From Bdellovibrio sp. ZAP7 (GTDB lineage: Bacteria; Bdellovibrionota; Bdellovibrionia; Bdellovibrionales; Bdellovibrionaceae): a stretch of 64,000 nucleotides of DNA. Position 1 is the stretch's first letter; the number at the start of each line of letters is the position of its first letter. Made by a program: the position numbers and the translations under genes. The notes below the pieces were generated by a model. The model did not search any database. It had not been told where the DNA came from and was given only the letters and a program-made list of their open reading frames with translations. The stretch lies in NCBI RefSeq assembly GCF_006874645.1, contig NZ_CP030082.1:496001-560000 (forward strand). The letters are read 5' to 3'. This document shows, piece after piece, positions 1-64,000 of this stretch.

Positions 1-442
1 TACCTTTTCCTACCGGCGCCTTGGTAACTTTTGGTCCAATAACCATGACTGGGATAACGGCATTGCGAACGACTTCTTCAGCGACACTGCCTAAGAAAAA
101 TCTTTCCAAACCTTTTTTGCCTTGGGTGCCGATTACAACCAAACCGGGTTGCGGGGCGCTGGTTTCCAGACGAAAAATTTCGTCCACGGGATTTCCGAAA
201 GCTTCAATCACTTGAATTTTCTTGCTGCTTTGGCGGATTTTCTCCAAAGTCGTTTGAATACGTGTGCGTTCATTGGTTTTCATGGTGATATCGATAGGAT
301 TTTGAACGTACAACAGTCTGACGGGGGCGTTTAGTTTCTCGGCCAGATTCAATCCGCACTGGCGGACCATTTCGGACCGAGCTTTTGCACCGGGAGATAC
401 ATCGAAAACATCATCGGCAATTAACATATACTTAGACGCCAT
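1..442 (-). CDS. Universal stress protein (UspA family), C-terminus beyond the window
   Basis: About 147 codons are visible, starting at the ATG at 442-440 behind a GAGGTG ribosome binding site; the stop lies past base 1. The product opens with a beta strand and the acidic pair ADD. It carries the ATP-binding signature of nucleotide-binding UspA proteins near its visible end: GTQGKKGLERF followed by GSVAEEVVRNA and a PVMVIG strand. UspA proteins are cytoplasmic stress proteins of one alpha/beta domain of about 140-150 residues, so the domain is nearly complete here and a short tail is missing. The gene is divergent from the HIT gene. Confidence 0.85.
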   Translation of the reverse strand, partial: MASKYMLIADDVFDVSPGAKARSEMVRQCGLNLAEKLNAPVRLLYVQNPIDITMKTNERTRIQTTLEKIRQSSKKIQVIEAFGNPVDEIFRLETSAPQPGLVVIGTQGKKGLERFFLGSVAEEVVRNAVIPVMVIGPKVTKAPVGKG

Positions 443-489
443 ATACACCTCGCAGAATTAATTCTACTCCTTGTCACAAACGAATGTCA

Positions 490-519
490 TTGCCTGACTT
501 CAAATCGCAATTCTATACT
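490..519 (+). promoter_or_regulatory. Sigma-70-type promoter for the HIT gene
   Basis: TTGCCT at 490-495 and TATACT at 514-519 are separated by 18 bases and lie just upstream of the start at 546. The -10 is close to consensus and the -35 moderate. This is a pattern match only. Confidence 0.5.
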
Positions 520-545
520 AGGGGCCAAATACAAGAGGTGCATGA

Positions 546-938
546 ATGGCTTCCGTTTTTACTAAAATCATCAGTGGTGAGTTTCCTTGTTACAAAATTT
601 ATGAAGACGACAAAGTCCTGTCATTTTTGGCATTGGATCAGGTCAATTTAGGCCACACATTGGTGATCTGCAAAGAAGAAATCAATCATTGGACGGAAGT
701 CCCTGCCGATACATATGCGCATCTACATAAAGTTTCCCAAAAGATCGGTAAAGCAATTTTGAAAGCATCGGGTTCACCCCGGGTTGGACAAATGGTGGCA
801 GGTTTTGAAGTGCCACACTATCACTTGCACTTGATTCCGGCGTGGTCGATTCCAGATTTGGATTTTAAAAAAGCCACACGTCGCTCTGATGATGAAATGA
901 AAAAGATCCAGCAAGAGATCATTAAGAATTTGGCGTAA
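546..938 (+). CDS. HIT family (histidine triad) protein
   Basis: The 130-residue product is a typical single-domain HIT protein. The triad HYHLHLI lies near residue 98, and the N-terminal core begins FTKIISGEFPCYK, as in HINT/Fhit-like nucleotide hydrolases. Family members act on nucleotide phosphoramidates or dinucleotides in the cytoplasm; the substrate here cannot be told from sequence. The start at 546 follows an AAGAGGTG ribosome binding site. The next gene begins 2 bases after its stop, so the two are probably co-transcribed. Confidence 0.92.
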   Translation: MASVFTKIISGEFPCYKIYEDDKVLSFLALDQVNLGHTLVICKEEINHWTEVPADTYAHLHKVSQKIGKAILKASGSPRVGQMVAGFEVPHYHLHLIPAWSIPDLDFKKATRRSDDEMKKIQQEIIKNLA

Positions 939-940
939 TC

Positions 941-1174
941 ATGGCATCAGAGCAATTACCCATCAGTGGCGCGATCTACAAGCATTACAAAGGAAAGCTC
1001 TATCAAGTGATCGGAGTGGGCAAACACTCTGAAACCATGGAAGAAGTGGTTTTGTATCAATGCCTTTATGAAAATTCATTGGGCCGTTTGTGGACTCGTC
1101 CATTAGCCATGTGGAACGAACTCGTTGAAGTCGACGGCAAAAAAATTCCACGCTTCCAGTTCCAATTCAATTAA
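941..1174 (+). CDS. DUF1653 domain protein
   Basis: A 77-residue protein that is essentially one DUF1653 domain: an aromatic-rich core with YKHYKGKLYQV, a histidine in GKHSET, and the conserved ending LWTRPLAMWNE. No catalytic role has been assigned to this family, although it often sits beside nucleotide-handling genes. It starts 2 bases after the HIT gene stop, which suggests translational coupling. It is followed by the terminator and inverted repeat at 1188-1329. Confidence 0.85.
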   Translation: MASEQLPISGAIYKHYKGKLYQVIGVGKHSETMEEVVLYQCLYENSLGRLWTRPLAMWNELVEVDGKKIPRFQFQFN

Positions 1175-1187
1175 TCAAAAAGGCAAA

Positions 1188-1329
1188 AAGGTACGTCCTT
1201 ACCTAAAAAGGTACTTCCTTACTTGCTATAAAAAAAAGCCACCGGTGGATACCCGTGGCTTTTTTAATTTTTAATCGGGTAAGGCCCTACCTTTTTAAGG
1301 CCCTACCTTTTTAGGTAAGGACGTACCTT
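1188..1329. repeat. Perfect 26-bp inverted repeat around a terminator
   Basis: Bases 1188-1213 and 1304-1329 are exact reverse complements; the core is AAGGTACGTCCTTACC. Each arm is followed or preceded by a second degenerate copy of the motif (1206-1222, 1285-1308). The right arm reaches into the stop codon of the minus-strand gene. The arrangement resembles a REP/BIME-type intergenic element; whether it is dispersed cannot be tested here. Confidence 0.7.
1232..1265. terminator. Bidirectional intrinsic terminator
   Basis: An 11-bp stem (1232-1242 with 1255-1265) has an A-run on one side and a T-run on the other, so it can end transcripts from both convergent neighbours. It lies inside the inverted repeat at 1188-1329. 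Confidence 0.8.
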
Positions 1330-1666
1330 ATTCTGGGATTTGGCAGCTTACTTCTAGTAGGACGTCTCTTCTCCAGATGGTGTTAACAACGGAGTCGCCG
1401 GCTTTCAGTAAAGTTGCGTCGGCGTAGTAGCGGCCTTCACCTGGAATATCAAAAATTTCTAGAGATACACGGCTGCCGTCGTTGTTGCGGATGCGGAAGC
1501 TGAAACCGTCGATGTCACCAATTTTACCGTAGCCGTTCAGAGCAGGCTTGATGACCGTCTCCAATTGCTTGTCGTTGTTTTCAGTAACTGTGCAGGCTAC
1601 CTTCAGATCCGCCGCGTGTGCGACTGTGCCTGTAAGAATCAATGCAGCCAAAGCTAGTGATTTCAT
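1328..1666 (-). CDS. Small secreted protein, unknown
   Basis: The 112-residue product starts with a clear Sec signal peptide (MKSLALAALILTGTVAHA, cleavage after AHA). The mature part is about 94 residues with two cysteines (in VACTV near the start and SCQIP at the end) that could form a disulphide tying the ends together. I do not recognise a family. The start at 1666 has an AGGAGG site six bases upstream. The stop codon lies inside the right arm of the inverted repeat. Periplasmic or secreted location is inferred from the signal peptide. Confidence 0.75.
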   Translation of the reverse strand: MKSLALAALILTGTVAHAADLKVACTVTENNDKQLETVIKPALNGYGKIGDIDGFSFRIRNNDGSRVSLEIFDIPGEGRYYADATLLKAGDSVVNTIWRRDVLLEVSCQIPE

Positions 1667-1847
1667 GCGTTCCTCCTAGAACATCCCGACTCCATCTCCG
1701 TTGGAGCCTATCTTTATTACACAGGGCTATCTTTTATTCTCAATCCATTCTCAGTTAGCGTTCAGATCAATAGTTCTTAGGGCACCCAAATTGACGTTTG
1801 TGAAGGCCGAATATATGACTGCCGCCATTGGAGAATTAAAATTGATT

Positions 1848-3233
1848 ATGCGTGTTATAGCCCTTTCCCTTCTTCTATCTTTGCAGGCCTTTGCCCAAGA
1901 GAAAACTGTTAATGAAGTGACTCCATCCGTTCAGGCCGTTGCTCCAGCTCCTTCGCCTAGCGTATCTCCTTCACCCACTCCTGGTGGTACACCGGAACCA
2001 ACATCTAACATGGAAGCGGAAAAATCTGCCCCTGTGTCGACGGTGATGGTGACGAAGGCTGAAGATCTTAAGGCCTTCCCAAAATTTAGTTTTAAATCCT
2101 ACGGGTACTTTACGTTCTCTCAGGCAGAAACGTTCAAAGCCGTGAATGACCTGACAAAGTACAACCGTCGTAAAATGGACCTGGCGGAGATCGCCTTCGA
2201 AGGTAATTACGAACTTACACCGACTAGCAAAATTGAATTCGAAGTTGAAATCGAACATGGTGGTGTTGGTACAGCGATGGAATTCGACCCGTTTGAAGAA
2301 TTCGGTGAGTTTGAAACCGAAGTTGAAAAGGGTGGTGAGGTTGCACTCCCAGAGTTCGTATACAAAAAATCTTTCCCTACTACGGATAGTGTTTTGAAAG
2401 TCGGTAAGTTTCCATTGTTTATCTCTATCGGAACAATCCTTGAGAAACCAAGCCGTTATTATGCAATCCAAGCTTCCGACGTGGAAGCGGCAATGATTCC
2501 TTATCACTGGAATGAGTTGGGTGTTCAAGCTGAACAGAAAATCTGGAAGTTCACTGGACGTTTGGGTGTGGTCAGCGGATTGAACTCTGAGTTCTTCCGT
2601 TCGTACTCTTGGGTTGGTGGTGGTTACCAACGTCAGTTCGAAAACGTAAACGCAGATGACCTGGCAACCGTGGCTTCCCTTGAATTCGGAAGTGTTGCGA
2701 AAGGCTCGGGCGTTGGTCTGGCATACTACAATGGCAACACTCAAAACAACCGCTACAAAAAAGACAAACTGACTGTCAGCGCTGAAGTTGAAATCTGGTC
2801 ATTGCTTGTGAACTACCGTATCTGGAAATTCCAGCTTACGGGCGAATCATTGCGCGGGACTTTGGAAAACTCTGACAAAGTAGCTTTGGCGAACTCCACA
2901 TTGGGTGGCTTGGCGAAACCGAAATCATTCGCGCCACTGGGACACAAAGCGGTTTTGGATAGCGTGCAACTTGCCTACGATATTTTCGACGACAATACAT
3001 TGGTACCTTACGTTCGTTGGGAGCACGTGAACACGTTTGATGAAGTCCAAGGATCCATCACTAAATACCCTCGTTACGATTGGACTCGTTCATCAACGGG
3101 TCTTATGTGGGCTTGGGATCAAGGCGCGTTTATGAAGTTCCAATACGCTGAAGATCGCACAGAGTTGATTGGTATGCCGGAAACGAAATGGTTCGGCCTG
3201 GCGTTTGGTTTTGATATCGCAAAATTTAATTAG
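1848..3233 (+). CDS. Outer-membrane beta-barrel porin-like protein of the imelysin operon
   Basis: I place the start at the ATG at 1848 because MRVIALSLLLSLQAFAQ is a signal peptide and GGAGAA lies upstream; the longer open frame to 1701 adds an unlikely N-terminus. A Pro/Ser-rich linker of about 50 residues follows. Then come alternating strands with aromatic girdles (YGYFTFSQAE, GYQRQF, WFGLAFGFDI), typical of a 16-stranded-type porin, and the protein ends just after a terminal strand. The imelysin gene follows 52 bases later, suggesting that this barrel supplies its substrate across the outer membrane. Substrate and fold subtype are inference. Confidence 0.7.
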   Translation: MRVIALSLLLSLQAFAQEKTVNEVTPSVQAVAPAPSPSVSPSPTPGGTPEPTSNMEAEKSAPVSTVMVTKAEDLKAFPKFSFKSYGYFTFSQAETFKAVNDLTKYNRRKMDLAEIAFEGNYELTPTSKIEFEVEIEHGGVGTAMEFDPFEEFGEFETEVEKGGEVALPEFVYKKSFPTTDSVLKVGKFPLFISIGTILEKPSRYYAIQASDVEAAMIPYHWNELGVQAEQKIWKFTGRLGVVSGLNSEFFRSYSWVGGGYQRQFENVNADDLATVASLEFGSVAKGSGVGLAYYNGNTQNNRYKKDKLTVSAEVEIWSLLVNYRIWKFQLTGESLRGTLENSDKVALANSTLGGLAKPKSFAPLGHKAVLDSVQLAYDIFDDNTLVPYVRWEHVNTFDEVQGSITKYPRYDWTRSSTGLMWAWDQGAFMKFQYAEDRTELIGMPETKWFGLAFGFDIAKFN

Positions 3234-3285
3234 TTTTTTAAATAAATCTCAGTCTTTGAAAATCAAAGTCTGAACAGGAGAATAA

Positions 3286-4374
3286 ATGAAAGCTCTTAAG
3301 TTAATGACAGCAGCCCTAGCGCTAGTAATTGGCGGTCAGGCTTCAGCTGCATCGAACCAGGAAATCATCACTCACGTGTCTTACAACGTGATCACAGCAA
3401 CCTATGTTGAGCTTGCACAAGCGACTGTTTCTTTGAAACAGGCTGTCGACATTTTCGTTCAAAACCCGAACGAAGCAACATTGGCTCAAGCGCAAAACGC
3501 ATGGCGCGGAGCTCGTATGCCGTGGGAAGCCTCTGAAGCTTTCTTGTTCGGACCTGTGGATTCTTTGGGTATCGATCCAATGCTTGATACTTGGCCTTTG
3601 AACAGATTGGACCTGGATGCAGTTTTGGCTTCTGGCAGAACAATCACTCCTGAGATGATTCGTTCTTTGGGTACGAACCTTCAAGGTTTCCACACGATCG
3701 AATATCTGTTGTTTGGTGACGGAGTTCACTCCAACACAAAACCGATTTCTGCTTTTACTGCAAAACAATTCGAATACCTTTCTTCGACGGCACAAGTTGA
3801 AATGGAGCATGCGGCAGCTTTGGCATATGCATGGACGAACCGTTGGAATCCAGAAGATGCTTCTTCTCCAGGGTATTCTGCGATTCTTGCGCAGCCAGGT
3901 TGGAACAATCAATTCTACACATCTGATGCGGCTGTATTGGAAGAGCTTGTAAAAGGCATGATGGCGATTGCTGATGAAGTGGCAAATGGTAAAATCGCGG
4001 ATCCTTTGGGCGGTGACATCAATTCTGCAAACATGGCATTAGTTGAATCACCGTTCTCTTGGAACTCTTTGAACGATTTCACTTTCAATATCCGCTCTAT
4101 CTACTCTGTGTATACAGGTACATACAGAACGTCTCAAGGTCCGGGCGTAAAAGCTCTGGTTGAGCGTCACGATCCTCAGTTGGCTCAACAGATTGAACAA
4201 CATATCTTGGGTTGCATGCAATTGATCCAAGCGATCCGCCCTGCAGGTGGTGGTGATTTCGGTCAAGCGATCTTTACTCCAGATGGTCGTCAACGTGCTC
4301 AACAGGCGATTCAAGCATTGAACCAACTTCACGCGGTTTTGGAACAACAAGTTCTTCCTTTGGTGGACAAATAG
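3286..4374 (+). CDS. Imelysin family protein (periplasmic iron-uptake type)
   Basis: The 362-residue product has a signal peptide (ending QASAAS) and the imelysin signature GxHxxE as GFHTIEYLLFG near residue 135. The family (IrpA, EfeO and ICMP-like proteins) is an all-helical two-bundle periplasmic fold linked to iron acquisition; early claims of peptidase activity are doubtful. It sits between a porin and a di-haem protein with a 4-base gap downstream, a set common in imelysin loci. AGGAGAATAA precedes the start. Iron as substrate is inferred from family and neighbours. Confidence 0.88.
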   Translation: MKALKLMTAALALVIGGQASAASNQEIITHVSYNVITATYVELAQATVSLKQAVDIFVQNPNEATLAQAQNAWRGARMPWEASEAFLFGPVDSLGIDPMLDTWPLNRLDLDAVLASGRTITPEMIRSLGTNLQGFHTIEYLLFGDGVHSNTKPISAFTAKQFEYLSSTAQVEMEHAAALAYAWTNRWNPEDASSPGYSAILAQPGWNNQFYTSDAAVLEELVKGMMAIADEVANGKIADPLGGDINSANMALVESPFSWNSLNDFTFNIRSIYSVYTGTYRTSQGPGVKALVERHDPQLAQQIEQHILGCMQLIQAIRPAGGGDFGQAIFTPDGRQRAQQAIQALNQLHAVLEQQVLPLVDK

Positions 4375-4378
4375 TCAT

Positions 4379-5890
4379 ATGAAAAAATCGACTCTATTTT
4401 TAGCGATTCAATTGTTTTTTAGCGGAGCTGCGATGGCTGCTCCAGCCATCGATATGGACTACGTCAATGCAGTTATGTCGGGTGGTGACACGACAGTGAT
4501 TTTTAAAAGAGAGTCGATTCAGGCATTCCGCAATCCTGCGGCAAATTTGTCTGAAGAAGAAGTTCGCCGTCACATGGCAGGTGATGCCCTTTTTGAGAGA
4601 AATTTTTCCGATGATCCAGGTCGTTTTGACCATGGTTTGGGGCCTGTTTACAACAACACGAACTGCAATGCCTGCCACGCTAAAGACGGGCGCGGTGCAT
4701 TGCCAGTTTTGCCAATCGGTCAGGAAAAAGTTTTGCTTCGTCAAAACGAAGCGGTCTTCTTGCGTATCAGTATAGAAGACGGTCTAAAGAAAGTTAAATC
4801 TGCTGCAAACCACTGGGGTGCACCGGTTCCTGTTCCTGGCTTCTCGGATCAATTGTTCCACTTGGGTTCTTACGGCGTTCGTGAAGATCTTGAAGGTGCG
4901 GGACAAGCACAAGTATGGATGAGTTTTGAAAAGTCATCTTTTACTTATCCTGATGGCAGCACAGTTGAACTTCGTAAACCAATCTTCACTGTGACTTCTC
5001 CTTACGATCAGTATTTTGATTCTGTGACTGGCCAAATGCGCAGCCGTCTTTTTGAAAAAGACGTGAAAATGGGGCCTCGTATGGGGACTCCGATGATCGG
5101 CTTGGGTTTGCTCGAGGCGATCAAGGAATCTGATATCCGTGCATTGGCCGCTCGTGATTTGTCTGCTGAAGGTGTTCACGGTCAAGTGAACATGGTTTTT
5201 GATATTCAAAAATCTATGGCTGGTGATGCGTACCCAGTTTCTATGGGTCGCTTTGGTTTGAAAAACAACACGCCCACAGTTTTTCACCAATCCTTGGGCG
5301 CTTTGCGCGGCGATATCGGCGTGACGAACTATGCTTTCCCTGATGAAAGCATCGCGGGAACTCCATTGTACGATAAATTCATGGCAACTCGTCCGCCCCT
5401 AGAGGAGCCGCAGGCTTCTAAGGAAGTGGCTGATGATTTGGTATTCTACTCTCGCACATTGGCGGTTCCTTCTCGCCGTAACGTGGACAACCCTGTTGTT
5501 ATCCGCGGAGCAAACTTGTTCCACCAAACTAGCTGCACAAGCTGTCATCAACCAAGCTTTGTAACCGGCTCACACGAGATTCCGGCTTTTGCTAATCAAA
5601 AAATCTATCCTTATACTGATATGCTTTTGCATGACATGGGACCTGGTTTGGCTGACGGCCGACAAGATTTCGATGCGACCGGAAATCAGTGGAAGACGCG
5701 TCCTCTATGGGGTATGGGTCAAACTCAAACGATCAATCCACGTGCTGGCTTCTTGCACGATGGCCGGGCTCGCACTTTGGAAGAGGCGATTTTGTGGCAT
5801 GGCGGTGAGGCAGAGTATTCTAAAACCAAGTTCACTCAGCTTCCGAAAGATGATCGTATCGCTTTGATTCAATTTATTCGCTCTTTATAA
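4379..5890 (+). CDS. Di-haem cytochrome c, DUF1111 family (putative thiol oxidoreductase)
   Basis: The 503-residue product has a signal peptide (MKKSTLFLAIQLFFSGAAMA) and two c-type haem sites: CNACH near residue 98 and CTSCH near residue 386. This matches the DUF1111 di-haem family often annotated as thiol oxidoreductase and often encoded beside imelysin. It begins 4 bases after the imelysin stop, so it is in the same operon. A periplasmic redox role, possibly changing the iron oxidation state during uptake, is inference. Confidence 0.88.
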   Translation: MKKSTLFLAIQLFFSGAAMAAPAIDMDYVNAVMSGGDTTVIFKRESIQAFRNPAANLSEEEVRRHMAGDALFERNFSDDPGRFDHGLGPVYNNTNCNACHAKDGRGALPVLPIGQEKVLLRQNEAVFLRISIEDGLKKVKSAANHWGAPVPVPGFSDQLFHLGSYGVREDLEGAGQAQVWMSFEKSSFTYPDGSTVELRKPIFTVTSPYDQYFDSVTGQMRSRLFEKDVKMGPRMGTPMIGLGLLEAIKESDIRALAARDLSAEGVHGQVNMVFDIQKSMAGDAYPVSMGRFGLKNNTPTVFHQSLGALRGDIGVTNYAFPDESIAGTPLYDKFMATRPPLEEPQASKEVADDLVFYSRTLAVPSRRNVDNPVVIRGANLFHQTSCTSCHQPSFVTGSHEIPAFANQKIYPYTDMLLHDMGPGLADGRQDFDATGNQWKTRPLWGMGQTQTINPRAGFLHDGRARTLEEAILWHGGEAEYSKTKFTQLPKDDRIALIQFIRSL

Positions 5891-5944
5891 AACCGGACTT
5901 CTAAACAGTGGAAAGTCATCCTCCGACTCAGGTACTATAGTGGA

Positions 5945-6098
5945 AAGCCTCTATTGGGGCTGGGAAGGGGGTGGTCTTATGGTTAAAACATGTGACATAA
6001 CCAAGGCGGGGGTGGCGGCTTCTTAGCCGACTCGACCTTCGCCAAGGATTCGAAAGAATTCTGCACATTTAAAGGCGGCTCAAAAGGCCGCCTTTCCT
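5945..6098 (+). ncRNA. Candidate structured small RNA ending in a terminator
   Basis: This gap between the di-haem gene and cheA folds almost completely by eye. There are hairpins 5946-5951/5956-5961, 5980-5985/5998-6003, a nine-base stem 6005-6013/6035-6043 enclosing 6016-6020/6025-6029, and 6047-6051/6056-6060 capped by a GAAA tetraloop. The terminator at 6071-6095 closes it. A TACTAT box at 5933-5938 would place the start near 5945, although no good -35 is seen. No open frame fits. I could not match it to 6S, RNase P, SRP RNA or the c-di-GMP riboswitch consensus. Confidence 0.5.
6071..6095 (+). terminator. Intrinsic terminator before cheA
   Basis: A nine-base perfect stem (6071-6079 with 6087-6095) and a seven-base loop, with a short T-rich tail. 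It separates the upstream candidate RNA from the chemotaxis operon. Confidence 0.7.
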
Positions 6099-6172
6099 AT
6101 TCCAAATTTCTGGTCCTCGCATTTAAGTTCTAAGCCTCCTTTAAATATACGAAATTCCGATAAATTCACAGC

Positions 6173-7903
6173 ATGAGTGACGATCAAAACGGCGTGAATG
6201 ACATACCAGATTTTTCTGGGTTGATAGACTTTGAGCAAATCGAAGAGGTTGCGCGCGTCTTTTTTGAAGAGTCCAAAGAAATTTTGGACGGCTTGGATTC
6301 ACTTATCATGCGTCTGGAAGAATCTCCAAACGACGTTGAACACATCAATGTCCTATTCCGCAAAGTGCATACAATCAAAGGCAGCGTGGGATCTGTTCCA
6401 GGCGGACAGCTATTAGCCTCTTTATCGCATGAGTTCGAAGCTTTGCTAAATCGAATCAAGCGGGAGTCCCAAACTGTCACGAAAGAATGCATTGATTTAT
6501 TCTTACTTAGCTCGCGCTTGATGAAGCAATTGGCGGAAACCCTTCGCGAAAAACGCGAAATGTATCCGGAAGAGCTCAGTGAGGTGATCGAAACGATCAC
6601 TCGTTACAATGGCTTTGAGTTTTCCGGTGTGGCACCAAGAAAAACCAAAAGAGCTGCTGTTAAACCGATCGTCGCTTCAGGTGATGAAGACGGCGTGTGG
6701 ATGTCCAATAAGCAGCTTAATGAAATGTTGCGCTTAAGTGGCGAACTTTTGGTTTTAAAGAATTTTTTCTCGATGATGAATCAAACGGTGAACTTCCGCT
6801 CGCAACCCGAGTTGTTCGAGCGCCGTCAAAGCGACTTTTCGCAAAATCTGACCAAGATCACGGATCAATTCCAGTCTCACCTGCAAGTTATCCGTAAAGA
6901 GAAGGCCGAGGATTCATTCCAAAGTATTCCAGTACTGGTCAGGCAGACTGCCACGGAACTTAATAAAACAGTTCAGTTGCAAATGGTGGGCTTGGATTTC
7001 CTAATTGATAAATCCCTGGCCAAAGATATTTCTGAATCCTTGGTGCATCTGGTGCGAAACTCGATCGATCACGGGATCGAAGACCAATTCGAACGTGCCG
7101 TTGCAGGTAAAGATTCCATTGGCCAATTGACGATCGAGATGAGTGAGAAAAATGGCACCGTCTATGTCGTTATGAAAGACGATGGCAAAGGCCTTGATCG
7201 CGAAAGAATTTTGCAAAGAGCGATCACCAATGAACTGGTGAAACCTGAAGACGTGGCCACCATTTCGGACGAAGAAATTTATAAATGTATTTTCGAGCCG
7301 GGATTTTCCACAAAAGAGAAAATCACTACTGTTTCAGGGCGCGGTGTAGGGATGGACGTTGTTTCTACGTTGGTGGAAAAGTACGGCGGTCACATTTCAA
7401 TTTCCACGCAAATGGGGGCTGGTACAACATTTACACTGGTCTATCCGGCAGTGTCTCACATTTTGGTCGAGACGGCGATGGTGGCAAGCTGGAATAACTT
7501 TCAAGTGGCTGTGCCGTTGACTTCAGTTGCTCATATTACTTCATGCAGCAGTCTTCAGTTGAATTACGTAGAACGCTTCCGTTATTGTCAGTTCCATAAC
7601 CAGACAGTTCCTTTGATGACTTATCAAGAGATTCGACAGGGGCAAATGCTGTTGCAGGAATCTGATGTCGCACGTCACACCGCGATCTTTATCAGAATCA
7701 AAGATTCTATTATTGCTTTACTGGTGGATCGCGTGGAAGCGCAAACGGATCTGGTAGTTAAAGGATTTGGTGGAATTATCAAGGCCCAAAAAGGCTTTAA
7801 AGGATTCTCGATCCTGGCTGATGAAAAGATCACTTACATCATTGATCCAGAGCAAATTCTGGCTATGCTTGGCCAATCTGTAACTTTGGAGGCGGCAGCA
7901 TGA
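6173..7903 (+). CDS. cheA: Chemotaxis histidine kinase CheA lacking the P2 domain
   Basis: The 576-residue protein has an N-terminal Hpt domain with the phosphorylatable His in HTIKG (His66). A short linker (about 140-185) then leads straight to the P3 dimerisation helices. The P4 ATPase follows with its N-box (LVRNSIDHGIE), G1 box (DDGKGLD) and G2 box (GRGVGMDVV), and the P5 CheW-like domain is C-terminal. There is no room for a P2 CheY/CheB-docking domain, and the protein is shorter than classical CheA (about 650). The stop overlaps the next start as ATGA, so the cluster is an operon. Confidence 0.93.
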   Translation: MSDDQNGVNDIPDFSGLIDFEQIEEVARVFFEESKEILDGLDSLIMRLEESPNDVEHINVLFRKVHTIKGSVGSVPGGQLLASLSHEFEALLNRIKRESQTVTKECIDLFLLSSRLMKQLAETLREKREMYPEELSEVIETITRYNGFEFSGVAPRKTKRAAVKPIVASGDEDGVWMSNKQLNEMLRLSGELLVLKNFFSMMNQTVNFRSQPELFERRQSDFSQNLTKITDQFQSHLQVIRKEKAEDSFQSIPVLVRQTATELNKTVQLQMVGLDFLIDKSLAKDISESLVHLVRNSIDHGIEDQFERAVAGKDSIGQLTIEMSEKNGTVYVVMKDDGKGLDRERILQRAITNELVKPEDVATISDEEIYKCIFEPGFSTKEKITTVSGRGVGMDVVSTLVEKYGGHISISTQMGAGTTFTLVYPAVSHILVETAMVASWNNFQVAVPLTSVAHITSCSSLQLNYVERFRYCQFHNQTVPLMTYQEIRQGQMLLQESDVARHTAIFIRIKDSIIALLVDRVEAQTDLVVKGFGGIIKAQKGFKGFSILADEKITYIIDPEQILAMLGQSVTLEAAA

Positions 7904-8664
7904 GTGACTTCTTTGGTGACGATTTTACGGTCGAGCTAAAAAAGTATTTCCTGGATGCCACTTTGAAAGAAGTGGAATCCTTCATCGACTTGATTGATGA
8001 AAGTACATTGCAAAAAGTGACAGTCGAGATTCGCGAAAAAGCAGAATCTTGGGTGGTGGATGCAAAATCCAACGAATTTACTTTCTTAGAATCTTGGCTG
8101 ACCGATTTTAACGCGAAAACAGATTCCTTGGATTCCGCCGAGCAGATGATTAAGGCGTTGAGCCTGTTGCAAAAATATCTCGCTGCTTTATTAGTTGATG
8201 GTAAGGACAGTGCAGAACTTGCTTTGCAGTTTCCATTGGTGGCCCAAAGCAGCCGCGAAGCTCTTTTCCTTCATTGTAAAACTGGGAGCCAGCAATTTGT
8301 GGTTCCTATTATAAATGTGATTGAAATCACCTCATCGCTTCCTATGTCTCCGTTGCCAGACTTACGTGAAGGTCTTGCCGGAGTGATCCCATTCAGAGGC
8401 GAAGCGGTTCCCGTGATTGACTTAAAATCATACGGATTTCATTCTGTAAACACGAATAAATTTTATTACGTTATCTGTGAGCATGCCGGCACACGTTTTT
8501 CATTACAAGTTACAGAGACTGATGAACTTTTAAGTCTTAAAGACAAAGATATGCAAAACTTAAGTGATCATCCCACCATGCTTACGGTACCTTTCATCAA
8601 GCAATTTTTCGTTAAGGAAGAGCACAGTGTGATGGTACTCGATATTGAAAAATTGGTGGCTTAA
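7900..8664 (+). CDS. CheW-domain coupling protein with an N-terminal helical extension
   Basis: The 254-residue product begins with about 120 mostly helical residues of no recognised family. A CheW domain follows from about residue 125 (strand LFLHCKTGSQQFVVPI, then GVIPFRGEAVPVIDL). CheW domains link CheA to chemoreceptors. It overlaps cheA by 4 bases, and its stop overlaps the next start by one base, so the three proteins are translationally coupled. The N-terminal part is absent from classical CheW (about 160 residues) and may be an extra partner-binding module. Confidence 0.85.
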   Translation: MSDFFGDDFTVELKKYFLDATLKEVESFIDLIDESTLQKVTVEIREKAESWVVDAKSNEFTFLESWLTDFNAKTDSLDSAEQMIKALSLLQKYLAALLVDGKDSAELALQFPLVAQSSREALFLHCKTGSQQFVVPIINVIEITSSLPMSPLPDLREGLAGVIPFRGEAVPVIDLKSYGFHSVNTNKFYYVICEHAGTRFSLQVTETDELLSLKDKDMQNLSDHPTMLTVPFIKQFFVKEEHSVMVLDIEKLVA

Positions 8665-10217
8665 TGAATTCACATTATTTGTTTCCTGGTAAGCACGCGG
8701 CCTTTAAAGAAGAGACCGTTATTTCCACGCTGTTGGGTTCTTGCGTTGCAGTTGCGATCTATGATCCGACAACACGAATCGGCGGATTAAATCACTATCT
8801 ATTGCCCGATGCGCAGCCTAATGAGCGTGCGAACTCTCGTTATGGCAATCACGCCATCCAAATGTTGGTGGAAGATTGCGTAAAGCTGGGTGCCAATCGC
8901 TCGCAATTAAAAGCGAAAGTCTATGGTGGCGGAAACGTTATCAGTGTGTCTTCTTTGGGAGATGCCATCGGTAAACGTAACATTGAACTTGCCGAGAGCA
9001 TGTTGCGTGAAATGGGTATTCCCATAACCGAGCGCAACGTGGGTGGCGAATCTGCGCGCACTATAAAATTTAATACGGCTACTGCGGATGTTTTGCATAA
9101 TCAAACAAAAGAAGGCGGCGCCGACAGTCCTGTCGACGTGTCTGGTTTTAAACCTTTGGCGGTGGCTAAAGGTGTGAAAGTTTTGGTAGTGGATGATTCA
9201 GCCACAGTGCGCACGTTGTTCTCCAAAATCTTCACCAGCAGTGGTTTGGAAGTTGTAGGTGCAGCAGCTGATGCTTATCAAGCCCGCGATTTAATTGTTA
9301 ATAAAAAACCTGATGTGATGACTTTGGATATCGAGATGCCAAAGATGTCAGGAGTTATGTTCCTAGAAAAAATCATGAAGCATCATCCGATTCCGGTGGT
9401 GATGGTTTCTTCTCTGGCGAATACCGGGGAGGCCGCGCTTAAATCTTTGGATTTGGGTGCAGTAGAGTTCGTACATAAACCGTCACAGTTTGATCCGCAA
9501 GTTTTAAAGGAGCTCGCTGAAACGCTGGTTATGAAAGTGCGTGCAGCAGCATCTGTGAATGTGATTAAAAAGTTAAAAGAAACGCCGGCTTCAGAAGCCC
9601 GTGTTTCTGTTCCTACGAAAGCTGTTCGTCGTGCAGCCGAGCTTAAAATCGTTGTGGTCGGTGGCAATGCTGGCAGCGCCGATGCACTGGAACAGTTTAT
9701 TGCAACTCTTGCGGCGGATACTCCGCCAGTTGTGGTGTCTTGCAGTACTGTTGCGAATTTCGTGACGGCATATATTTCTAAAGTAAAAGCGAAATCCAAA
9801 GTCACACCAGTTGTGGGTAAGGATGGGGATTTCCTTAGAATGGGTCACGTCTATTTTATTCCGTCAGAACATCACGGTAAGATTGTTACGGGTCCCCAAG
9901 GTCCTGTTTTGAAACTTGAGAAAGGCGCGCCTGTGGCGTCTCAGTTGCCTTCCAGTAACGTCCTATTCCAATCTGCTGCGAACTCCTTTGGAAAAGGTGT
10001 CTTTGCGGTTCTGTTGGGTGGATTTGGTACTGATGGCGTTAACGGCCTGACCGAGGTGCAAAAACTTGGTGGCGCAAGCGTCGTACAGCATCCAGAAGAA
10101 GCTCAGTTCCCTTATGGCCCGCAAAAAGCGATTGAGCTTGGCGTGGCAGATGAGGTATTAAAAGCTGAAGCTTTGGCTGCGTACTTGATGCAATACCGTA
10201 ACCAAAACCTATATTAA
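8664..10217 (+). CDS. CheD-receiver-CheB fusion with a degenerate methylesterase domain
   Basis: Three domains in 517 residues. CheD (1-160) keeps the deamidase residues: Cys27 in GSCVAV and His44 in GLNHYLL, the numbering seen in Thermotoga CheD. The receiver (about 171-295) has acidic DD177-178, phospho-Asp222 in LDIEMP and Lys272 in HKP. The CheB-like domain (325-517) has GGNAGS where the catalytic serine motif GASTGG belongs, and SCSTVA where QHMP supplies the histidine. Only the Asp in GFGTDG (457) remains. Deamidation is probably intact and ester hydrolysis probably lost. No cheR, cheY or receptor gene is adjacent. Confidence 0.88.
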   Translation: MNSHYLFPGKHAAFKEETVISTLLGSCVAVAIYDPTTRIGGLNHYLLPDAQPNERANSRYGNHAIQMLVEDCVKLGANRSQLKAKVYGGGNVISVSSLGDAIGKRNIELAESMLREMGIPITERNVGGESARTIKFNTATADVLHNQTKEGGADSPVDVSGFKPLAVAKGVKVLVVDDSATVRTLFSKIFTSSGLEVVGAAADAYQARDLIVNKKPDVMTLDIEMPKMSGVMFLEKIMKHHPIPVVMVSSLANTGEAALKSLDLGAVEFVHKPSQFDPQVLKELAETLVMKVRAAASVNVIKKLKETPASEARVSVPTKAVRRAAELKIVVVGGNAGSADALEQFIATLAADTPPVVVSCSTVANFVTAYISKVKAKSKVTPVVGKDGDFLRMGHVYFIPSEHHGKIVTGPQGPVLKLEKGAPVASQLPSSNVLFQSAANSFGKGVFAVLLGGFGTDGVNGLTEVQKLGGASVVQHPEEAQFPYGPQKAIELGVADEVLKAEALAAYLMQYRNQNLY

Positions 10218-10273
10218 CCGCACTAAAAGCAATTTCACTGCGGCTGATAACTTATTTGAGTTGGGAGGTCGCG

Positions 10274-11656
10274 GTGGAAATTTTGAATTTTGTTGCTGGT
10301 GAGTTTAAGGCTTCCGGAAATTCAAAGACTTTTGCTAAATACTCTCCATTTGATGGTTCGCAATTGGCTTCGGTTGCTGATTCCGATGCGATGGATGTGA
10401 TTCTTTCTTTGCAGAGTTCGAAAAAAGCTTTGGCAGGATTTGAAACTTCCACTCCAGAATCTCGTGCAGAACTGTTGAATAAGCTTGCGGCCTACCTTGA
10501 GCAGAATGCTTCAGAGATCGCTTATCAAGAAGCCCTTCATCAAGGCCTACCTCAGAAATTTGTTTTAAAAAATAGCGTCCAGGTTTCCATTTCTATCCTT
10601 CGCGAAACGGCGAGTGATTTGTTAAAGCCATTATCTGCAGGTAAAGTCGTTAAAGCTTCCGGGCTGATTGGAATCATCACTCCTTGGTGTTTGTCTTTGC
10701 GCCTGGTGACTGAGCGTTTGGCGCCAGCGTTGGCCGCAGGTAATGCCGTTATCATCAAAGTTTCTGAACAGTCTCCGATCACTGCAAAAATTTTGGGTGA
10801 AGCGTTTAAAGCCATGGAACTCCCTTTGGGCTTGGTACAAGTTTTAAATGGGGGAGCAGAGGTTGCACAAATTATCGCAGGTCACCCTGGGATTCGTGCG
10901 ATCACGGCTGCGGGTAAATCCTCGACGATGGAAGCGATTGCCAAGGCAGCCCTTCCTCAAATGAAAAAGCTGCAGCTTGGTGGCGGTGCTAAAAACGCTG
11001 CAATTGTTTTGAATGATTTTGATTTTAAGAATCGCATGGCCGAGATCATGGCGCCGTTCCTATTGGGACAAGGTCAGATGTGTTGGAATATGACTCGTCT
11101 GTTTGTGTTGGATTCCTTTGTTAAGGAATTCAATGAAGAGCTTAAAAACTTTTTGGCGGATTTGAAGCCGTTGAATTCTCCTGAAGGGGATTCCATCTGG
11201 ACGCCATTGATTTCCAAAGATCGTGCCGAGATTTTAAATCAAAAAACTCAGTTCGGTATTTCGGAACATGGAAAAGTTTTTGCCCAACCCTCAAAAGATG
11301 GTGCAGGAAATTTCGTCAAACCTACATTCATGGCGGACCTTCCAAATTGTTCCGTCATGCAACAGGATGAGTTGTTTGCGCCTTTGTTCCTGGAAACATC
11401 CGTTAAATACCAACATGAAGCAGTGAAGTGGACGAATACGAGTTATCTGGGTCATTCTGCCATCGTATGGGGATCTGAAGAGAAGTTTGCCAAGGTCGCT
11501 GAAAAGTTGGATGTGGGCCAGGTGTCTTTGAATAAGTGGCTGGTGAATGAGCCCCACACTGTGTTCGGTGTGAAGCAATCAAGCTTTGGAATTACTGAGA
11601 TGTCTTGGTCGGGATCATTTTATTCGGACGTAAAAAAGTTGACGATAGCGCCATAA
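10274..11656 (+). CDS. Aldehyde dehydrogenase superfamily protein with altered active-site residues
   Basis: I choose the GTG at 10274 because GGGAGG lies five bases upstream; an in-frame TTG at 10256 has no such site. The 460-residue product has the ALDH fold: PALAAGNAVIIK with the NAD-site Lys162, and the nucleophile Cys270 in GQGQMCWNMTR. The usual oxyanion Asn (PWN) is Cys139 in PWCLSL, and the general-base Glu (LELGG) is Gln234 in LQLGGG. Canonical NAD-dependent aldehyde oxidation is therefore doubtful. A substrate cannot be named. The gene stands alone after the chemotaxis operon. Confidence 0.8.
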   Translation: MEILNFVAGEFKASGNSKTFAKYSPFDGSQLASVADSDAMDVILSLQSSKKALAGFETSTPESRAELLNKLAAYLEQNASEIAYQEALHQGLPQKFVLKNSVQVSISILRETASDLLKPLSAGKVVKASGLIGIITPWCLSLRLVTERLAPALAAGNAVIIKVSEQSPITAKILGEAFKAMELPLGLVQVLNGGAEVAQIIAGHPGIRAITAAGKSSTMEAIAKAALPQMKKLQLGGGAKNAAIVLNDFDFKNRMAEIMAPFLLGQGQMCWNMTRLFVLDSFVKEFNEELKNFLADLKPLNSPEGDSIWTPLISKDRAEILNQKTQFGISEHGKVFAQPSKDGAGNFVKPTFMADLPNCSVMQQDELFAPLFLETSVKYQHEAVKWTNTSYLGHSAIVWGSEEKFAKVAEKLDVGQVSLNKWLVNEPHTVFGVKQSSFGITEMSWSGSFYSDVKKLTIAP

Positions 11657-11700
11657 CGTCAAAGTTGTGACGAAATGGCATGTCGATTTGTTGACGCGAT

Positions 11701-11907
11701 TTAGTTCAAAATGTGCGTTCTTGCACGAGTTTTGACATCACAATGAGAGCAAAATGCTTCCTCAGTAATTTCGGAAACGTTGCGATCAGACACGTGTCTG
11801 AGTTCGAGGACGGTGCCGCAAAGTATGCAATTGTTTTGGGAAATTATAAACTCGCGGTGCTTGGGACTATCAGTTTTCTCGAAATAATTGATCTTCGTTT
11901 CTTCCAT
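11701..11907 (-). CDS. Small zinc-ribbon-like protein, unknown
   Basis: A 68-residue protein with two knuckles, CILC near residue 27 and CSHC near residue 53, the usual spacing of a small zinc ribbon; no other domain is visible. AAGGATGAG six bases before the ATG at 11907 supports it as a real gene. It has no signal peptide, so it is probably cytoplasmic. It is convergent with the aldehyde dehydrogenase gene. Zinc binding is inferred from the cysteine pairs. Confidence 0.65.
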   Translation of the reverse strand: MEETKINYFEKTDSPKHREFIISQNNCILCGTVLELRHVSDRNVSEITEEAFCSHCDVKTRARTHILN

Positions 11908-11929
11908 TTTTATCTCATCCTTGAGCTAA

Positions 11930-12223
11930 GCCCCTACATCCATGCAGGGAAGCAACAGTGTGCCAATGCAAGAAGCGTTCACAGACTTCGGTCGAGAGGC
12001 CACGCTTGAAGCCCGCTTCCCTAGAGCTGCAACTTCGCGACACACCATCCGTGGTTCACCGTCGCCGGCTGCGCCGGTTCGCGCATCCATGCGCCGACGG
12101 AGGTCGCTGCGTTTCAGCCCTAGGGAAGCGGGCTTCAATCGTGTCCTCTCTCCTAGCTGTTCTTTTCTTCGCACGGGCAAACTCATTCTTCCTTTAGGAA
12201 GAGGGATTCGAGTTGCAGAAATA
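11930..12223. repeat. Gene-free GC-rich block with nested inverted repeats
   Basis: About 300 bases without a supported gene. A perfect 19-bp inverted repeat (12006-12024 and 12120-12138) brackets a GC-rich core that itself contains GCGCATCCATGCGC and paired CCGTCG/CGACGG. Open frames of about 80-107 codons occur on both strands together, which is what a palindromic GC-rich element gives by chance. It looks like a folded intergenic repeat element. Genome copy number cannot be checked here. Confidence 0.5.
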
Positions 12224-12259
12224 AAAATGGCGCGAGGACTTCGCGCCATTTTGTTTTTT
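12224..12259. terminator. Bidirectional intrinsic terminator at the ddl 3' side
   Basis: A perfect 12-base stem (12224-12235 with 12241-12252), a five-base loop and T-runs on either strand. It lies 25 bases past the stop of the minus-strand D-Ala-D-Ala ligase gene. Confidence 0.85.
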
Positions 12260-12284
12260 TAGAAATTGAGAAGGGGGATGGGGA

Positions 12285-13373
12285 TTATAGGTAGCTTGTT
12301 TTTAGTTTTGATTCGGATTCGTAGCGTTCGAAGGCTAGCGTGATTAGTTTCGTTACTAGGTCTTTGTATGCTAGGCCTGTGGCTTCCCACATTTTTGGGT
12401 ACATTGAGATTTTTGTGAAGCCTGGGATGGTGTTGATTTCGTTGATATATAACTCGCCTGTTGGTTTTAGGAAGAAATCTACTCTTGTTAGGCCGTCGCA
12501 GCCCATGGCTTGGTATGTTTTTTTGGCCATGTCTTGAAGGCGTTGTAGAGTTTCGCCTTGGATTTTTGCTGGGATTTCTAATAGTGCTCCGTTGTCGTCG
12601 ATGTATTTGGCTTCATAGGAATAGAACTCATGCTGAGGGATCACTTCTCCAGGCAATGAGGCTTCTGGAGCGTGGTTGTGGCCCATTACTGAACATTCTA
12701 CTTCACGGCCTTGAATGAATTCTTCGGCCAATACTTTGAAATCGAATTGGAAGGCGTCTTGTAGTTTTACTTTGAAGTCTTCGGCTGATTTGATTTTGTG
12801 TACGCCTACGGATGAACCTGCGTTTGCTGGTTTGATAAAGAATGGAGTACCCAGGTTCTTAACGATTTCGTCGTAATTATTGTTTTTGTAGGGTGTTAGC
12901 AGCATGTAGCGTGCATTTGGAATTTTTGCGTCTGCCAGAATGTGTTTCATCACGGCTTTATCCATGCCGGCTGCTGAAGACCAAACTCCGCAACCTACGA
13001 AGGGGATATTCACCATTTTAAAGATGCCTTGGATTGTTCCGTCTTCGCCCATTGTTCCGTGCATAATCGGGAATGCGCAATCTACAGAAGTTTTCGTGGC
13101 GTTCTTCAATGAATAAAGAACCGGTTTACCCAGGTCGCAGATCATGGCAACAGGTTCTGCATTTGGGGGCAACGCTTTGTCATCGATTTTAGTTACTTGA
13201 GAAAAGACCGCCATGTCGGGGAAGCGGTACCATGTTCCATCCGAGCTGATACCAATCAAGATCGGACTGAATTTTTCTTTGTCCAAAGCGTCTGCTACGT
13301 TTTTAGCGGAGCGAAGGGAAACTTCGTGTTCTGCTGATTTACCACCGAAAATAAGTGCGATTGTCTTTTTCAT
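12285..13373 (-). CDS. ddl: D-alanine-D-alanine ligase
   Basis: The 362-residue product opens with [19 protein letters not shown], the family's N-terminal signature. It has the ATP-grasp features [21 protein letters not shown] and the C-terminal RVDFFL...[11 protein letters not shown] metal and substrate loop. Length and order match Ddl of the longer DdlA type. It joins two D-alanines for peptidoglycan precursors in the cytoplasm. It lies 90 bases downstream of the elbB-like gene on the same strand. Only a weak GGAC-type ribosome site precedes the start. Confidence 0.95.
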
Positions 13374-13463
13374 TTTAAGTCCGTCCGTGAGTTAAAACAT
13401 TCTAAATAATAATTGTTGCAGCGACGACGAAGCAACGCAGGGAAATCTGCGAGGGCATAGCAC

Positions 13464-14117
13464 TTAGGCCCATTCAACCAATTCATGGGCAAGACCAAAG
13501 ATACCGGCGAAGACTTCGTTCGGTTTTGCGTCGCCGTACATGTATGCTGGTGTTGTAACCACTTTTGTTTCGCGGTCAGAGATATAATCGTCCACTGGGC
13601 ATTCTTCGTGTTGTGCACCGGTTTTTTGAATCTCTGCAGCTGTAGCGGCGTCATCACCGATTGTCAGCGTGACTTTTTTCTTGCCCAAAACTTTTGCCAA
13701 TAAAACCGGAGCAATACAACATGCACCGATGGGTTTGCTGGCTTCAAAGAATTCCAGAATCACGCGTTTAACTTCGGGATTCACTTCGCAAGCCGCGCCT
13801 TTTTCAGCCCAGTTGCAAAGATTCTTTGCCGCACCAAAGCCACCCGGAAATGCTAAGCCATCAAAATCTTTTGCGTGAAGCTCAGCCAAGGATTTAACTT
13901 TGCTGCGAGCGATGCGTGCAGACTCAATCAGAACATTGCGTTTGCCACCTGTCGGAGATTTTGAAATGTGATCGACTTCGACAAGATCGATGTCGGGAGC
14001 AAAACAAGTGATTTCAGCTCCGGCTTGGTTCAAAGCGATGAACAAGCTAACTGTTTCAGTGATTTCTGAACCATCTAAATAACCGCTACCAGAAAGAACG
14101 ACTGCGATTTTTTTCAT
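13464..14117 (-). CDS. elbB: ElbB-like glyoxalase (DJ-1/PfpI superfamily)
   Basis: The start is the ATG at 14117 (MKKIAVVLSGSGYLDG) with GGAGGT seven bases upstream; an upstream in-frame extension has no support. The 217-residue product matches ElbB: an E-rich SEITE motif, AFPGGFGAAKNL, and the nucleophile-elbow Cys in GACCIAPVLL. ElbB proteins have weak glyoxalase activity and were linked by name to isoprenoid synthesis. The ribosome binding site is one arm of a hairpin (14124-14153), so expression may be controlled by RNA structure. Confidence 0.88.
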   Translation of the reverse strand: MKKIAVVLSGSGYLDGSEITETVSLFIALNQAGAEITCFAPDIDLVEVDHISKSPTGGKRNVLIESARIARSKVKSLAELHAKDFDGLAFPGGFGAAKNLCNWAEKGAACEVNPEVKRVILEFFEASKPIGACCIAPVLLAKVLGKKKVTLTIGDDAATAAEIQKTGAQHEECPVDDYISDRETKVVTTPAYMYGDAKPNEVFAGIFGLAHELVEWA

Positions 14118-14123
14118 AAAAAA

Positions 14124-14153
14124 ACCTCCGGGAGATTTCACTCTACCGGAGGT
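14124..14153 (-). promoter_or_regulatory. Hairpin sequestering the elbB Shine-Dalgarno, terminator-like
   Basis: On the minus strand, ACCTCCGG (14153-14146) pairs perfectly with CCGGAGGT (14131-14124), which is the elbB ribosome binding site. Seven T residues follow just before the ATG. The element therefore looks like an intrinsic terminator for the upstream gene as well as a translation-blocking hairpin. Confidence 0.6.
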
Positions 14154-14179
14154 CGTAAGTGTTGGCAATGAAGTGGTGA

Positions 14180-15130
14180 CTAGTTCTGGGTGGTGTTACG
14201 TTGAAAATTCTTAAGACGGTTGCACACCGTGACTAAAACTTTTGTGGTTGAATTCGGAATCTGTACAAGACCTCGCGAACAATAATCCAAGACACGAGGC
14301 AGGAATGGCAGATCCGGAGTCATAGAAATAGTGTAAGTCACCTTTTGCTTTTCCGTTGTCGTTCCGGTTTTCAAAAGAATCGACCAATCGAATGTCACTT
14401 TTTTAACGTTCAGTTGACAGTTGGGAAGTCCACCACAGTTTGATTGCTGTTTAATAAGGTCTGGAGCAGGACGAACTTCTGTTGTTTTAGTAAGATTCGC
14501 GCACTTGATTTCGCAGGAATCCACTTTCAACGTTTCCTTGCAGTACTTTTGCAAGTCATCGGTCATGATACAAGAGTTTGCGAGCATCAAAACTCTTTCA
14601 AAACCCAAAGTCATTTCGTAATCGTCACCCAAGGTTTTTACATCACTCTTTTTGGCCAAAACGGATTTCGCTATTGCTAAAGCCGCACTGTCAGTGGATT
14701 TGGATTTCTTTTTTGAAGCAGTTTGCACAGGGTTTGAATCTGTGGCGTTGCTTTTCATAACGGAGCGGTGATCTTCACGTGTTGACTGCGAGGAATTCTC
14801 GCCCGAGATCACGGCTGTTTGATACAGAAACGTATAATCATATTGATCTGTGGTTTCAGTGATATTCGATATCGTGATTCCCTCTTGCAAAACCAGGCGA
14901 GGATCCATCGTATCGATTTGCTGTTCAGTTTCCTGAAACAAGAAATCACCTTTTAGCATTGTCAGGGGACTGACGGAACCCCAGCCATCAACCAAAGAGC
15001 TGCTGACTTCCTGAGCTGTGGCGGGAACAGCTTTATCTTCAAGATCTGGAGTTTTCATGCAGGACAAGGAGCCCGCGACCACTGCCATAGTTAAAACTTT
15101 AGGCAGCAGTCTTTGCAAATTTTTATTCAT
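14180..15130 (-). CDS. Lipoprotein of unknown function
   Basis: I take the ATG at 15130, which overlaps the upstream stop as ATGA. It gives a lipoprotein signal peptide ending in the lipobox SLSC (Cys about residue 24). The roughly 290-residue mature protein has a Lys/Ser-rich stretch near its middle and about six cysteines, some closely spaced (SCEIKC, NCGGLPNC). I do not recognise the family. A membrane-anchored envelope location is inferred. It is translationally coupled to the acetyltransferase gene. Confidence 0.7.
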   Translation of the reverse strand: MNKNLQRLLPKVLTMAVVAGSLSCMKTPDLEDKAVPATAQEVSSSLVDGWGSVSPLTMLKGDFLFQETEQQIDTMDPRLVLQEGITISNITETTDQYDYTFLYQTAVISGENSSQSTREDHRSVMKSNATDSNPVQTASKKKSKSTDSAALAIAKSVLAKKSDVKTLGDDYEMTLGFERVLMLANSCIMTDDLQKYCKETLKVDSCEIKCANLTKTTEVRPAPDLIKQQSNCGGLPNCQLNVKKVTFDWSILLKTGTTTEKQKVTYTISMTPDLPFLPRVLDYCSRGLVQIPNSTTKVLVTVCNRLKNFQRNTTQN

Positions 15131-16218
15131 ATTGAATCCCAACCCCAAACCCAAAGATTTAAAGGCATGATTTTTTCAAATTTAGCGACAGTCTCTTCTT
15201 TAAAAATTCCTATCGCGCGATAGTCAATAGGACCGAACAGCAGGCGGACCATATCGGTTTCATGTGTGATCGTGTATAAATCCTGACCGATACCAAAAAC
15301 AAAGTGATCGCCTTGTTTTTCCAAAACGAAATCAGCAACGCCCTCAGCGCGGAAAGCGCGTTTAATTTTCGCTGACAGTTGCTCAAAGTTTACGATTTTG
15401 ATCATTCCTAAGAAGCCGCTGTTCTTAGTAACATGGCGTGTTTCCAGTTCACGAATCAGATTTTGGGAATGCTTAGGGCAGATGATGGTGAACGGAGTGC
15501 CTTTTTTCGCACGGATAAAGCTCAACAATGAAAGAAGTTTGCTGGTTGAACCACCCCATTCGTGGATGTAACCACCCAAATCAATTCCTTTGCCTTCAAT
15601 AGCATAGGCTGCCAGCTGGCCATTTGGTTCCCAGGCTGTGTAGATTTGAGTTTGTGGAATGCTTAAGAATTTACGAGTTTCTTCGATCGAACGAACGGAG
15701 TTTACAGAATGTTGCGAATATAGGCGGTAAATTGCATCCGGAGCGATTTTAGAATCAGTTGAAAACGAGAGGTTACTGACAGGCATGTTGAAGTTGTCTT
15801 CAATAACGAAGCTGATCTCGCTTCCAGCCAATTCAAAGCCCATGCGGCGATAAAAATCGAAAAGATCGGTCCAAAGAATCGCGATATCACAGGATTGTTC
15901 CTGCGCAGATCTTAGGCAATCTTTGATAACCGTTGTGCTAAGTCCCTGGCCACGATGCTGATCATCCGTTACGACCGAGCCGATGGCTGCGACTTTATAG
16001 ATCACATGGGGAGACTTAATAATAAGAGGTTTCAATACGGCGTGGGAGAGGACTCGTTCCTCGTCCGCTATAATGCGCATATTGTGCAAGTTGTTAGGAG
16101 TAAACGCCGTTGGATACTCGGCAGCAATAGACCAAGGAGCTTCAGAACGTAGTTTTTTATTCAAAAAATCCAAAACCTGGGGAAGCTCAGTTTCCCTTGG
16201 TGAGCGTGGTCCTTCCAT
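15127..16218 (-). CDS. GNAT family N-acetyltransferase
   Basis: The start at 16218 is set by AAGGAGGG five bases upstream. The 363-residue protein has an N-terminal GNAT domain with the acetyl-CoA-binding loop VVTDDQHRGQGLST near residue 90 and the later strand/helix ending in YRRMGFELAG. About 180 further residues resemble a second, degenerate GNAT half, as in Eis-like two-domain members. The acceptor is unknown. It forms a coupled pair with the lipoprotein gene, so a common envelope process is possible. Confidence 0.75.
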   Translation of the reverse strand: MEGPRSPRETELPQVLDFLNKKLRSEAPWSIAAEYPTAFTPNNLHNMRIIADEERVLSHAVLKPLIIKSPHVIYKVAAIGSVVTDDQHRGQGLSTTVIKDCLRSAQEQSCDIAILWTDLFDFYRRMGFELAGSEISFVIEDNFNMPVSNLSFSTDSKIAPDAIYRLYSQHSVNSVRSIEETRKFLSIPQTQIYTAWEPNGQLAAYAIEGKGIDLGGYIHEWGGSTSKLLSLLSFIRAKKGTPFTIICPKHSQNLIRELETRHVTKNSGFLGMIKIVNFEQLSAKIKRAFRAEGVADFVLEKQGDHFVFGIGQDLYTITHETDMVRLLFGPIDYRAIGIFKEETVAKFEKIMPLNLWVWGWDSI

Positions 16219-16325
16219 GAACCCTCCTTTTGACAATCTCCTCTAGAATAGCGGGATTTGGGGCTGGACCCCAGTGATTCGACAAATAAGGGCCTGAAAA
16301 TGCGACACAAGTCCGGAAGGTCAGT

Positions 16326-16353
16326 TTGACAGAAGGGGGTAAAGCCTTATATT
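16326..16353 (+). promoter_or_regulatory. Sigma-70-type promoter for the ferredoxin gene
   Basis: A consensus TTGACA at 16326-16331 and TATATT at 16348-16353 have a 16-base spacer and lie 24 bases before the ferredoxin start. It probably also serves nth and downstream genes, since no terminator intervenes. Confidence 0.7.
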
Positions 16354-16376
16354 TAAGGGCGTATTAGGGAGAAGTC

Positions 16377-16613
16377 ATGGCTGATAAGGGTTCAAAATGG
16401 TCGGAAAACAAACCGGGTAAAGTATTCGTGGATCAATCTTGTATTGCCTGCGATGCCTGCGTTTTGACGGCTCCAAAGAACTTCTCCATGCACGAAGAAG
16501 ACGGTCATGCCTTCGTCTCCAAGCAACCAGAAAGCCCGGAAGAAGCTGAATTGGTAAAAGAAGCTATCGAGGGCTGCCCCGTTGAAGCAATTGGCAACGA
16601 CGGTGACGAGTAA
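16377..16613 (+). CDS. Small ferredoxin, single Fe-S cluster
   Basis: The 78-residue product has CIACDACVLTAP (CxxCxxC) near residue 22 and the distal EGCPVEAI cysteine near residue 69. This is the pattern of single-cluster [4Fe-4S]/[3Fe-4S] ferredoxins. It is a soluble electron carrier, with an acidic C-terminus typical of the family. GGGAGAAG precedes the ATG. The endonuclease III gene overlaps its 3' end; Nth is itself a 4Fe-4S protein, but a functional link is only a guess. Confidence 0.9.
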   Translation: MADKGSKWSENKPGKVFVDQSCIACDACVLTAPKNFSMHEEDGHAFVSKQPESPEEAELVKEAIEGCPVEAIGNDGDE

Positions 16614-17241
16614 AAAGAAAGCTCCTCTCGAGCAGACTATTTCCCTTTTAAAGCGCTATTATCCTGACGCTCATTGTGCTCTAAACCATCGCAATCCTTT
16701 TGAATTATTAGTTGCCACGGTTTTATCTGCACAATGCACTGATGAGCGTGTGAACATGGTGACTCCCGCCCTTTTCGCGAAATATCCCACTCCAAAAGCG
16801 ATGTCGAAAGCTCCTTTAGGCAGCTTAGAAAGCCTGGTTCGTTCCACGGGATTTTTTAAAAACAAAGCCAAGAATTTGAAGTCTGCTGCCACTGATTTGG
16901 TGGAAAAATACGATGGCGAAATCCCTCAGGATCTTGAGGCTTTGGTCGGGCTTGCGGGAGTGGGCCGAAAAACTGCGAATGTGGTATTGGGCAACGCATT
17001 TGATATCCCTAGTGGGATCGTGGTTGATACGCATGTCACACGCTTGTCGAATCGCTTGGGGTGGGTAAAAACCGAAAATGCTGTGCAGATCGAAAAGATT
17101 TTGTGCAAAGTGGTGCCAGAAGACGATTGGATTTTGTTATCGCATTTATTGATTTCACATGGTCGAGCTATCTGTAAGGCGAGAAAACCAGATTGCGCTC
17201 ACTGCTTCCTTGAGACGACTTGCCCGAAGCGGGGAGTCTAG
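16582..17241 (+). CDS. nth: Endonuclease III (DNA glycosylase/AP lyase)
   Basis: The product has the helix-hairpin-helix LAGVGRKTANVVL containing the catalytic Lys, the catalytic Asp in VVDTHVTRL, and the C-terminal 4Fe-4S loop C-x6-C-x2-C-x5-C (CKARKPDCAHCFLETTC). It removes oxidised pyrimidines in base excision repair. The start is uncertain: TTG at 16582 has GAGGG eight bases upstream but overlaps the ferredoxin gene by 32 bases; GTG at 16603 overlaps by less but lacks a ribosome site. Either gives a full-length family member. Confidence 0.93.
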   Translation: MKQLATTVTSKKKAPLEQTISLLKRYYPDAHCALNHRNPFELLVATVLSAQCTDERVNMVTPALFAKYPTPKAMSKAPLGSLESLVRSTGFFKNKAKNLKSAATDLVEKYDGEIPQDLEALVGLAGVGRKTANVVLGNAFDIPSGIVVDTHVTRLSNRLGWVKTENAVQIEKILCKVVPEDDWILLSHLLISHGRAICKARKPDCAHCFLETTCPKRGV

Positions 17242-17254
17242 GCACAATGATCAC

Positions 17255-17737
17255 ATGTTTGTTTCATTCTTTGAGAGCGTTAAATACGTAGGACACCTTT
17301 TGCCCATTTCTTTCTTAAGAATATTCCTGGGTTATTACTATTTAGAACAAGCTTTGCAAAAATATCGCGGCGATTTTTTAACTCGTCCACGCATTGCAGA
17401 TCAAATCGCAGAGTGGTTGCCAACCAGCCATGCACCGAATTGGTTTAAAATTTTTGCGAGTGCGCAGATGATTCCTAACTGGCAAACAGTGGCTTTTATC
17501 ATCGTGGGGCTGGAGTTTGCGATCGCGATTTCTTATATCATCGGCTACGTCGTTCGTCCGATCGCTTTGATCGGCATGCTTTTGTGCGTGACGATGCTTT
17601 TCATTTCGGGGCCGGGACACGAAGACTTTTACAAAACATTTCTGGCGATTCACCTGATCTTGGCGTGGGTGGGAGCAGGCCGTTGTCTGGGACTTGATTA
17701 TTATTACTTCAAACGCCGCCGTGGTATCTGGTGGTAA
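17255..17737 (+). CDS. DoxX-like integral membrane protein
   Basis: The ATG at 17255 gives a 160-residue protein with about four membrane segments. The DoxX-type opening is LRIFLGYYYLEQALQKY, and a later segment reads GPGHEDFYKTFLAIHLIL. DoxX/DoxD proteins are small inner-membrane proteins linked to quinone or thiosulfate chemistry in some species, but most are uncharacterised. It starts 13 bases after nth and ends 4 bases before the thiamine-binding protein gene. Co-transcription is likely; a shared function is not evident. Confidence 0.7.
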   Translation: MFVSFFESVKYVGHLLPISFLRIFLGYYYLEQALQKYRGDFLTRPRIADQIAEWLPTSHAPNWFKIFASAQMIPNWQTVAFIIVGLEFAIAISYIIGYVVRPIALIGMLLCVTMLFISGPGHEDFYKTFLAIHLILAWVGAGRCLGLDYYYFKRRRGIWW

Positions 17738-17741
17738 TGTT

Positions 17742-18782
17742 ATGAAAAATTTTATCGTTTTTATCGCAGTGGTATTTTTAGGATTATTTTTGGCACTTTT
17801 GAACCGCACGGAAACAAATACTTCCACAGGTGCTATGCCCACGTTGCGTGTTTTTGGTTATTCATCCTTCACGGGAAAATTTGGCCCGGGTCCTTTATTG
17901 AAAGCGGAGTTTGAAAAATCCTGCAACTGCAAATTGGAGTTTATCGAGGGCAGTGACTCGGGAATTCTACTTCAACGTTTGAAAATTGAAGGTGAAAGCT
18001 TAGGGGCGGATCTGGTGATCGGTCTTGATCAGTTTGATATTTCCAAAGCAACTGCGGAACAACAGTGGCGTAAAATGAATCTGGGTGATCTGAACGTCTA
18101 TGACGTGGTGAAACCGGCCTTGGCGAATAAATTTTTTGTTCCTTATGACTGGGGTGCTTTGACGTTTGTGATGCGCGCAGGAGAGCTTAAAAAAACTCCG
18201 GCAAAAATCGATGATCTTTTAGACCCTGAATTGACTAAGAAAATTTCTTTGGAAGATCCTCGTACCAGCTCGCCAGGAATGCAGTTCTTGTATTGGTTGG
18301 TAAAGTCAAAAGGCGAGGAAGAGGCATTTCAGTTTTTACAAAAGTTGATGCCACAGGTTCATAGCTTTTCTCCGACTTGGTCCGCAGCGTATGGTCTTTT
18401 CACTAATAAGCAGACGAAACTTGCTTACTCATATGTCACGTCTCCGCTGTATCATGAAATCGAAGAGAAAAAGAAAGATTATCAAGCGATCGTTTTTGCC
18501 GAGCCTTTGCCGGTGCAATTTGAATTCATGGGTATTCCTGAATTTTGCCGTCACTGCGAGCTTGCTGAAAAATTTGTAAATTTGATGCTTTCTCCGGCTG
18601 GTCAAAAAATCATTATGGAAAAGAACTATATGATGCCAGTGATGAAGGGGGTTCGTGATGGAACTCCTTTTGCGACAGTCCCTGAATATAAATCCGTTCC
18701 TGGATTTGAAATCATGCCTACGGCCGAAGTGGATCGCCTGTTAAAACGTTGGACTGAAGTTCGCCGAGGCAATCTCAATTGA
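17742..18782 (+). CDS. thiB: Thiamine-type ABC transporter substrate-binding protein
   Basis: Starting at the ATG at 17742, the 346-residue product has an N-terminal hydrophobic segment (IVFIAVVFLGLFLALL) acting as signal or anchor. Its ThiB-like core has LRVFGYSSF, FGPGPLLKAEFEKSC, GADLVIGLDQ and VPYDWGALTFV, all diagnostic of the thiamine/TPP-binding cluster of family 1 binding proteins. Permease and ATPase genes follow with overlaps. No TPP riboswitch was seen upstream. Thiamine as ligand is inferred from family resemblance. Confidence 0.88.
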   Translation: MKNFIVFIAVVFLGLFLALLNRTETNTSTGAMPTLRVFGYSSFTGKFGPGPLLKAEFEKSCNCKLEFIEGSDSGILLQRLKIEGESLGADLVIGLDQFDISKATAEQQWRKMNLGDLNVYDVVKPALANKFFVPYDWGALTFVMRAGELKKTPAKIDDLLDPELTKKISLEDPRTSSPGMQFLYWLVKSKGEEEAFQFLQKLMPQVHSFSPTWSAAYGLFTNKQTKLAYSYVTSPLYHEIEEKKKDYQAIVFAEPLPVQFEFMGIPEFCRHCELAEKFVNLMLSPAGQKIIMEKNYMMPVMKGVRDGTPFATVPEYKSVPGFEIMPTAEVDRLLKRWTEVRRGNLN

Positions 18783-20239
18783 GTTTGCGTAAACTTCTTC
18801 GCCTAGCTTTGGTTGTATTTCTGCTGTTCCCGTTTCTGTTTCTGCTGACGCAGTTCAGACCTCAGGAACTCCCGGATATGGCCGAAGTGTGGTGGGCTTT
18901 TAAAAATACTTTCATTCAAGCTTTGCTGTCTTCGGTATGCTCCCTGTTTTTGGGAATCTGGGCTTCATTTGGGATTCTGAATTTTCCCTCAGGAAAAAGC
19001 CGCTTGCGTCTGGTTTTGGAAGTGGCATGCCTGGTTCCAAACTTTTTGCCACCGCTTTTTATTCTGCTTTCCGTTTTGAATGTCGTGGATCCATTTCCCA
19101 TGGGAGTTTTGGGGATTGCCCTGGTTCACACGGTGATGAACTTTGGTTTGGTCGCAGTTCTTTTTACCAGCATTGTTGAAAGCAAAGTCGGTGGGGTGGC
19201 CGAGCTTTCCTATGTTGAGGGGGCGAGCCGTTGGCAGTTTATTTCCAAAGGACTGCTCCCGATGCTTAAGAAAGACCTTTGGCTTCTGGGACTGTTTATT
19301 TTTGTCGTTTGCTTTGGCAGTTTTTCTGTTCCGTTGATTGTGGGCGGAGGCAAAGGGACGACGATTGAAGTTTTGATCTATGAAAAGATCCGCTTGTCCA
19401 GTGATTGGGGTGGCGCGGTTTTCCTGGCGGCTTTGCAGTCGCTGTTTATTTTCGGGTTATCTTTGATCGTCGGTCGTGGCAAAGGCAGCACGGCCACTCG
19501 CTATGCGAATTTAAGTTTGCTGCGCACTCGGACGGGGATTGCGATCATTGTTGCCATTTCTTTGATGTATTTAACAGGCTATGTGCAGGGGCTTATCGCC
19601 GGCTTTGGAATGATGTCGACGCTGTACGAATACCAGTCAGCTTTGGCCTGGAGTTTTGTGGGAAGTATTCTGATTGGAATGACCGTCGGAATTTTCTGCT
19701 ATGCCGGTTTGATGTTGATCGCCTTTTGCTGGCCAAAATCCTGGTTCGACAAATTTTTGAATGGATATGTGGCGCCAAGTACTTCACTAGCTTGTTTCTG
19801 TCTGCTGATTTTAAGTCCCAACGAAGGTATCTTTCCTTTTGTTAAAATACCTGTTGCGCTGGTTCTCTTAAGTCTGAACGGCTTGTTTCGTATGGGTTGG
19901 GACAGTGAACTGCGCTCTTTGGATTCGCAGTTGAATGTGGCCTATGCGATGGGGGCTTCTCCGGTGCAGATTTTTAAAGAGATCATGTTTCCGCAGATTT
20001 CTGCCAAGGCGGGAATTCTTGCGGGTATCGGTGCCGTTTGGGCTTGTGGAGATTTTGCGGTTTCGCGCATTCTGGCGCATCGTGATTTAAGTATTGCGAT
20101 GATGACGGAAACTTTGATGTCGAGTTATCGCCTGAATCAGGCAACGGTTTTAAGTCTTTTGATTATCGTTGCTGGAATAATTTGTTTTGCTTTATGTGTG
20201 GGGGGAAGTCGTGTCCTTCGTCGAAAACTTACGCCGTGA
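18779..20239 (+). CDS. thiP: ABC transporter permease, ThiP-like (two fused permease domains)
   Basis: The 486-residue product starts at a TTG that overlaps the thiB stop. It has about 12 hydrophobic segments forming two homologous permease halves. Each half has an EAA-like loop: VEGASRWQFISKGLLPML in the first and AYAMGASPVQIFKEIMFPQ in the second. This duplicated layout is characteristic of ThiP and FbpB-type permeases. It lies in the inner membrane and partners the binding protein and ATPase encoded on either side. Confidence 0.88.
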   Translation: MSLRKLLRLALVVFLLFPFLFLLTQFRPQELPDMAEVWWAFKNTFIQALLSSVCSLFLGIWASFGILNFPSGKSRLRLVLEVACLVPNFLPPLFILLSVLNVVDPFPMGVLGIALVHTVMNFGLVAVLFTSIVESKVGGVAELSYVEGASRWQFISKGLLPMLKKDLWLLGLFIFVVCFGSFSVPLIVGGGKGTTIEVLIYEKIRLSSDWGGAVFLAALQSLFIFGLSLIVGRGKGSTATRYANLSLLRTRTGIAIIVAISLMYLTGYVQGLIAGFGMMSTLYEYQSALAWSFVGSILIGMTVGIFCYAGLMLIAFCWPKSWFDKFLNGYVAPSTSLACFCLLILSPNEGIFPFVKIPVALVLLSLNGLFRMGWDSELRSLDSQLNVAYAMGASPVQIFKEIMFPQISAKAGILAGIGAVWACGDFAVSRILAHRDLSIAMMTETLMSSYRLNQATVLSLLIIVAGIICFALCVGGSRVLRRKLTP

Positions 20240-20852
20240 TTATGGTGACTTTAAAATTGATATTCCTCGTTGGGAGATCCTGGATCAGGGGGTGACCGTA
20301 TTGTCAGGCCCTTCCGGCTCTGGAAAGACCACCGCTTTTAGAATGCTTTTGGGATTGGAAGATTGCCCAGGAATGAAGTGGACCTTTGATGGTCAGGATT
20401 TGGCGAAACTAAAAACTCCAGATCGCCGATTGGGCGTTGTATTTCAAACTTTGGATTTGTTTCCTCATATGACGGCGCGGGAAAATATCCTGTTCGCAGC
20501 CCGTGCCCGCGGGATTCCCGAAGAGAAAGTCAGAACTCGTCTTAAAGACCTGACTCAAAGTTTGAAAATGGAATCTTTCTTAGATCGTTCTGCTTCGATT
20601 ATTTCCGGGGGTGAAAAACAGCGTGTGGCTATTGCCCGGGCCTTGATGGGTGAGCCCCGCCTGTTGTTATTGGATGAGCCATTTTCAGCTTTGGATCAGG
20701 AACTTCGTGAAGACAGTCGTCGCTTGGTTAAATCTGTCATTGAAGCGGAGAAAATTCCCACGCTTTTGGTAACTCACGATCCTAAAGACATCGAAGTCCT
20801 TGCGAATAAGGTTTTCTATATCCGCAACGGCTCTATCGTTTCTGAAAGCTAA
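20211..20852 (+). CDS. thiQ: ABC transporter ATP-binding protein, ThiQ-like
   Basis: The GTG at 20211 with GGGGGGAAG just upstream is the likely start, overlapping the permease gene by 29 bases. The 213-residue ATPase has Walker A GPSGSGKTT, Q-loop VFQTLDLFPH, signature ISGGEKQR, Walker B LLLLDEPFSALD and the switch His in VTHD. Its short length, without the C-terminal regulatory domain, fits ThiQ. It energises import through the adjacent permease. Confidence 0.92.
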   Translation: MSFVENLRRDYGDFKIDIPRWEILDQGVTVLSGPSGSGKTTAFRMLLGLEDCPGMKWTFDGQDLAKLKTPDRRLGVVFQTLDLFPHMTARENILFAARARGIPEEKVRTRLKDLTQSLKMESFLDRSASIISGGEKQRVAIARALMGEPRLLLLDEPFSALDQELREDSRRLVKSVIEAEKIPTLLVTHDPKDIEVLANKVFYIRNGSIVSES

Positions 20853-20861
20853 GTGCATAAT

Positions 20862-21710
20862 TTATTTTGCAGACCGATTTCTGTTCGATTGAATGCGGAA
20901 TAAATCAATATTCATACAGACAACTTGCTCGGCATCGCCGTAGCTTTCAAGGTTGTCTGAAATATGCTTAATCCACTCTTGAAGTTCTCGGCGAACTTTT
21001 TTAAATCCTGATTCGGAAATAGACATTGGAGCTGTAAACATCATTTCTTCTTCAGAAATAGAGTTCGCTCTGTCAATTGCGCGGAGTCGCCAGTTGGTCT
21101 GATGTTGTTTTAAAAATGGGGAGCCTTTGGGGACAAAGGTTCGTTGGAGTCCAAGCTGGTAAAACAATCCCGTCTTTTTTATTAGCTGTCTTTGCAGTAA
21201 AAATTCAATGACCGTATTGAGTTCACCGGCTTCGTACTCGGGAAATGCTTGGTGAATTTCTTCGATAGTTTTGCCTTCGCCCAATGAGCAAAACAGTCTT
21301 ATCCCAGAGTAAACCCACGAAGAATAGAATTGGCTTTTTTCGGCGTCGGTAAGCTCGGCACTGTTGGTGACGACATTGGCAATTTTCAAGGACTCCTGCC
21401 TGATCTTATCCAGCTTTTTTTTAAAGTGCTTTTTTACTTCGTGGTGAGAGGCACGCTCTGCTTCGATCAATGCTAGCCAATATTCCATTTCAAGTTCTGA
21501 CCAAGAGAAGAATCGCCCAATCAGATAACCTTGATCTACGGTCATTATTTTTATGCCGGAAAGGAACTGACTAACTTGAGGTGAAGCGACCCCAAGGTGC
21601 TCTGCCATCTGCTTCACTAATCCGCGACCTTTTTGTGGGTGCATCTGGATATAGCTTTTCAATAACGAAGAAGGGCTTAAATGGGTAAATATGTCGAGAT
21701 TTTTAGTCAT
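20862..21710 (-). CDS. TIGR02147/DUF4423 family putative regulator
   Basis: The 282-residue product has the family layout. An N-terminal helix-turn-helix lies at about residues 25-75 (MAEHLGVASPQVSQFLSG). A helical linker follows, then the C-terminal DUF4423 part with FYSSWVYSGIRLFCSL and HQTNWRLRAIDRA. The family is common in Bdellovibrio and Fibrobacter and is presumed to bind DNA; targets are unknown. There is no Shine-Dalgarno before the ATG at 21710. Instead an AAGTA...TACTT inverted motif lies nine bases upstream. It faces away from the secreted-protein genes at 22257 and 22656. Confidence 0.85.
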   Translation of the reverse strand: MTKNLDIFTHLSPSSLLKSYIQMHPQKGRGLVKQMAEHLGVASPQVSQFLSGIKIMTVDQGYLIGRFFSWSELEMEYWLALIEAERASHHEVKKHFKKKLDKIRQESLKIANVVTNSAELTDAEKSQFYSSWVYSGIRLFCSLGEGKTIEEIHQAFPEYEAGELNTVIEFLLQRQLIKKTGLFYQLGLQRTFVPKGSPFLKQHQTNWRLRAIDRANSISEEEMMFTAPMSISESGFKKVRRELQEWIKHISDNLESYGDAEQVVCMNIDLFRIQSNRNRSAK

Positions 21711-21718
21711 TATAATAT

Positions 21719-21736
21719 AAGTATATTAAAATACTT
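21719..21736. promoter_or_regulatory. Inverted AAGTA/TACTT motif, candidate autoregulatory operator
   Basis: AAGTA-N8-TACTT lies in an extremely AT-rich gap, nine bases before the start of the TIGR02147 gene and overlapping its probable -10 region. A related palindrome precedes the second TIGR02147 gene at 49437-49453. Confidence 0.4.
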
Positions 21737-21861
21737 AAGATTTGAATATAGCCCATAGGCTAATAATTAAGTTATTTATTAATAACAAATCTAACGACTC
21801 AAATGCGGCAATGCGCTATCTTCCAGCCATCGAAACGAGATGAGTTTGGTTCGGAGGAACG

Positions 21862-22098
21862 GTGAAGCAGCGATCTGAATATTTTAAAAAGATTCTCACC
21901 AATGAATATCAGAGAAGACTTCAACAAACTGGCAAGTACTCGTTTCGAGCTTTTGCTCACAGTCTAGAAATCGATCCTTCAAGCCTTCACGACATCATGA
22001 AAGGTGAGCGGAAAGTGGGAGAGAAGGTCATACGAAAACTTGGTGAAAAAATCGGGATGACCTTGGCTGAAGTTGAAGAGCTTCTTGCCAAAAAGTGA
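21862..22098 (+). CDS. Small helix-turn-helix protein resembling the N-terminal half of TIGR02147 proteins
   Basis: A 78-residue all-helical protein from a GTG start with GGAGGAACG upstream. The pattern YFKKILTNEYQRR, then YSFRAFAHSLEIDPSSLHDIMKGERKV, resembles the N-terminal DNA-binding half of the TIGR02147 family. The DUF4423 half is absent, so it is either a standalone DNA-binding relative or a truncated paralogue. It is divergent from a full TIGR02147 gene and could share or compete for its operator. Function is inferred from fold only. Confidence 0.7.
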   Translation: MKQRSEYFKKILTNEYQRRLQQTGKYSFRAFAHSLEIDPSSLHDIMKGERKVGEKVIRKLGEKIGMTLAEVEELLAKK

Positions 22099-22256
22099 AA
22101 CGGTAAAGGGCAATTATCGGCAGTTCGACAGAGGCTTCCAAAAAATGCCCACAGCAAATTTCAGATATTGAGAATGGTGTGGGCAAAAATATGGTCAGTA
22201 ATTTGAATATGTTTTTAAGTCAGTACCCATTAAACAAAAACCTTAAGGAGGTTTCT

Positions 22257-22571
22257 ATGAAAAAAGCAGTTCTTTCTTGTATCGCCGCGATGACTTTGGT
22301 TTCTACTGTAGCTCACGCATCTGAATATACGTGCCTTGGTGTCGATGAAAACAACGGTCTCGCTCGCGTAAATACAGAGGTTGATCCGACTCAATCAATT
22401 AAACCTTTCGGCCATGTTAAAGGCCAAGAAGTCCGCTTGATGGAGGATGATGGTCATCTATCTCTTAACATTAAAAAAGCAGATGGAACGATGATCATTA
22501 TCGTTGCAATGCCCGGCGGTCTTTTATTTCAAGACGGCACCATTAATTTGAGCTGTGTTAAAGGTCGTTAG
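22257..22571 (+). CDS. Small secreted protein, unknown
   Basis: The ATG at 22257 is preceded by AAGGAGG and opens a signal peptide (MKKAVLSCIAAMTLVSTVAHA). The mature part is about 83 residues, begins SEYTCLGVDENNG and ends LSCVKGR, with one cysteine near each end as if disulphide-closed. This small beta-rich architecture with terminal cysteines also appears in the secreted proteins at 1328 and 45395. No family was recognised. Confidence 0.75.
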   Translation: MKKAVLSCIAAMTLVSTVAHASEYTCLGVDENNGLARVNTEVDPTQSIKPFGHVKGQEVRLMEDDGHLSLNIKKADGTMIIIVAMPGGLLFQDGTINLSCVKGR

Positions 22572-22655
22572 TTTTTATTGTCGCGGGGATGGTGAGAAAT
22601 ACTGTCCTCGCGGTCCGGCATTTGCTTTAGCCAATACTAATGCGGGAGACGCGCA

Positions 22656-23909
22656 ATGAGAGGCTTTACAATGAGAACTGTTGTCTATTTTATTTACAGC
22701 TTCATTGCCCAATTTGTCATAGGGCTTTCTTTGGCCCATGCCGCTGAATCAGCATCTTCAAAAGAAAAATCCATAAGTAAGGAATTGCCCGCCGTTTACG
22801 ATTCTGTTGGAAATATGAAACGCCAACTAAATGCAAGCAAGGTGGATGGTCGAAAAGAGTTCCTCAGCCCTTCCGTCGCGATGGGTGGGCCAGGCATGGA
22901 TGGTGGTGGTGGCGGCACGGTACTGACCTCTGATGGTCAGCTGCGACTTTTGGATTTAGCTCTTGCTGAACAACTTCCCTTACGACCTTTTGAGAACTCC
23001 AGCTATCTAGATATTTTAGCTCCCATGGGGTTCTACGTTCGCAACGTGGCGCGTGTTGTTCCCAATCGCTCGTTCTTTGCATGTGGTGCTGAGCTCCTAA
23101 GACGCCAAGATAATGTTTTACTGAATTCTATAAAACCCGAGGGTCTTGATGTGATAGTTGTTTTTACCGAGGTGCCTTTAAGTCAGAAGGAGTCTCGCCT
23201 TGCGCAGGTAGTATTTGAGTCACCCAACGGACATGGCTACCCTTATGAGGCGACACAACTGCCGAAAGATGCGTTAGCAAGTCCGAGCTTGCCAATCAGC
23301 TATCAAAGGCCGGTGGCTTCCTACGCAGCTCAGTCTGTAGATAGTTTAGGATGGTTCCCTCGACAAACTTTATTGGTGAACTCGCAACTCTATAACAAAT
23401 TGTCGTTGCAAGATCGTTGTGCTTTGCAGGTTCATGAGATCTTTAGATACCTTTCTAACTCCGGTAAACTTGAAGATCTGGATATATCTCGGTTATTGAC
23501 GAGACCCTTGGGGACGCAAGAGATTCAGAACTTAACGACTAAAGTTTCGCATTTGCAAACTGTTCGTTTAGATGAAATTCCCGCGACGGATCTTTTCAAG
23601 GGACTGAGTATTTCTCAGCAAGGAAGTATTGCGAATCTTATGAACCTTGATGCTGACTCAATCAGACTTATTGAAAAATTGATGATTTCTGCTGGGCTAG
23701 TTAAAAGTGAAGTTGGCAGCAATGGATTTGCGGATCAAATGAATATTCTGAAAAATGTAGAACTTCCGCAACGAGTCGCACCGATTGAAGTTATTATGGC
23801 CGAGACAAAATACGAAGACTTGACCCCTCACGGGCAAGCGCGTTTTCGTTATCAGCAAGAAAAACTTAAAGGGAAAGTTTTAGATTTAAGAAAATTGATT
23901 TCTGAATAA
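22656..23909 (+). CDS. Secreted protein with an HEIFR motif (possible zincin-like family)
   Basis: The 417-residue product has a signal peptide ending near AHAAES, a glycine run (GGGGGTVL, about 83-90) and, at 260-264, HEIFR within CALQVHEIFRYL. The HExxx helix recalls metallopeptidase active sites. A third zinc ligand is not obvious, so catalysis is unproven. The secreted protein at 49539 has the same order of Gly-rich segment then HELFR, and also sits beside a TIGR02147 gene. GGGAGA precedes the ATG. Confidence 0.65.
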   Translation: MRGFTMRTVVYFIYSFIAQFVIGLSLAHAAESASSKEKSISKELPAVYDSVGNMKRQLNASKVDGRKEFLSPSVAMGGPGMDGGGGGTVLTSDGQLRLLDLALAEQLPLRPFENSSYLDILAPMGFYVRNVARVVPNRSFFACGAELLRRQDNVLLNSIKPEGLDVIVVFTEVPLSQKESRLAQVVFESPNGHGYPYEATQLPKDALASPSLPISYQRPVASYAAQSVDSLGWFPRQTLLVNSQLYNKLSLQDRCALQVHEIFRYLSNSGKLEDLDISRLLTRPLGTQEIQNLTTKVSHLQTVRLDEIPATDLFKGLSISQQGSIANLMNLDADSIRLIEKLMISAGLVKSEVGSNGFADQMNILKNVELPQRVAPIEVIMAETKYEDLTPHGQARFRYQQEKLKGKVLDLRKLISE

Positions 23910-23926
23910 AATCACGCCGATAATGG

Positions 23927-26746
23927 TTAGATTGTATAGCGCTGAACCATTTCAAGCAGCGCTGTTTTCTTAACGGGCTTCGTTAGATGCTCTGTGCATC
24001 CGGCATCCAGTGATTTCTGAATATCTTCAGCCATGGCATTCGCACTGACCGCAATGATTGGAACTGGTTTGTGGTGATGGGTCTTTTCCCATTCGCGAAT
24101 CTTGCGAGTGGCAACATAGCCATCCATCACCGGCATCTGAATGTCCATCAGGATGATATCAAAGTTTCCGTTCGTAGCTTTTTCAACAGCGACAGCGCCA
24201 TTTTCTGCCTGCACGATATCAAATGGGAATTTCTTTAAATACGTCAATAGCAAGAAGCGGTTGTCTTCGGTGTCGTCGACGATCAGGATGCGACCATTAC
24301 GGTTGATATTCTGCGCGATTTGCGGAATTCCTTTTGATTCCTCAAATGGACGGGGTGCTTCCACCACGGAATCCGTGGGAATGTATGGAACTGTAAAGGC
24401 AAAAGTACTTCCCTGGTTCTCGCGGCTTTCAAACCAGATCTTACCACCCATAAGCTCAACTAAGTTTTTCGAAATTGTCAGGCCTAAACCGCTGCCTCCA
24501 AATTTACGAGTGATCGAGCTGTCGGCCTGAACGAAGTTTTGGAACAGAAGATGTTGCTTATCCTTAGGGATACCTGTCCCGGTATCGCGAATTTGGAACA
24601 GGACATTCTTTTTAGTTTCGTCTTCAAACTCGGCGGTGACGGCGATCTCTCCAGATTGAGTAAATTTGATCGCATTCCCGATCAAATTAAACAGGATCTG
24701 GCGTAAACGTGTTGGATCTCCGATGATATGTGGTCGTTCTCCATCCAGATTCACAGTCAGATGGAAATCCAGATTTTTCTCGGCCGCCTTTTGTTTCAAG
24801 ATATCGCAAATGTTCTTCGTCGTCGCAATCAGATCGAACGCAATTTTTTCGATACGAACTTCGCGGGCTTCGATTTTTGAGATATCCAAAATATCATTGA
24901 TCAAGGAAAGCAGATTTTCACCGGCGTTCGCGCAAACTTGAACCAATTGCGCCTGCTCCGGTTTTAAATCCGATTCTGAAAGAATATCTGTGATACCGAT
25001 AATCGCATTCAGCGGGGTGCGGATTTCATGGGACATACGCGCCAAGAATTCCGATTTAGCCTGAGAAGCTTTGACCGCTTGCTCCCGGGCTTGGATCAGG
25101 GCTTGCTCGCTTTGGATACGATCGGTGATATCTGTTCCAACGAATACGAACGTCAGATCTTTCGAAGTTCTGTTCGGTAAAGCCGCCCAGTTCATCAGAA
25201 TAGGAATACGATGTCCATCAACGTTCGTGATCTCGGCCTGGATACTGTGGCGGGTTTGCAAAAGCCACGTGTAGTTTTTAAATTCTGGCTGGGCATGTAT
25301 CAGATTTTTTAAATCCACCTGAGAAACTTGATTAGGGGAAAGACCCAAAAGCTTCAAAGCGTATTCATTGGCCTGAGAAATCATGTAAGACGACTGGCGC
25401 CAGTCATCATGGTGGATGACTTTTACGATGAACAGGAAGGCTTTGATGGATTGGATGACGCTATCCAGGAACTCTTTGGATACGGTGGTGGTTTCAAGAC
25501 GATCTGCGAGCTGATTGTACTTGGTAACGAGCATCCCGATCTCGTCGCGCGATTGATAATTGATTTTTTGAGTCAGATTGCTGGTACCCAGTTTTTCCAG
25601 ACGGTCCGTCAAAAGCTGAATTGGCTCAACCACTTTTCCGGTCGCAGCGAACGTCGCAAAGAAGAACAGGATAAAGATGAGGACGGCCGCGGCACTCGAT
25701 GCAATCGCGATACGGTCCAAAACTGCAAAGGCTTCGCTTTCGTCAATTTTCGTTTGAATGTACCAAAGCTCACCGTTGGGAAGATAGATCTTACCGATCG
25801 AACGAATGACCTTCTGATTACGATAGTCTGTTCCTAGCTCCCGCACCTCGCTGAGGTTTTCAATTTTCTTGATGTCCTCGTCCCCGCGATTGCTGGCTGG
25901 AGTGTTCGCCTGGGGGGGAGCACCTTCGACATCTTCCGTACGGAAACGACCGGTATTGCGCAAGCTCCAGTCCTCACCGTAAATCAGCGTTTCACCAGTT
26001 TGACCCATACCGTGTGTCGCCCAGGCAAAGTTATCACTGGTAATACGATCGATTTCAGAAATAGAAATCTTGATAACCACAGCTCCTAGAAATTTTCCGC
26101 TGCGAATAATCGGCGAGGCGACATAGCCCGTGGTGAATTTGACACTGACCGGATCTTTTTCGAAATCCAAAAATAGTGTGGAACCTTCTTGCGCTTTTTG
26201 GGCCCAGTTAAACAGATCTTTAAGTTTTGCTGTCCCCGGTGTTTCATCGAAAACGGAAATTCCGTCATCGAAATCTTTACGAGTGGTGTATAGCACTCGA
26301 CCTTCAGGATCGATTAAGGCCATGTCGTAAATGTTGAAATCTAAAACGTAATTGTCCAATAAGCGGCGGAATTCTGGAAAAGATTCCGCGTTTGAAGATT
26401 GCAAAAGGTTATCGGTCAACTCATGGGAAGAAATCAGGTTGATCGCCATCTGCAAATCGCGGAAATAGTTTTCAATAGCTGTGGTTTTTGCGATACGAAT
26501 TTGCGTCAGACGCTCATAGGTACTATCGACGATCGTTGACTCCACGATTTTCAAACCGATCAAAGCAACGACAAAGGTGGCCAAAAACACCGAGACGAGA
26601 TTAAAAAGGAAAATTCTTAAACGTAAAGTCACCTTAGTATCAGTGATACAGAGTGAATCCATATCAATCAACGAGTAGTTATTTGTCCCTCTGAAAACAG
26701 GTCGTTTTTCTATGGTTGTTAGATTTTTGTAACGGGGATGACGCAT
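23927..26746 (-). CDS. Membrane hybrid sensor histidine kinase (Cache-HAMP-PAS-HisKA-ATPase-REC)
   Basis: A 939-residue hybrid kinase. TM1 is at about 45-66, a periplasmic dCache-type sensor at 70-340, TM2 at 347-369 and HAMP at 370-422. A PAS-like domain (430-545) is followed by HisKA with His573 in SHEIRTPLN and an ATPase with NAIKFT, DTGTGIP and GSGLGL boxes. A C-terminal receiver has DD824-825, phospho-Asp868 in LMDIQMP and Lys923. Ligand and output are unknown; no partner gene is adjacent. The start is uncertain: no good ribosome site precedes 26746, and an inner ATG at 26662 has none either. Confidence 0.88.
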   Translation of the reverse strand: MRHPRYKNLTTIEKRPVFRGTNNYSLIDMDSLCITDTKVTLRLRIFLFNLVSVFLATFVVALIGLKIVESTIVDSTYERLTQIRIAKTTAIENYFRDLQMAINLISSHELTDNLLQSSNAESFPEFRRLLDNYVLDFNIYDMALIDPEGRVLYTTRKDFDDGISVFDETPGTAKLKDLFNWAQKAQEGSTLFLDFEKDPVSVKFTTGYVASPIIRSGKFLGAVVIKISISEIDRITSDNFAWATHGMGQTGETLIYGEDWSLRNTGRFRTEDVEGAPPQANTPASNRGDEDIKKIENLSEVRELGTDYRNQKVIRSIGKIYLPNGELWYIQTKIDESEAFAVLDRIAIASSAAAVLIFILFFFATFAATGKVVEPIQLLTDRLEKLGTSNLTQKINYQSRDEIGMLVTKYNQLADRLETTTVSKEFLDSVIQSIKAFLFIVKVIHHDDWRQSSYMISQANEYALKLLGLSPNQVSQVDLKNLIHAQPEFKNYTWLLQTRHSIQAEITNVDGHRIPILMNWAALPNRTSKDLTFVFVGTDITDRIQSEQALIQAREQAVKASQAKSEFLARMSHEIRTPLNAIIGITDILSESDLKPEQAQLVQVCANAGENLLSLINDILDISKIEAREVRIEKIAFDLIATTKNICDILKQKAAEKNLDFHLTVNLDGERPHIIGDPTRLRQILFNLIGNAIKFTQSGEIAVTAEFEDETKKNVLFQIRDTGTGIPKDKQHLLFQNFVQADSSITRKFGGSGLGLTISKNLVELMGGKIWFESRENQGSTFAFTVPYIPTDSVVEAPRPFEESKGIPQIAQNINRNGRILIVDDTEDNRFLLLTYLKKFPFDIVQAENGAVAVEKATNGNFDIILMDIQMPVMDGYVATRKIREWEKTHHHKPVPIIAVSANAMAEDIQKSLDAGCTEHLTKPVKKTALLEMVQRYTI

Positions 26747-26863
26747 CCCAATTTTGCCACTGCAGACAAAACGTTCTCAGATAGTAATTTGTCTTTTGTC
26801 TACGGAAGTGAAATTTTGGGCAAGTATGGTTATTACTAAATAATCATTGGGCGAGGAGGCACC

Positions 26864-27637
26864 GTGAAAATGAAACCTGCAGGTAAATTACTAAGCACTA
26901 TGGTGTTTATCCTTCACTTCTCGGCTTGTGCCCAAACGAAGGTCATGGAGGGCGATGCAGAACTTCTGTCACCAACCATTTATTTTAAACCCACAGTTCA
27001 TTTTGATGCCGCCAAGTGCACTCAAGAGCAGTTGAAAGATATGCTAACACCTGAAGGAAAAATTTTGACCACGATTTGCTCCAAGGATTTTGATCGTTGT
27101 TTGATTGAGGGCTCATGCTTTGTTGATAAAGCAGGCAGTGTCAGATCGTTTAACTATCATTCACGAGTCAAAGACATCCCACGTTTTGTGGAAGTGGACC
27201 TGCGCAGATGTCCTTTCGGCTATGGTGTGAATTCCACTTGTTTAGATCCCTACTATACGATCGCTGCAGATCTTTCGATTTACAAAGTGGGAGATGTGGT
27301 TTTTGTGCCACGCCTGGTGGGTGCGCCGATGCCCGATGGCAGTACTCATGATGGATACGTCGTAATTCGTGATCGTGGTGCACGGATCTTGGGGCAGGGA
27401 AGATTTGATTTCTTTACCGGTTTTTATAATCATGCGGACAAAGACAACATCATTGCTCGTTTAGGTTTCGGCGATCCCTATGCGCGCTTCGATTATCGAC
27501 TGGCGACTCCTGAAGAAGCGGCGGCCACTCGAGAACGTCGGGGATATCCTGGTTTAAAAAACGTTGTTGTCATTCGGGCTCTTGAGACGATCTCAACTCT
27601 CTCCCGCACAAAGACCTCAGATTCTGATCATGAGTAA
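26864..27637 (+). CDS. Lipoprotein with a 3D (MltA C-terminal-like) domain
   Basis: The GTG start follows GAGGAGG. The lipobox FSAC puts the lipidated Cys near residue 22. From about residue 130 the sequence follows the 3D-domain pattern: YTIAADLSIYKVGDVVFVP, then a GYVVIRDRGARILGQGRFDFF loop in place of the usual DTGxxIKGxxID. The double-psi barrel fold is that of lytic transglycosylases of MltA type, so a role in murein remodelling is plausible. The central Asp-Arg-Gly replaces Asp-Thr-Gly, which leaves activity open. Confidence 0.75.
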   Translation: MKMKPAGKLLSTMVFILHFSACAQTKVMEGDAELLSPTIYFKPTVHFDAAKCTQEQLKDMLTPEGKILTTICSKDFDRCLIEGSCFVDKAGSVRSFNYHSRVKDIPRFVEVDLRRCPFGYGVNSTCLDPYYTIAADLSIYKVGDVVFVPRLVGAPMPDGSTHDGYVVIRDRGARILGQGRFDFFTGFYNHADKDNIIARLGFGDPYARFDYRLATPEEAAATRERRGYPGLKNVVVIRALETISTLSRTKTSDSDHE

Positions 27638-28113
27638 CTAAAGCTTCTGTGGTTTTGCGTAACATAAGCATTTGAGTTTTATAGACATTTACCTACCTAG
27701 GTCTAGGTGTTCCTGGACCTTTGTCGAAAAAAAATTCTTAACCAATAGCCAATAAAATCAGGCACTTTGCGTGGTCCCTAAAAAAATCCTAGACCTAGGT
27801 CTAAAGTTTCCTAGACCTTCGTCGATAAGTTATTCGTAACACGTTAGGGCTTCCGCGGACCTCTCCTCAAAAAAGATCTCCCGGACAAAGTCTCCTGCAA
27901 ACATGGTCAGTCACCCATGCTGCGGGAGACCTGCTCCAACTTAAAAATATTTGTATTTAAAATTTAAAGTTTTTTGAACGAAACAAACAATCGATCATAG
28001 TACGTTGTCGGGTTCAAAGGTGTTCTGCAGGTAAGTGGTGCGACCACAGTGCAATCTTTATCCCTCAAAAAAACAGCGTCTTATGATCCAAACATATCCC
28101 GAGGAGGAATGTA
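27638..28113. other. Long leader region before flagellin, with an imperfect direct repeat
   Basis: No gene is seen in these 476 bases. Two 31-base copies (27697-27727 and 27795-27825, 25 of 31 identical) share CTAGGTCTA and the tail TCCTRGACCTTYGTCGA; the second also contains the palindrome AGACCTAGGTCT. An AT-rich stretch at 27945-27975 and a GAGGAGGAATG ribosome site lead into the flagellin gene. No GCCGATAA-type sigma-28 box was found. Confidence 0.5.
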
Positions 28114-28941
28114 ATGGGCTTAAGAATTGCGACAAATACAGCGTCTATCGCTGCTCAGCGTGTATTGTCCACGCAACAAAAAAGAACTGAGCACTCTGCT
28201 CAGGCTCTTGCTTCAGGTTCCCGTATCGTAAATGCTGCTGACGACGCCGCGGGTCTGGCGATCTCAGAAAACTTCAAAGGACAGTTAAAAGGTATTGCTG
28301 CCGCGAGAAACAACGCGAACAATGCGATTTCCTTTGCGCAAGTAGGTGAGGGTGGTCTGAACGAGATCTCAAATATCCTGATTCGTTTGCGCGAGCTAGG
28401 AGTTCAATCCGCTTCTGATACTATCGGTGAAACAGAGCGTGGATTCCTAAATAAAGAGACCCAACAACTTCTCCAAGAGGCCGATCGTATTGCCAAAACG
28501 ACAACGTTTGGTAATCGTAAACTTCTCGATGGATCTGGCGGTGAGCTGGAGTTCCAAGTCGGTCCCAATGCCGGAGATGATAATATGATTAAAGTAACCT
28601 TTGATGCCGATGCTTCTGCAAGTAATCTCGGTATCGATGGAATCGATATGGATTCGAAAAGTGGAGCCCGTTCTTCACTCGAGGATATCGATAAAGCTCT
28701 GGTGAAAGTCAGTGAAATGCGCGCCGGCTTCGGTGCGACCCAGTCACGACTGGAATCCACAGTAAGTAACTTAGATATTTCTTATGAGAATTTGTCTTCA
28801 GCGAACTCTCGTATCCGTGACACCGATATCGCGAAAGAAACATCAGAAATGGCATCTGCCAACATTCTGCAAAACACGGCGGTATCAGTTCTGGCGCAGG
28901 CCAATCAGCTACCAAACGTAGCAATGAAACTAGTTGGCTAA
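28114..28941 (+). CDS. fliC: Flagellin
   Basis: A 275-residue short flagellin holding only the conserved D0/D1 regions. The N-terminal part has LASGSRIVNAADDAAGLAIS and the C-terminal part has ANSRIRDTDIAKETSEMA, ending in VLAQANQLP. The hypervariable outer domain is nearly absent, as in other Bdellovibrio-type flagellins. The gene builds the flagellar filament and has a strong AGGAGG site. A paralogue lies 1.8 kb downstream beyond a transposase, so the two may once have been adjacent duplicates. Confidence 0.96.
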   Translation: MGLRIATNTASIAAQRVLSTQQKRTEHSAQALASGSRIVNAADDAAGLAISENFKGQLKGIAAARNNANNAISFAQVGEGGLNEISNILIRLRELGVQSASDTIGETERGFLNKETQQLLQEADRIAKTTTFGNRKLLDGSGGELEFQVGPNAGDDNMIKVTFDADASASNLGIDGIDMDSKSGARSSLEDIDKALVKVSEMRAGFGATQSRLESTVSNLDISYENLSSANSRIRDTDIAKETSEMASANILQNTAVSVLAQANQLPNVAMKLVG

Positions 28942-29050
28942 CAGTAAGTAGTACCTCGTTTATATAATTTAAAAGTTCCTTCAAGTTGCGAGGGGGACTC
29001 CGGGATAAATCTCCCTCTGGAGTAGTCGCCCACAAAAACTACTTCAATTA

Positions 29051-29104
29051 CAGCCCGCCCACGAGGACCGCAAGGTCTTCGTGGGTTTTTTCGTTTGGCG
29101 GGCT
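29051..29104 (+). terminator. Flagellin terminator nested in an outer stem
   Basis: A 12-base stem (29058-29069 with 29074-29085, one G-T pair) with a GCAA loop is followed by six T. An outer pair AGCCCGCC/GGCGGGCT (29052-29059, 29097-29104) surrounds it. Confidence 0.85.
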
Positions 29105-29303
29105 TACTTGCTAGTCACGGCGGGCGAATGAAAAGTGCCCGATTGCTGCGTTGTCGGCGCCGAGCTTGCTCTCCGGCGTACTTGGAGTACGCCTACGTGG
29201 CAGCTCGACACCTCCGCCTTGCACTCGAACACTTTTGATTCGCCTGGGCAAGTTTCGAACATCTCCTGGCTTGCGCCTTCGTCGCTCGCTCTTTAGGATT
29301 TTC
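29105..29303. other. Gene-free GC-rich spacer
   Basis: No supported gene between the flagellin terminator and the minisatellite. It contains the small inverted repeat CGTACTTGGAGTACG near 29178. Open frames here run into the tandem repeat on both strands and lack ribosome sites. Confidence 0.4.
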
Positions 29304-29464
<161 letters not shown>

Positions 29465-29521
29465 TACGCCTGTTTTGTTGGCCGGTGGTTTGTTGTATGA
29501 ATCGATGTTCACTGTCTGCCG

Positions 29522-30219
29522 GAAGGGTATCGGTCATGGTTTCTTCTTATATTCCCAGAGTTCTTTGATTTGTTCTTGGCTCATTCCTCTTAGTCGATTT
29601 TCGGAGTAGGGGCGGCCGTTGGCTTCGCACTCGTTCAGCTGGATGTAATCTCTTACTATTTGATAGCCCTTGAATCCTTTAACGATTCGGGTGAACGGAC
29701 GATGCTTCCAGATCTTTCCTTTGATCTCGCTTCTTTCGTTAGGGGTATCGGTCATGTTCTGAGCGAACTGACCGGGAAGGACTCTAAAGAAACTTTGTAG
29801 TTTCGATCTTCGGGTGCCTCGGATCAGCAAATGAACGTGGTCATTTTGGATAGAATACTGTTCGACCTTCACGAAGAACTTCAATGCGTACCTTTTAATA
29901 AGTACATTCATCAATCTAAATATATGTGGATTGCGAAGGCCGCCTGTGACTGCGGATTTATTTATTTTCAGCACTAAATGAATAGGATCTTTGGTGGAAA
30001 GAGGTCGAGCTGTTCTGCCCTTTGCTTCTTTTCTTAGTTCGCCTCCGTGGCAGTGGTGATGTTTCCAGTTTGTTTTTGCTGATAGAAATGATTGTTGCTT
30101 CATGACCGATACCCCCGAGTTCAAGGGGTGTCGATGCAAATGCCAGGTGAGGGTTAGAAACTCCTTGAGCAGACTGTAGTAGCCACGCACGTCCGAATCA
30201 CGTATGACCGATACCCTTC
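29522..30219. mobile_element. RAYT-type element with 16-bp terminal inverted repeats
   Basis: Bases 29522-29537 and 30204-30219 are exact reverse complements (core GGGTATCGGTCAT). Two further copies of the 13-base core lie inside, at 29743-29755 and 30102-30114. The single gene between them encodes a Y1 transposase. The gene's stop codon falls in the left terminal repeat and its start codon in the copy at 30102. The layout fits a REP-associated tyrosine transposase that has inserted between the two flagellin genes. Confidence 0.75.
29534..30103 (-). CDS. REP-associated tyrosine transposase (RAYT, Y1/HUH superfamily)
   Basis: From the ATG at 30103 the 189-residue product has the HUH motif NDHVHLLI near residue 90 and the catalytic Tyr in VRDYIQLNE. 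It also has HRPFTRIV and the basic N-terminus usual for RAYTs. These enzymes nick at REP-type hairpins and are usually single-copy domesticated relatives of IS200/IS605. Start and stop codons lie in copies of the GGGTATCGGTCAT motif. It appears intact. Confidence 0.85.
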   Translation of the reverse strand: MKQQSFLSAKTNWKHHHCHGGELRKEAKGRTARPLSTKDPIHLVLKINKSAVTGGLRNPHIFRLMNVLIKRYALKFFVKVEQYSIQNDHVHLLIRGTRRSKLQSFFRVLPGQFAQNMTDTPNERSEIKGKIWKHRPFTRIVKGFKGYQIVRDYIQLNECEANGRPYSENRLRGMSQEQIKELWEYKKKP

Positions 30220-30736
30220 ATCACTCTTCTTTTTGTTCCATCTAAATCCGTGCTTTTCCCTCTGAAATACATGTCATTGCTTCATTTGACCGTTGATGTG
30301 CTTTTGTCTGGGGCTTTCTTTTTTGTATTTTCTATTCACAGATCATTAGTCTTGAAGTGCTTCATCACCCTATATCTATTGTTTTGGGATCATTTTCCTT
30401 ATCCAAGGTCTGAAGGACGTTTGTGTGATCCAGAAAAAACCCAGACCAAGGGCCTGGAAAAACCAAGCAAAAGGCCCAGATTTCAATACGAAGGTCCAGT
30501 TGAAGCTGGATGATGGTCTAGTTTTGCAGGACGCGACTAAAGCCTTTCCAGACCTCGCCGAAAGGTATGTCAGAAGCAACGACGATACCGAAGTCGAAAG
30601 TACTTGAGAGCTTCGAAGGGTGTGACTGCCTGACGAAAACTCGATTGCAGGGTACCGAGACCAACGTAGAGTCCCGACGTGTTAAACCGGTCAGCCTAAG
30701 TAGGTATAAGGCGGCCAAATTTTATGGGGGTCCCAA
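30220..30736. other. Long untranslated region before the second flagellin
   Basis: I see no supported gene in these 517 bases. A possible 87-codon frame at 30250 has no ribosome site and no recognisable features. The stretch at 30430-30565 has recurring CCAGA/TCTGG-type words, including TTTCCAGACCTCGCCGA (30545-30561), like the motif before the first flagellin. TAAA-N15-AGGTATAA at 30683-30709 is a weak sigma-28-like arrangement. Confidence 0.4.
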
Positions 30737-31570
30737 ATGGGAATGAGAATTTCAACTAATATCGCAGCGGTAAATGCACAAAGAACTCTACAAGGTTCTC
30801 AACGTGTTATCGGTAAATCCATGGAGCAATTGTCTTCTGGATCGCGCATCAACAAAGCTGCAGATGATGCTGCCGGCTTGGCAATCTCTGAAGGTATGAA
30901 GTCGCAAATCAGATCTTACAGCCAAGCACAACGAAATGCGAATGATGGTATCTCAATGGTGCAAACTGCTGAGGGTGGTTTGTCTGAAGTATCAAATATC
31001 TTAACTCGTATGCGTGAGTTGGGTATCCAGGCTTCTTCTGATACTATCGGGGATACAGAGCGTGGCTTCCTTGATAAAGAGGTTCAACAATTGAAAGCTG
31101 AGTCTCAACGTATCACTCAATCAACTAAATTTGGTACTACTAAACTACTTGATGGTTCTGGCGACAAGTATGACTTCCAAGTAGGTATCGGTAATGATGA
31201 CTTTGCGGACCGTATCTCCTTCAATGCAGGTGAGACAGACGCAACGACAGCTTCACTAGGTATTGACGGTTTCGATTTCAGCTCTAAAGCTGGTGCTCAA
31301 GAAGCTCTTGAGAAAATCGACAGCGCACAAACTAAAGTGAATGGTTTCCGTGCAAATCTTGGTGCCCTTCAAAATCGTCTGACTTCAACAGTCGACAACT
31401 TGGGTGTTCAACACGAAAATATCTCTGCAGCGAACTCTCGTATCCGTGATACAGATATCGCTTCAGCGACTGCTGACCAAGCAAAAAACCAAGTGTTGCT
31501 ACAAGCTAACACGAGTGTTCTTGCTCAGGCGAACCAAATGCCAGGCGCAGCTTTGAAACTAATTGGCTAA
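30737..31570 (+). CDS. fliC: Flagellin (second paralogue)
   Basis: A 277-residue flagellin closely similar to the one at 28114. It has LSSGSRINKAADDAAGLAIS at the N-terminus and ANSRIRDTDIASATADQA, then VLAQANQMPGAALKLIG, at the C-terminus, with a minimal middle region. It is a filament subunit. Bdellovibrio filaments are built from several flagellins, and the pair here probably supplies two of them. A GGGGGTCCC ribosome-site region precedes the ATG. The filament cap and chaperone genes follow. Confidence 0.96.
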   Translation: MGMRISTNIAAVNAQRTLQGSQRVIGKSMEQLSSGSRINKAADDAAGLAISEGMKSQIRSYSQAQRNANDGISMVQTAEGGLSEVSNILTRMRELGIQASSDTIGDTERGFLDKEVQQLKAESQRITQSTKFGTTKLLDGSGDKYDFQVGIGNDDFADRISFNAGETDATTASLGIDGFDFSSKAGAQEALEKIDSAQTKVNGFRANLGALQNRLTSTVDNLGVQHENISAANSRIRDTDIASATADQAKNQVLLQANTSVLAQANQMPGAALKLIG

Positions 31571-31589
31571 TAAATAAAAGTTTGAATCT

Positions 31590-31658
31590 GGGAGAGCGCC
31601 TCCGTGCTCTCCCGGTACCAACCTACCCAGGGAAAGTTTTATGATAATTTTCCCTGGG
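31590..31658 (+). terminator. Two successive hairpins after the second flagellin
   Basis: Perfect stem GGGAGAGC/GCTCTCCC (31590-31597, 31606-31613), then a ten-base stem CCCAGGGAAA/TTTCCCTGGG (31626-31635, 31649-31658). Neither has a long T tail, so they may protect the 3' end as much as terminate. Confidence 0.55.
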
Positions 31659-31701
31659 GTACTTAGAGAGGGGACTTGGGGATAGCCTATAGTCCAGCTG
31701 T

Positions 31702-31728
31702 TTAAGTTTAGTCAAAAAATGCCGATAA
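31702..31728 (+). promoter_or_regulatory. Near-perfect sigma-28 (FliA) promoter
   Basis: TTAAGTTT at 31702-31709, an 11-base spacer and an exact GCCGATAA at 31721-31728 match the enterobacterial consensus TAAAGTTT-N11-GCCGATAA in all but one base. It lies 8 bases before the start codon of the FlaG gene, so a transcript from it would have almost no leader. Confidence 0.8.
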
Positions 31729-31735
31729 GATCCTC

Positions 31736-32110
31736 ATGAATATCAAAGGATTGATTCCCAACATTCAGCCAAGCGATGTGAAGTCAATAGACCGAACTGG
31801 CCGGGCGATTCAATCCGACAGTGCCCACGATCGAGACGCCAACGGGCAAGAATCCTACCAACAGCAACAACAAGAACAGAGACCGCCGATGTCAGAGGAG
31901 CAACTTGAAGCTTCGATGGAACATCTGCGTAAACTTCCTGCTTTCAAGGAGCACCGATGGACGGTGGAACTTGAAGATATCGGCGGGGAGAATTTCGTTA
32001 TGGTCAGAGACAATCTCGGTACTTTGATCCGTCGTATTCCTGAAGCAGAATTGTGGACTCTTCCATCCGATGATTCTCCTCGAGGACAACTGCTAAAGCG
32101 TTCCGCTTAA
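31736..32110 (+). CDS. flaG: FlaG-family flagellar protein
   Basis: The 124-residue product has a Gln/Arg-rich N-terminus and a C-terminal FlaG-like domain (about 60-110): WTVELEDIGGENFVMVRDNLGTLIRRIPEAE, where IRRIP is the family hallmark. FlaG proteins sit upstream of fliD in many species and affect filament length; the mechanism is unknown. The start lies directly behind a sigma-28 promoter without a ribosome site, so either the mRNA is leaderless or an internal ATG is used. Confidence 0.75.
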   Translation: MNIKGLIPNIQPSDVKSIDRTGRAIQSDSAHDRDANGQESYQQQQQEQRPPMSEEQLEASMEHLRKLPAFKEHRWTVELEDIGGENFVMVRDNLGTLIRRIPEAELWTLPSDDSPRGQLLKRSA

Positions 32111-32319
32111 CTAGACATTAAAGCCATCGGCTTTGCGATCTCTTCATAATTTTAAATCCGAATAGCATTTGATTCCCAGCTTCTGGTCCAGCTCTAGAGG
32201 GGGATGTCAAAATTTATCCCGCTTATATTGCAACAGAGCTTCAAATCCGCTGCCACTAGGCCTTTCGACGGACATTTAATTGACTCACGTTCACTGTATG
32301 AATTTGAGACGATTGTTTC

Positions 32320-33690
32320 ATGGCAGGAATACGAATTACAGGCATGGCCTCTGGGCTACCACCAAATATCGTCGAGCAGCTAATGGAAGCTGAGCGTATT
32401 CCTGTGAAGCAGATGGAAACTAAGAAGACCGAGAAAGATGAGAAGCTTAAGCTTGTCAAAGATCTCGAGAGCAAGGTTTTGGATATTAATAAAAACCTTT
32501 CCGATCTGACGAATGTACGCGGTTTTGCGGATAAGAAATTTATTTCAAGCGATACGTCTGTTGTGGACGGTCAGCTTGATCCGAATAACGCGGTACCAGG
32601 TGAGTACTCGGTTGAAGTGGTTTCGCTTGCGGAAAAGCCAGCAGCTATTTCCAACGGCTTTCCTGATAAAAATGAGACGCAAATTGGTACGGGATATATA
32701 AAGTTTGAAACGCCCGAAGGCACTAAAGAAGTTTACATCACGGGGAAGAATTCGACTCTGGAAGGTGCCGCGAATCAGATTAATAACGCTGATGTGGGCT
32801 TGAAAGCTCAGGTTCTTGAAGATCGTAAAGACAAAGAGAACCCGTTTAAACTTTTGATTTCAGGGATGGCCACTGGTGATGACCACCAGGTGACATTCCC
32901 AAAAATCTATCTCTTGGATGGCGATCAGGACATGTACTTTGAGCAGTCCCGCGCTTCTAAGAATGCGAAAGTGAAAGTTGACGGCTTTGAAATCGAGCTT
33001 CCAGAAAATAAAGCCAAAGATTTGATTCCAGGCGTGGTTCTGGATTTGAAATCTGCAGCTCCAGGTAAAACGATTCACATGACGGTGAAGGAAAACCTGG
33101 AAGCGATTGGTGGCAAAGTAAAAGGTTTCGTTGATGCCTACAATGCGGCTTTAGGTTTTATCCAAAAGCAGCATCAGCTTCAGGGTGGTGATAAGGGTGG
33201 AAATCCTAAGCTGGGACCGCTCGGTGGTGATGGACTTTTAAGAACGATTGAAAGCTCGTTGCGTAGTGCGATTTTGAATCCGGTGCAAGGGGTGGAATCA
33301 CCTATTCGCCAGATCAATGAGATGGGTATCACGTTCAACCGAAACGGGATGCTGGAGTTGAACCAGGATAAGTTCAACAAAGTATTGAATTCAAATCCGG
33401 TGGGAGTTGCTGCGTTTTTCCGCGGTGACGGCTTTAAAACAGGTTTTGCCAATGTGATTAAGCAGACCGTTCAAAGTTTAACGAACGGTGAGTACGGTGG
33501 CTTGGCCAACCGTAAAAGGGGACTCGAGTCGCAGATCAAACAAATTGATCAGCGTATCGATAACAAAGAACGACAGCTAGAGAAAAAGGAAGATGGACTT
33601 CGTCAGAAGTTTGCCAACCTGGAAACTAAGATGTCAGAGATGCAAGCTCAGCAGGCGAAGTTCGCCGCGATGGCCCGCCAGGGTGGATAG
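32320..33690 (+). CDS. fliD: Flagellar filament cap protein FliD (HAP2)
   Basis: The 456-residue product begins MAGIRITGMASGLPPNIVEQL, the FliD N-terminal signature. It has the family's D2/D3 middle and a C-terminal coiled coil (KRGLESQIKQIDQRIDNKE) followed by a heptad stretch. FliD caps the growing filament and guides flagellin assembly outside the cell. It lies 209 bases after flaG and is followed by fliS 53 bases later. No strong ribosome site was seen. Confidence 0.95.
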   Translation: MAGIRITGMASGLPPNIVEQLMEAERIPVKQMETKKTEKDEKLKLVKDLESKVLDINKNLSDLTNVRGFADKKFISSDTSVVDGQLDPNNAVPGEYSVEVVSLAEKPAAISNGFPDKNETQIGTGYIKFETPEGTKEVYITGKNSTLEGAANQINNADVGLKAQVLEDRKDKENPFKLLISGMATGDDHQVTFPKIYLLDGDQDMYFEQSRASKNAKVKVDGFEIELPENKAKDLIPGVVLDLKSAAPGKTIHMTVKENLEAIGGKVKGFVDAYNAALGFIQKQHQLQGGDKGGNPKLGPLGGDGLLRTIESSLRSAILNPVQGVESPIRQINEMGITFNRNGMLELNQDKFNKVLNSNPVGVAAFFRGDGFKTGFANVIKQTVQSLTNGEYGGLANRKRGLESQIKQIDQRIDNKERQLEKKEDGLRQKFANLETKMSEMQAQQAKFAAMARQGG

Positions 33691-33743
33691 TTAGTTTAAT
33701 AAGTTAAGTGAACGTTGAACGGTCAGGAACTAAAGAGGAAACG

Positions 33744-34148
33744 ATGAATAAGAACGCGTATCAGAAATACAAACAGACTTCGGTGCAAAGTGCCAGCAAG
33801 GAAAAGATCCTTTTGATGCTTTATGAGGGTGCTATCAAGTTTACCAAACTTGCCGTTAAAGCCATTGAAGAGAAAAAGATCGCGGATCGTGGGCAGAATA
33901 TCGGTAGAGCCTTCGATATCATCATGGAATTGAACAACACTCTTGATCATAAAGTCGGTGGCGATGTGGCAAACCAGCTGGAACAACTTTATATGTTCAT
34001 GATGGAACAATACACCAAAGCAAACATCAGCGGAGATGCAGCACCACTTCATGCGAACTTGAAGTTGCTAAATACTTTGTATGATGGCTGGGTGCAAGCC
34101 GTAGAAAAACTCAAAAAAGAATCAGACGACGGAAAGAAAGCGGGTTAA
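33744..34148 (+). CDS. fliS: Flagellin export chaperone FliS
   Basis: The ATG at 33744, with GAGGAAACG upstream, gives a 134-residue protein: NAYQKYKQTSVQSASKEKI at the N-terminus, then MLYEGAIKF and the helical bundle with LYDGWVQAVEKL near the end. All are hallmarks of FliS. It binds the flagellin C-terminus in the cytoplasm and prevents premature polymerisation. The gene order fliD-fliS-small helical protein matches many flagellar loci. Confidence 0.94.
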   Translation: MNKNAYQKYKQTSVQSASKEKILLMLYEGAIKFTKLAVKAIEEKKIADRGQNIGRAFDIIMELNNTLDHKVGGDVANQLEQLYMFMMEQYTKANISGDAAPLHANLKLLNTLYDGWVQAVEKLKKESDDGKKAG

Positions 34149-34152
34149 TACC

Positions 34153-34590
34153 ATGGAGGGTAACGTGACCAGAATCATCAGCCTGTTGAACGAAAAAAAT
34201 CATTACCTCGAAAAGTTCTATTCATTGAACGAGGTTGAACTTGCGAACTTCGCGCAAGGTTTGTTCGACAACTTGCAGAGCTTTTATCAAACGCGTGAGA
34301 AAATTCTGGATGTTCTTAAATATGTAGACTCGCAAATCGACAGAGCTCAGAACGAAATGAGCGCTGATACTGTAATGGTGCAGGGCGATCGCCAGCAGAT
34401 CAAAGAAGCTTTAACGATTAAGGACGAATACGTATCTCGCATTATCGAGCAAGATATCCAAGTGTTGGCTTGCATCGAGATGGCAAAAAACTCCATCATC
34501 CGCGAGTTACAGGATGTTCGTCGCAACCGTAAAGCAATTGGTGGCTATAAATCCAAGATCTTCACCCAGCGTTTGGACGAAGAAGCCTAG
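34153..34590 (+). CDS. Probable flagellar export chaperone (FliT/FlgN-like)
   Basis: A 145-residue, almost entirely helical protein with heptad character (SLLNEKNHYLEKFYSLNEVEL, RDVRRNRKAIGGYKSK-type basic tail). It starts 4 bases after fliS, the place usually held by fliT. Length, helical content and position fit a FliT- or FlgN-type chaperone, but I find no decisive motif. Role is inferred from context. Confidence 0.6.
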   Translation: MEGNVTRIISLLNEKNHYLEKFYSLNEVELANFAQGLFDNLQSFYQTREKILDVLKYVDSQIDRAQNEMSADTVMVQGDRQQIKEALTIKDEYVSRIIEQDIQVLACIEMAKNSIIRELQDVRRNRKAIGGYKSKIFTQRLDEEA

Positions 34591-34734
34591 ACTAGGCAAT
34601 TTTTTCCCGACAAAAAGCTGACGGCAAGGACGGTCTGGGAGTCAAACTCCTGAGCTGAACTTGCCTCAACTTGAAATAATCGCATCTTTAGCCTTGGCAT
34701 CTGTGTTGCTCTTCTGTTTCTTCGGAGGAGATCC

Positions 34735-35790
34735 ATGCAGATGTTGGAAAATCAGTTCGTTCAAAAGTCCAGTGAAAATACCGAAGTGAATACTTCAGTT
34801 GAGAACTTTCAGGAAAGTTCTGGAAGAGTCTATTTCGATTCTGTGCAAGCACTCGCTGACTTTGAATCAGAAACCACAAATAACAAACCACAAACGAATA
34901 CCGACCCACGTGTTTCCAAGTATCTGCAGAATGCGGATGTACTTAGCAAACATGGTGAGTACAACCTTGCTCTGAATCTGTTGCGCCAAGCGTGTAACAT
35001 CGATTCAAAAAATTCTGCGACACTGAGCATGTTGTCTCGTTGCCTCGAGAAAATCGGTAAGCATGATGAAGCCTTGGTGGCACTGAATGCCTGGAACAAA
35101 GTGGACTACGGCTTTGAAAGCCTGGCTTGGTTGGCTCACGCTCTATATAGAATGGGCCGTGATGAACAAGCTTTGGAAAAATACTTTGAAGCTTTGTCAG
35201 TATTGACTGAAGAAGACGATCAGCTTTTCGAAGTTTATAAAAATATGGGTAATATCTATGTTCGTCAGGGCGACTTCGACGGCGCAGAGGAGTACTACAA
35301 TAAAGCTTATACTATTAATACAACGTCAGATGTGTTGTTGGTGAACTTCGGAACTTTGGAAGTGCAACGTGGGGATTTTGATAAATCTTTGTACTGCTTC
35401 CGTAAAGCCGTTGAGATCAATCCTCAAAATGACAAAGCGTGGGTAGGCTTAGCGATGGTTCATCACCAGTTCGGTGACACAGAACTGGCGTGGGCGAATA
35501 TCGACGCCGCCTTGGATATCAATAAGAAAAACCGTACCGCGGTTCACTTGGCTGCCAATTGGGGGCTGCGTGATCGCCAGCTGCAAAAAGCCATCGAAGC
35601 TTTGGAAGAATATCTGGCACAGGTAGAGCAAGACGAAGACATGTCTTTGGTTTTGATCAATTTGTTCTGCACGGCAAGCCAAATGGATCAAGCATTGCTT
35701 GAGATCGAGCGTGTTCTTTTGTGGAACCCGGATCACCGCGAAGTAAGAAATCTGAAAAAGAAAATCACACCCTCAGTAAAGGCAGCATAA
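34735..35790 (+). CDS. TPR-repeat protein of the flagellar region
   Basis: The 351-residue product has a polar N-terminus (1-65), then about seven tetratricopeptide repeats. Clear ones are YKNMGNIYVRQGDFDGAEEYY and the following GTLEVQRGDFDKSLYCFRKAVEINP. GGAGGAGATCC precedes the ATG. There is no signal peptide. It ends one base before the Rossmann protein gene and is in line with two glycosyltransferases. TPR domains often dock protein substrates in O-linked protein glycosylation, so a flagellin-docking role is possible but unproven. Confidence 0.75.
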   Translation: MQMLENQFVQKSSENTEVNTSVENFQESSGRVYFDSVQALADFESETTNNKPQTNTDPRVSKYLQNADVLSKHGEYNLALNLLRQACNIDSKNSATLSMLSRCLEKIGKHDEALVALNAWNKVDYGFESLAWLAHALYRMGRDEQALEKYFEALSVLTEEDDQLFEVYKNMGNIYVRQGDFDGAEEYYNKAYTINTTSDVLLVNFGTLEVQRGDFDKSLYCFRKAVEINPQNDKAWVGLAMVHHQFGDTELAWANIDAALDINKKNRTAVHLAANWGLRDRQLQKAIEALEEYLAQVEQDEDMSLVLINLFCTASQMDQALLEIERVLLWNPDHREVRNLKKKITPSVKAA

Positions 35791-35791
35791 A

Positions 35792-36403
35792 ATGTCCATG
35801 ATCACTTTCTCTGAAAACCATGAGTCGTCTCTTATTTCCTTCGAGGCGGGTACGCCACTAGCGAACATCACTCAACCTCGTGAAGAAGCTTTAAAATGGA
35901 CTTACTCTTTGGGTCCGATTCCTTCTTCTCATGTTGTGGTGATAGGTTTGGGTTCAGGCTTTCATATTGAAGCCCTGGCGGACTTGGATCATGACGTGCA
36001 AATCACAGTCGTTGATTCCCGTGATTCATTGATTCCAGTTTTCAGATCTCAATTTCCCGAGTTGGCTGAGCGCGTGCAAATCGTGATTGCTGATAATGTT
36101 CAGGATTTGATGAAAAACGATATTTATGCAGATGTGGTTGCGACTCGCGCTTACGTGGTGTCTTTCAGAGAATCTTGGGGCGAGCAGATGGATCTGTTCT
36201 CTGAGTTTTTTGGTCACTTGACGGGTCGTACGGTAGAAGCCGTGAAATACCACCTGCAAGATTTGCAAATGAACATGAAGTCTTTGTACTTCCAAAACAC
36301 AACTCTTCTGTCGATCAAGGATATCTTGCCGGTAGTTGAGGGTTCCCAGGTAGCAGAAGAAAAGAAGCAAATCTTTCGTATGCTGGGAGAATTGGTAAAA
36401 TAG
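35792..36403 (+). CDS. Rossmann-fold protein resembling the N-terminal domain of Maf flagellin-modifying enzymes
   Basis: A 203-residue protein with PREEALKWTYSL followed by the nucleotide-binding loop VVVIGLGSGFHIEAL and an acidic strand end in ITVVDSRD. The combination of a PxxEA helix and a GLGSGxH loop recalls the N-terminal Rossmann region of Maf-type motility-associated proteins; the larger catalytic part is missing. A methyltransferase-like role is the alternative. It is packed between TPR and GT9 genes with 1-base gaps. Confidence 0.6.
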   Translation: MSMITFSENHESSLISFEAGTPLANITQPREEALKWTYSLGPIPSSHVVVIGLGSGFHIEALADLDHDVQITVVDSRDSLIPVFRSQFPELAERVQIVIADNVQDLMKNDIYADVVATRAYVVSFRESWGEQMDLFSEFFGHLTGRTVEAVKYHLQDLQMNMKSLYFQNTTLLSIKDILPVVEGSQVAEEKKQIFRMLGELVK

Positions 36404-36404
36404 A

Positions 36405-37979
36405 ATGAAGATACTGGTCGTCTCGCTTTTACGTCTGGGAGATATTATTCAGCAGCAGCCTCTTTTAAAGGCGTTGCGTGAAAAGAATCCCCAGGCGCAA
36501 ATCCATTTGTTGATCAATCGTCAGTTTTCTCATGTTGAGGGATTGCTGACGGGTTTGGTTGATAATTATCACTATTTCGACCGGGACTCGTTACAACGTG
36601 GCCTGGGCGAGGCGTCTTTTAATATCTTGTGGTCTCATCACCAGTTGGATCAACTGGTTCAGACTTTAAATAATGAAAACTATCAGCAAGTTTTAAACTT
36701 TACCCACAATAAGCTCAGCGCCTATTTGTTGGGGGCTTTGCAAGTACCGATGAAAAAAGGTCTTCATCATTTTGAAGGAAAATTCCAAGGATTGGAAAAT
36801 CCTTGGCTTCGCTATTTCAATGACCGTTTTTCGGGTGTTCAGCCGTCGTTGTTTCATTATGTGGAGCTTTTAGGAAAGTCTTTCGATCTTCCAGTACAAA
36901 AAGCCGCGGCAATGCCAGCAACGAAATCCAAACAGGTTCTGTTTCAGTGTCTGACAAGTGATACGAAAAAGAACTGGGGCTTGAATAATTTTAAAAAACT
37001 TAAAGAGACCATCGAATCTTCACTGGTAGACTATAAGGTGAAGGTTCTTTGCGCTCCCTTTGAAAAAGAATCTCTTAAGGCCTATTTTACGGACTCAGAT
37101 CTGATCGCTTGCGATTTGCTGGGTGCCCAGGAAATGTTGAAGCAGTCTTGTCTATTAGTGACGGGTGATACCAGCATCAAGCATTTGGCATCTCAATTAG
37201 GAGTGCCAACTGTTGAGATCGTATTGGGTAGCAGTGACTGGACAAAAACCGCCGCTTATTCTGCAGCGACTGAAATAGTCAGTGCGCAGGTGCCGTGTGC
37301 TCCTTGTTCGCATTCTCAGGCTTGTTCGCAAAAATCACAAATTTGCGCGGAACAGATCACTGTGGATCAGGTTTTTGCAGCCGTTTGGGATAAATTAAGT
37401 AAAAAGGCTTCGGTATCCACGGTCTCGATCCGCGATATCGAAAGAACTTCGTGGTCTTTGCAGCTTGATGGGGGCTCGCAGTCTCACGTTTTAAGCTATG
37501 CCAGCACCGCTCTTCAATTCTCTGAAACATTCCCTAAAGCAAATTTGAGTCAGGTGTTAGCGGACGCGCGCAAGCTGCAAGCTCAATACGACACTTGGTT
37601 GCAGGCTTTGGAATCGTCTTTCCCATCCCGTAAGGAGATTGCGGCAAAGACTCAATTGAAAAGCCAGGATATAGGCGAATTTATCCTGACGGCTCAAGAT
37701 ATTATTAAATCCAAAAAAGATGCGGCTGGGTATTTCCAGTCCATCGTTGAAAATCTGATGACTCGCTTTTCCAGCACGTTGCAATTTCATGAGAAAATGC
37801 AGGCAGCTCTTGCGGAAGTTCGCGAACTTTTGCAGTCGCGAGGTCAGTTCATTCACTCTTTAGAAATAGTTCTCAAGGAAGGGGCCTATTATGCAGCAGG
37901 AATTGGACAATTATCTATCGATGGCTTTGAAGAGGCTGGAAGAAGCTTACAAAGAGATCGTGAAGACGCAGCCATATAA
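36405..37979 (+). CDS. Glycosyltransferase family 9 (heptosyltransferase-like) with a long C-terminal extension
   Basis: The N-terminal 340 residues are GT9: opening MKILVVSLLRLGDIIQQQPLL, the sugar-nucleotide region LVTGDTSIKHLASQLG, and a cysteine cluster CAPCSHSQACSQKSQIC near 297-313 such as many GT9 enzymes carry. About 180 extra helical residues follow (524 total; the family is usually about 350). GT9 enzymes add heptose to LPS or, in the autotransporter heptosyltransferases, to proteins. The flagellar setting favours a protein acceptor, by inference. Confidence 0.82.
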   Translation: MKILVVSLLRLGDIIQQQPLLKALREKNPQAQIHLLINRQFSHVEGLLTGLVDNYHYFDRDSLQRGLGEASFNILWSHHQLDQLVQTLNNENYQQVLNFTHNKLSAYLLGALQVPMKKGLHHFEGKFQGLENPWLRYFNDRFSGVQPSLFHYVELLGKSFDLPVQKAAAMPATKSKQVLFQCLTSDTKKNWGLNNFKKLKETIESSLVDYKVKVLCAPFEKESLKAYFTDSDLIACDLLGAQEMLKQSCLLVTGDTSIKHLASQLGVPTVEIVLGSSDWTKTAAYSAATEIVSAQVPCAPCSHSQACSQKSQICAEQITVDQVFAAVWDKLSKKASVSTVSIRDIERTSWSLQLDGGSQSHVLSYASTALQFSETFPKANLSQVLADARKLQAQYDTWLQALESSFPSRKEIAAKTQLKSQDIGEFILTAQDIIKSKKDAAGYFQSIVENLMTRFSSTLQFHEKMQAALAEVRELLQSRGQFIHSLEIVLKEGAYYAAGIGQLSIDGFEEAGRSLQRDREDAAI

Positions 37980-38064
37980 CCAAGAAGCTGAAACAATCAA
38001 ACTCGTTGCAGAACTAGCGAAGGAACAGATTAAAGATGAAAATTCTCATTCAGCAGCTCGCTAG
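37891..38064 (+). CDS. Possible small helical protein overlapping two glycosyltransferase genes
   Basis: A 57-codon frame begins at an ATG with AAGGAAGGGG seven bases upstream. It overlaps the end of the first GT9 gene by 89 bases and the start of the second by 29. The product is charged and helical (MALKRLEEAYKEIVK). It also fills the only sizeable gap between the two genes. The strong ribosome site is the main evidence; a chance frame is possible. Confidence 0.4.
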   Translation: MQQELDNYLSMALKRLEEAYKEIVKTQPYNQEAETIKLVAELAKEQIKDENSHSAAR

Positions 38065-39496
38065 ATTAGGTGATATCTATATGTCTTGGCCGGCGATTCG
38101 CGCGGTTCGCCGCATGAATCCTGATGCCGAGATCCATTTTTTGACTCGTCCACGTTTTGAAGGTGCGGTTGAGGGTTTAACTGCTATCGATAAGCATCTG
38201 ACCTTGCCAAGCGGACATATTCTGATGCCGTTGGTTAATGAAAATGCCAACTTAGAAGAATCACTGAATCGCATGGAAGAATTTGTCGAAGAAGTTCGTG
38301 CGGAAAACTACGATCAGATTATCAATCTGACGTTTTCACCGTTTTCGAGCTATTTGACTCACGCTTTGACGATGCCTCACACGACAGTGTTGGGATATAC
38401 GCGCTTCAGAGACGGCTTTTTCTGCGCGGCAGATGAAGTCAGTGCTTATTTCTATGCGCAAGTTGGAATCGGTAAACCCAATCGCGTGCACGTGGCTGAT
38501 ATCTTTGCATCGATGATCGGTACCGAATATACCGAACAAGACTGGGAAGCGCCGCAATTGCCGGAATTGAATTTTGAGTTGCCCCCGTTGTATTTAACGG
38601 TTCACGTTGGTGCGAGTGAAAAGCACAAAGCCCTGACAGCGGATGCTTGGGGACGCGGCATTGATTACTTCAATCGCCGTTATCAAGGAATGCCTATCGT
38701 TTTGATCGGTGCGCCAAATGAAGTGGAAATCGCGAACGAAATCGTCGCGGCCGCTCCAAATGCAGCGATTACCAATCTGGTTGGCAAAACACGGATGAAT
38801 GAATTGTTCACAGTTCTTAAGCGTTCTGAATTGCTTATCGGTTGCGACAGCGCTCCAATTCATATGGCTTCATTAACGGATACTCCGACATTGAACATCA
38901 GTATCGGAAATGTGAATTTCTGGGAAACCGGTCCTAAAGCGACTTTGGGCTTAATTTACCGAGTCGAAGAAGGTCAGGATGTCGTTCCAGAGCGTATCGG
39001 TGAAATCATCGCTCAGCTTTTGGAAGGCAACGCAGATCCAGAACTGATCATGCGCACGGGCGGCCTGGCAAGTTATGCCAAGGTTGAATCGGCGGAGAAA
39101 GAGTTCGCCTGGAACTTGGTTCAAGCCCTGTATTTGGGTGGCCAATTCCCCGTCGCGGAACGTATTGAAATCATTGAAGGCGCCATGAAACTGGATGAAA
39201 TCAATGACTTCATGATGAGCCAATTTGCTTTGATTCATGAAAAAGGTGTGGAAGCCGTCGCGCCATTTATCGACGGTGGCGAAGATGTTATTAAGTCCAT
39301 TAGCCGGATCGTACCGGAGTTGCGTCCTATGATTGACTGGTATCATGCGGAAAAAATCCGTGTGGCGCCAGGCACGCAAGAAGAGATCGTAGCTGCAACT
39401 TTGAGTGTTCATGAGCGTTTTAAACGCCATCTTCGTGTTTATGTTCCTCGTGACGAGAAAGTCACGACAGTGGAGGCCAAAGATGGAACGCTATAA
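38036..39496 (+). CDS. Glycosyltransferase family 9 (heptosyltransferase-like), second copy
   Basis: A 486-residue GT9 protein: MKILIQQLARLGDIYMSWPAI at the N-terminus, LYLTVHVGASEKHKALTADAWG in the middle and LIGCDSAPIHMASLTDTPTLNI in the C-terminal Rossmann half. About 130 extra residues follow the catalytic part. It shares its start motif with the preceding GT9 gene but has diverged strongly. It lacks the Cys cluster seen there. The acceptor is unknown; position after fliD/fliS and the TPR/Maf-like genes suggests flagellar glycosylation. Confidence 0.82.
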   Translation: MKILIQQLARLGDIYMSWPAIRAVRRMNPDAEIHFLTRPRFEGAVEGLTAIDKHLTLPSGHILMPLVNENANLEESLNRMEEFVEEVRAENYDQIINLTFSPFSSYLTHALTMPHTTVLGYTRFRDGFFCAADEVSAYFYAQVGIGKPNRVHVADIFASMIGTEYTEQDWEAPQLPELNFELPPLYLTVHVGASEKHKALTADAWGRGIDYFNRRYQGMPIVLIGAPNEVEIANEIVAAAPNAAITNLVGKTRMNELFTVLKRSELLIGCDSAPIHMASLTDTPTLNISIGNVNFWETGPKATLGLIYRVEEGQDVVPERIGEIIAQLLEGNADPELIMRTGGLASYAKVESAEKEFAWNLVQALYLGGQFPVAERIEIIEGAMKLDEINDFMMSQFALIHEKGVEAVAPFIDGGEDVIKSISRIVPELRPMIDWYHAEKIRVAPGTQEEIVAATLSVHERFKRHLRVYVPRDEKVTTVEAKDGTL

Positions 39497-40166
39497 AGTA
39501 TCGGGCGAAGATCTTCGCAATTTTTATCAAGGTGACACGAATCTTTCCAAAGTTTTCGCTGATATTGAAAATGACCTTCGCGATACCAATGCAGTTGTCT
39601 GCAGATTTATCGTTAATGGCATGGAAATCAAGGAATCTGACGAAGCGCGCTTTGGCTCGGTTTCCCTGAAGGATGTGGAAACACTTGAGTACATGACGGA
39701 AAACAGCAACGATCTGGTGTTGGATGTTTTGCGTGCATGGATCGATTCCCTGCCAGAGCTTATGGGAAAAACTGAAAACTTATCCAAGCGTATGCGCGCT
39801 CAAGGTTTGAGTGGTTTGCTAAAACCAATTCATGATCTGGTATCAAATTGTGAATATTTGATCGATAGCGTGATGTCTTTGAAAGTTTTGGTGGGCGACC
39901 GTTACCTTGTGGCAAGTCCAGTTAACTGGGCTATCGCGGAAGAGCAAAGTAAAAAGACCGTTACTGAAGCACTTGGTGCTATGGAAAATAAGGATTTTGT
40001 TCTTTTAGCGGATGTCCTGGAGTATGATTTAAACAATGTACTGCAAATGTGGAAAGAACACTTGCAGTACTTGGAGAAGGCGCTCAATGGGGACATCAAC
40101 GGATCAAATTTCAAATCCGAACAAGATAGATCCAATCCTGTGGGTTGGAAACGTATCGCCAATTAG
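39483..40166 (+). CDS. Unknown cytoplasmic protein of the flagellar/GT9 operon
   Basis: The ATG at 39483 overlaps the upstream GT9 gene by 14 bases (GGAGGCC upstream) and gives 227 residues. The first 70 residues mix strands and helices; the rest is mostly helical. No signal peptide, membrane segment or known motif is visible, and no family was recognised. Its 3' end overlaps the following kinase gene by 80 bases, so tight coupling to that kinase is likely. Confidence 0.7.
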   Translation: MERYKVSGEDLRNFYQGDTNLSKVFADIENDLRDTNAVVCRFIVNGMEIKESDEARFGSVSLKDVETLEYMTENSNDLVLDVLRAWIDSLPELMGKTENLSKRMRAQGLSGLLKPIHDLVSNCEYLIDSVMSLKVLVGDRYLVASPVNWAIAEEQSKKTVTEALGAMENKDFVLLADVLEYDLNNVLQMWKEHLQYLEKALNGDINGSNFKSEQDRSNPVGWKRIAN

Positions 40167-42087
40167 GCTGCCGCAATTCTTTCCGTTTCAAAAACGGGAA
40201 GTCGAGATCGTCTTACGGGCTTCTTTTCAGGAAGCCCGTTCGCTTTTGCAAAATCAGAAATTTTCCTCGATCTTAGTCCAGGACGAAGGGGGCGCGGAGG
40301 CTTTTGAACTTTTGGTTCAAGCACGCCACCTGCAACCCATGGCGCCGCGCTTTTATATTTCTAACGAATTAAATGAGGAAAAAGTTCGTAAGGGTATCAA
40401 TCAAGCTCAAGTCTATAGATTTATCCGCTGGCCATTGGCGGAACGAGAAATCTGGCAGCAGCTTGAAGATGCTCTGGAAAAACACTCCACTTATCTTTCG
40501 CGATCTCTTTTGTTAAAGGAATCGTCTTCGCAAAATAAAGAACTGGAAGCCTTGACGCATTCCTTGGAAGGCTTGGTTGACGAGCGCACGCAATTTATCG
40601 AAATGTCTCACAAAGAGGAAACCGATAAACTGAACCGTGAACGAAATCTGGTCCGTCTGATTAAAGATCTGGCGAATCAAAACTCGTTTGAAGATGTTCT
40701 GGGAATCATTCGTAAAGAGCTTCGTAAGTTTCATAAAATTGGGGACCCCATTCTGGTGTATCGCACCGACAACGCAAAGACTCACTTTATCAGTTTTCAG
40801 TTGGGGACGATGACTCAGTCCGAGTCCTCCACTCATTTTGAATTCCCCAAAAATGCGCAAGTGCCGTCAGCAGATTTGATTCGCCATCTGGCAAATCATT
40901 TTGGTCGTCCCTTTGCTAAAACCTATGTCGTTCCGTTGGAGCTGCGTTTGACCAACCATCTGATGGGTGGAAATGGTGAGGCGATTCTTTGTGTTGAAAA
41001 CTCCTTGAACGATAAAGAGATGCCGCCTTTTGTGGAGTTCATGACCGATCGTATGCGCCCGTTGGGGATGACCTTGGACCGTGTTCTTTTGGACAGTCAG
41101 CTTTCTGCGTTTTCATATCGCTGGGAAAAAACCTTCGATGGCATGAGAGACCCTATCGCTATCATGGACATGGATCACAGTGTGATTCGCGCTAACAAAA
41201 AATTCTCGGATAGATTTCCTGACAAGCGCCAAGCGATTGAGGGGTCTCCCGCAGCGCAGGCTTTGGCTGATGGGCAGTCGCACGTAGGACAAATCCAGGT
41301 CGATAATCGCATTTACCAGGTTCACAGCTATCCCGTGGTCTTGGATAACGGTGGCAAGGCCACAAATGTTGTAAATCAATACGTAGACATCACTCAGTCC
41401 CGCGAACTTTACTTACGCATGTTGCAGAATGAAAAAATGGGAGCGATCGGGATGCTGGCCGGGAATATCGCTCATGAGTTGAATAACCCTCTGACGGGTC
41501 TGCGTTCATTGACGCAGGTTCTGCTGCAAGAGGCAGACAAAAAAACCAACCTCTATTCAGATTTGGTCGAGATCGAAAAAGCCGCGGCTCGTTCGCAGCG
41601 TATTATTAAAAACCTTTTGGATTTTTCTAAAGGAGAAGATCAACCCGCAGAGGATATTTCCGTCGACGAAATCGTCGAAAGAACTCTGCCGATGTTGAAA
41701 TCCGCTCTGCGCACCCATCGCCTGGAAGTCACACTGCAAACTGTGGATAAAACTGTGCACGTTGAGCCACACTTGATTCAACAGGTGGTCTTCAACCTGG
41801 TTAATAACGCGTGTCAGGCGATGAAGGATCCAGGTCGTCTTAAACTCAACTCTTACCACTCGGGAAATCAGGTGGTTCTAGAAATTGAGGACACGGGGCC
41901 AGGCGTGCCAGAGGATATTCAAAAGCGCATTTTTGAGCCGTTCTTCACGACAAAAAAAGAAGGACATGGAACCGGTCTTGGGTTAAGTATGTCTAAGTCG
42001 GTCATCGAGAAATTTGGGGGCAGTATCACGCTCAATTCGGTGCAACCTAACGGTGCTCGTTTCGTGATTACTTTGCCATGTAAGTAA
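40087..42087 (+). CDS. Cytoplasmic sensor histidine kinase with an N-terminal pseudo-receiver
   Basis: I take the ATG at 40087 (GGAGAAGG upstream), giving 666 residues. The N-terminal 120 residues look like a receiver, but its Lys is replaced (FIRWP for the usual KP), so it is probably a pseudo-receiver. A coiled coil, a GAF-like domain (about 180-340) and a PAS domain (355-450) follow. The catalytic core has His in GNIAHELNNPLTG (about 464), NLVNNACQAM, DTGPGVPE and GTGLGLSMS. It is NtrB-like. The receiver gene 11 bases downstream is the likely partner. Confidence 0.85.
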   Translation: MGTSTDQISNPNKIDPILWVGNVSPIRLPQFFPFQKREVEIVLRASFQEARSLLQNQKFSSILVQDEGGAEAFELLVQARHLQPMAPRFYISNELNEEKVRKGINQAQVYRFIRWPLAEREIWQQLEDALEKHSTYLSRSLLLKESSSQNKELEALTHSLEGLVDERTQFIEMSHKEETDKLNRERNLVRLIKDLANQNSFEDVLGIIRKELRKFHKIGDPILVYRTDNAKTHFISFQLGTMTQSESSTHFEFPKNAQVPSADLIRHLANHFGRPFAKTYVVPLELRLTNHLMGGNGEAILCVENSLNDKEMPPFVEFMTDRMRPLGMTLDRVLLDSQLSAFSYRWEKTFDGMRDPIAIMDMDHSVIRANKKFSDRFPDKRQAIEGSPAAQALADGQSHVGQIQVDNRIYQVHSYPVVLDNGGKATNVVNQYVDITQSRELYLRMLQNEKMGAIGMLAGNIAHELNNPLTGLRSLTQVLLQEADKKTNLYSDLVEIEKAAARSQRIIKNLLDFSKGEDQPAEDISVDEIVERTLPMLKSALRTHRLEVTLQTVDKTVHVEPHLIQQVVFNLVNNACQAMKDPGRLKLNSYHSGNQVVLEIEDTGPGVPEDIQKRIFEPFFTTKKEGHGTGLGLSMSKSVIEKFGGSITLNSVQPNGARFVITLPCK

Positions 42088-42098
42088 GGATTTTGTTT

Positions 42099-42452
42099 GT
42101 GAAGGTACTGATTGTTGATGATGAAGCTTTAGTCCGTCGTTCTTTGTCCCGCGCTTTTCGTGCGAAAGGGCATGAGGTCGTTGAAGCTGAAAATGGCAAC
42201 GAAGGCCTTGAACAGTGGAGGAAGTCCACACCGGATCTGGTATTTCTGGATGTATTGATGCCTGGCCTGACAGGCCCGGAAGTTTTAAAGGAAATCGGCA
42301 CAGACCGTTCTGGTAAGGTGATTTTAATGTCTGCTTTTGCCGGAGAACATAACATGGAAACAGCTTTGCAGATGGGAGCTGAAATGTTTGTTCCGAAACC
42401 TTTCGAAGATATTTTTGCCGTTGTGAAAATGGCCGAGGATTTACTGTCATGA
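42099..42452 (+). CDS. Stand-alone response regulator receiver
   Basis: The GTG at 42099, with AAGGA upstream, opens a 117-residue CheY-like protein: VDDEALVRR acidic pocket, phospho-Asp in LVFLDVLMPG and Lys in FVPKPF. No output domain is present. It follows the kinase at 40087 and overlaps rsmD by 4 bases (ATGA). Its place at the end of the flagellar run suggests motility or glycosylation control, by inference. Confidence 0.9.
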   Translation: MKVLIVDDEALVRRSLSRAFRAKGHEVVEAENGNEGLEQWRKSTPDLVFLDVLMPGLTGPEVLKEIGTDRSGKVILMSAFAGEHNMETALQMGAEMFVPKPFEDIFAVVKMAEDLLS

Positions 42453-43042
42453 GAATTATTGCGGGTAAGTATCGTGGGCACCAACTGGTGGCATTCAAGG
42501 CGGATCATATTCGTCCGACCACGGATCGCGTAAAAGAAACGTTGTTCAATAAACTTCAGTTTCAAATTGAAGGCGCCAATGTCGCCGACCTTTTTTGTGG
42601 AACAGGTAACTTAGGGATTGAAGCCCTTTCTCGTGATGCCCGTTTTTGTACCTTTGTAGAAAAAAATCCTAAATCGTTAGCAATTGCTCGCCAAAACTTT
42701 GAAAAACTTAAAGTTCCAGCCAGCAATTACAAAGTGGTCAGCATGGACGTTCTTGCGTTTTTAAAATCATACGCAGGAGAGCCTTTTGATATTATTTTTG
42801 CAGATCCTCCATTTACGGAAAAGATGGCCCATTCCGTTGTTGAGGCAGCCAGCACAAGTGCGGCGTTTGGCACTAACACCGTGATGGCGATTGAATCTCA
42901 AGCCAAAGAACGTATGGAAGATCGTTATGGTCAGTTGGTGCGCTTTAGCAAGAAGGACTACGGAGATAAAATTCTAAGCATGTTCTGTCACGAAAGCGCG
43001 ATGGAACAAGACTCCGCAGAAGGGGAATCCAGTGGCGAGTAA
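42449..43042 (+). CDS. rsmD: 16S rRNA (guanine966-N2)-methyltransferase RsmD
   Basis: A 197-residue protein starting MRIIAGKYRGHQL, with RPTTDRVKETLFN, the SAM loop ADLFCGTGNLGIEAL and catalytic ADPPF, all RsmD signatures. It modifies the small ribosomal subunit RNA. It overlaps the receiver gene by 4 bases and coaD by 11, the rsmD-coaD order being common across bacteria. Confidence 0.95.
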   Translation: MRIIAGKYRGHQLVAFKADHIRPTTDRVKETLFNKLQFQIEGANVADLFCGTGNLGIEALSRDARFCTFVEKNPKSLAIARQNFEKLKVPASNYKVVSMDVLAFLKSYAGEPFDIIFADPPFTEKMAHSVVEAASTSAAFGTNTVMAIESQAKERMEDRYGQLVRFSKKDYGDKILSMFCHESAMEQDSAEGESSGE

Positions 43043-43517
43043 TATTGCAGTATATCCCGGCAGCTTTGATCCGATCACAATGGGCCACGTGGATATTATC
43101 AACCGTGTGGCGCCGCTGTACTCTGAAGTGGTGATTCTGGTGGCCCAATCGAATCAGAAGCAATCCATGTTCACAGCTCAAGAAAGAAAAGAACTGATCG
43201 AAAAATCTTTGGCGCATTTAAAAAACGTCAAAGTCGATTTTTTTGAAGGCTTGACCATTGATTATATGAAAAGGAACAAAGCCCAAGTGATCATTCGTGG
43301 TCTACGTGCGGTTGTGGACTTCGAATATGAATTAACGATGGCGCAGATTAATAAAAAGATCGCACCAGAAATTGAAACTCTTTTGATGTTTGCAAGTCCG
43401 GAGTATTACTACATCTCTTCACGTGGCGTGAAAGAGCTTGCAGTCAATGGTGGAGAATTAAACGGTTTTGTTCCTGACGTAGTTAAAGAGGCGATCACAA
43501 AAAAACTTAAAAAGTAG
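43032..43517 (+). CDS. coaD: Phosphopantetheine adenylyltransferase
   Basis: The GTG start overlaps the rsmD end. The 161-residue product has YPGSFDPITMGHVDII with the catalytic TxGH, IIRGLRAVVDFEYE and the ISSRGVKELA nucleotide motif, as in CoaD. It catalyses the fourth step of coenzyme A synthesis in the cytoplasm. Length is standard. Confidence 0.97.
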   Translation: MASNIAVYPGSFDPITMGHVDIINRVAPLYSEVVILVAQSNQKQSMFTAQERKELIEKSLAHLKNVKVDFFEGLTIDYMKRNKAQVIIRGLRAVVDFEYELTMAQINKKIAPEIETLLMFASPEYYYISSRGVKELAVNGGELNGFVPDVVKEAITKKLKK

Positions 43518-43528
43518 GACGTCGTTGT

Positions 43529-44731
43529 ATGTTGCAACTTTCAAAGCGCTCCCAAAATCTAAAGACTTCTCCAACCTTGTTTCTGGTTGCGAAAGCCAAG
43601 GAACTTGCGGCTCAGGGGCACGATGTGATTTCTCTGACAGTGGGGGAGCCGGATTGGCCGACTTTTGAAGTTCCCAGCAAAGCCGGGATCGAAGCTATTG
43701 AAAAAAACATAACCAAGTACACGGCTGCCAATGGCACCATCGAATTGCGCCAGACGATCGCAAAAAAATATAAATTTGAGATTGATCAAGCCTACTCCAC
43801 CAAAGAAATTACGGTGGCTTCGGGCGCAAAGTTTATTATCTTTGCGGCACTTCAAATGCTTTGCTCTCCGGGTGACGAGGTTATCATCGGCGCACCTTAC
43901 TGGGTCAGTTACCCGATGATGGTGGAGCTGGCAGACGGCGTGCCCCGCATTATCGAGTGTGGGGAGCAAGAAAATTACAAAATCACTCCGGCGCAACTTG
44001 AAAGCGCAATCAATGCTAAAACCAAAGCGTTGCTGTTTTGCTCTCCAAGCAATCCCACAAGCTTGCTATATACCGCGGATGAATTGAAAGCCCTGGCAGA
44101 AGTTCTTAGAAAGCATCCCCAGGTCGCAATCATTTCTGATGATATGTACAACCGCTTGGTTTTCGACGGTGGCAAAGTCGCTCCGCACATTCTGCAAGTG
44201 GCTCCAGATCTGAAGGATCGCACGTTGGCTGTCAATGGGGGCTCTAAGGCCTATTCCATGACCGGCTGGAGAATTGGGTGGGCCGCAGGTCCCGAGAAAC
44301 TGATTACTGCCATGGCGGACTATCAAAGCCAGGCGACGGGTTCACCTTCAAGTATCTCTCAACACGCGGCTATGAAGGCTATAGAGCACTGTGAAGCCGA
44401 TATTGAAAAAGTGGTCACGAAACTAACAGCGCGTAAAAATGCGGGCCTTGCAGAGTTGCGATCTGTTCCAGGATTCAAAGTTTCTGAACCGGATGGCGCT
44501 TTCTATTTCTGGGTCGATATTAAATCTGTTCTGGGTAAAACCTATGAAGACCAGCTGATCCGCACATCAAAAGATTTCTGCGATATTTTGCTGGATAAAT
44601 TCTTTGTCGCCACCGTTCCGGGCGTGGAATGCGGCCTGGATGGCTATATGCGCTTAAGCTTCGCCGTTTCCGAAGAAACAATGAAGCGCGCTGTGATTCG
44701 CATGAAAGAGTTTGTTTCTAAACTGGTTTAG
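43529..44731 (+). CDS. Pyridoxal-phosphate aminotransferase, aspartate type (class I)
   Basis: A 400-residue fold-type I aminotransferase. It has LTVGEPDWPTF near the start, NPTS (LLFCSPSNPTSLLY), the PLP Schiff-base Lys in NGGSKAYSMTGWRIGW and the C-terminal Arg in GYMRLSFA. This fits the Ib aspartate/prephenate aminotransferase group. It starts 12 bases after coaD and ends before the terminator at 44745. Confidence 0.92.
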   Translation: MLQLSKRSQNLKTSPTLFLVAKAKELAAQGHDVISLTVGEPDWPTFEVPSKAGIEAIEKNITKYTAANGTIELRQTIAKKYKFEIDQAYSTKEITVASGAKFIIFAALQMLCSPGDEVIIGAPYWVSYPMMVELADGVPRIIECGEQENYKITPAQLESAINAKTKALLFCSPSNPTSLLYTADELKALAEVLRKHPQVAIISDDMYNRLVFDGGKVAPHILQVAPDLKDRTLAVNGGSKAYSMTGWRIGWAAGPEKLITAMADYQSQATGSPSSISQHAAMKAIEHCEADIEKVVTKLTARKNAGLAELRSVPGFKVSEPDGAFYFWVDIKSVLGKTYEDQLIRTSKDFCDILLDKFFVATVPGVECGLDGYMRLSFAVSEETMKRAVIRMKEFVSKLV

Positions 44732-44744
44732 ACGAGATAATAAA

Positions 44745-44774
44745 AAACCCGCTGTACAGTATGTCAGCGGGTTT
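44745..44774. terminator. Bidirectional intrinsic terminator
   Basis: A perfect ten-base stem AAACCCGCTG/CAGCGGGTTT (44745-44754, 44765-44774) with A and T runs on either side, between convergent genes. Confidence 0.85.
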
Positions 44775-44788
44775 CGATTTTTATTCGA

Positions 44789-45292
44789 TCAATACGGGAA
44801 AAAAGTGTTTCCTGCACCTGGTCTTGCATACAAATAGTCTTTCGAGTCAGAAGGACCATGGCTTAAATTCAGTTCGCCCGTTGAAGCTGAATCGATACTC
44901 ATAGTCACCGAAGACACACGGCCTGATTGATTTATATAAACGAAGTTGATCTTAAAAGGACTTCCCGGGCGTACTGTATTCAGGCTTACATAAACATAGA
45001 TATCTTTAAATGAGTTACTTTCGCCTCTATATACTTTAGAGAGAATTACATCATCGTCTGTTTGTTCGATAAGGCTTTGTAGCAACTCATAAGAAGCAGT
45101 GATTTCTTTCACCTGGTAGGGAAATACGTTTCTATTTTCGTTTTGGTAGTATACTGAAACACCTTCCAGATTGATAGCTCTCATCGAGTCGGGGTTCATC
45201 AAGATTTGATCTTGAGGGGTACTACCTTTGACGGCAGCGTGTGTGTAACCAACGAATCCTACAGAAATTAGCAAAAACATTAAATACTTCAT
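44789..45292 (-). CDS. Secreted protein, unknown
   Basis: The 167-residue product has a signal peptide (MKYLMFLLISVGFVGYTHA). The roughly 148-residue mature part is cysteine-free and beta-rich (IYVYVSLNTV, KINFVYINQSGR). No family was recognised. AAAGGAACC precedes the ATG, and a perfect 14-base palindrome lies 22 bases upstream. It is the first of a run of secreted genes on this strand. Confidence 0.7.
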   Translation of the reverse strand: MKYLMFLLISVGFVGYTHAAVKGSTPQDQILMNPDSMRAINLEGVSVYYQNENRNVFPYQVKEITASYELLQSLIEQTDDDVILSKVYRGESNSFKDIYVYVSLNTVRPGSPFKINFVYINQSGRVSSVTMSIDSASTGELNLSHGPSDSKDYLYARPGAGNTFFPY

Positions 45293-45313
45293 CTTCGGTT
45301 CCTTTATTAGTTG

Positions 45314-45327
45314 TTAAGAGCTCTTAA
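45314..45327. promoter_or_regulatory. Perfect palindrome TTAAGAGCTCTTAA, candidate operator
   Basis: A 14-base perfect palindrome in the AT-rich leader of the secreted protein gene at 44789-45292. It may be a regulator site; alternatively it is chance in AT-rich DNA. Confidence 0.35.
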
Positions 45328-45394
45328 TTATTAACTATAAATCTAAAATTAATTTTCACTTTTCATTATATCGACATCAGCTGAGTGCCAGCGA

Positions 45395-45850
45395 CTATTG
45401 CAATTCGATCGTGAAGAGAGGTGATGCTTTTTCTAATAGCTTATTCAAAGTCGGAAGGCCTCGTCTTGGGAACAGAGTCTTCGATGTATTGCAGCTAGCT
45501 GATCCGAGAAGATAGTATCCGTCCGCCATTTCGTAGGACATCGCAATCATTGTATAACCATTTGTCGGAATATTGGTGACACTATCTCCGTCCGCCCAAA
45601 CCTCTTTCTCGTTCGCTCGATAGAGGACTTGCAATCTCGTACCTTTTTTTAAGCTAAATGGGTGAGACATTGTAAAATAGGCCACGCATTCCGGCTTCCC
45701 CATGGTAATTCCATCAATGTACCTACCACCACTGTCAGGTGTTTGGGCTGCGACATCACGTTGTAACGTGATGGTGGCCAATCCTTCATAGGACTTCGCA
45801 AAAGACGCGCTAGAAAGCAAAAGTATTGAAAGTGCGATCATTGTTTTCAT
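45395..45850 (-). CDS. Secreted protein, unknown
   Basis: The 151-residue product has a signal peptide (MKTMIALSILLLSSASFA). The mature part has two cysteines (in KPECVAY and GSASCNTS) and a predicted beta-rich fold. A GGAGAAATATAATA region precedes the start. No family was recognised. It lies 102 bases from the neighbouring secreted gene on the same strand; a shared transcript is possible, but each has an AT-rich leader. Confidence 0.7.
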   Translation of the reverse strand: MKTMIALSILLLSSASFAKSYEGLATITLQRDVAAQTPDSGGRYIDGITMGKPECVAYFTMSHPFSLKKGTRLQVLYRANEKEVWADGDSVTNIPTNGYTMIAMSYEMADGYYLLGSASCNTSKTLFPRRGLPTLNKLLEKASPLFTIELQ

Positions 45851-46004
45851 TATTATATTTCTCCATTATTGTTCGCATCGCTTGAGGCGACTGCTTAAGT
45901 TATGAAGAGATTTTTAAAATAAATTTTGAATTTTAATAATGAACAATGGTGAACAAGATTTAAGCTCAGGCGAACCCTGGTCGTTTTACCGATATGACCA
46001 AAAA

Positions 46005-47339
46005 TTAGACGCTTTTATTAAGACTTACCTGGATTTCCAAGGTGGTATAGCGAACTTTGAATGTTTGAATAAGGCCGTGATGTTGTTGAAGCTCTTTATT
46101 CAGTCTTGAGACCGCCATTCTTAAACGATGATATTGGGAATCGTCATAATTCAAGTCACCAAATAAATTAGCGACGACTTTTTCTGAAGCCAGCTGATCC
46201 GTCTTTTCTTTGAGAAATTGCGTCAGAATATCCAGCAAGAGCTTTGCATTTTTCCCCGCGTATCTATTGGAGCCGATCATCACATCACCATGGATAACTG
46301 AAATGCTTTCAGAGATACTGCTCTTTAAGCATTGACTCCATTTATCCAAAAGGACCTTTTGCGAGTCTTGTGGCAAAGATGAAGCTTTGAATAAAAACTG
46401 TTTACGCAGTTGAGTTTGCAAAGGACCCTGAGGAGCATCCTGAATTTCATAAATGATTCGCTTGAGTTCATCCAGGGTCCCCGCCACAGGTACAACCTCC
46501 ACTTTTCCGATATTGAAGAATTGCGAAAACACCGCATTTTCATAGGCATTAATCTGACTGAATTGGAGTTTTGATGAAAGGCATTGCAACAATTTCGTTG
46601 ATGGACTTTTCTCAAGAATCATTGCCTCCTCTAGGAAGTGACAAACAAGCTGCCTTAAGTCGACTGGTGAAAGGTTGCTCTCGATGAGATTTAAAATGCG
46701 CTTTTCGACAATCTCGACACCCAACAACCGGATCTCAAGAATAATAAGGGCATGAATAACGTCAAAATCAGACTCTGTCCCTACACGAAGACCGCTTGAA
46801 AGAACATTATAGATCTTAGCAGATTCGCCATTATTTGTTCCCATAAATGAACTAAGTCGCACGATCTGGGCGAGGGCTTTTTCTTGGAAAGGTCCGCCAG
46901 CGCCTAGTACGGAGGCGTCGTTGAAATAGTTCAAAGCAGAACATACATCAGCCTGCAATTCCTTTATCTTACCAATAAAGATCAGCGTTCTAAGCAGAAC
47001 ATCAGTGTCCAAGGAATTTCTATTTTTAATAAATTCTAATTCTAGCTTTTGACTGTACTCGCCAAAGGCAAGAACATCGTGAGCCAAAAAAGAAACCGCT
47101 GTCAGATCGCTTAAGACAGGAAGTGTGGCGCCGAAATTGTGGACGATATTTTTAAGCTCTGAAAATGATTTTTTAAGATCGCCCTTGATTAAACTCAACT
47201 TGGCTTGATAATAAGCGACTTCTGCGCGCGATACTCCGGTCGTCGCAGAGGCTTGCGAGAGTAAATAAGCGAGCTTTTCAAGATCTCGTTTCTGAAAGGC
47301 TTCCTCGAACTGAATTGTTGTTACTGCTGCTGAGTCCAC
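46005..47339 (-). CDS. Helical-repeat protein with a C-terminal winged-helix-like domain, putative regulator
   Basis: The 444-residue product starts at a GTG that overlaps the upstream secreted gene. Residues up to about 340 are TPR-like helical pairs. The last 90 residues (SEKVVANLFGDLNYDD, then HRLRMAVSRLNKEL and a beta-hairpin YTTLEIQVSL) follow the order of an OmpR/SARP-type winged helix. There is no signal peptide. I infer a cytoplasmic regulator for the coupled secreted protein; DNA binding is not proven. Confidence 0.55.
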   Translation of the reverse strand: MDSAAVTTIQFEEAFQKRDLEKLAYLLSQASATTGVSRAEVAYYQAKLSLIKGDLKKSFSELKNIVHNFGATLPVLSDLTAVSFLAHDVLAFGEYSQKLELEFIKNRNSLDTDVLLRTLIFIGKIKELQADVCSALNYFNDASVLGAGGPFQEKALAQIVRLSSFMGTNNGESAKIYNVLSSGLRVGTESDFDVIHALIILEIRLLGVEIVEKRILNLIESNLSPVDLRQLVCHFLEEAMILEKSPSTKLLQCLSSKLQFSQINAYENAVFSQFFNIGKVEVVPVAGTLDELKRIIYEIQDAPQGPLQTQLRKQFLFKASSLPQDSQKVLLDKWSQCLKSSISESISVIHGDVMIGSNRYAGKNAKLLLDILTQFLKEKTDQLASEKVVANLFGDLNYDDSQYHRLRMAVSRLNKELQQHHGLIQTFKVRYTTLEIQVSLNKSV

Positions 47340-48493
47340 GATTCCTTCCGTAGGGTTTCTTTTTGAATTTCTTTAATTCTATTTACCAATTCATCAATTT
47401 TAGCTGGAGTCTGTGGATCCTTTGGGTTCGTCAATATAATTTCGCGGATCTCATTGGTTTCCGGCGACCAGCCTCCACCAATGCGCGGACTTGGACCGCG
47501 ATTTCCCAGAACTCGCGGCAAACCCCAGTGAGGAACGGAAAGAAACTGGCAAAATCCGATCTTGTGATTATTCACCGTAAGCGTCGATTTGCGGAGTTCT
47601 TGAAGGTTTTTATAAACCATCTGACCCGTCGTCTCTTTTGAAATCTTCGGGCAACTAGCTGGTAGCATTCCATCTGCCACAGATGAAGTGTCCATGCCGC
47701 CAGATAGTTTGCCTTTGGGACGGTACATAGCATCCGTCATACGATAGATGGTCGGAAGATTTTCTAGGAAACGACCAGTACATGTTGTTTGAGAATTCGC
47801 ACGAATGTTCATGCCATAGAGGTAGCGCATCACCTCAGCTTCGAAAAATCTAGCTCTTTCAGCCGCAAAATTGAAATAGAACAAAGGATTTGCCAGCAGA
47901 CTCCAGGATCGACATGTGCTCTGATATTTAATCTGATAGGACGTGCCGTCGTCTGTGGAGTACAGCTTGGAACCTGTATACCGACCATCAAACAGCATCT
48001 CATTAATTAAATTAGATGTTATATCAAACTTAATTGCAGTCTCGTGAGCCAGTCTTGCGACAACCGCCGGCTCAGTAATTTCGGAAATCTTTTTAAAAAA
48101 GAGATACGTGTTCCCGTGAGGTTCTGTCCAGCTTTCAAAGTCATCGACCTGATCTGTAATCACAAAGATAACTTGCGTGTTTGCGTAAGATATAACTTGA
48201 TCTTTAGGGGTCGTATTTTTTCTTTGGCAGTTCTTGATAATTTCATCAACTGTTGCGCGGCTGGCTCCAAGGGCGGCCTGAAAGCTTTCCGCGTGGGATT
48301 CATTAAATTGCCTGCAGATCTCGTTCGCCTGTGGCACCGAGAAAATCTTTTTATAGCTGGCATCGACTAGAGCTTGATATACCGGATACTTTGCTGCTTC
48401 GATCGTCACGACGTCATAAGGCAGCTGGTTTTTGCCAATAATTAGACCGCTTAAGGCCGCCATCGTAGCTAGAAAAAGTTTTGCAGAAATCAT
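47321..48493 (-). CDS. Secreted protein with a HExxx motif, unknown
   Basis: The 390-residue product has an N-terminal hydrophobic signal-like segment (AKLFLATMAALSGLIIG). It carries ARLAHETAIKFD near residue 149, a helix with His-Glu as in metallopeptidases, and about eight cysteines that suggest disulphides outside the cytoplasm. A third metal ligand was not identified. It overlaps the regulator-like gene by 19 bases. Family unknown. Confidence 0.6.
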   Translation of the reverse strand: MISAKLFLATMAALSGLIIGKNQLPYDVVTIEAAKYPVYQALVDASYKKIFSVPQANEICRQFNESHAESFQAALGASRATVDEIIKNCQRKNTTPKDQVISYANTQVIFVITDQVDDFESWTEPHGNTYLFFKKISEITEPAVVARLAHETAIKFDITSNLINEMLFDGRYTGSKLYSTDDGTSYQIKYQSTCRSWSLLANPLFYFNFAAERARFFEAEVMRYLYGMNIRANSQTTCTGRFLENLPTIYRMTDAMYRPKGKLSGGMDTSSVADGMLPASCPKISKETTGQMVYKNLQELRKSTLTVNNHKIGFCQFLSVPHWGLPRVLGNRGPSPRIGGGWSPETNEIREIILTNPKDPQTPAKIDELVNRIKEIQKETLRKESWTQQQ

Positions 48494-48623
48494 AAACTTT
48501 CATAGTGCAAGTCAAAGGCCCGCCGGGAACGAATTATGAAGAATAGACTGGCCGAGTGTCATTTTAGGCGTACCACCCGAATAAAGTTTGAACGGTCTCA
48601 TTTTGATACAGCCACTGAGGTCG

Positions 48624-49433
48624 TTAAATTACAAAAAAATCCAATGCCAATGATGCCACCTCTTCTTCAGGGGATTCTTTGATTATGGGTTTTATTTTTT
48701 GAATGGACTGGATAAGGATCTCTTTGATTGTTTCGATATCCTTTTTTGAAATTGAAACGACGGAGGAGTAGTGGAGACCTTCCGTGGGATCTTTTTCGAT
48801 ACTCTGAATAGCTTTTAATCTCCAGTTTATATGATGTCTTGCAATCATTGGCGAGTCTGATCCTAAATGAATCTGCTTTTTACCGATGATAAAATCATTA
48901 TTGCGTCCCATTTCAATAATTCCGGCGGTAAGCAAGAAGTCCAGTGCGTCTGAACATTGCTTAATACTAATTCCTAAATGACTGGCGATTCGCTCGGGTG
49001 TTCGACAGTTCTTTAAAGAAACCGCAGCATGGACTGCTCCATAAATCCAAGAGCTGTAGTATGTGGACTGGCTTCGCTCAGATAGATGAGGCTCAACTTT
49101 TAATCGGTTTTTGAGCACCACTCGTGACTTCTGAAATTGACGAATTTGCCTTAAAAGCCTGTTTTTAAGATTTACCGATCCAGATTTGCCCAGTTGTACA
49201 AGCAATAGGAAGTAATCTCCATGCTCATCGGTATGTCCTAGAAACTCGTTAACGCCCTCTGCTTGCTCATTGCTAAAATGGGCGTCTCCTCGGAGAACTT
49301 GGGCTGTATAGGCCGTGTGGCAGCCGATGCTTCTAGAAAGAGAGGCTCTACTTCCTCGGCCTCCATTATCCAATTCATCTAGCTTGTCGTTTAGAAACTC
49401 TTTGTAGTCAGTGTATTGAAATAAATCGATCAT
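48624..49433 (-). CDS. TIGR02147/DUF4423 family putative regulator (second copy)
   Basis: The 269-residue product begins IDLFQYTDYKEFLNDKLDEL, as family members do. An HTH follows (LSRSIGCHTAYTAQVLRG). The DUF4423 half has YYSSWIYGAVHAAVSLKN and HHINWRLKAIQSI, closely parallel to the copy at 20862. There is no Shine-Dalgarno; a 17-base palindrome ends four bases before the start codon, which suggests a leaderless, self-regulated transcript. It is divergent from the secreted HELFR gene. Confidence 0.87.
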   Translation of the reverse strand: MIDLFQYTDYKEFLNDKLDELDNGGRGSRASLSRSIGCHTAYTAQVLRGDAHFSNEQAEGVNEFLGHTDEHGDYFLLLVQLGKSGSVNLKNRLLRQIRQFQKSRVVLKNRLKVEPHLSERSQSTYYSSWIYGAVHAAVSLKNCRTPERIASHLGISIKQCSDALDFLLTAGIIEMGRNNDFIIGKKQIHLGSDSPMIARHHINWRLKAIQSIEKDPTEGLHYSSVVSISKKDIETIKEILIQSIQKIKPIIKESPEEEVASLALDFFVI

Positions 49434-49436
49434 ATG

Positions 49437-49453
49437 GCTAAGTAATACTTAGC
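49437..49453. promoter_or_regulatory. 17-bp perfect palindrome, candidate operator
   Basis: GCTAAGTA-A-TACTTAGC is perfect and sits directly upstream of the second TIGR02147 start, overlapping its likely -10. It also lies 86 bases before the divergent secreted gene. It shares AAGTA/TACTT half-sites with the motif before the first TIGR02147 gene. Confidence 0.55.
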
Positions 49454-49538
49454 GTAGGTGCAAATTGCTAATTAATTTTATGTTGCTGAGCGCCATTGGC
49501 GGCGATATATAGCTGTCCATCAGAGAGGATGGATATTT

Positions 49539-50234
49539 ATGAGAAAGATGATTGTATTAGTATGGGTTCTTCAGTGTTTGGCTGGTTTAGCGCACGCTAC
49601 GGTAATTGGTGTGGACAGCAGTGGTGGTGGCAACGAGTTGGTCGGTACATTCGTGAGCATTGCCGACAATGTTTTAGACAAAGTCTCCTTTTCTTCCGCA
49701 GACAGAAATTTGTTAAAAAAGGCGCTCCTTTCAAGTCGCATTGTGAGTGTTAAAACGTTGACGGATGCAAAGGGGAACGCTGTGCCCGAGCAAAGTCAAA
49801 TGTTGGCATATACTTATAAGGGCCTCATTCAATTAAAAGAGTTTAAAGACGGTGAAGACTCTTGGGCACGTGCCATAGCCGAGAAGCGTTCTGTCGCCTA
49901 TATCGTCATTCATGAGTTATTTCGAGCTTCTGGTGTAACGAACCGTGAGGGGCGCTCTATTGACGACATCTACCAGCTGTCGGTCATGATATATCGACTC
50001 AACGAGGTGGACAACTTCGGTAATTTATCTGAGCCGACTGAACTTCATTATTGGAAGTGTCAGTGTTTTGAAGGTGAAAATGACAGCTCTCCATCTGCAG
50101 GATTGAATTTGATTGATATTAGTTCGCTTCTTAACGCCGAGAAAAAAGCGGTTTCAGTCTGTCAAAAAGAGCTATCGGTCAAAAATTCTATAGCTCGATG
50201 TCAAAAGTTTGTGGGGAACCCCGCCAATAACTAA
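49539..50234 (+). CDS. Secreted protein with a HELFR motif
   Basis: The 231-residue product has a signal peptide (ending GLAHA), a Gly-rich SSGGGNELVG segment (27-36) and HELFR at 125-129 in YIVIHELFRASG, then an acidic region. The arrangement parallels the secreted protein at 22656. It may be a small zincin-like domain, but only the HE pair is visible. GAGGATG precedes the ATG. It is divergent from a TIGR02147 regulator. Confidence 0.65.
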   Translation: MRKMIVLVWVLQCLAGLAHATVIGVDSSGGGNELVGTFVSIADNVLDKVSFSSADRNLLKKALLSSRIVSVKTLTDAKGNAVPEQSQMLAYTYKGLIQLKEFKDGEDSWARAIAEKRSVAYIVIHELFRASGVTNREGRSIDDIYQLSVMIYRLNEVDNFGNLSEPTELHYWKCQCFEGENDSSPSAGLNLIDISSLLNAEKKAVSVCQKELSVKNSIARCQKFVGNPANN

Positions 50235-50293
50235 AACCTCTACAAATGAGTTTTTTAAATCAACAACAATAGACAACGTCAATGGAGACAACA

Positions 50294-50830
50294 ATGAAAA
50301 AAATAATTTTATCAGTCGCCCTAGTTTTCGCCTCCCAGGTATCGCTTGCCAGTGTTCAAACGCCGTCAGGAACAGTCACTATTTTTTATGCTGATAAATC
50401 TGGGGCCTTCGCTTCAATCACAGGAGATTTAGCACAATCTCTGTATGACAATGGTCGAAGCCTTGAGGGTAACCCGCATATCAAAGCAATCGATCGTTTC
50501 GTTTGTGGAAACTCGTCCGTTGGCATGAAGTGTATTACGGTGCTTACAGAAATTACTTCGATGGAAGATTCTGAGATCGCGGTAACTTCACAGTTCGACA
50601 CCGATAAGGCGACTTTTGTTATTTGGATTGTCGGTGCAGACGCAATGAAGATCTACAATGGGATGGAAGATGCGTTTGAACTCGTTCCTGGGCTAAAACT
50701 TTCTACTGAGTTCGTTTGCGCAAAGGGTGATAAAATTGAGAAGTCAGCCTGCTATCTATCCTTTTATGTGAACGGCAAAAAAGTACCGGCTCTGCCTCAA
50801 ATGAAAAAAGTCGGCCTGAATTTCAATTAG
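50294..50830 (+). CDS. Secreted protein, unknown
   Basis: The ATG at 50294 has GGAGACAAC upstream and opens a signal peptide (MKKIILSVALVFASQVSLA). The 159-residue mature part has four cysteines (FVCGN, MKCITV, FVCAKG, SACYLS), probably two disulphides. No family was recognised. It lies 59 bases after the HELFR gene and may share its transcript. Confidence 0.7.
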   Translation: MKKIILSVALVFASQVSLASVQTPSGTVTIFYADKSGAFASITGDLAQSLYDNGRSLEGNPHIKAIDRFVCGNSSVGMKCITVLTEITSMEDSEIAVTSQFDTDKATFVIWIVGADAMKIYNGMEDAFELVPGLKLSTEFVCAKGDKIEKSACYLSFYVNGKKVPALPQMKKVGLNFN

Positions 50831-50961
50831 CAAGAGTCTTTTTCCAACTTCTGCGGAAAAGGGAGACCACCTCGGTGGGCTTCTAAGCAATGTGGTTTGT
50901 TATTTGCTGACAAAAATTGTCGAGATAGAAAAGTGCCGTTATACGCAATAGAAGGGAAGCA

Positions 50962-51939
50962 ATGATGTTTAAAGTTAAAACTCCAAACCTATTTTGTCAC
51001 ATTCGATCAAGTATTATTCAGGGCACATTTACTATTGTTGCATTATTCTCTTCAAGTTTGTCGTTTGCTGTAATCAATGGAGGCGCAGCAAATGAGAATC
51101 GTTTTAACGCTGTGGGTGCGCTTAAAATAGGCGATAACAGGAGCGTCGGGTGCACAGCGACCCTGATCGCACCGAACTGGATCGTAACGGCTGATCACTG
51201 TATTCACGCAACAGATGGTGGCGAAGAAGAAGGAGGTAATCCACTGCCTCCTGAAGGATACGAGTTCCGTCTAGGCAATGACTTTAAAAAACCTGTCTCT
51301 AAAATAAAAATCAAACGTTGGGTAGCTGGCCCTGAAGTTGACGGGCAAACTTTAGACATCGCCTTCGGTGAATTGTCCAGCCCGGCTCCTGTCAGTGATT
51401 TACATTTATCAGTCGTTCCTGCATGGTCTTTGAAATGGGATTCAACGGACATGCAAAGCTCTTATATCCACGTCGGATACGGCGTTAACGAGGCTTTTTC
51501 CTCTCGGCCATCACCGCTTTCGGATAAACGTCAGCAGGCAATGTTGACAGTGACCGCTAATGAAGGAAATGCACTTTTAAAACTCTTTGGTAATTCTCAA
51601 AATCTGGGTGCATATATTGAGCAGTTTCATCCACAATCTCTCGAAGCTGAAGATTTGGATTCGATTATTGCCCATGCTGATCTTGGTTCCGGCTATTATG
51701 TTTCCGCGTGGGACGGACGAGGTCGTAAGAACCTTTCAGATATCCAGATGCCATCTGGCGGTTGGCAGGACACTTGTTTTGGCGATTCGGGCGGCCCTCT
51801 TTTGCGCGAAATCAATGGACAACTAGTTGTGGTGGGGGTCGTGAGCAAGGGGATGGACCGTATATGTTCACCTATGGGCACCAAGTTTACGATCTTCAGT
51901 CCCCCAGTTCAATTTCTGATGAAACAATTGGGAATTTAA
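50962..51939 (+). CDS. Secreted trypsin-like serine peptidase (S1)
   Basis: The 325-residue product has a long signal region (about 1-38) and an S1 domain: catalytic His in TADHC, Asp in QTLDIAFGEL and Ser in TCFGDSGGP. The residue six before the Ser is Asp, which in S1 enzymes gives preference for Arg/Lys. The VINGG start of the domain replaces the usual IVGG. It probably acts outside the cell or in prey. AGGGAAGC precedes the start. Confidence 0.9.
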   Translation: MMFKVKTPNLFCHIRSSIIQGTFTIVALFSSSLSFAVINGGAANENRFNAVGALKIGDNRSVGCTATLIAPNWIVTADHCIHATDGGEEEGGNPLPPEGYEFRLGNDFKKPVSKIKIKRWVAGPEVDGQTLDIAFGELSSPAPVSDLHLSVVPAWSLKWDSTDMQSSYIHVGYGVNEAFSSRPSPLSDKRQQAMLTVTANEGNALLKLFGNSQNLGAYIEQFHPQSLEAEDLDSIIAHADLGSGYYVSAWDGRGRKNLSDIQMPSGGWQDTCFGDSGGPLLREINGQLVVVGVVSKGMDRICSPMGTKFTIFSPPVQFLMKQLGI

Positions 51940-52004
51940 GTTCTTCGGTCCATACCGGTAACTCCAAAAGGACAATGTGTGGCTCGGCTGTGTGGTACTG
52001 CAGA

Positions 52005-52979
52005 TTAGTCGATCCAAACCAATTTTTTAGCCATGTCCTTCATTGTGTTTTCGTGAACCAGGTAAGAACCCTGATCCTTCAAGCAAATGATACCTTTGCG
52101 GTAGTCGCAAGAAGTGCCCCAAGAGTTGCGAACCATATAGTAACAAGCATTGCCGATTTTCTTACGGCCTACGATCGTTGACGCGTGACCCGCACCAAAG
52201 ATTCCGCCGACATCTGTGATTTCAGAGGCGTCGTATTCCAATGAAATAAGTTTACGACGGTTTAGCAACCAATCGATTTGATCATTGATAGATTCAAACG
52301 GGTGAGTTTTCTTGCCCCAGCTTTTGTAATCCAACTCGTTGCGAAGAGCGATGGATTTAGAACGGCAAGAACTGTCCAGGAAGTAAAACACCACGTCTTC
52401 AAGGCTCACACTACGATTGTTCAAAAGATATTTTTTGATCGTCGCTGGAGGAGTCGCCGGGAAGAAACCCTCAACCAATTGATCAAAAGATTTTTGGCAA
52501 AGATCGTTGCAAGTGCCTTTGCGAACGTCCTTCATACGGTTCATCAAATAAGCCATACCATTATGAACAGTGGTTCTGGAAGTGATGTGAACTTCTTTAG
52601 TTCCTTGAGATGGAATGTCACTTTCTCTGCAAACATGTCCCAACTCATTCATTTTCTTAACGGCGATGCTAACCATGCCGCCTTCAGGAGTTGTGGTTTT
52701 GTTCACAACGCCACGTCCGATTTTTCCCAGCAAAGTCACTTGGCTTGAATAGTAGGCTGACAAATGAAGAGCAGAAATAGGGGTGCCTACCGCTTGGCTC
52801 ACGATATCGGCAGCTGTGTAGCCATAGCACCAACCGATATCACCCTGATCAGAAGGAGTGGTCATAAAGGTTTTTACATCCGCAGGAAGGCTTTCGCGCA
52901 CATCAACGGTTGAACAATCATTAGCTGCATGAACCTGTAGTGCACAGATCGCAATTACTAAGAAGCCCCAAATTCTCAT
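52005..52979 (-). CDS. Secreted papain-like cysteine peptidase (C1)
   Basis: The 324-residue product has a signal peptide (ending QVHA). The C1 active site is complete: Gln-Cys in SDQGDIGWCYGYTA (Cys about 51), His in AGHASTIVG and Asn in VRNSWGTSC. The Cys is close to the N-terminus, so there is little or no propeptide. About 150 residues more than the papain core separate Cys and His, with additional cysteines. A role in digesting prey protein is inferred. Convergent with the S1 gene. Confidence 0.88.
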   Translation of the reverse strand: MRIWGFLVIAICALQVHAANDCSTVDVRESLPADVKTFMTTPSDQGDIGWCYGYTAADIVSQAVGTPISALHLSAYYSSQVTLLGKIGRGVVNKTTTPEGGMVSIAVKKMNELGHVCRESDIPSQGTKEVHITSRTTVHNGMAYLMNRMKDVRKGTCNDLCQKSFDQLVEGFFPATPPATIKKYLLNNRSVSLEDVVFYFLDSSCRSKSIALRNELDYKSWGKKTHPFESINDQIDWLLNRRKLISLEYDASEITDVGGIFGAGHASTIVGRKKIGNACYYMVRNSWGTSCDYRKGIICLKDQGSYLVHENTMKDMAKKLVWID

Positions 52980-53163
52980 GTAAATTTTCCCCTGCTTTAA
53001 AGTTCGTGACGTATCCCAAAGGATTAGAGCTTTGTCTATGCCGGAATCGGTTAATCTGAGAATTAATCTAAACTTAATGTACCGTGAAATTTCTACATTG
53101 CTGGCTGTTCACTTGATGATAAAACCCAACGACGCTAACTTCGGATTTTTAAAGGAGAATTCG

Positions 53164-53535
53164 ATGAAAACGTTGGCACTGGGTTTAGTTCTTTTGGCTT
53201 CCACAGCAGCTTCTGCAGCGACAAAGTGTGTCGCAGTAACAGAGCGCATGAACCTTAAAATCGTTCAAAAAGAGGACTCTGTCGGCGTTCTTTATTCAAT
53301 GAATCCTCGTGATCTAAGTAAGTACGGCAAGCAGTTTCCAGGTCTGACAATCTCTTTTCAAGAGGGTGAGGTTTACGACATCAAGGGTACAACAGTTGAT
53401 GGCTTGGTTAACAATAAAGATGTTCTGACCAAACTTGTGGTGAATGCGATCTACAGCACGGCATTCTTTGGCGGTGAAGAAGACATGGCTTATGTTGAGG
53501 CCGGAGATCTGATCAAAGCATTAAAGTGTGAATAA
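53164..53535 (+). CDS. Small secreted protein, unknown
   Basis: The ATG at 53164 follows AAAGGAGAA and opens a signal peptide (MKTLALGLVLLASTAASA). The mature 105 residues start with ATKCV and end with LKCE, again one cysteine near each end. No family was recognised. A terminator follows at 53541. An open frame extending upstream to 53032 has no ribosome site. Confidence 0.72.
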   Translation: MKTLALGLVLLASTAASAATKCVAVTERMNLKIVQKEDSVGVLYSMNPRDLSKYGKQFPGLTISFQEGEVYDIKGTTVDGLVNNKDVLTKLVVNAIYSTAFFGGEEDMAYVEAGDLIKALKCE

Positions 53536-53540
53536 AATAA

Positions 53541-53567
53541 AAAACCCCGCTGATAAAGCGGGGTTTT
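53541..53567. terminator. Bidirectional intrinsic terminator
   Basis: A perfect ten-base stem AAAACCCCGC/GCGGGGTTTT (53541-53550, 53558-53567) between convergent genes, with T-runs on both strands. Confidence 0.88.
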
Positions 53568-53590
53568 TAGTTTGAAGCTTTTAAAATTTC

Positions 53591-54937
53591 TTAGAACAAG
53601 TTCTTGAAGAAACTTTTCACTTTATCAAAGAAACCCATCTCAGCTTTCGGAGCGTCGATCGAACTTGGTGAGCGAGTCGCATCACACTTATAAGAGATGT
53701 CGATTTTGCTGCCGGCTGGAACTGGCGTATCAAACACGATACTCATACCCACCGTGCGGTAGCTTAAAGACGCCATTGCCGGAGTGATTTTAACCACCGG
53801 CGTACCAACTGGGGTACATTCCAAATTCACAGAACCCAATGAATCAACGATTTTATCCACGAACAAATTCATGTTCGTTCCGAAATCAGCTTCACAGATG
53901 CTACCGATACCACCACCTGTCAGACCTGAAAGGGCAGCGTACTGAACACCATAGTGGCTCTTAGAACCCGCAGCGTCCTGAGTTTTCATACAAGCTGCAT
54001 CGCCTGGTTTCACGATGATTGAATTCACCGTGAAACGTTTTTTAGCACCGAACGTCGACTTTACGTAATCCACGAACACTTGTGGTTTGTCTTCGTTTTC
54101 CAAAGCAAAGTATTCGTCTTTATAGTACTGCTGAGAAACATCGCCACCGATACTGCGTTCGTCTTCGTCAGAGATAATGATGTATGCAATCGCTGCATCG
54201 GCACGGTAGCAACCGCTGACGCCAGAGTAGTGATAGTCACCATTGTAAACGTGGTGATAAGCCGCTTTGATCGCGCGCTCGTCATTCGAGTTAACATATC
54301 CCGCGCCCACATAGTTGATGGTTTGCGCAAAGATGGTTGAAAGATTTGCTGTGCCACGTTTCAACACCAAGCCCAGGCTTGTATTCGGGGAGGCGCTGTT
54401 AGTTTGCCAGTAAACCGAAGCACCCCAAGCTGTCGTGCTAGCGCCCGTCGGAAGAGCACGAGTGACCGTCACACACATTTGCCAATCAAGATTTTTAGTC
54501 GATTGCAAAGTGGATACAAAGCTTGAAAGTTTCGCTGCTAACTTTTGATTGTCTGCAAGCATGGAGTTGGAATCGTCCAGTACCAATACGATGTCCAATT
54601 TATTGTTCGAAGCTTCGACCGTGCTACTGTAAGTCACATCACGAGTGGGTGTCGGCGTCGTAGTTGGAGTTGTCGTCGGACTTGTCGTTGGCGAAGTCGT
54701 AGGACTTGTTGTTGGAGACGTAGTAGGTGAGGTCGTTGGACTTGTTGTAGGACTCGTCGTCGGTGACGTTGTCGGAGAAGTCGTAGGCGACGTCGTGGGC
54801 GTAGTCGTCGGAGTTGGCGACTCAGTCGGTGTGCTAGAAGTTTTCACAGAAGGTGATTCGAATTGCACCGGGCTGCAAGCCGCAAGGCCCAACATCACTA
54901 TTGGCAACAAGGCCTTTTTATGTAGAGACAAAAACAT
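53591..54937 (-). CDS. VWA-domain lipoprotein with a PTTS-repeat stalk
   Basis: The 448-residue product has a lipobox (LGLAAC, Cys21). A low-complexity stalk of ten PTTS units flanked by PTTT follows (residues 41-98). A von Willebrand A domain then carries the MIDAS start DDSNS (about 123). The C-terminal 60 residues form a separate beta-rich part. VWA domains bind protein ligands through a metal ion. The stalk would hold the domain away from the outer membrane, suggesting surface adhesion or envelope complex assembly. Ligand unknown. Confidence 0.85.
   Translation of the reverse strand: MFLSLHKKALLPIVMLGLAACSPVQFESPSVKTSSTPTESPTPTTTPTTSPTTSPTTSPTTSPTTSPTTSPTTSPTTSPTTSPTTSPTTTPTTTPTPTRDVTYSSTVEASNNKLDIVLVLDDSNSMLADNQKLAAKLSSFVSTLQSTKNLDWQMCVTVTRALPTGASTTAWGASVYWQTNSASPNTSLGLVLKRGTANLSTIFAQTINYVGAGYVNSNDERAIKAAYHHVYNGDYHYSGVSGCYRADAAIAYIIISDEDERSIGGDVSQQYYKDEYFALENEDKPQVFVDYVKSTFGAKKRFTVNSIIVKPGDAACMKTQDAAGSKSHYGVQYAALSGLTGGGIGSICEADFGTNMNLFVDKIVDSLGSVNLECTPVGTPVVKITPAMASLSYRTVGMSIVFDTPVPAGSKIDISYKCDATRSPSSIDAPKAEMGFFDKVKSFFKNLF
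54644..54817 (-). repeat. In-gene tandem repeat encoding PTTS units
   Basis: Twelve-base units encode Pro-Thr-Thr-Ser with third-base variation. The length is a multiple of three, so unit gain or loss would change stalk length without frameshift. Confidence 0.9.
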
Positions 54938-55003
54938 ACTTCCATTTCCCCTTTGGCCCAGAATAGCATAGGAAGCGACTTCGTCTCAAAATTTACCAAG
55001 TCC

Positions 55004-55040
55004 AGTCTGGGTTTGAGACAATCCAGACCTTCGTCTCATT
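55004..55040 (+). repeat. GAGAC...GTCTC inverted repeat with the TCCAGACCTTCGTC word
   Basis: Upstream of the coiled-coil protein gene, GAGAC (55014-55018) pairs with GTCTC around TCCAGACCTTC. The word resembles the copies before the flagellin genes. It may be a dispersed leader element. Confidence 0.4.
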
Positions 55041-55103
55041 GTGGGAACCGTCCAGGGAATACTAGAATCAATAGATGTTGCCGCGACCGCTTTATCAGGA
55101 GGC

Positions 55104-56033
55104 ATGGTGAGCTTTTGGTTTTTAACTCAATTGTTGGTGAACGTTATTCTTTTGGCTGGAGTAGTTGGCGTATGGGTACGCATGAATCGCCCGGCTAAGG
55201 ATGACCCCCGCTTGAGCAAAGGCCTCCAACTTCTGCAAAGTAAAATCGCCGTATTGGAAGATCTGTCGGATCGTACGGAGACTCAAGTAAATCAGCTAAC
55301 AGCTTTGCTGGAGCAAAAAGTAAAAGACATCCAATCCAAAATTCAAGCCTCTGAAAAACAGATCGCGAAGATCGATCAAAGCATGCAAAAAAGCATGGAA
55401 GTGGCAAAGATCTTCCAAGACCGTATCCCGCATGAAGAAATCGTGGAACGCCAGAACACTATTAAATATGTCAAAGCCGCTCGTTTGGCTCACCAGGGTT
55501 TAAGCGCTGATGAGATCGCAAAACAAGTGGATCTTTCACGTGGCGAAATTGAATTCATCGCCAAAGTGAATAAAGACCAACTGATGTTCTGTGAAGACAG
55601 CCTTCCTGAATGGGCGAACGAAGAAGCCGATGAAACATCTGCATCTTCGTCACAAGATTTCAGTGACGTGGATAACATGAGTTTCTTGCAGCCCTTGCAA
55701 AGACCAGGCTCTGATATCAGCGACGTTTTCGAAGTTCCAAAAACTGAAAACGATGCGATGAAAAAACTGGGGGACGCTTTCAAAGCCGCTTGCCAAGAAG
55801 TCGAAGAGGAAGAAGCGGCCGCGGAAAAAGCTCCAAGCATCTTTGATGTCACACACAATATTGCACAAAATTTCCTGGGTGAAAAACCCATGGCTGCAAC
55901 TCCCACTGCGGTTGTTACAGAGAAAAAACCAGCGGCTGCGAACAAGCCGGCTGCGGCTAAGCAAGCAGCGACAGGTCCCAATATCCGTCCTGTTGAATTC
56001 CGCCGCATCGATCTTGTGAAAGATCTGGAATAA
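55104..56033 (+). CDS. Membrane-anchored coiled-coil protein with a DUF2802-like segment
   Basis: AGGAGG at 55097-55102 points to the ATG at 55104 or GTG at 55107. The roughly 309-residue product has one N-terminal membrane helix (FLTQLLVNVILLAGVVGVWV), a coiled coil (about 45-110) and a helix-turn-helix-like segment AARLAHQGLSADEIAKQVDLSRGE, matching DUF2802-type proteins. An acidic then Ala/Lys-rich C-terminus ends it. Family members occur near motility genes in other species. It is followed 3 bases later by a small gene. Confidence 0.7.
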   Translation: MVSFWFLTQLLVNVILLAGVVGVWVRMNRPAKDDPRLSKGLQLLQSKIAVLEDLSDRTETQVNQLTALLEQKVKDIQSKIQASEKQIAKIDQSMQKSMEVAKIFQDRIPHEEIVERQNTIKYVKAARLAHQGLSADEIAKQVDLSRGEIEFIAKVNKDQLMFCEDSLPEWANEEADETSASSSQDFSDVDNMSFLQPLQRPGSDISDVFEVPKTENDAMKKLGDAFKAACQEVEEEEAAAEKAPSIFDVTHNIAQNFLGEKPMAATPTAVVTEKKPAAANKPAAAKQAATGPNIRPVEFRRIDLVKDLE

Positions 56034-56036
56034 TCA

Positions 56037-56279
56037 GTGGCCAATTCCGCGTTCTTGAAATCCCTGACCAAAGGGCAGATTCTTCACTCGATTGTTGAGG
56101 AAAAACAATCGGGCGCAGACGTCCTTTGTAATTTTAATGGGAACCTTTTAAGAATCGCCAATCGTTCCGGCCAACCGATGGAAAAAGGCCAATCCGTTCG
56201 TGTGCAAGTAAAGTGCGCCGATCCCCTCGAATTTCAAATTTTTGATCCCAACACAATAAAGTTTGAACGTGTAATTTGA
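56037..56279 (+). CDS. Small unknown protein
   Basis: An 80-residue protein from a GTG start three bases after the preceding stop. It mixes an N-terminal helix with a beta-rich C-terminal half (LCNFNGNLLRIANRSG, VRVQVKCADPLEFQIF). No signal peptide. The beta half could be a small barrel, but I see no decisive motif. Translational coupling to the coiled-coil gene suggests a shared process. Confidence 0.65.
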   Translation: MANSAFLKSLTKGQILHSIVEEKQSGADVLCNFNGNLLRIANRSGQPMEKGQSVRVQVKCADPLEFQIFDPNTIKFERVI

Positions 56280-56369
56280 AATCCAAGACCCTGACTTGTT
56301 TGCGAGTTTAAGGGCTCAGCGGAAGACTGTAATTACCGTTCAATATCACCACGAAGCTAGGGGAAAGAT

Positions 56370-57185
56370 ATGCGAGCGTTCCAGGGTCTTCTATTTTCCG
56401 TTCTATTGGTAGCAAGCCAAGCGGCTTTGTCTTCACCATCTCAACTAAAAATAAATCATGACATCGTTGGCGGCGTGCAAGCCGAGCGCGGTGAATTCCC
56501 GTGGATTGTTTCGCTTCAGGATAAAGAAGGTTGGGCCTACTGCGGTGGCAGTCTGATTGATAAAAAATGGGTGCTGACGGCTGCCCACTGTGTGAAGAAG
56601 GTGCCAGATTTAGTGATCGTGGGACTTTATCAAATGACCAACGAAACGGGTGCTGAAGTTCATGCTCCCGGTCGCATCATCGTTCATCCGGGCAAAAAAT
56701 ATTTCTCGAACGATTATGATTTCGCGTTGATTGAACTGAAAGAGCCTTCGAATATCACGCCGGTTGAAATGAACTCCCAGGAAATTCAAATTCCGACAGA
56801 TCCTAAAGCACCTAAAATCATGTCGACGGTTGCCGGTTGGGGCACTTTACGATCAAACGGTGAAACGCCTGACATTTTAAATAAAGTCGATGTGCCATTG
56901 TCGCCAGCTGAACCGTGCAACAAGGTCTATTCACCCTTTGGATATGACGTAACGGATCGCATGCTGTGCGCGGGCCTGGAAGCGGGTGGGAAAGATTCTT
57001 GTCAGGGTGATAGTGGCGGACCGTTGGTGGTTAAATCAGAAGAGAAAGTTTTATTGGCAGGTATCGTAAGCTGGGGCATGGGTTGTGGCGAACCGAATTA
57101 CCCGGGTGTATATGCAAAAGTAAACTCTGTGACCGAATGGATTAAGCAAACTATGGCAGGAGAGGAGCCTGCTCCTAAACCTTAG
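56370..57185 (+). CDS. Secreted trypsin-like serine peptidase (S1A zymogen)
   Basis: The 271-residue product has a signal peptide (MRAFQGLLFSVLLVASQAALS), a propeptide of about 10 residues and the mature start HDIVGG. The triad is in TAAHC, DYDFALIEL and DSCQGDSGGP. The Asp six before the Ser predicts Arg/Lys specificity. The layout is very close to animal trypsins. The bond before IVGG follows Asp, so activation would need a peptidase with another preference. A near paralogue lies directly downstream. Confidence 0.94.
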   Translation: MRAFQGLLFSVLLVASQAALSSPSQLKINHDIVGGVQAERGEFPWIVSLQDKEGWAYCGGSLIDKKWVLTAAHCVKKVPDLVIVGLYQMTNETGAEVHAPGRIIVHPGKKYFSNDYDFALIELKEPSNITPVEMNSQEIQIPTDPKAPKIMSTVAGWGTLRSNGETPDILNKVDVPLSPAEPCNKVYSPFGYDVTDRMLCAGLEAGGKDSCQGDSGGPLVVKSEEKVLLAGIVSWGMGCGEPNYPGVYAKVNSVTEWIKQTMAGEEPAPKP

Positions 57186-57315
57186 TCCAGTGCCGCTGGA
57201 CCTAAAGACAGAAAATACCCAAATTGGAACTAGCCTTTGAGCCCCCTGGAAAAACAATGAACAATGTCTAAGCACATTTATTTTTGAAGGATTCAAAAAG
57301 AGAGAGGACACGGAC

Positions 57316-58095
57316 ATGAAAGTTTTGAACTACCTATTAGTAGCAGGTCTAGTATTTACAGGTGCAGTTTCCACGGCAGCGCAAAAAGTTGGCGCGAAAA
57401 TCGTTGGCGGCGAGGAAGCAGCTGCGGGCGAATTCCCATATATCGTTTCTCTTCAAGGTTCATATGGTGGCCATTTTTGTGGTGGTTCTTTGATCAAGCC
57501 TAACTGGGTTTTGACAGCTGCTCACTGTGTGAAAGGTTCTACAATCAAAGCTATCAAAATCGGTCTTTTGAGCCAAAAGGACACGACGAATGTTGAAACA
57601 TTCAAACCAGTTAAAATCGTTGCGAACCCGGGTTACCCAGGCCCTGGCACTGATTGGGACTTTGCTTTGATCCAATTGGAAGGCAACTCTGCTTACACTC
57701 CAGTTGATTTGAATACAGCTGAAATCGCGATTCCAGAGGACGGTACTCAAGTTATGTCTACAACTGCTGGTTGGGGCGCAACTAAAGAAGGCAGCTATGG
57801 TCTTCCAGACAAATTGCAAAAAGTTGACGTACCATTGGTTACTCAAGCTGAGTGTAACAAGGCCTACGCTGGTAAAATCACAGATCGTATGATCTGCGCT
57901 GGTTATACTTCTGGTGGTAAAGATTCTTGCCAAGGTGACTCTGGTGGTCCATTGGTTTCTAAAGCTGACGACGGTCACACTTACCTTATCGGCGTAGTAA
58001 GCTGGGGTAAAGGTTGTGCACGCGCGGGTTACCCAGGCGTTTATTCCAAAGTCAATGCGGCAATTGAGTGGATTAACACGACAATCGCTGAATAA
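57316..58095 (+). CDS. Secreted trypsin-like serine peptidase (S1A zymogen), tandem paralogue
   Basis: A 259-residue paralogue of the preceding peptidase: signal peptide, short propeptide ending in AKIVGG (Lys before the cut, so trypsin-type self-activation is possible), TAAHC, DWDFALIQL and DSCQGDSGGP. The Asp six before the Ser again predicts trypsin specificity. GAGAGAGGACAC precedes the ATG. The two genes look like a tandem duplication in which the activation sites have diverged. Confidence 0.94.
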   Translation: MKVLNYLLVAGLVFTGAVSTAAQKVGAKIVGGEEAAAGEFPYIVSLQGSYGGHFCGGSLIKPNWVLTAAHCVKGSTIKAIKIGLLSQKDTTNVETFKPVKIVANPGYPGPGTDWDFALIQLEGNSAYTPVDLNTAEIAIPEDGTQVMSTTAGWGATKEGSYGLPDKLQKVDVPLVTQAECNKAYAGKITDRMICAGYTSGGKDSCQGDSGGPLVSKADDGHTYLIGVVSWGKGCARAGYPGVYSKVNAAIEWINTTIAE

Positions 58096-58122
58096 ATCTG
58101 AGCTTTAAACTCAATTTAAACG

Positions 58123-58153
58123 AAGCCCGTGGTAAAAAAGCCACGGGTTTTTT
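58123..58153 (+). terminator. Intrinsic terminator after the trypsin pair
   Basis: A ten-base stem (58123-58132 with 58141-58150, one G-T pair) followed by a run of T. Confidence 0.85.
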
Positions 58154-58217
58154 TATGCCAAATAGCGCCGTTTCGCAGGGCTTGCTTTTTCCCTAAAAAA
58201 GGCACATTTCTTATCCT

Positions 58218-59465
58218 ATGCAAAACAAAGAATTCGATATTTTAATAGTCGGTGCCGGCATTATCGGTACTTCCGTGGGTGCTGAACTTTCTCGTCGTGG
58301 TTACAAAGTTTGTGTGATCGATAAAGGAACCGTAGGTCGCGGTTGCTCTTACGGAAATGCAGGCTGGATGACTCCTTGCTTTTCGATGCCGTTGCCAATG
58401 CCTGGTATGTTCCTGAAATCTATGAAGTGGCTGGCAAATCCTAACAGTCCATTGCATATCAAGCCGTCCCTATCTTTGGATTTGGCTGCTTGGTTGTTCC
58501 ACTTCATGAAAGCGATGAACGAAACTCAAGCGCGTCGCGCGGTTGAAGGCTTGGTTGTTCTTTCGCAAAAATCCTTGGTTGAATACAAAAAACTGGGCGA
58601 CAAATATCCAAAAACTCGTTTCGAGCAAAAAGGTCTTTTGATGGTTTCCCGCACTAAAGAAGGTGTGGCAGCAGCTGTTGAAGAACTTGAATACGTTAAA
58701 GGCGTTGGCGTTACCGGCAAACAAATGACCGGTGAAGAGCTTATGGCTTTCGAACCTGCATTCCGTCCGCCAATGTTGGGTGGTGTGTACTTCGATCAGG
58801 AAGCTATGGCAGAGCCGTTCCAAGTGGTTCAGGCAATGGCTGAAGAGATTCGTAAAAACGGTGGCGAGATCATCGAAAACTGCGAATTGATCGATCTTGA
58901 AATCTCGGGTGGTAAAGTTACCAAAGCCCTTACTTCTCAAGGCGAATTCAAATTCAAAGAAATCGTGGTTGCGACGGGTAGCTGGTCAAAAGATTTGGCG
59001 AAACTTTTGCGTCTAAGAATTCCTATCTTGGGCGGTAAAGGTTACGCAATGATCGTACCTAAACTTGAAAAACAACCTAAGTATCCGATCATGTTTATCG
59101 AAAACAAAATTGCAATCACTCCGCGTGAGAACTCTTTGCGTATCGCGGGTACTTTGGAACTTGTGGATCAGGATTTCTCTGTCACTGAACGCCGTGTGAA
59201 CAACATCAAACGTGGCGCAGCTGAATTGTTGTATCTTCCAGAGCAATTGGAAGTTCAAGAATTGTGGGCAGGTCTTCGTCCATGTACTCCAGACGGTGTG
59301 CCTTTGATTGGTTACCACGATAAGATCCCGAATTTGATGTTGGCCGTAGGCCATCAGATGTTGGGTCTTCAATCCGGAGCCGGCACAGGCTTGCTGGTTG
59401 CGGATTTGATCGACAAGAAAACTCCATTCGTCGATCTTGAAATCTTCGCTCCAAACAGATTCTAA
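58218..59465 (+). CDS. FAD-dependent oxidoreductase, D-amino-acid dehydrogenase (DadA)-like
   Basis: The 415-residue product has the FAD Rossmann motif ILIVGAGIIGTSVGAEL. It follows the DadA pattern: YGNAGWMTPC, PMPGMFLKSMKWL, a helical cap with MNETQARR, and a C-terminal AVGHQMLGLQSGAGTG FAD-pyrophosphate loop. DadA-type enzymes oxidise D-amino acids, often D-alanine, and pass electrons to quinone. In a predator the substrate could come from prey murein; that is inference. It is monocistronic, with terminators on both sides. Confidence 0.87.
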   Translation: MQNKEFDILIVGAGIIGTSVGAELSRRGYKVCVIDKGTVGRGCSYGNAGWMTPCFSMPLPMPGMFLKSMKWLANPNSPLHIKPSLSLDLAAWLFHFMKAMNETQARRAVEGLVVLSQKSLVEYKKLGDKYPKTRFEQKGLLMVSRTKEGVAAAVEELEYVKGVGVTGKQMTGEELMAFEPAFRPPMLGGVYFDQEAMAEPFQVVQAMAEEIRKNGGEIIENCELIDLEISGGKVTKALTSQGEFKFKEIVVATGSWSKDLAKLLRLRIPILGGKGYAMIVPKLEKQPKYPIMFIENKIAITPRENSLRIAGTLELVDQDFSVTERRVNNIKRGAAELLYLPEQLEVQELWAGLRPCTPDGVPLIGYHDKIPNLMLAVGHQMLGLQSGAGTGLLVADLIDKKTPFVDLEIFAPNRF

Positions 59466-59500
59466 AAAAAAAAAAAAGCCCGGTCTCCCGGGCTTTTTTT
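59464..59500. terminator. Bidirectional intrinsic terminator
   Basis: GCCCGG/CCGGGC stem (59478-59483, 59488-59493) with a TCTC loop, extended by a 14-base A-run and an eight-base T-run. It lies between convergent genes. Confidence 0.9.
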
Positions 59501-59505
59501 TATTC

Positions 59506-60306
59506 TTAATTTGGCAGTCCTACGATGGTGCGTGCTTTGGGGCGGTCGAAATAATTGAAAACATCATCAATCATGGCGGCAAGGTTCTCGCGATCGCTGA
59601 CTGCGAAATGCAGTTTACGTAAAGCTGTGTACTTGGCTTCTGTTCGCATAAAATCCTTCACCACTCCACCCAATTGTTGGCAAGTCATCGAAGGTTTTTT
59701 CCCTGTTTGCACGTATGAGTTTAGGAAGTCTTCGATCAACGGGAACTTGTCGCTGTCAAAGCTGGCTTTATCAATCGCTGTCAGAAAATCAGAAAGCGAC
59801 ATTGGTTGAAAGCGTTTCGAGATCAATTGTCCTACGTTGTAAACTTCAATCTCTGCGCCTTTAGGCAAGTAAACTTGCATGCGCACATAGCAGCCACCAT
59901 CAAGCGAAGTAATCGCGCCATCTTTGATTTTGATAGAGCAAGAATAAGAACCATAGCTAGTTAAGCTTAAAGTGCTGCCATTATTTTGGTGACTGATGTT
60001 GCCAAAAGAGCCGCCGTTTTTAGAAACTGTGAACAGGCGAAGATAGCCTTCTCCCGCTGGAATATCTGCAGAGTAAGCAACTTCCACGTCAGCCGTGAAA
60101 CCAAAAATGTTCATTTTGATCGCGTCTAAACCTTGAGTGTTCAAAGAAACATCTTCAACGCGGGGATTGAATTCCGAAGGAATAGATGACCATTTGAGTC
60201 TGTTCTTAGGAGCGAATCCGCCACCATGTTCATCCGTAGTGCCACCGCAGCTAACAACGACTGATGCTAAAATAAGAGCGATAGAAATTTTCAACAATTG
60301 AAACAT
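59506..60306 (-). CDS. Lipoprotein with a DUF4476-like C-terminal domain
   Basis: The 266-residue product has a lipobox (VVVSC, Cys about 20). Its N-terminal part is beta-rich (about 40-150), with two cysteines bracketing a strand pair. The C-terminal helical region runs SDFLTAIDKASFDSDKFPL, CQQLGGVVKDFM and a final DDVFNYFDR, the periodicity of DUF4476. The function of that domain is unknown. GGAGGTTCC precedes the ATG. Confidence 0.7.
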   Translation of the reverse strand: MFQLLKISIALILASVVVSCGGTTDEHGGGFAPKNRLKWSSIPSEFNPRVEDVSLNTQGLDAIKMNIFGFTADVEVAYSADIPAGEGYLRLFTVSKNGGSFGNISHQNNGSTLSLTSYGSYSCSIKIKDGAITSLDGGCYVRMQVYLPKGAEIEVYNVGQLISKRFQPMSLSDFLTAIDKASFDSDKFPLIEDFLNSYVQTGKKPSMTCQQLGGVVKDFMRTEAKYTALRKLHFAVSDRENLAAMIDDVFNYFDRPKARTIVGLPN

Positions 60307-60363
60307 GGAACCTCCGCAAAATCCAAGGATGGCATGGGAGTAACTGACGATACAAATAAAAAA

Positions 60364-60382
60364 GGCTGATCCATGATCAGCC
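60364..60382 (-). terminator. Intrinsic terminator of the Ala/Lys-tail gene
   Basis: A perfect eight-base stem (60364-60371 with 60375-60382). On the minus strand it is followed by TTTTTTATTT. Confidence 0.75.
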
Positions 60383-60408
60383 GTTTCGATGCAATCTGTT
60401 GGAACAGA

Positions 60409-60693
60409 CTATTTCTTTTTGCCTTTTGCTTCGACTTTTTTAGCAGCGGCCTTTTCTTCTTTAGCAGCAGCAGCAGCTTCTTTTTTCGCTCCAGCTTTTT
60501 TAGCCTTACGTTGCTGGATAATGCGATCCAAAATGTCGTAAGATTCTTTTTGAAGATCGTTTTCGAAAACGAAACGGTAGAAACCTTCGATCTCAGGGCT
60601 TTGACGGAACTTTTTTAGTGATGTGGGCAAGCTTTCAGACTGTACGAAATCAATGGAGCTACCGTCTTTTGAGAGCTTAACTTTATCTGCCAT
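60409..60693 (-). CDS. Small protein with an Ala/Lys-rich tail
   Basis: The ATG at 60693 (AGGGGA upstream) gives 94 residues. A folded N-terminal part of about 55 (MADKVKLSKDGSSIDFV...) is followed by a tail of Lys and Ala (AAAKKVEAKGKKK), like a histone H1 tail. The tail suggests nucleic-acid binding. The N-terminal part has no family I recognise. The protein is abundant-type in composition, but no expression claim can be made. Confidence 0.7.
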   Translation of the reverse strand: MADKVKLSKDGSSIDFVQSESLPTSLKKFRQSPEIEGFYRFVFENDLQKESYDILDRIIQQRKAKKAGAKKEAAAAAKEEKAAAKKVEAKGKKK

Positions 60694-60861
60694 CTTTAAA
60701 TCCCCTAGTGTTTTTAAGAACTTGTACATTAAATCAAAGCTTCGAATCAAGCATTAAATGCCCTGCAGCGGTCTGTTTTATTTCCGTTTAGATTAACTAA
60801 ACCATTGAATTTCTTTGATAAATGCAGGAAATTGGGTGCTCATCACCGGGGAGGGTTTTCA

Positions 60862-61710
60862 GTGCTCATTTTAGATGGCAAAGAAGTATCAAATCACGTT
60901 CGCGCCTCCCTGATTCCCCGAATTGCAGCCTTTAAAAACAAAACTGGCCGCGCGCCCCATTTAGCGGTGGTCATTTGCGGGGAAGACCCAGCCAGCCAGG
61001 TTTATGTCAGAAACAAGAAAGCGGCCTGCGAGAAAGTCGGCATGACTTCGACGATTCACGCTTTGCGCGCAGACATCACTCAGGAAGAGCTGACGGAAAT
61101 GATCGAAACACTCAATGCCGATGAAGGCGTTGACGGTATTTTGGTGCAATTTCCTTTACCAAAACATTTAAGTTCTCATGAAGTTTTGCAGACGGTTTCG
61201 CCTTTGAAAGACGCAGACGGTTTGACGTACAAATCTCTGGGGTATTTCTTTGCAGGACAACCTCTGGTCAGCCCGTGCACTCCTAAGGGAGTGATGACGA
61301 TCCTTAAGCATTACAACATCAATGTTGAAGGCATGAATGCGGTTGTCGTGGGTCGCAGTAATATCGTGGGAAAACCAATGGCGATGTTACTGACCGAAGC
61401 CAACGCAACGGTGACTTTGTGTCACTCTAAAACTAAGAATCTGGCGCAATTTACGAAAAATGCAGACTTAGTTGTTGTGGCCGCCGGCAAAGCCCAGCTT
61501 CTGGGTAAAGATGATTTCAAGAAAGACGCTATCGTGGTGGATGTCGGCATGCACGGCTCCGGCCAGGGTGGAAAATTATGTGGTGACGTCAGATTTTCAG
61601 AGCTGGAGGGGTGGGCTAAGGCTGCAACCCCAGTTCCTGGCGGAGTTGGCCCCATGACTATTACAACGCTCCTTGAAAACACTTGTCTCTTGGCTGAAAA
61701 AAGAGTCTGA
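60862..61710 (+). CDS. folD: Bifunctional methylenetetrahydrofolate dehydrogenase/cyclohydrolase FolD
   Basis: The GTG at 60862 has GGGGAGG seven bases upstream; an upstream in-frame ATG at 60805 lacks one. The 282-residue product has SQVYVRNKKAACEKVG with the catalytic Lys, DGILVQFPLP, VVVGRSNIVGKPMA and PVPGGVGPMT, all FolD motifs. It interconverts one-carbon tetrahydrofolates with NADP in the cytoplasm. Confidence 0.96.
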   Translation: MLILDGKEVSNHVRASLIPRIAAFKNKTGRAPHLAVVICGEDPASQVYVRNKKAACEKVGMTSTIHALRADITQEELTEMIETLNADEGVDGILVQFPLPKHLSSHEVLQTVSPLKDADGLTYKSLGYFFAGQPLVSPCTPKGVMTILKHYNINVEGMNAVVVGRSNIVGKPMAMLLTEANATVTLCHSKTKNLAQFTKNADLVVVAAGKAQLLGKDDFKKDAIVVDVGMHGSGQGGKLCGDVRFSELEGWAKAATPVPGGVGPMTITTLLENTCLLAEKRV

Positions 61711-61736
61711 CTAGTTCCTATATTTCGAGGTTCACA

Positions 61737-62777
61737 ATGTTCACAGGATTTTTGAAAAACGTATGGTACGTGGGTTTGCCAAGTTCGGAACTCGCAATCA
61801 ATAAAGCAACTGCGCGCAAAATTTTGAATGAGCCGGTGGTGTTTTATCGTGATTCAAAAGGCAAAGTGTCAGCAATGCGCGACATCTGCCCCCATCGTGG
61901 GATTCCGTTAAGCTATGGACGAGTAGTTAACGATAATCTTGAGTGTCCTTACCACGGTTGGAAATTCGATGGCACTGGTATGTGCACGGAGATTCCTTCT
62001 TTGTGCCCGGATCAGGATTTGAATCCTAACAAAATCAAAGTGCGCAGCTATCCCGTGCATGAAGCCCAAGGTTTGATCTGGGTTTTCATGGGCGATAAAG
62101 ATTTCGATCTGACAAAGGTTCCGCAACCACCCGTGATGCAGGGATTCCCTGAAGGTAAAAAACCAAATCTTACTTACGTGGTGAATTTCCCATGTCACGT
62201 CGATCACGCCGTGATTGGCTTGATGGACCCAGCTCACGGACCTTATGTTCATAAAAGCTGGTTCTGGCGTTCTGAAAAAACCATGCTCGAAAAGAAAAAA
62301 CTTTTCGGCCCCGTGGACTTCGGCTTCCAGATGATTCGTCATAAACCATCTTCAAATTCCAAGGCCTATAAATTATTGGGTGGAGTACCGACGACGGAAA
62401 TTACTTTCACTCTGCCATGTGTTCGTGTTGAACATATTCAGGTCGGGGAGCGTAAGTTCTATTCTTATACGGCATTGACTCCGGTAGATGAAAAGAACAC
62501 GCGTGTCACTCAATTGGCAGTCTGGGATATCCCATGGTTGTCTTTGTTCAAACCTGCAGTCGATAAATTCGGTAAAGTCTTCCTGGGACAGGACATGGAT
62601 GCTGTTACTAAGCAACAAGAGGGTTTGAAATACGACCCAAGTCTCATGCTGATCAAGGACGCTGACACCCAGGCAAAGTGGTATTATTCTTTAAAGACGG
62701 AATATCACAACGCCTTGGAAGAAAAGCGTCCTTTCGTGAATCCGGTAAAACAAACGGAACTTCGCTGGAGAAGCTAA
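61737..62777 (+). CDS. Rieske non-haem iron oxygenase
   Basis: The 346-residue product has a Rieske [2Fe-2S] domain (CPHRGIPLSYG and CPYHGWKF, about 46-68). The catalytic mononuclear iron site shows as HVDHAVIGLMDPAHGPYVH (about 158-176). This matches the alpha subunit of single-component-type Rieske oxygenases such as VanA or pheophorbide-a-oxygenase relatives. A partner reductase is not adjacent. The substrate is unknown; large aromatic or sterol-like compounds are typical. It lies 26 bases after folD. Confidence 0.87.
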   Translation: MFTGFLKNVWYVGLPSSELAINKATARKILNEPVVFYRDSKGKVSAMRDICPHRGIPLSYGRVVNDNLECPYHGWKFDGTGMCTEIPSLCPDQDLNPNKIKVRSYPVHEAQGLIWVFMGDKDFDLTKVPQPPVMQGFPEGKKPNLTYVVNFPCHVDHAVIGLMDPAHGPYVHKSWFWRSEKTMLEKKKLFGPVDFGFQMIRHKPSSNSKAYKLLGGVPTTEITFTLPCVRVEHIQVGERKFYSYTALTPVDEKNTRVTQLAVWDIPWLSLFKPAVDKFGKVFLGQDMDAVTKQQEGLKYDPSLMLIKDADTQAKWYYSLKTEYHNALEEKRPFVNPVKQTELRWRS

Positions 62778-62779
62778 GA

Positions 62780-63889
62780 ATGCATAAAATTTTTTGGAGC
62801 TTGGTTCTGGCAACGGGTCTTACTTGTCAGGCCCAAGCCCTGAGTTTGAAATACGTGGGCGAGACCTCCATCGTCACCGGAGCCAAATTTGATGAAACCA
62901 CTATCGGTGGTCTTTCAGGTATTACTTATGCTGACGGGATTTTAAATGCCGTCAGTGATGATAAAGGCCGTTGGGGGGAACCCCGTTTTTATCAGTTCGA
63001 TCTTAAGATTGACGGCAAAGGTGTCACTCTTGTTCCCAAATCCGTAAAATTCGTAAATGGTTTGAAAAAAGAGGGCTCTCGCAAAGCCTTTTTGGATTTG
63101 GAAGGTTTGGTAGCCATGCCTGATGGGGATTTCCTGATTTCCTCTGAAGGTAATAACGATTTAAAACCTCGTTCTATGCCGCGCGTGTTTCGTGTCGCCG
63201 CTGATGGCAAATGGAAATACGATATTACGATTCCTGATAAGTATCTTCCAGAGCGCACAGGACAGCAATCCAAGGGCATTCAAAATAACGGCGCCTTTGA
63301 GGGGTTAACAGCCACTCGTGACGGTAAATTCGTTTTTACTTCACTGGAAGCCCCACTGACTCAAGATATCGATATGGAAACCGAGGCGAATGGTCCCATC
63401 ATTCGTATTTTGAAGTTCGAGGATCGCGGAGCTCAGCGTGGCTATTTTACGCCAGCTGCAGAGTTCACGTATAAAATCGACGCCTTCCATGACAATCAAA
63501 TCGGGCGCGAGATTTTCCGGGGCGTTTCCGAGATTCTGGCTTTGTCAGAATCGAAAATAATCGTTCTGGAGCGTGGAGCACGTATTTACGGTAAGGGCTG
63601 GAAATCCACGGTGGGCTTGTATTTGGCAGACGTAAGCAAGGCCACGGATACGTTGGCTATGGTAAAGCTTGCAGACCACAAATACACACTTGCTGAAAAA
63701 GTGAAGCTGGTGGATTTTGAAACCGATCTGACCAAAGAGCGTGGCAAAAAAGACGTGCAAAATTTCGAAGCCCTGGCATTCGGACCGAATTTGCCAGATG
63801 GACGTCGTACATTGCTGGTGATGTCGGATAATAATTTTTCCAAGAACGAAGTGACTGAGCTTCTGGTTTTTGCAATTGAAGGTGAATAA
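62780..63889 (+). CDS. Secreted esterase-like phytase-domain protein
   Basis: The ATG at 62780 opens a signal peptide (MHKIFWSLVLATGLTCQAQA), two bases after the oxygenase stop. The 369-residue product follows the esterase-like phytase pattern (PF13449-type beta-propeller): IGGLSGITYADGILNAVSDD, FLDLEGLVAMPDGDFLISSE, NGAFEGLTATRDGKFVF, and SEILALSESKIIVLERG. Enzyme activity in this family is poorly defined. It is probably periplasmic. Confidence 0.85.
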   Translation: MHKIFWSLVLATGLTCQAQALSLKYVGETSIVTGAKFDETTIGGLSGITYADGILNAVSDDKGRWGEPRFYQFDLKIDGKGVTLVPKSVKFVNGLKKEGSRKAFLDLEGLVAMPDGDFLISSEGNNDLKPRSMPRVFRVAADGKWKYDITIPDKYLPERTGQQSKGIQNNGAFEGLTATRDGKFVFTSLEAPLTQDIDMETEANGPIIRILKFEDRGAQRGYFTPAAEFTYKIDAFHDNQIGREIFRGVSEILALSESKIIVLERGARIYGKGWKSTVGLYLADVSKATDTLAMVKLADHKYTLAEKVKLVDFETDLTKERGKKDVQNFEALAFGPNLPDGRRTLLVMSDNNFSKNEVTELLVFAIEGE

Positions 63890-63892
63890 GAA

Positions 63893-64000
63893 ATGACGAT
63901 GACAGTTTGGAGACTTCGTACTGGCGCTGATAAACGCATTCGCAGTGGACATCCTTGGGTGTTTTCTAATGAACTGTCAGTGAGCCCCAAAGGATTACCT
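63893..64000 (+). CDS. RlmI-type 23S rRNA methyltransferase, N-terminus only
   Basis: The last 36 codons of the window (MTMTVWRLRTGADKRI..., then SGHPWVFSNEL) match the PUA domain at the start of RlmI-type class I rRNA cytosine methyltransferases. In these, GHPWVFxNE is highly conserved. The remainder lies beyond the right edge. A second ATG at 63899 is also possible. Confidence 0.7.
   Translation, partial: MTMTVWRLRTGADKRIRSGHPWVFSNELSVSPKGLP

Follow-up and report, generated by a model that had tools for sequence, protein, structure and literature searches.

The fusion described here is the third of three overlapping chemotaxis genes in a window of 64,000 nt from Bdellovibrio sp. ZAP7 (contig NZ_CP030082.1, positions 496,001 to 560,000). 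The gene for the kinase CheA2 overlaps that for a CheW-domain protein by 4 bp, and the latter overlaps the fusion gene by 1 bp. The fusion joins CheD, a receiver and a degenerate CheB methylesterase domain, hereafter the dead domain (Table 1). It scores above the Pfam cut-offs for CheD (92 bits), Response_reg (85 bits) and CheB_methylest (110 bits; cut-off 24 bits). It falls below the NCBIfam cut-off for CheB (NF001965), at 246 bits against 293, whereas the other CheB of the genome reaches 419, and its best score against the NCBIfam CheD equivalogs is 131 bits against a cut-off of 223.

Table 1. Features of the CheA2-fusion locus, in window coordinates.
Feature	Coordinates	Strand	Basis
CheA2, P2-less CheA kinase (Hpt, HATPase, CheW), 576 aa	6173..7903	+	Pfam; eight-orthologue alignment
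CheW-domain protein with degenerate N-terminal Hpt-like region, 254 aa	7900..8664	+	CheW by Pfam
CheD-receiver-CheB(psi) fusion gene, 517 aa	8664..10217	+	ORF; Pfam CheD, Response_reg and CheB_methylest over cut-off
CheD domain, aa 1-145	8664..9098	+	Aligned to CheD of PDB 2F9Z chain C
CheD catalytic codons	Cys27 8742-8744; His44 8793-8795	+	
Receiver domain, aa 170-285	9171..9518	+	Pfam Response_reg; conserved D177, D178, D222, K272
Receiver phospho-acceptor Asp222 codon	9327-9329	+	
Degenerate CheB methylesterase domain, aa 328-512	9645..10199	+	Alignments to 1A2O and 6YMZ; 29-member comparison
Dead-domain codons	Asn335 9666-9668 AAT; Ser361 9744-9746 AGT; Asp457 10032-10034 GAT	+	Read directly

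The kinase motifs of CheA2 (H66, N296, DDGKG and SGRGVGMDV) are intact in the alignment. A P2-sized segment is absent, only a short stretch separating the Hpt domain from the dimerisation region; the lack of P2 that a first, sequence-only reading of this DNA had reported is borne out in all eight aligned orthologues. The orthologues of G032, G037 and G085 have an extra N-terminal extension, which in G032 is a receiver by Pfam. The CheW-domain protein has relatives in G032 and G037 (L086, L087) with an Hpt domain over the Pfam cut-off and a visible phospho-His motif. It appears to descend from a kinase-less protein of Hpt and CheW domains, with the Hpt His lost in Bdellovibrio. Genes for an imelysin and a di-haem oxidoreductase (3286-5890) adjoin the locus in several Bdellovibrio genomes, including those that have CheD only. 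Beyond the fusion, a GC-rich intergenic element (11920-12265) separates the aldehyde dehydrogenase gene from the D-Ala-D-Ala ligase gene. It folds far better than shuffled versions (z -9.4) and has no match in an Rfam search. Two segments within it (12009-12024 and 12120-12135) form an exact 16-nt inverted repeat, and its end is a terminator-like hairpin.

We name the three key positions of the dead domain by the numbering of Salmonella CheB, whose catalytic triad is S164, H190 and D286. Alignment of the fusion with solved CheB structures places Asn335 at S164, Ser361 at H190 and Asp457 at D286. The match to 1A2O has an E value of 5e-51 with the single fusion sequence and 1.5e-73 with a 25-member profile. 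Hence, the fusion lacks the Ser-His-Asp triad of a CheB methylesterase, as the sequence-only reading had it, and there are further active-site substitutions, Cys360 at Q189 and Phe454 at M283. AlphaFold models were poor (pLDDT 45 for the full protein and 50 for the dead domain, with few input sequences). The triad positions are therefore confirmed through sequence alignment only, and we make no structural claim about the pocket; the best structure matches of the low-confidence dead-domain model are CheB entries. The receiver has the full set of acidic pair, acceptor Asp, Ser/Thr and Lys (D177, D178, D222, S250 and K272).

The dead fusion was sought in 100 relatives, in 141 genomes of the order and in 369 of the phylum. 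It is present in 21 of 24 genomes of the genus Bdellovibrio, in one of them divided between two contigs, and an orthologue in another Bdellovibrio genome is 79% identical. Beyond the genus it occurs in G035, G032, G037, G085, G090 and G106, and outside the order in G273. A variant in G098 has CheD joined straight to the dead domain, with the receiver absent. The predicted loss of catalytic residues holds throughout these relatives: the nucleophile position is Asn in 29/29 members and Ser in none, the H190 position is never His (0/29) and is Ser in 90%, and the Asp equivalent to D286 is kept in 29/29. Since the broken triad is common to all 29 members, it is not a sequencing slip. CheD Cys27 and His44 are found in all 27 fusions that contain the CheD segment, and receiver Asp177, Asp178, Asp222 and Lys272 in every member that contains the receiver segment; the intact CheD and receiver residues noted from the single sequence are thus general. 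A scan of viral contigs with an intact CheB as query found no CheB relatives.

In a set of 41 intact CheBs, 52 positions are conserved in at least 90% of the sequences; at 26 of these positions, many of them in catalytic motifs, fewer than 10% of dead members have the intact residue. The replacement residues around the old pocket (G334, N335, Q427, F454, P477, P483 and Q487) are themselves nearly invariant. For pairs with a computable dS, the dead domain has dN/dS values of 0.03 to 0.08. Since dS is saturated for most pairs, amino-acid identity is the safer guide. Between ZAP7 and G006, G020 and G014, identity is 80-82% for the dead domain, 74-79% for the CheD domain and 88-89% for the intact CheB catalytic domain. 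The fusion has a full-length open frame wherever the contig permits. Purifying selection acts on the dead domain. Its catalytic residues are gone and yet it is strongly conserved, so this CheB domain has probably become a regulatory part rather than an enzyme.

When did the catalytic residues disappear? In a tree of receiver-CheB sequences, made with a quick method and including several long branches, a branch with SH-aLRT 100 sets the dead group apart from all other sequences, and the fusions whose triad is intact group by themselves. The deepest dead members, G273 and G098, are strongly diverged. In a CheD tree made with a careful method, the CheDs of dead fusions and a number of stand-alone CheDs form one group (support 100/99), within which the stand-alone CheDs of G012, G017, G033 and genus g6 are nested. 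The best CheD tree needs four changes for the stand-alone CheDs, and constraining these to a single clade is borderline rejected (p-AU 0.046). To judge from these trees, the catalytic residues were lost once, long ago. Because the stand-alone CheDs lie inside the dead-fusion group, the simplest history is one fusion and one catalytic loss, after which the protein was stripped down to CheD several times. At this locus in G012 and G017, CheD is all that separates the di-haem oxidoreductase gene from the aldehyde dehydrogenase gene. Relatives have CheA2 upstream of CheD and receiver-CheB downstream of it, so that a single deletion cannot explain these CheD-only loci. CheD is the constant part, about four lineages having retained it alone after loss of the receiver and the dead domain.

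The receiver-bearing fusion closely tracks CheA2. A CheA2 profile run over the order separates 26 genomes above 640 bits from a next score of 391. CheA2 is present in 26 of 27 order genomes with a receiver-bearing fusion and in none of the other 114. The sole exception is G106, a genome 64% complete, in which the fusion is present and no CheA2 was found. CheA2 is also absent from G098, which has the receiver-less variant, and in G273 the fusion lies beside an ordinary CheA with no CheA2 nearby. Part of this co-occurrence is simple linkage, since the genes for CheA2 and the fusion lie close together in a single operon. Operon linkage does not, however, explain the retention of CheD, in the middle, when both flanks go.

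The ZAP7 genome has an intact CheB, with CheR1, CheA1 and CheW1, at 3.70 Mb, away from the fusion; hence, the fusion is not needed for demethylation. The rest of the chemotaxis set comprises three CheR, 24 MCP and two CheX. The only CheD of the genome is that of the fusion, and no separate CheC was found, both hits to CheC models coinciding with CheX hits. In G032, G037, G090, G106 and G273 the dead fusion is followed directly by an intact CheB gene, as is the receiver-less form of G098; Bdellovibrio, G035 and G085 have their intact CheB at another place in the genome. The ZAP7 receptors mostly have Glu-Glu, not Gln, at methylation-type sites, and a strict CheD-type motif is present in 6 of the 22 receptors scanned. 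Given these sites and this count, deamidation itself may matter little.

One published Bdellovibrio CheD is Bd2829, an attack-phase protein (PMC12546842). We considered whether the fusion is Bd2829 and rejected this, since G006 encodes a further CheD (L198) in an MCP-CheR-CheD-CheW cluster at 2.73 Mb (G006:C1:2734359-2734640), which is unrelated to that of the fusion (27% identity); this second CheD is equated with Bd2829 by gene-number position only. The matching MCP-CheR-CheW cluster of ZAP7 (L096) is without that CheD.

Does the dead domain dock receptors? This was part of the earlier interpretation, of which the broken triad, now seen to be conserved and of single origin, has stood, while the docking has found no support. 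In E. coli CheB, the site for the receptor tail (NWETF) is at the junction of receiver and linker and uses R134 and H138 (PMC8609364). The fusion has N299 and K303 at these two sites, and 25/29 members have Asn or Asp in place of R134. With these pentapeptide-binding residues replaced, docking of the receptor tail by the dead domain is not favoured. Several ZAP7 MCPs (L051, L053, L054, L059, L060 and L062) have C-terminal tails such as GNTDGF, GTTDGF, GNRDGF and RTTSGF; tails of the GNTDGF type resemble the enteric pentapeptide tether, but without the Trp.

We propose that a covalently attached receiver and dead CheB domain control the CheD of the fusion, a receptor glutamine deamidase and receptor-binding adaptation protein, and together gate its access to receptors in response to CheA2. 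We put the probability of this reading at about 0.5. It joins two published observations. In Bacillus subtilis, CheD matters more through receptor binding than through deamidation, and CheC and CheY-P control that binding (PMC3513319). In E. coli CheB, phosphorylation opens the contact between the receiver and the catalytic domain (PMC8609364). In ZAP7, the neighbouring P2-less CheA2 would phosphorylate Asp222; the receiver would pack on the CheB domain as in a real CheB, and phosphorylation would open the contact. The dead domain would serve as a clamp or positioning surface that sets the access of CheD to receptor helices. Kinase activity could thereby regulate the extent of CheD action on receptors, or of its binding to them, with esterase work available from the separate intact CheB. 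One polypeptide would then do what CheC and CheY-P do for CheD in B. subtilis. A phospho-gated CheD is consistent with a receiver that tracks CheA2 and with a CheD that outlasts the other parts, and the rewired signal flow first suggested for this system is plausible. Against this reading, G098 retains the dead domain without a receiver, so that partnering the receiver is not the sole role of the dead domain.

The main rival is that the receiver and dead domain form a decoy that damps the intact CheB. They would compete with it for CheA phosphoryl groups, as a phosphate sink, and for receptor sites, damping demethylation, with CheD carried along as an independent enzyme. The intact CheB gene immediately downstream in six relatives fits this idea, since both proteins would there meet the same kinase and the same receptors. 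Moreover, activated, catalytically dead S164A CheB served as the receptor-binding form in measurements in E. coli (PMC8609364), and CheD operates apart from the rest in about four lineages. In Bdellovibrio, however, the intact CheB and the fusion are at separate loci, the fusion being with CheA2, and a phosphate sink does not predict the receiver-less G098, which keeps the dead domain. We regard the decoy as unlikely, although a serious contender. Somewhat less probable is that the dead domain has acquired new chemistry, or that its remodelled pocket accommodates a ligand or a peptide such as CheD or a receptor helix. The near invariance of the seven replacement residues invites this explanation, but a structural clamp also fits that invariance, there is no candidate mechanism, and the deepest members, G273 and G098, are greatly diverged.

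A further alternative is that the dead domain is a decaying relic, retained merely through its fusion to CheD. It does evolve faster than the intact CheB catalytic domain, and it has been lost several times. Nonetheless, dN/dS far below 1, replacements of single origin that are invariant across four families, and frames open over their full length already disfavour decay, which we consider improbable. Least probable of all is an active methylesterase that employs other residues: Asp457 is retained and the predicted fold matches CheB, but the nucleophile Ser and the base His are missing from all 29 members, and we give this very little credence.

How does the fusion compare with known systems? 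It shares with Salmonella CheB (1A2O) a receiver followed by a C-terminal CheB-fold domain, with the same order and linker position; it differs in having Asn and Ser for Ser164 and His190, in lying behind CheD, in the replacement of Arg134 and His138, and in scoring below the NCBIfam CheB cut-off. Its Cys27 and His44 are placed as in the CheDs of Thermotoga (2F9Z chain C) and B. subtilis and its CheD domain is over the Pfam cut-off, but here a single polypeptide holds CheD, a receiver and a dead CheB, and no CheC partner was found. The architecture itself is not special, since there are 18 CheD-receiver-CheB fusions elsewhere in the phylum (e.g. L091, L092, L131 and L133) with the same order and similar length. 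Those fusions differ in that the triad is whole and that they form a separate clade in both trees; several are in CheA-CheW-MCP-CheR operons without a second CheB alongside. A functional parallel is the CheC/CheD/CheY-P system of B. subtilis, in which phosphorylation-dependent control of CheD is the outcome that we propose for the fusion. There, however, control is exerted in trans by CheC and CheY-P (PMC3513319), whereas here the receiver is fused to CheD.

Pseudoenzymes are well known outside CheB. Our text search of the literature found no report of a CheB pseudoenzyme or of this dead fusion, a weak negative since subscription journals were mostly outside its scope. We tentatively suggest, with rather less confidence than we place in gating itself, an undescribed class of adaptation protein, in which a receiver and a pseudo-methylesterase have replaced CheC and CheY-P, a P2-less CheA controls CheD, and a tandem CheB does the catalysis. 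If our reading is correct, CheB has been turned from an enzyme into a regulator, and its binding and catalytic roles would have been separated by nature. The natural losses of parts, of the receiver only or of the receiver together with the dead domain, would then be ready-made tests of what each part does.
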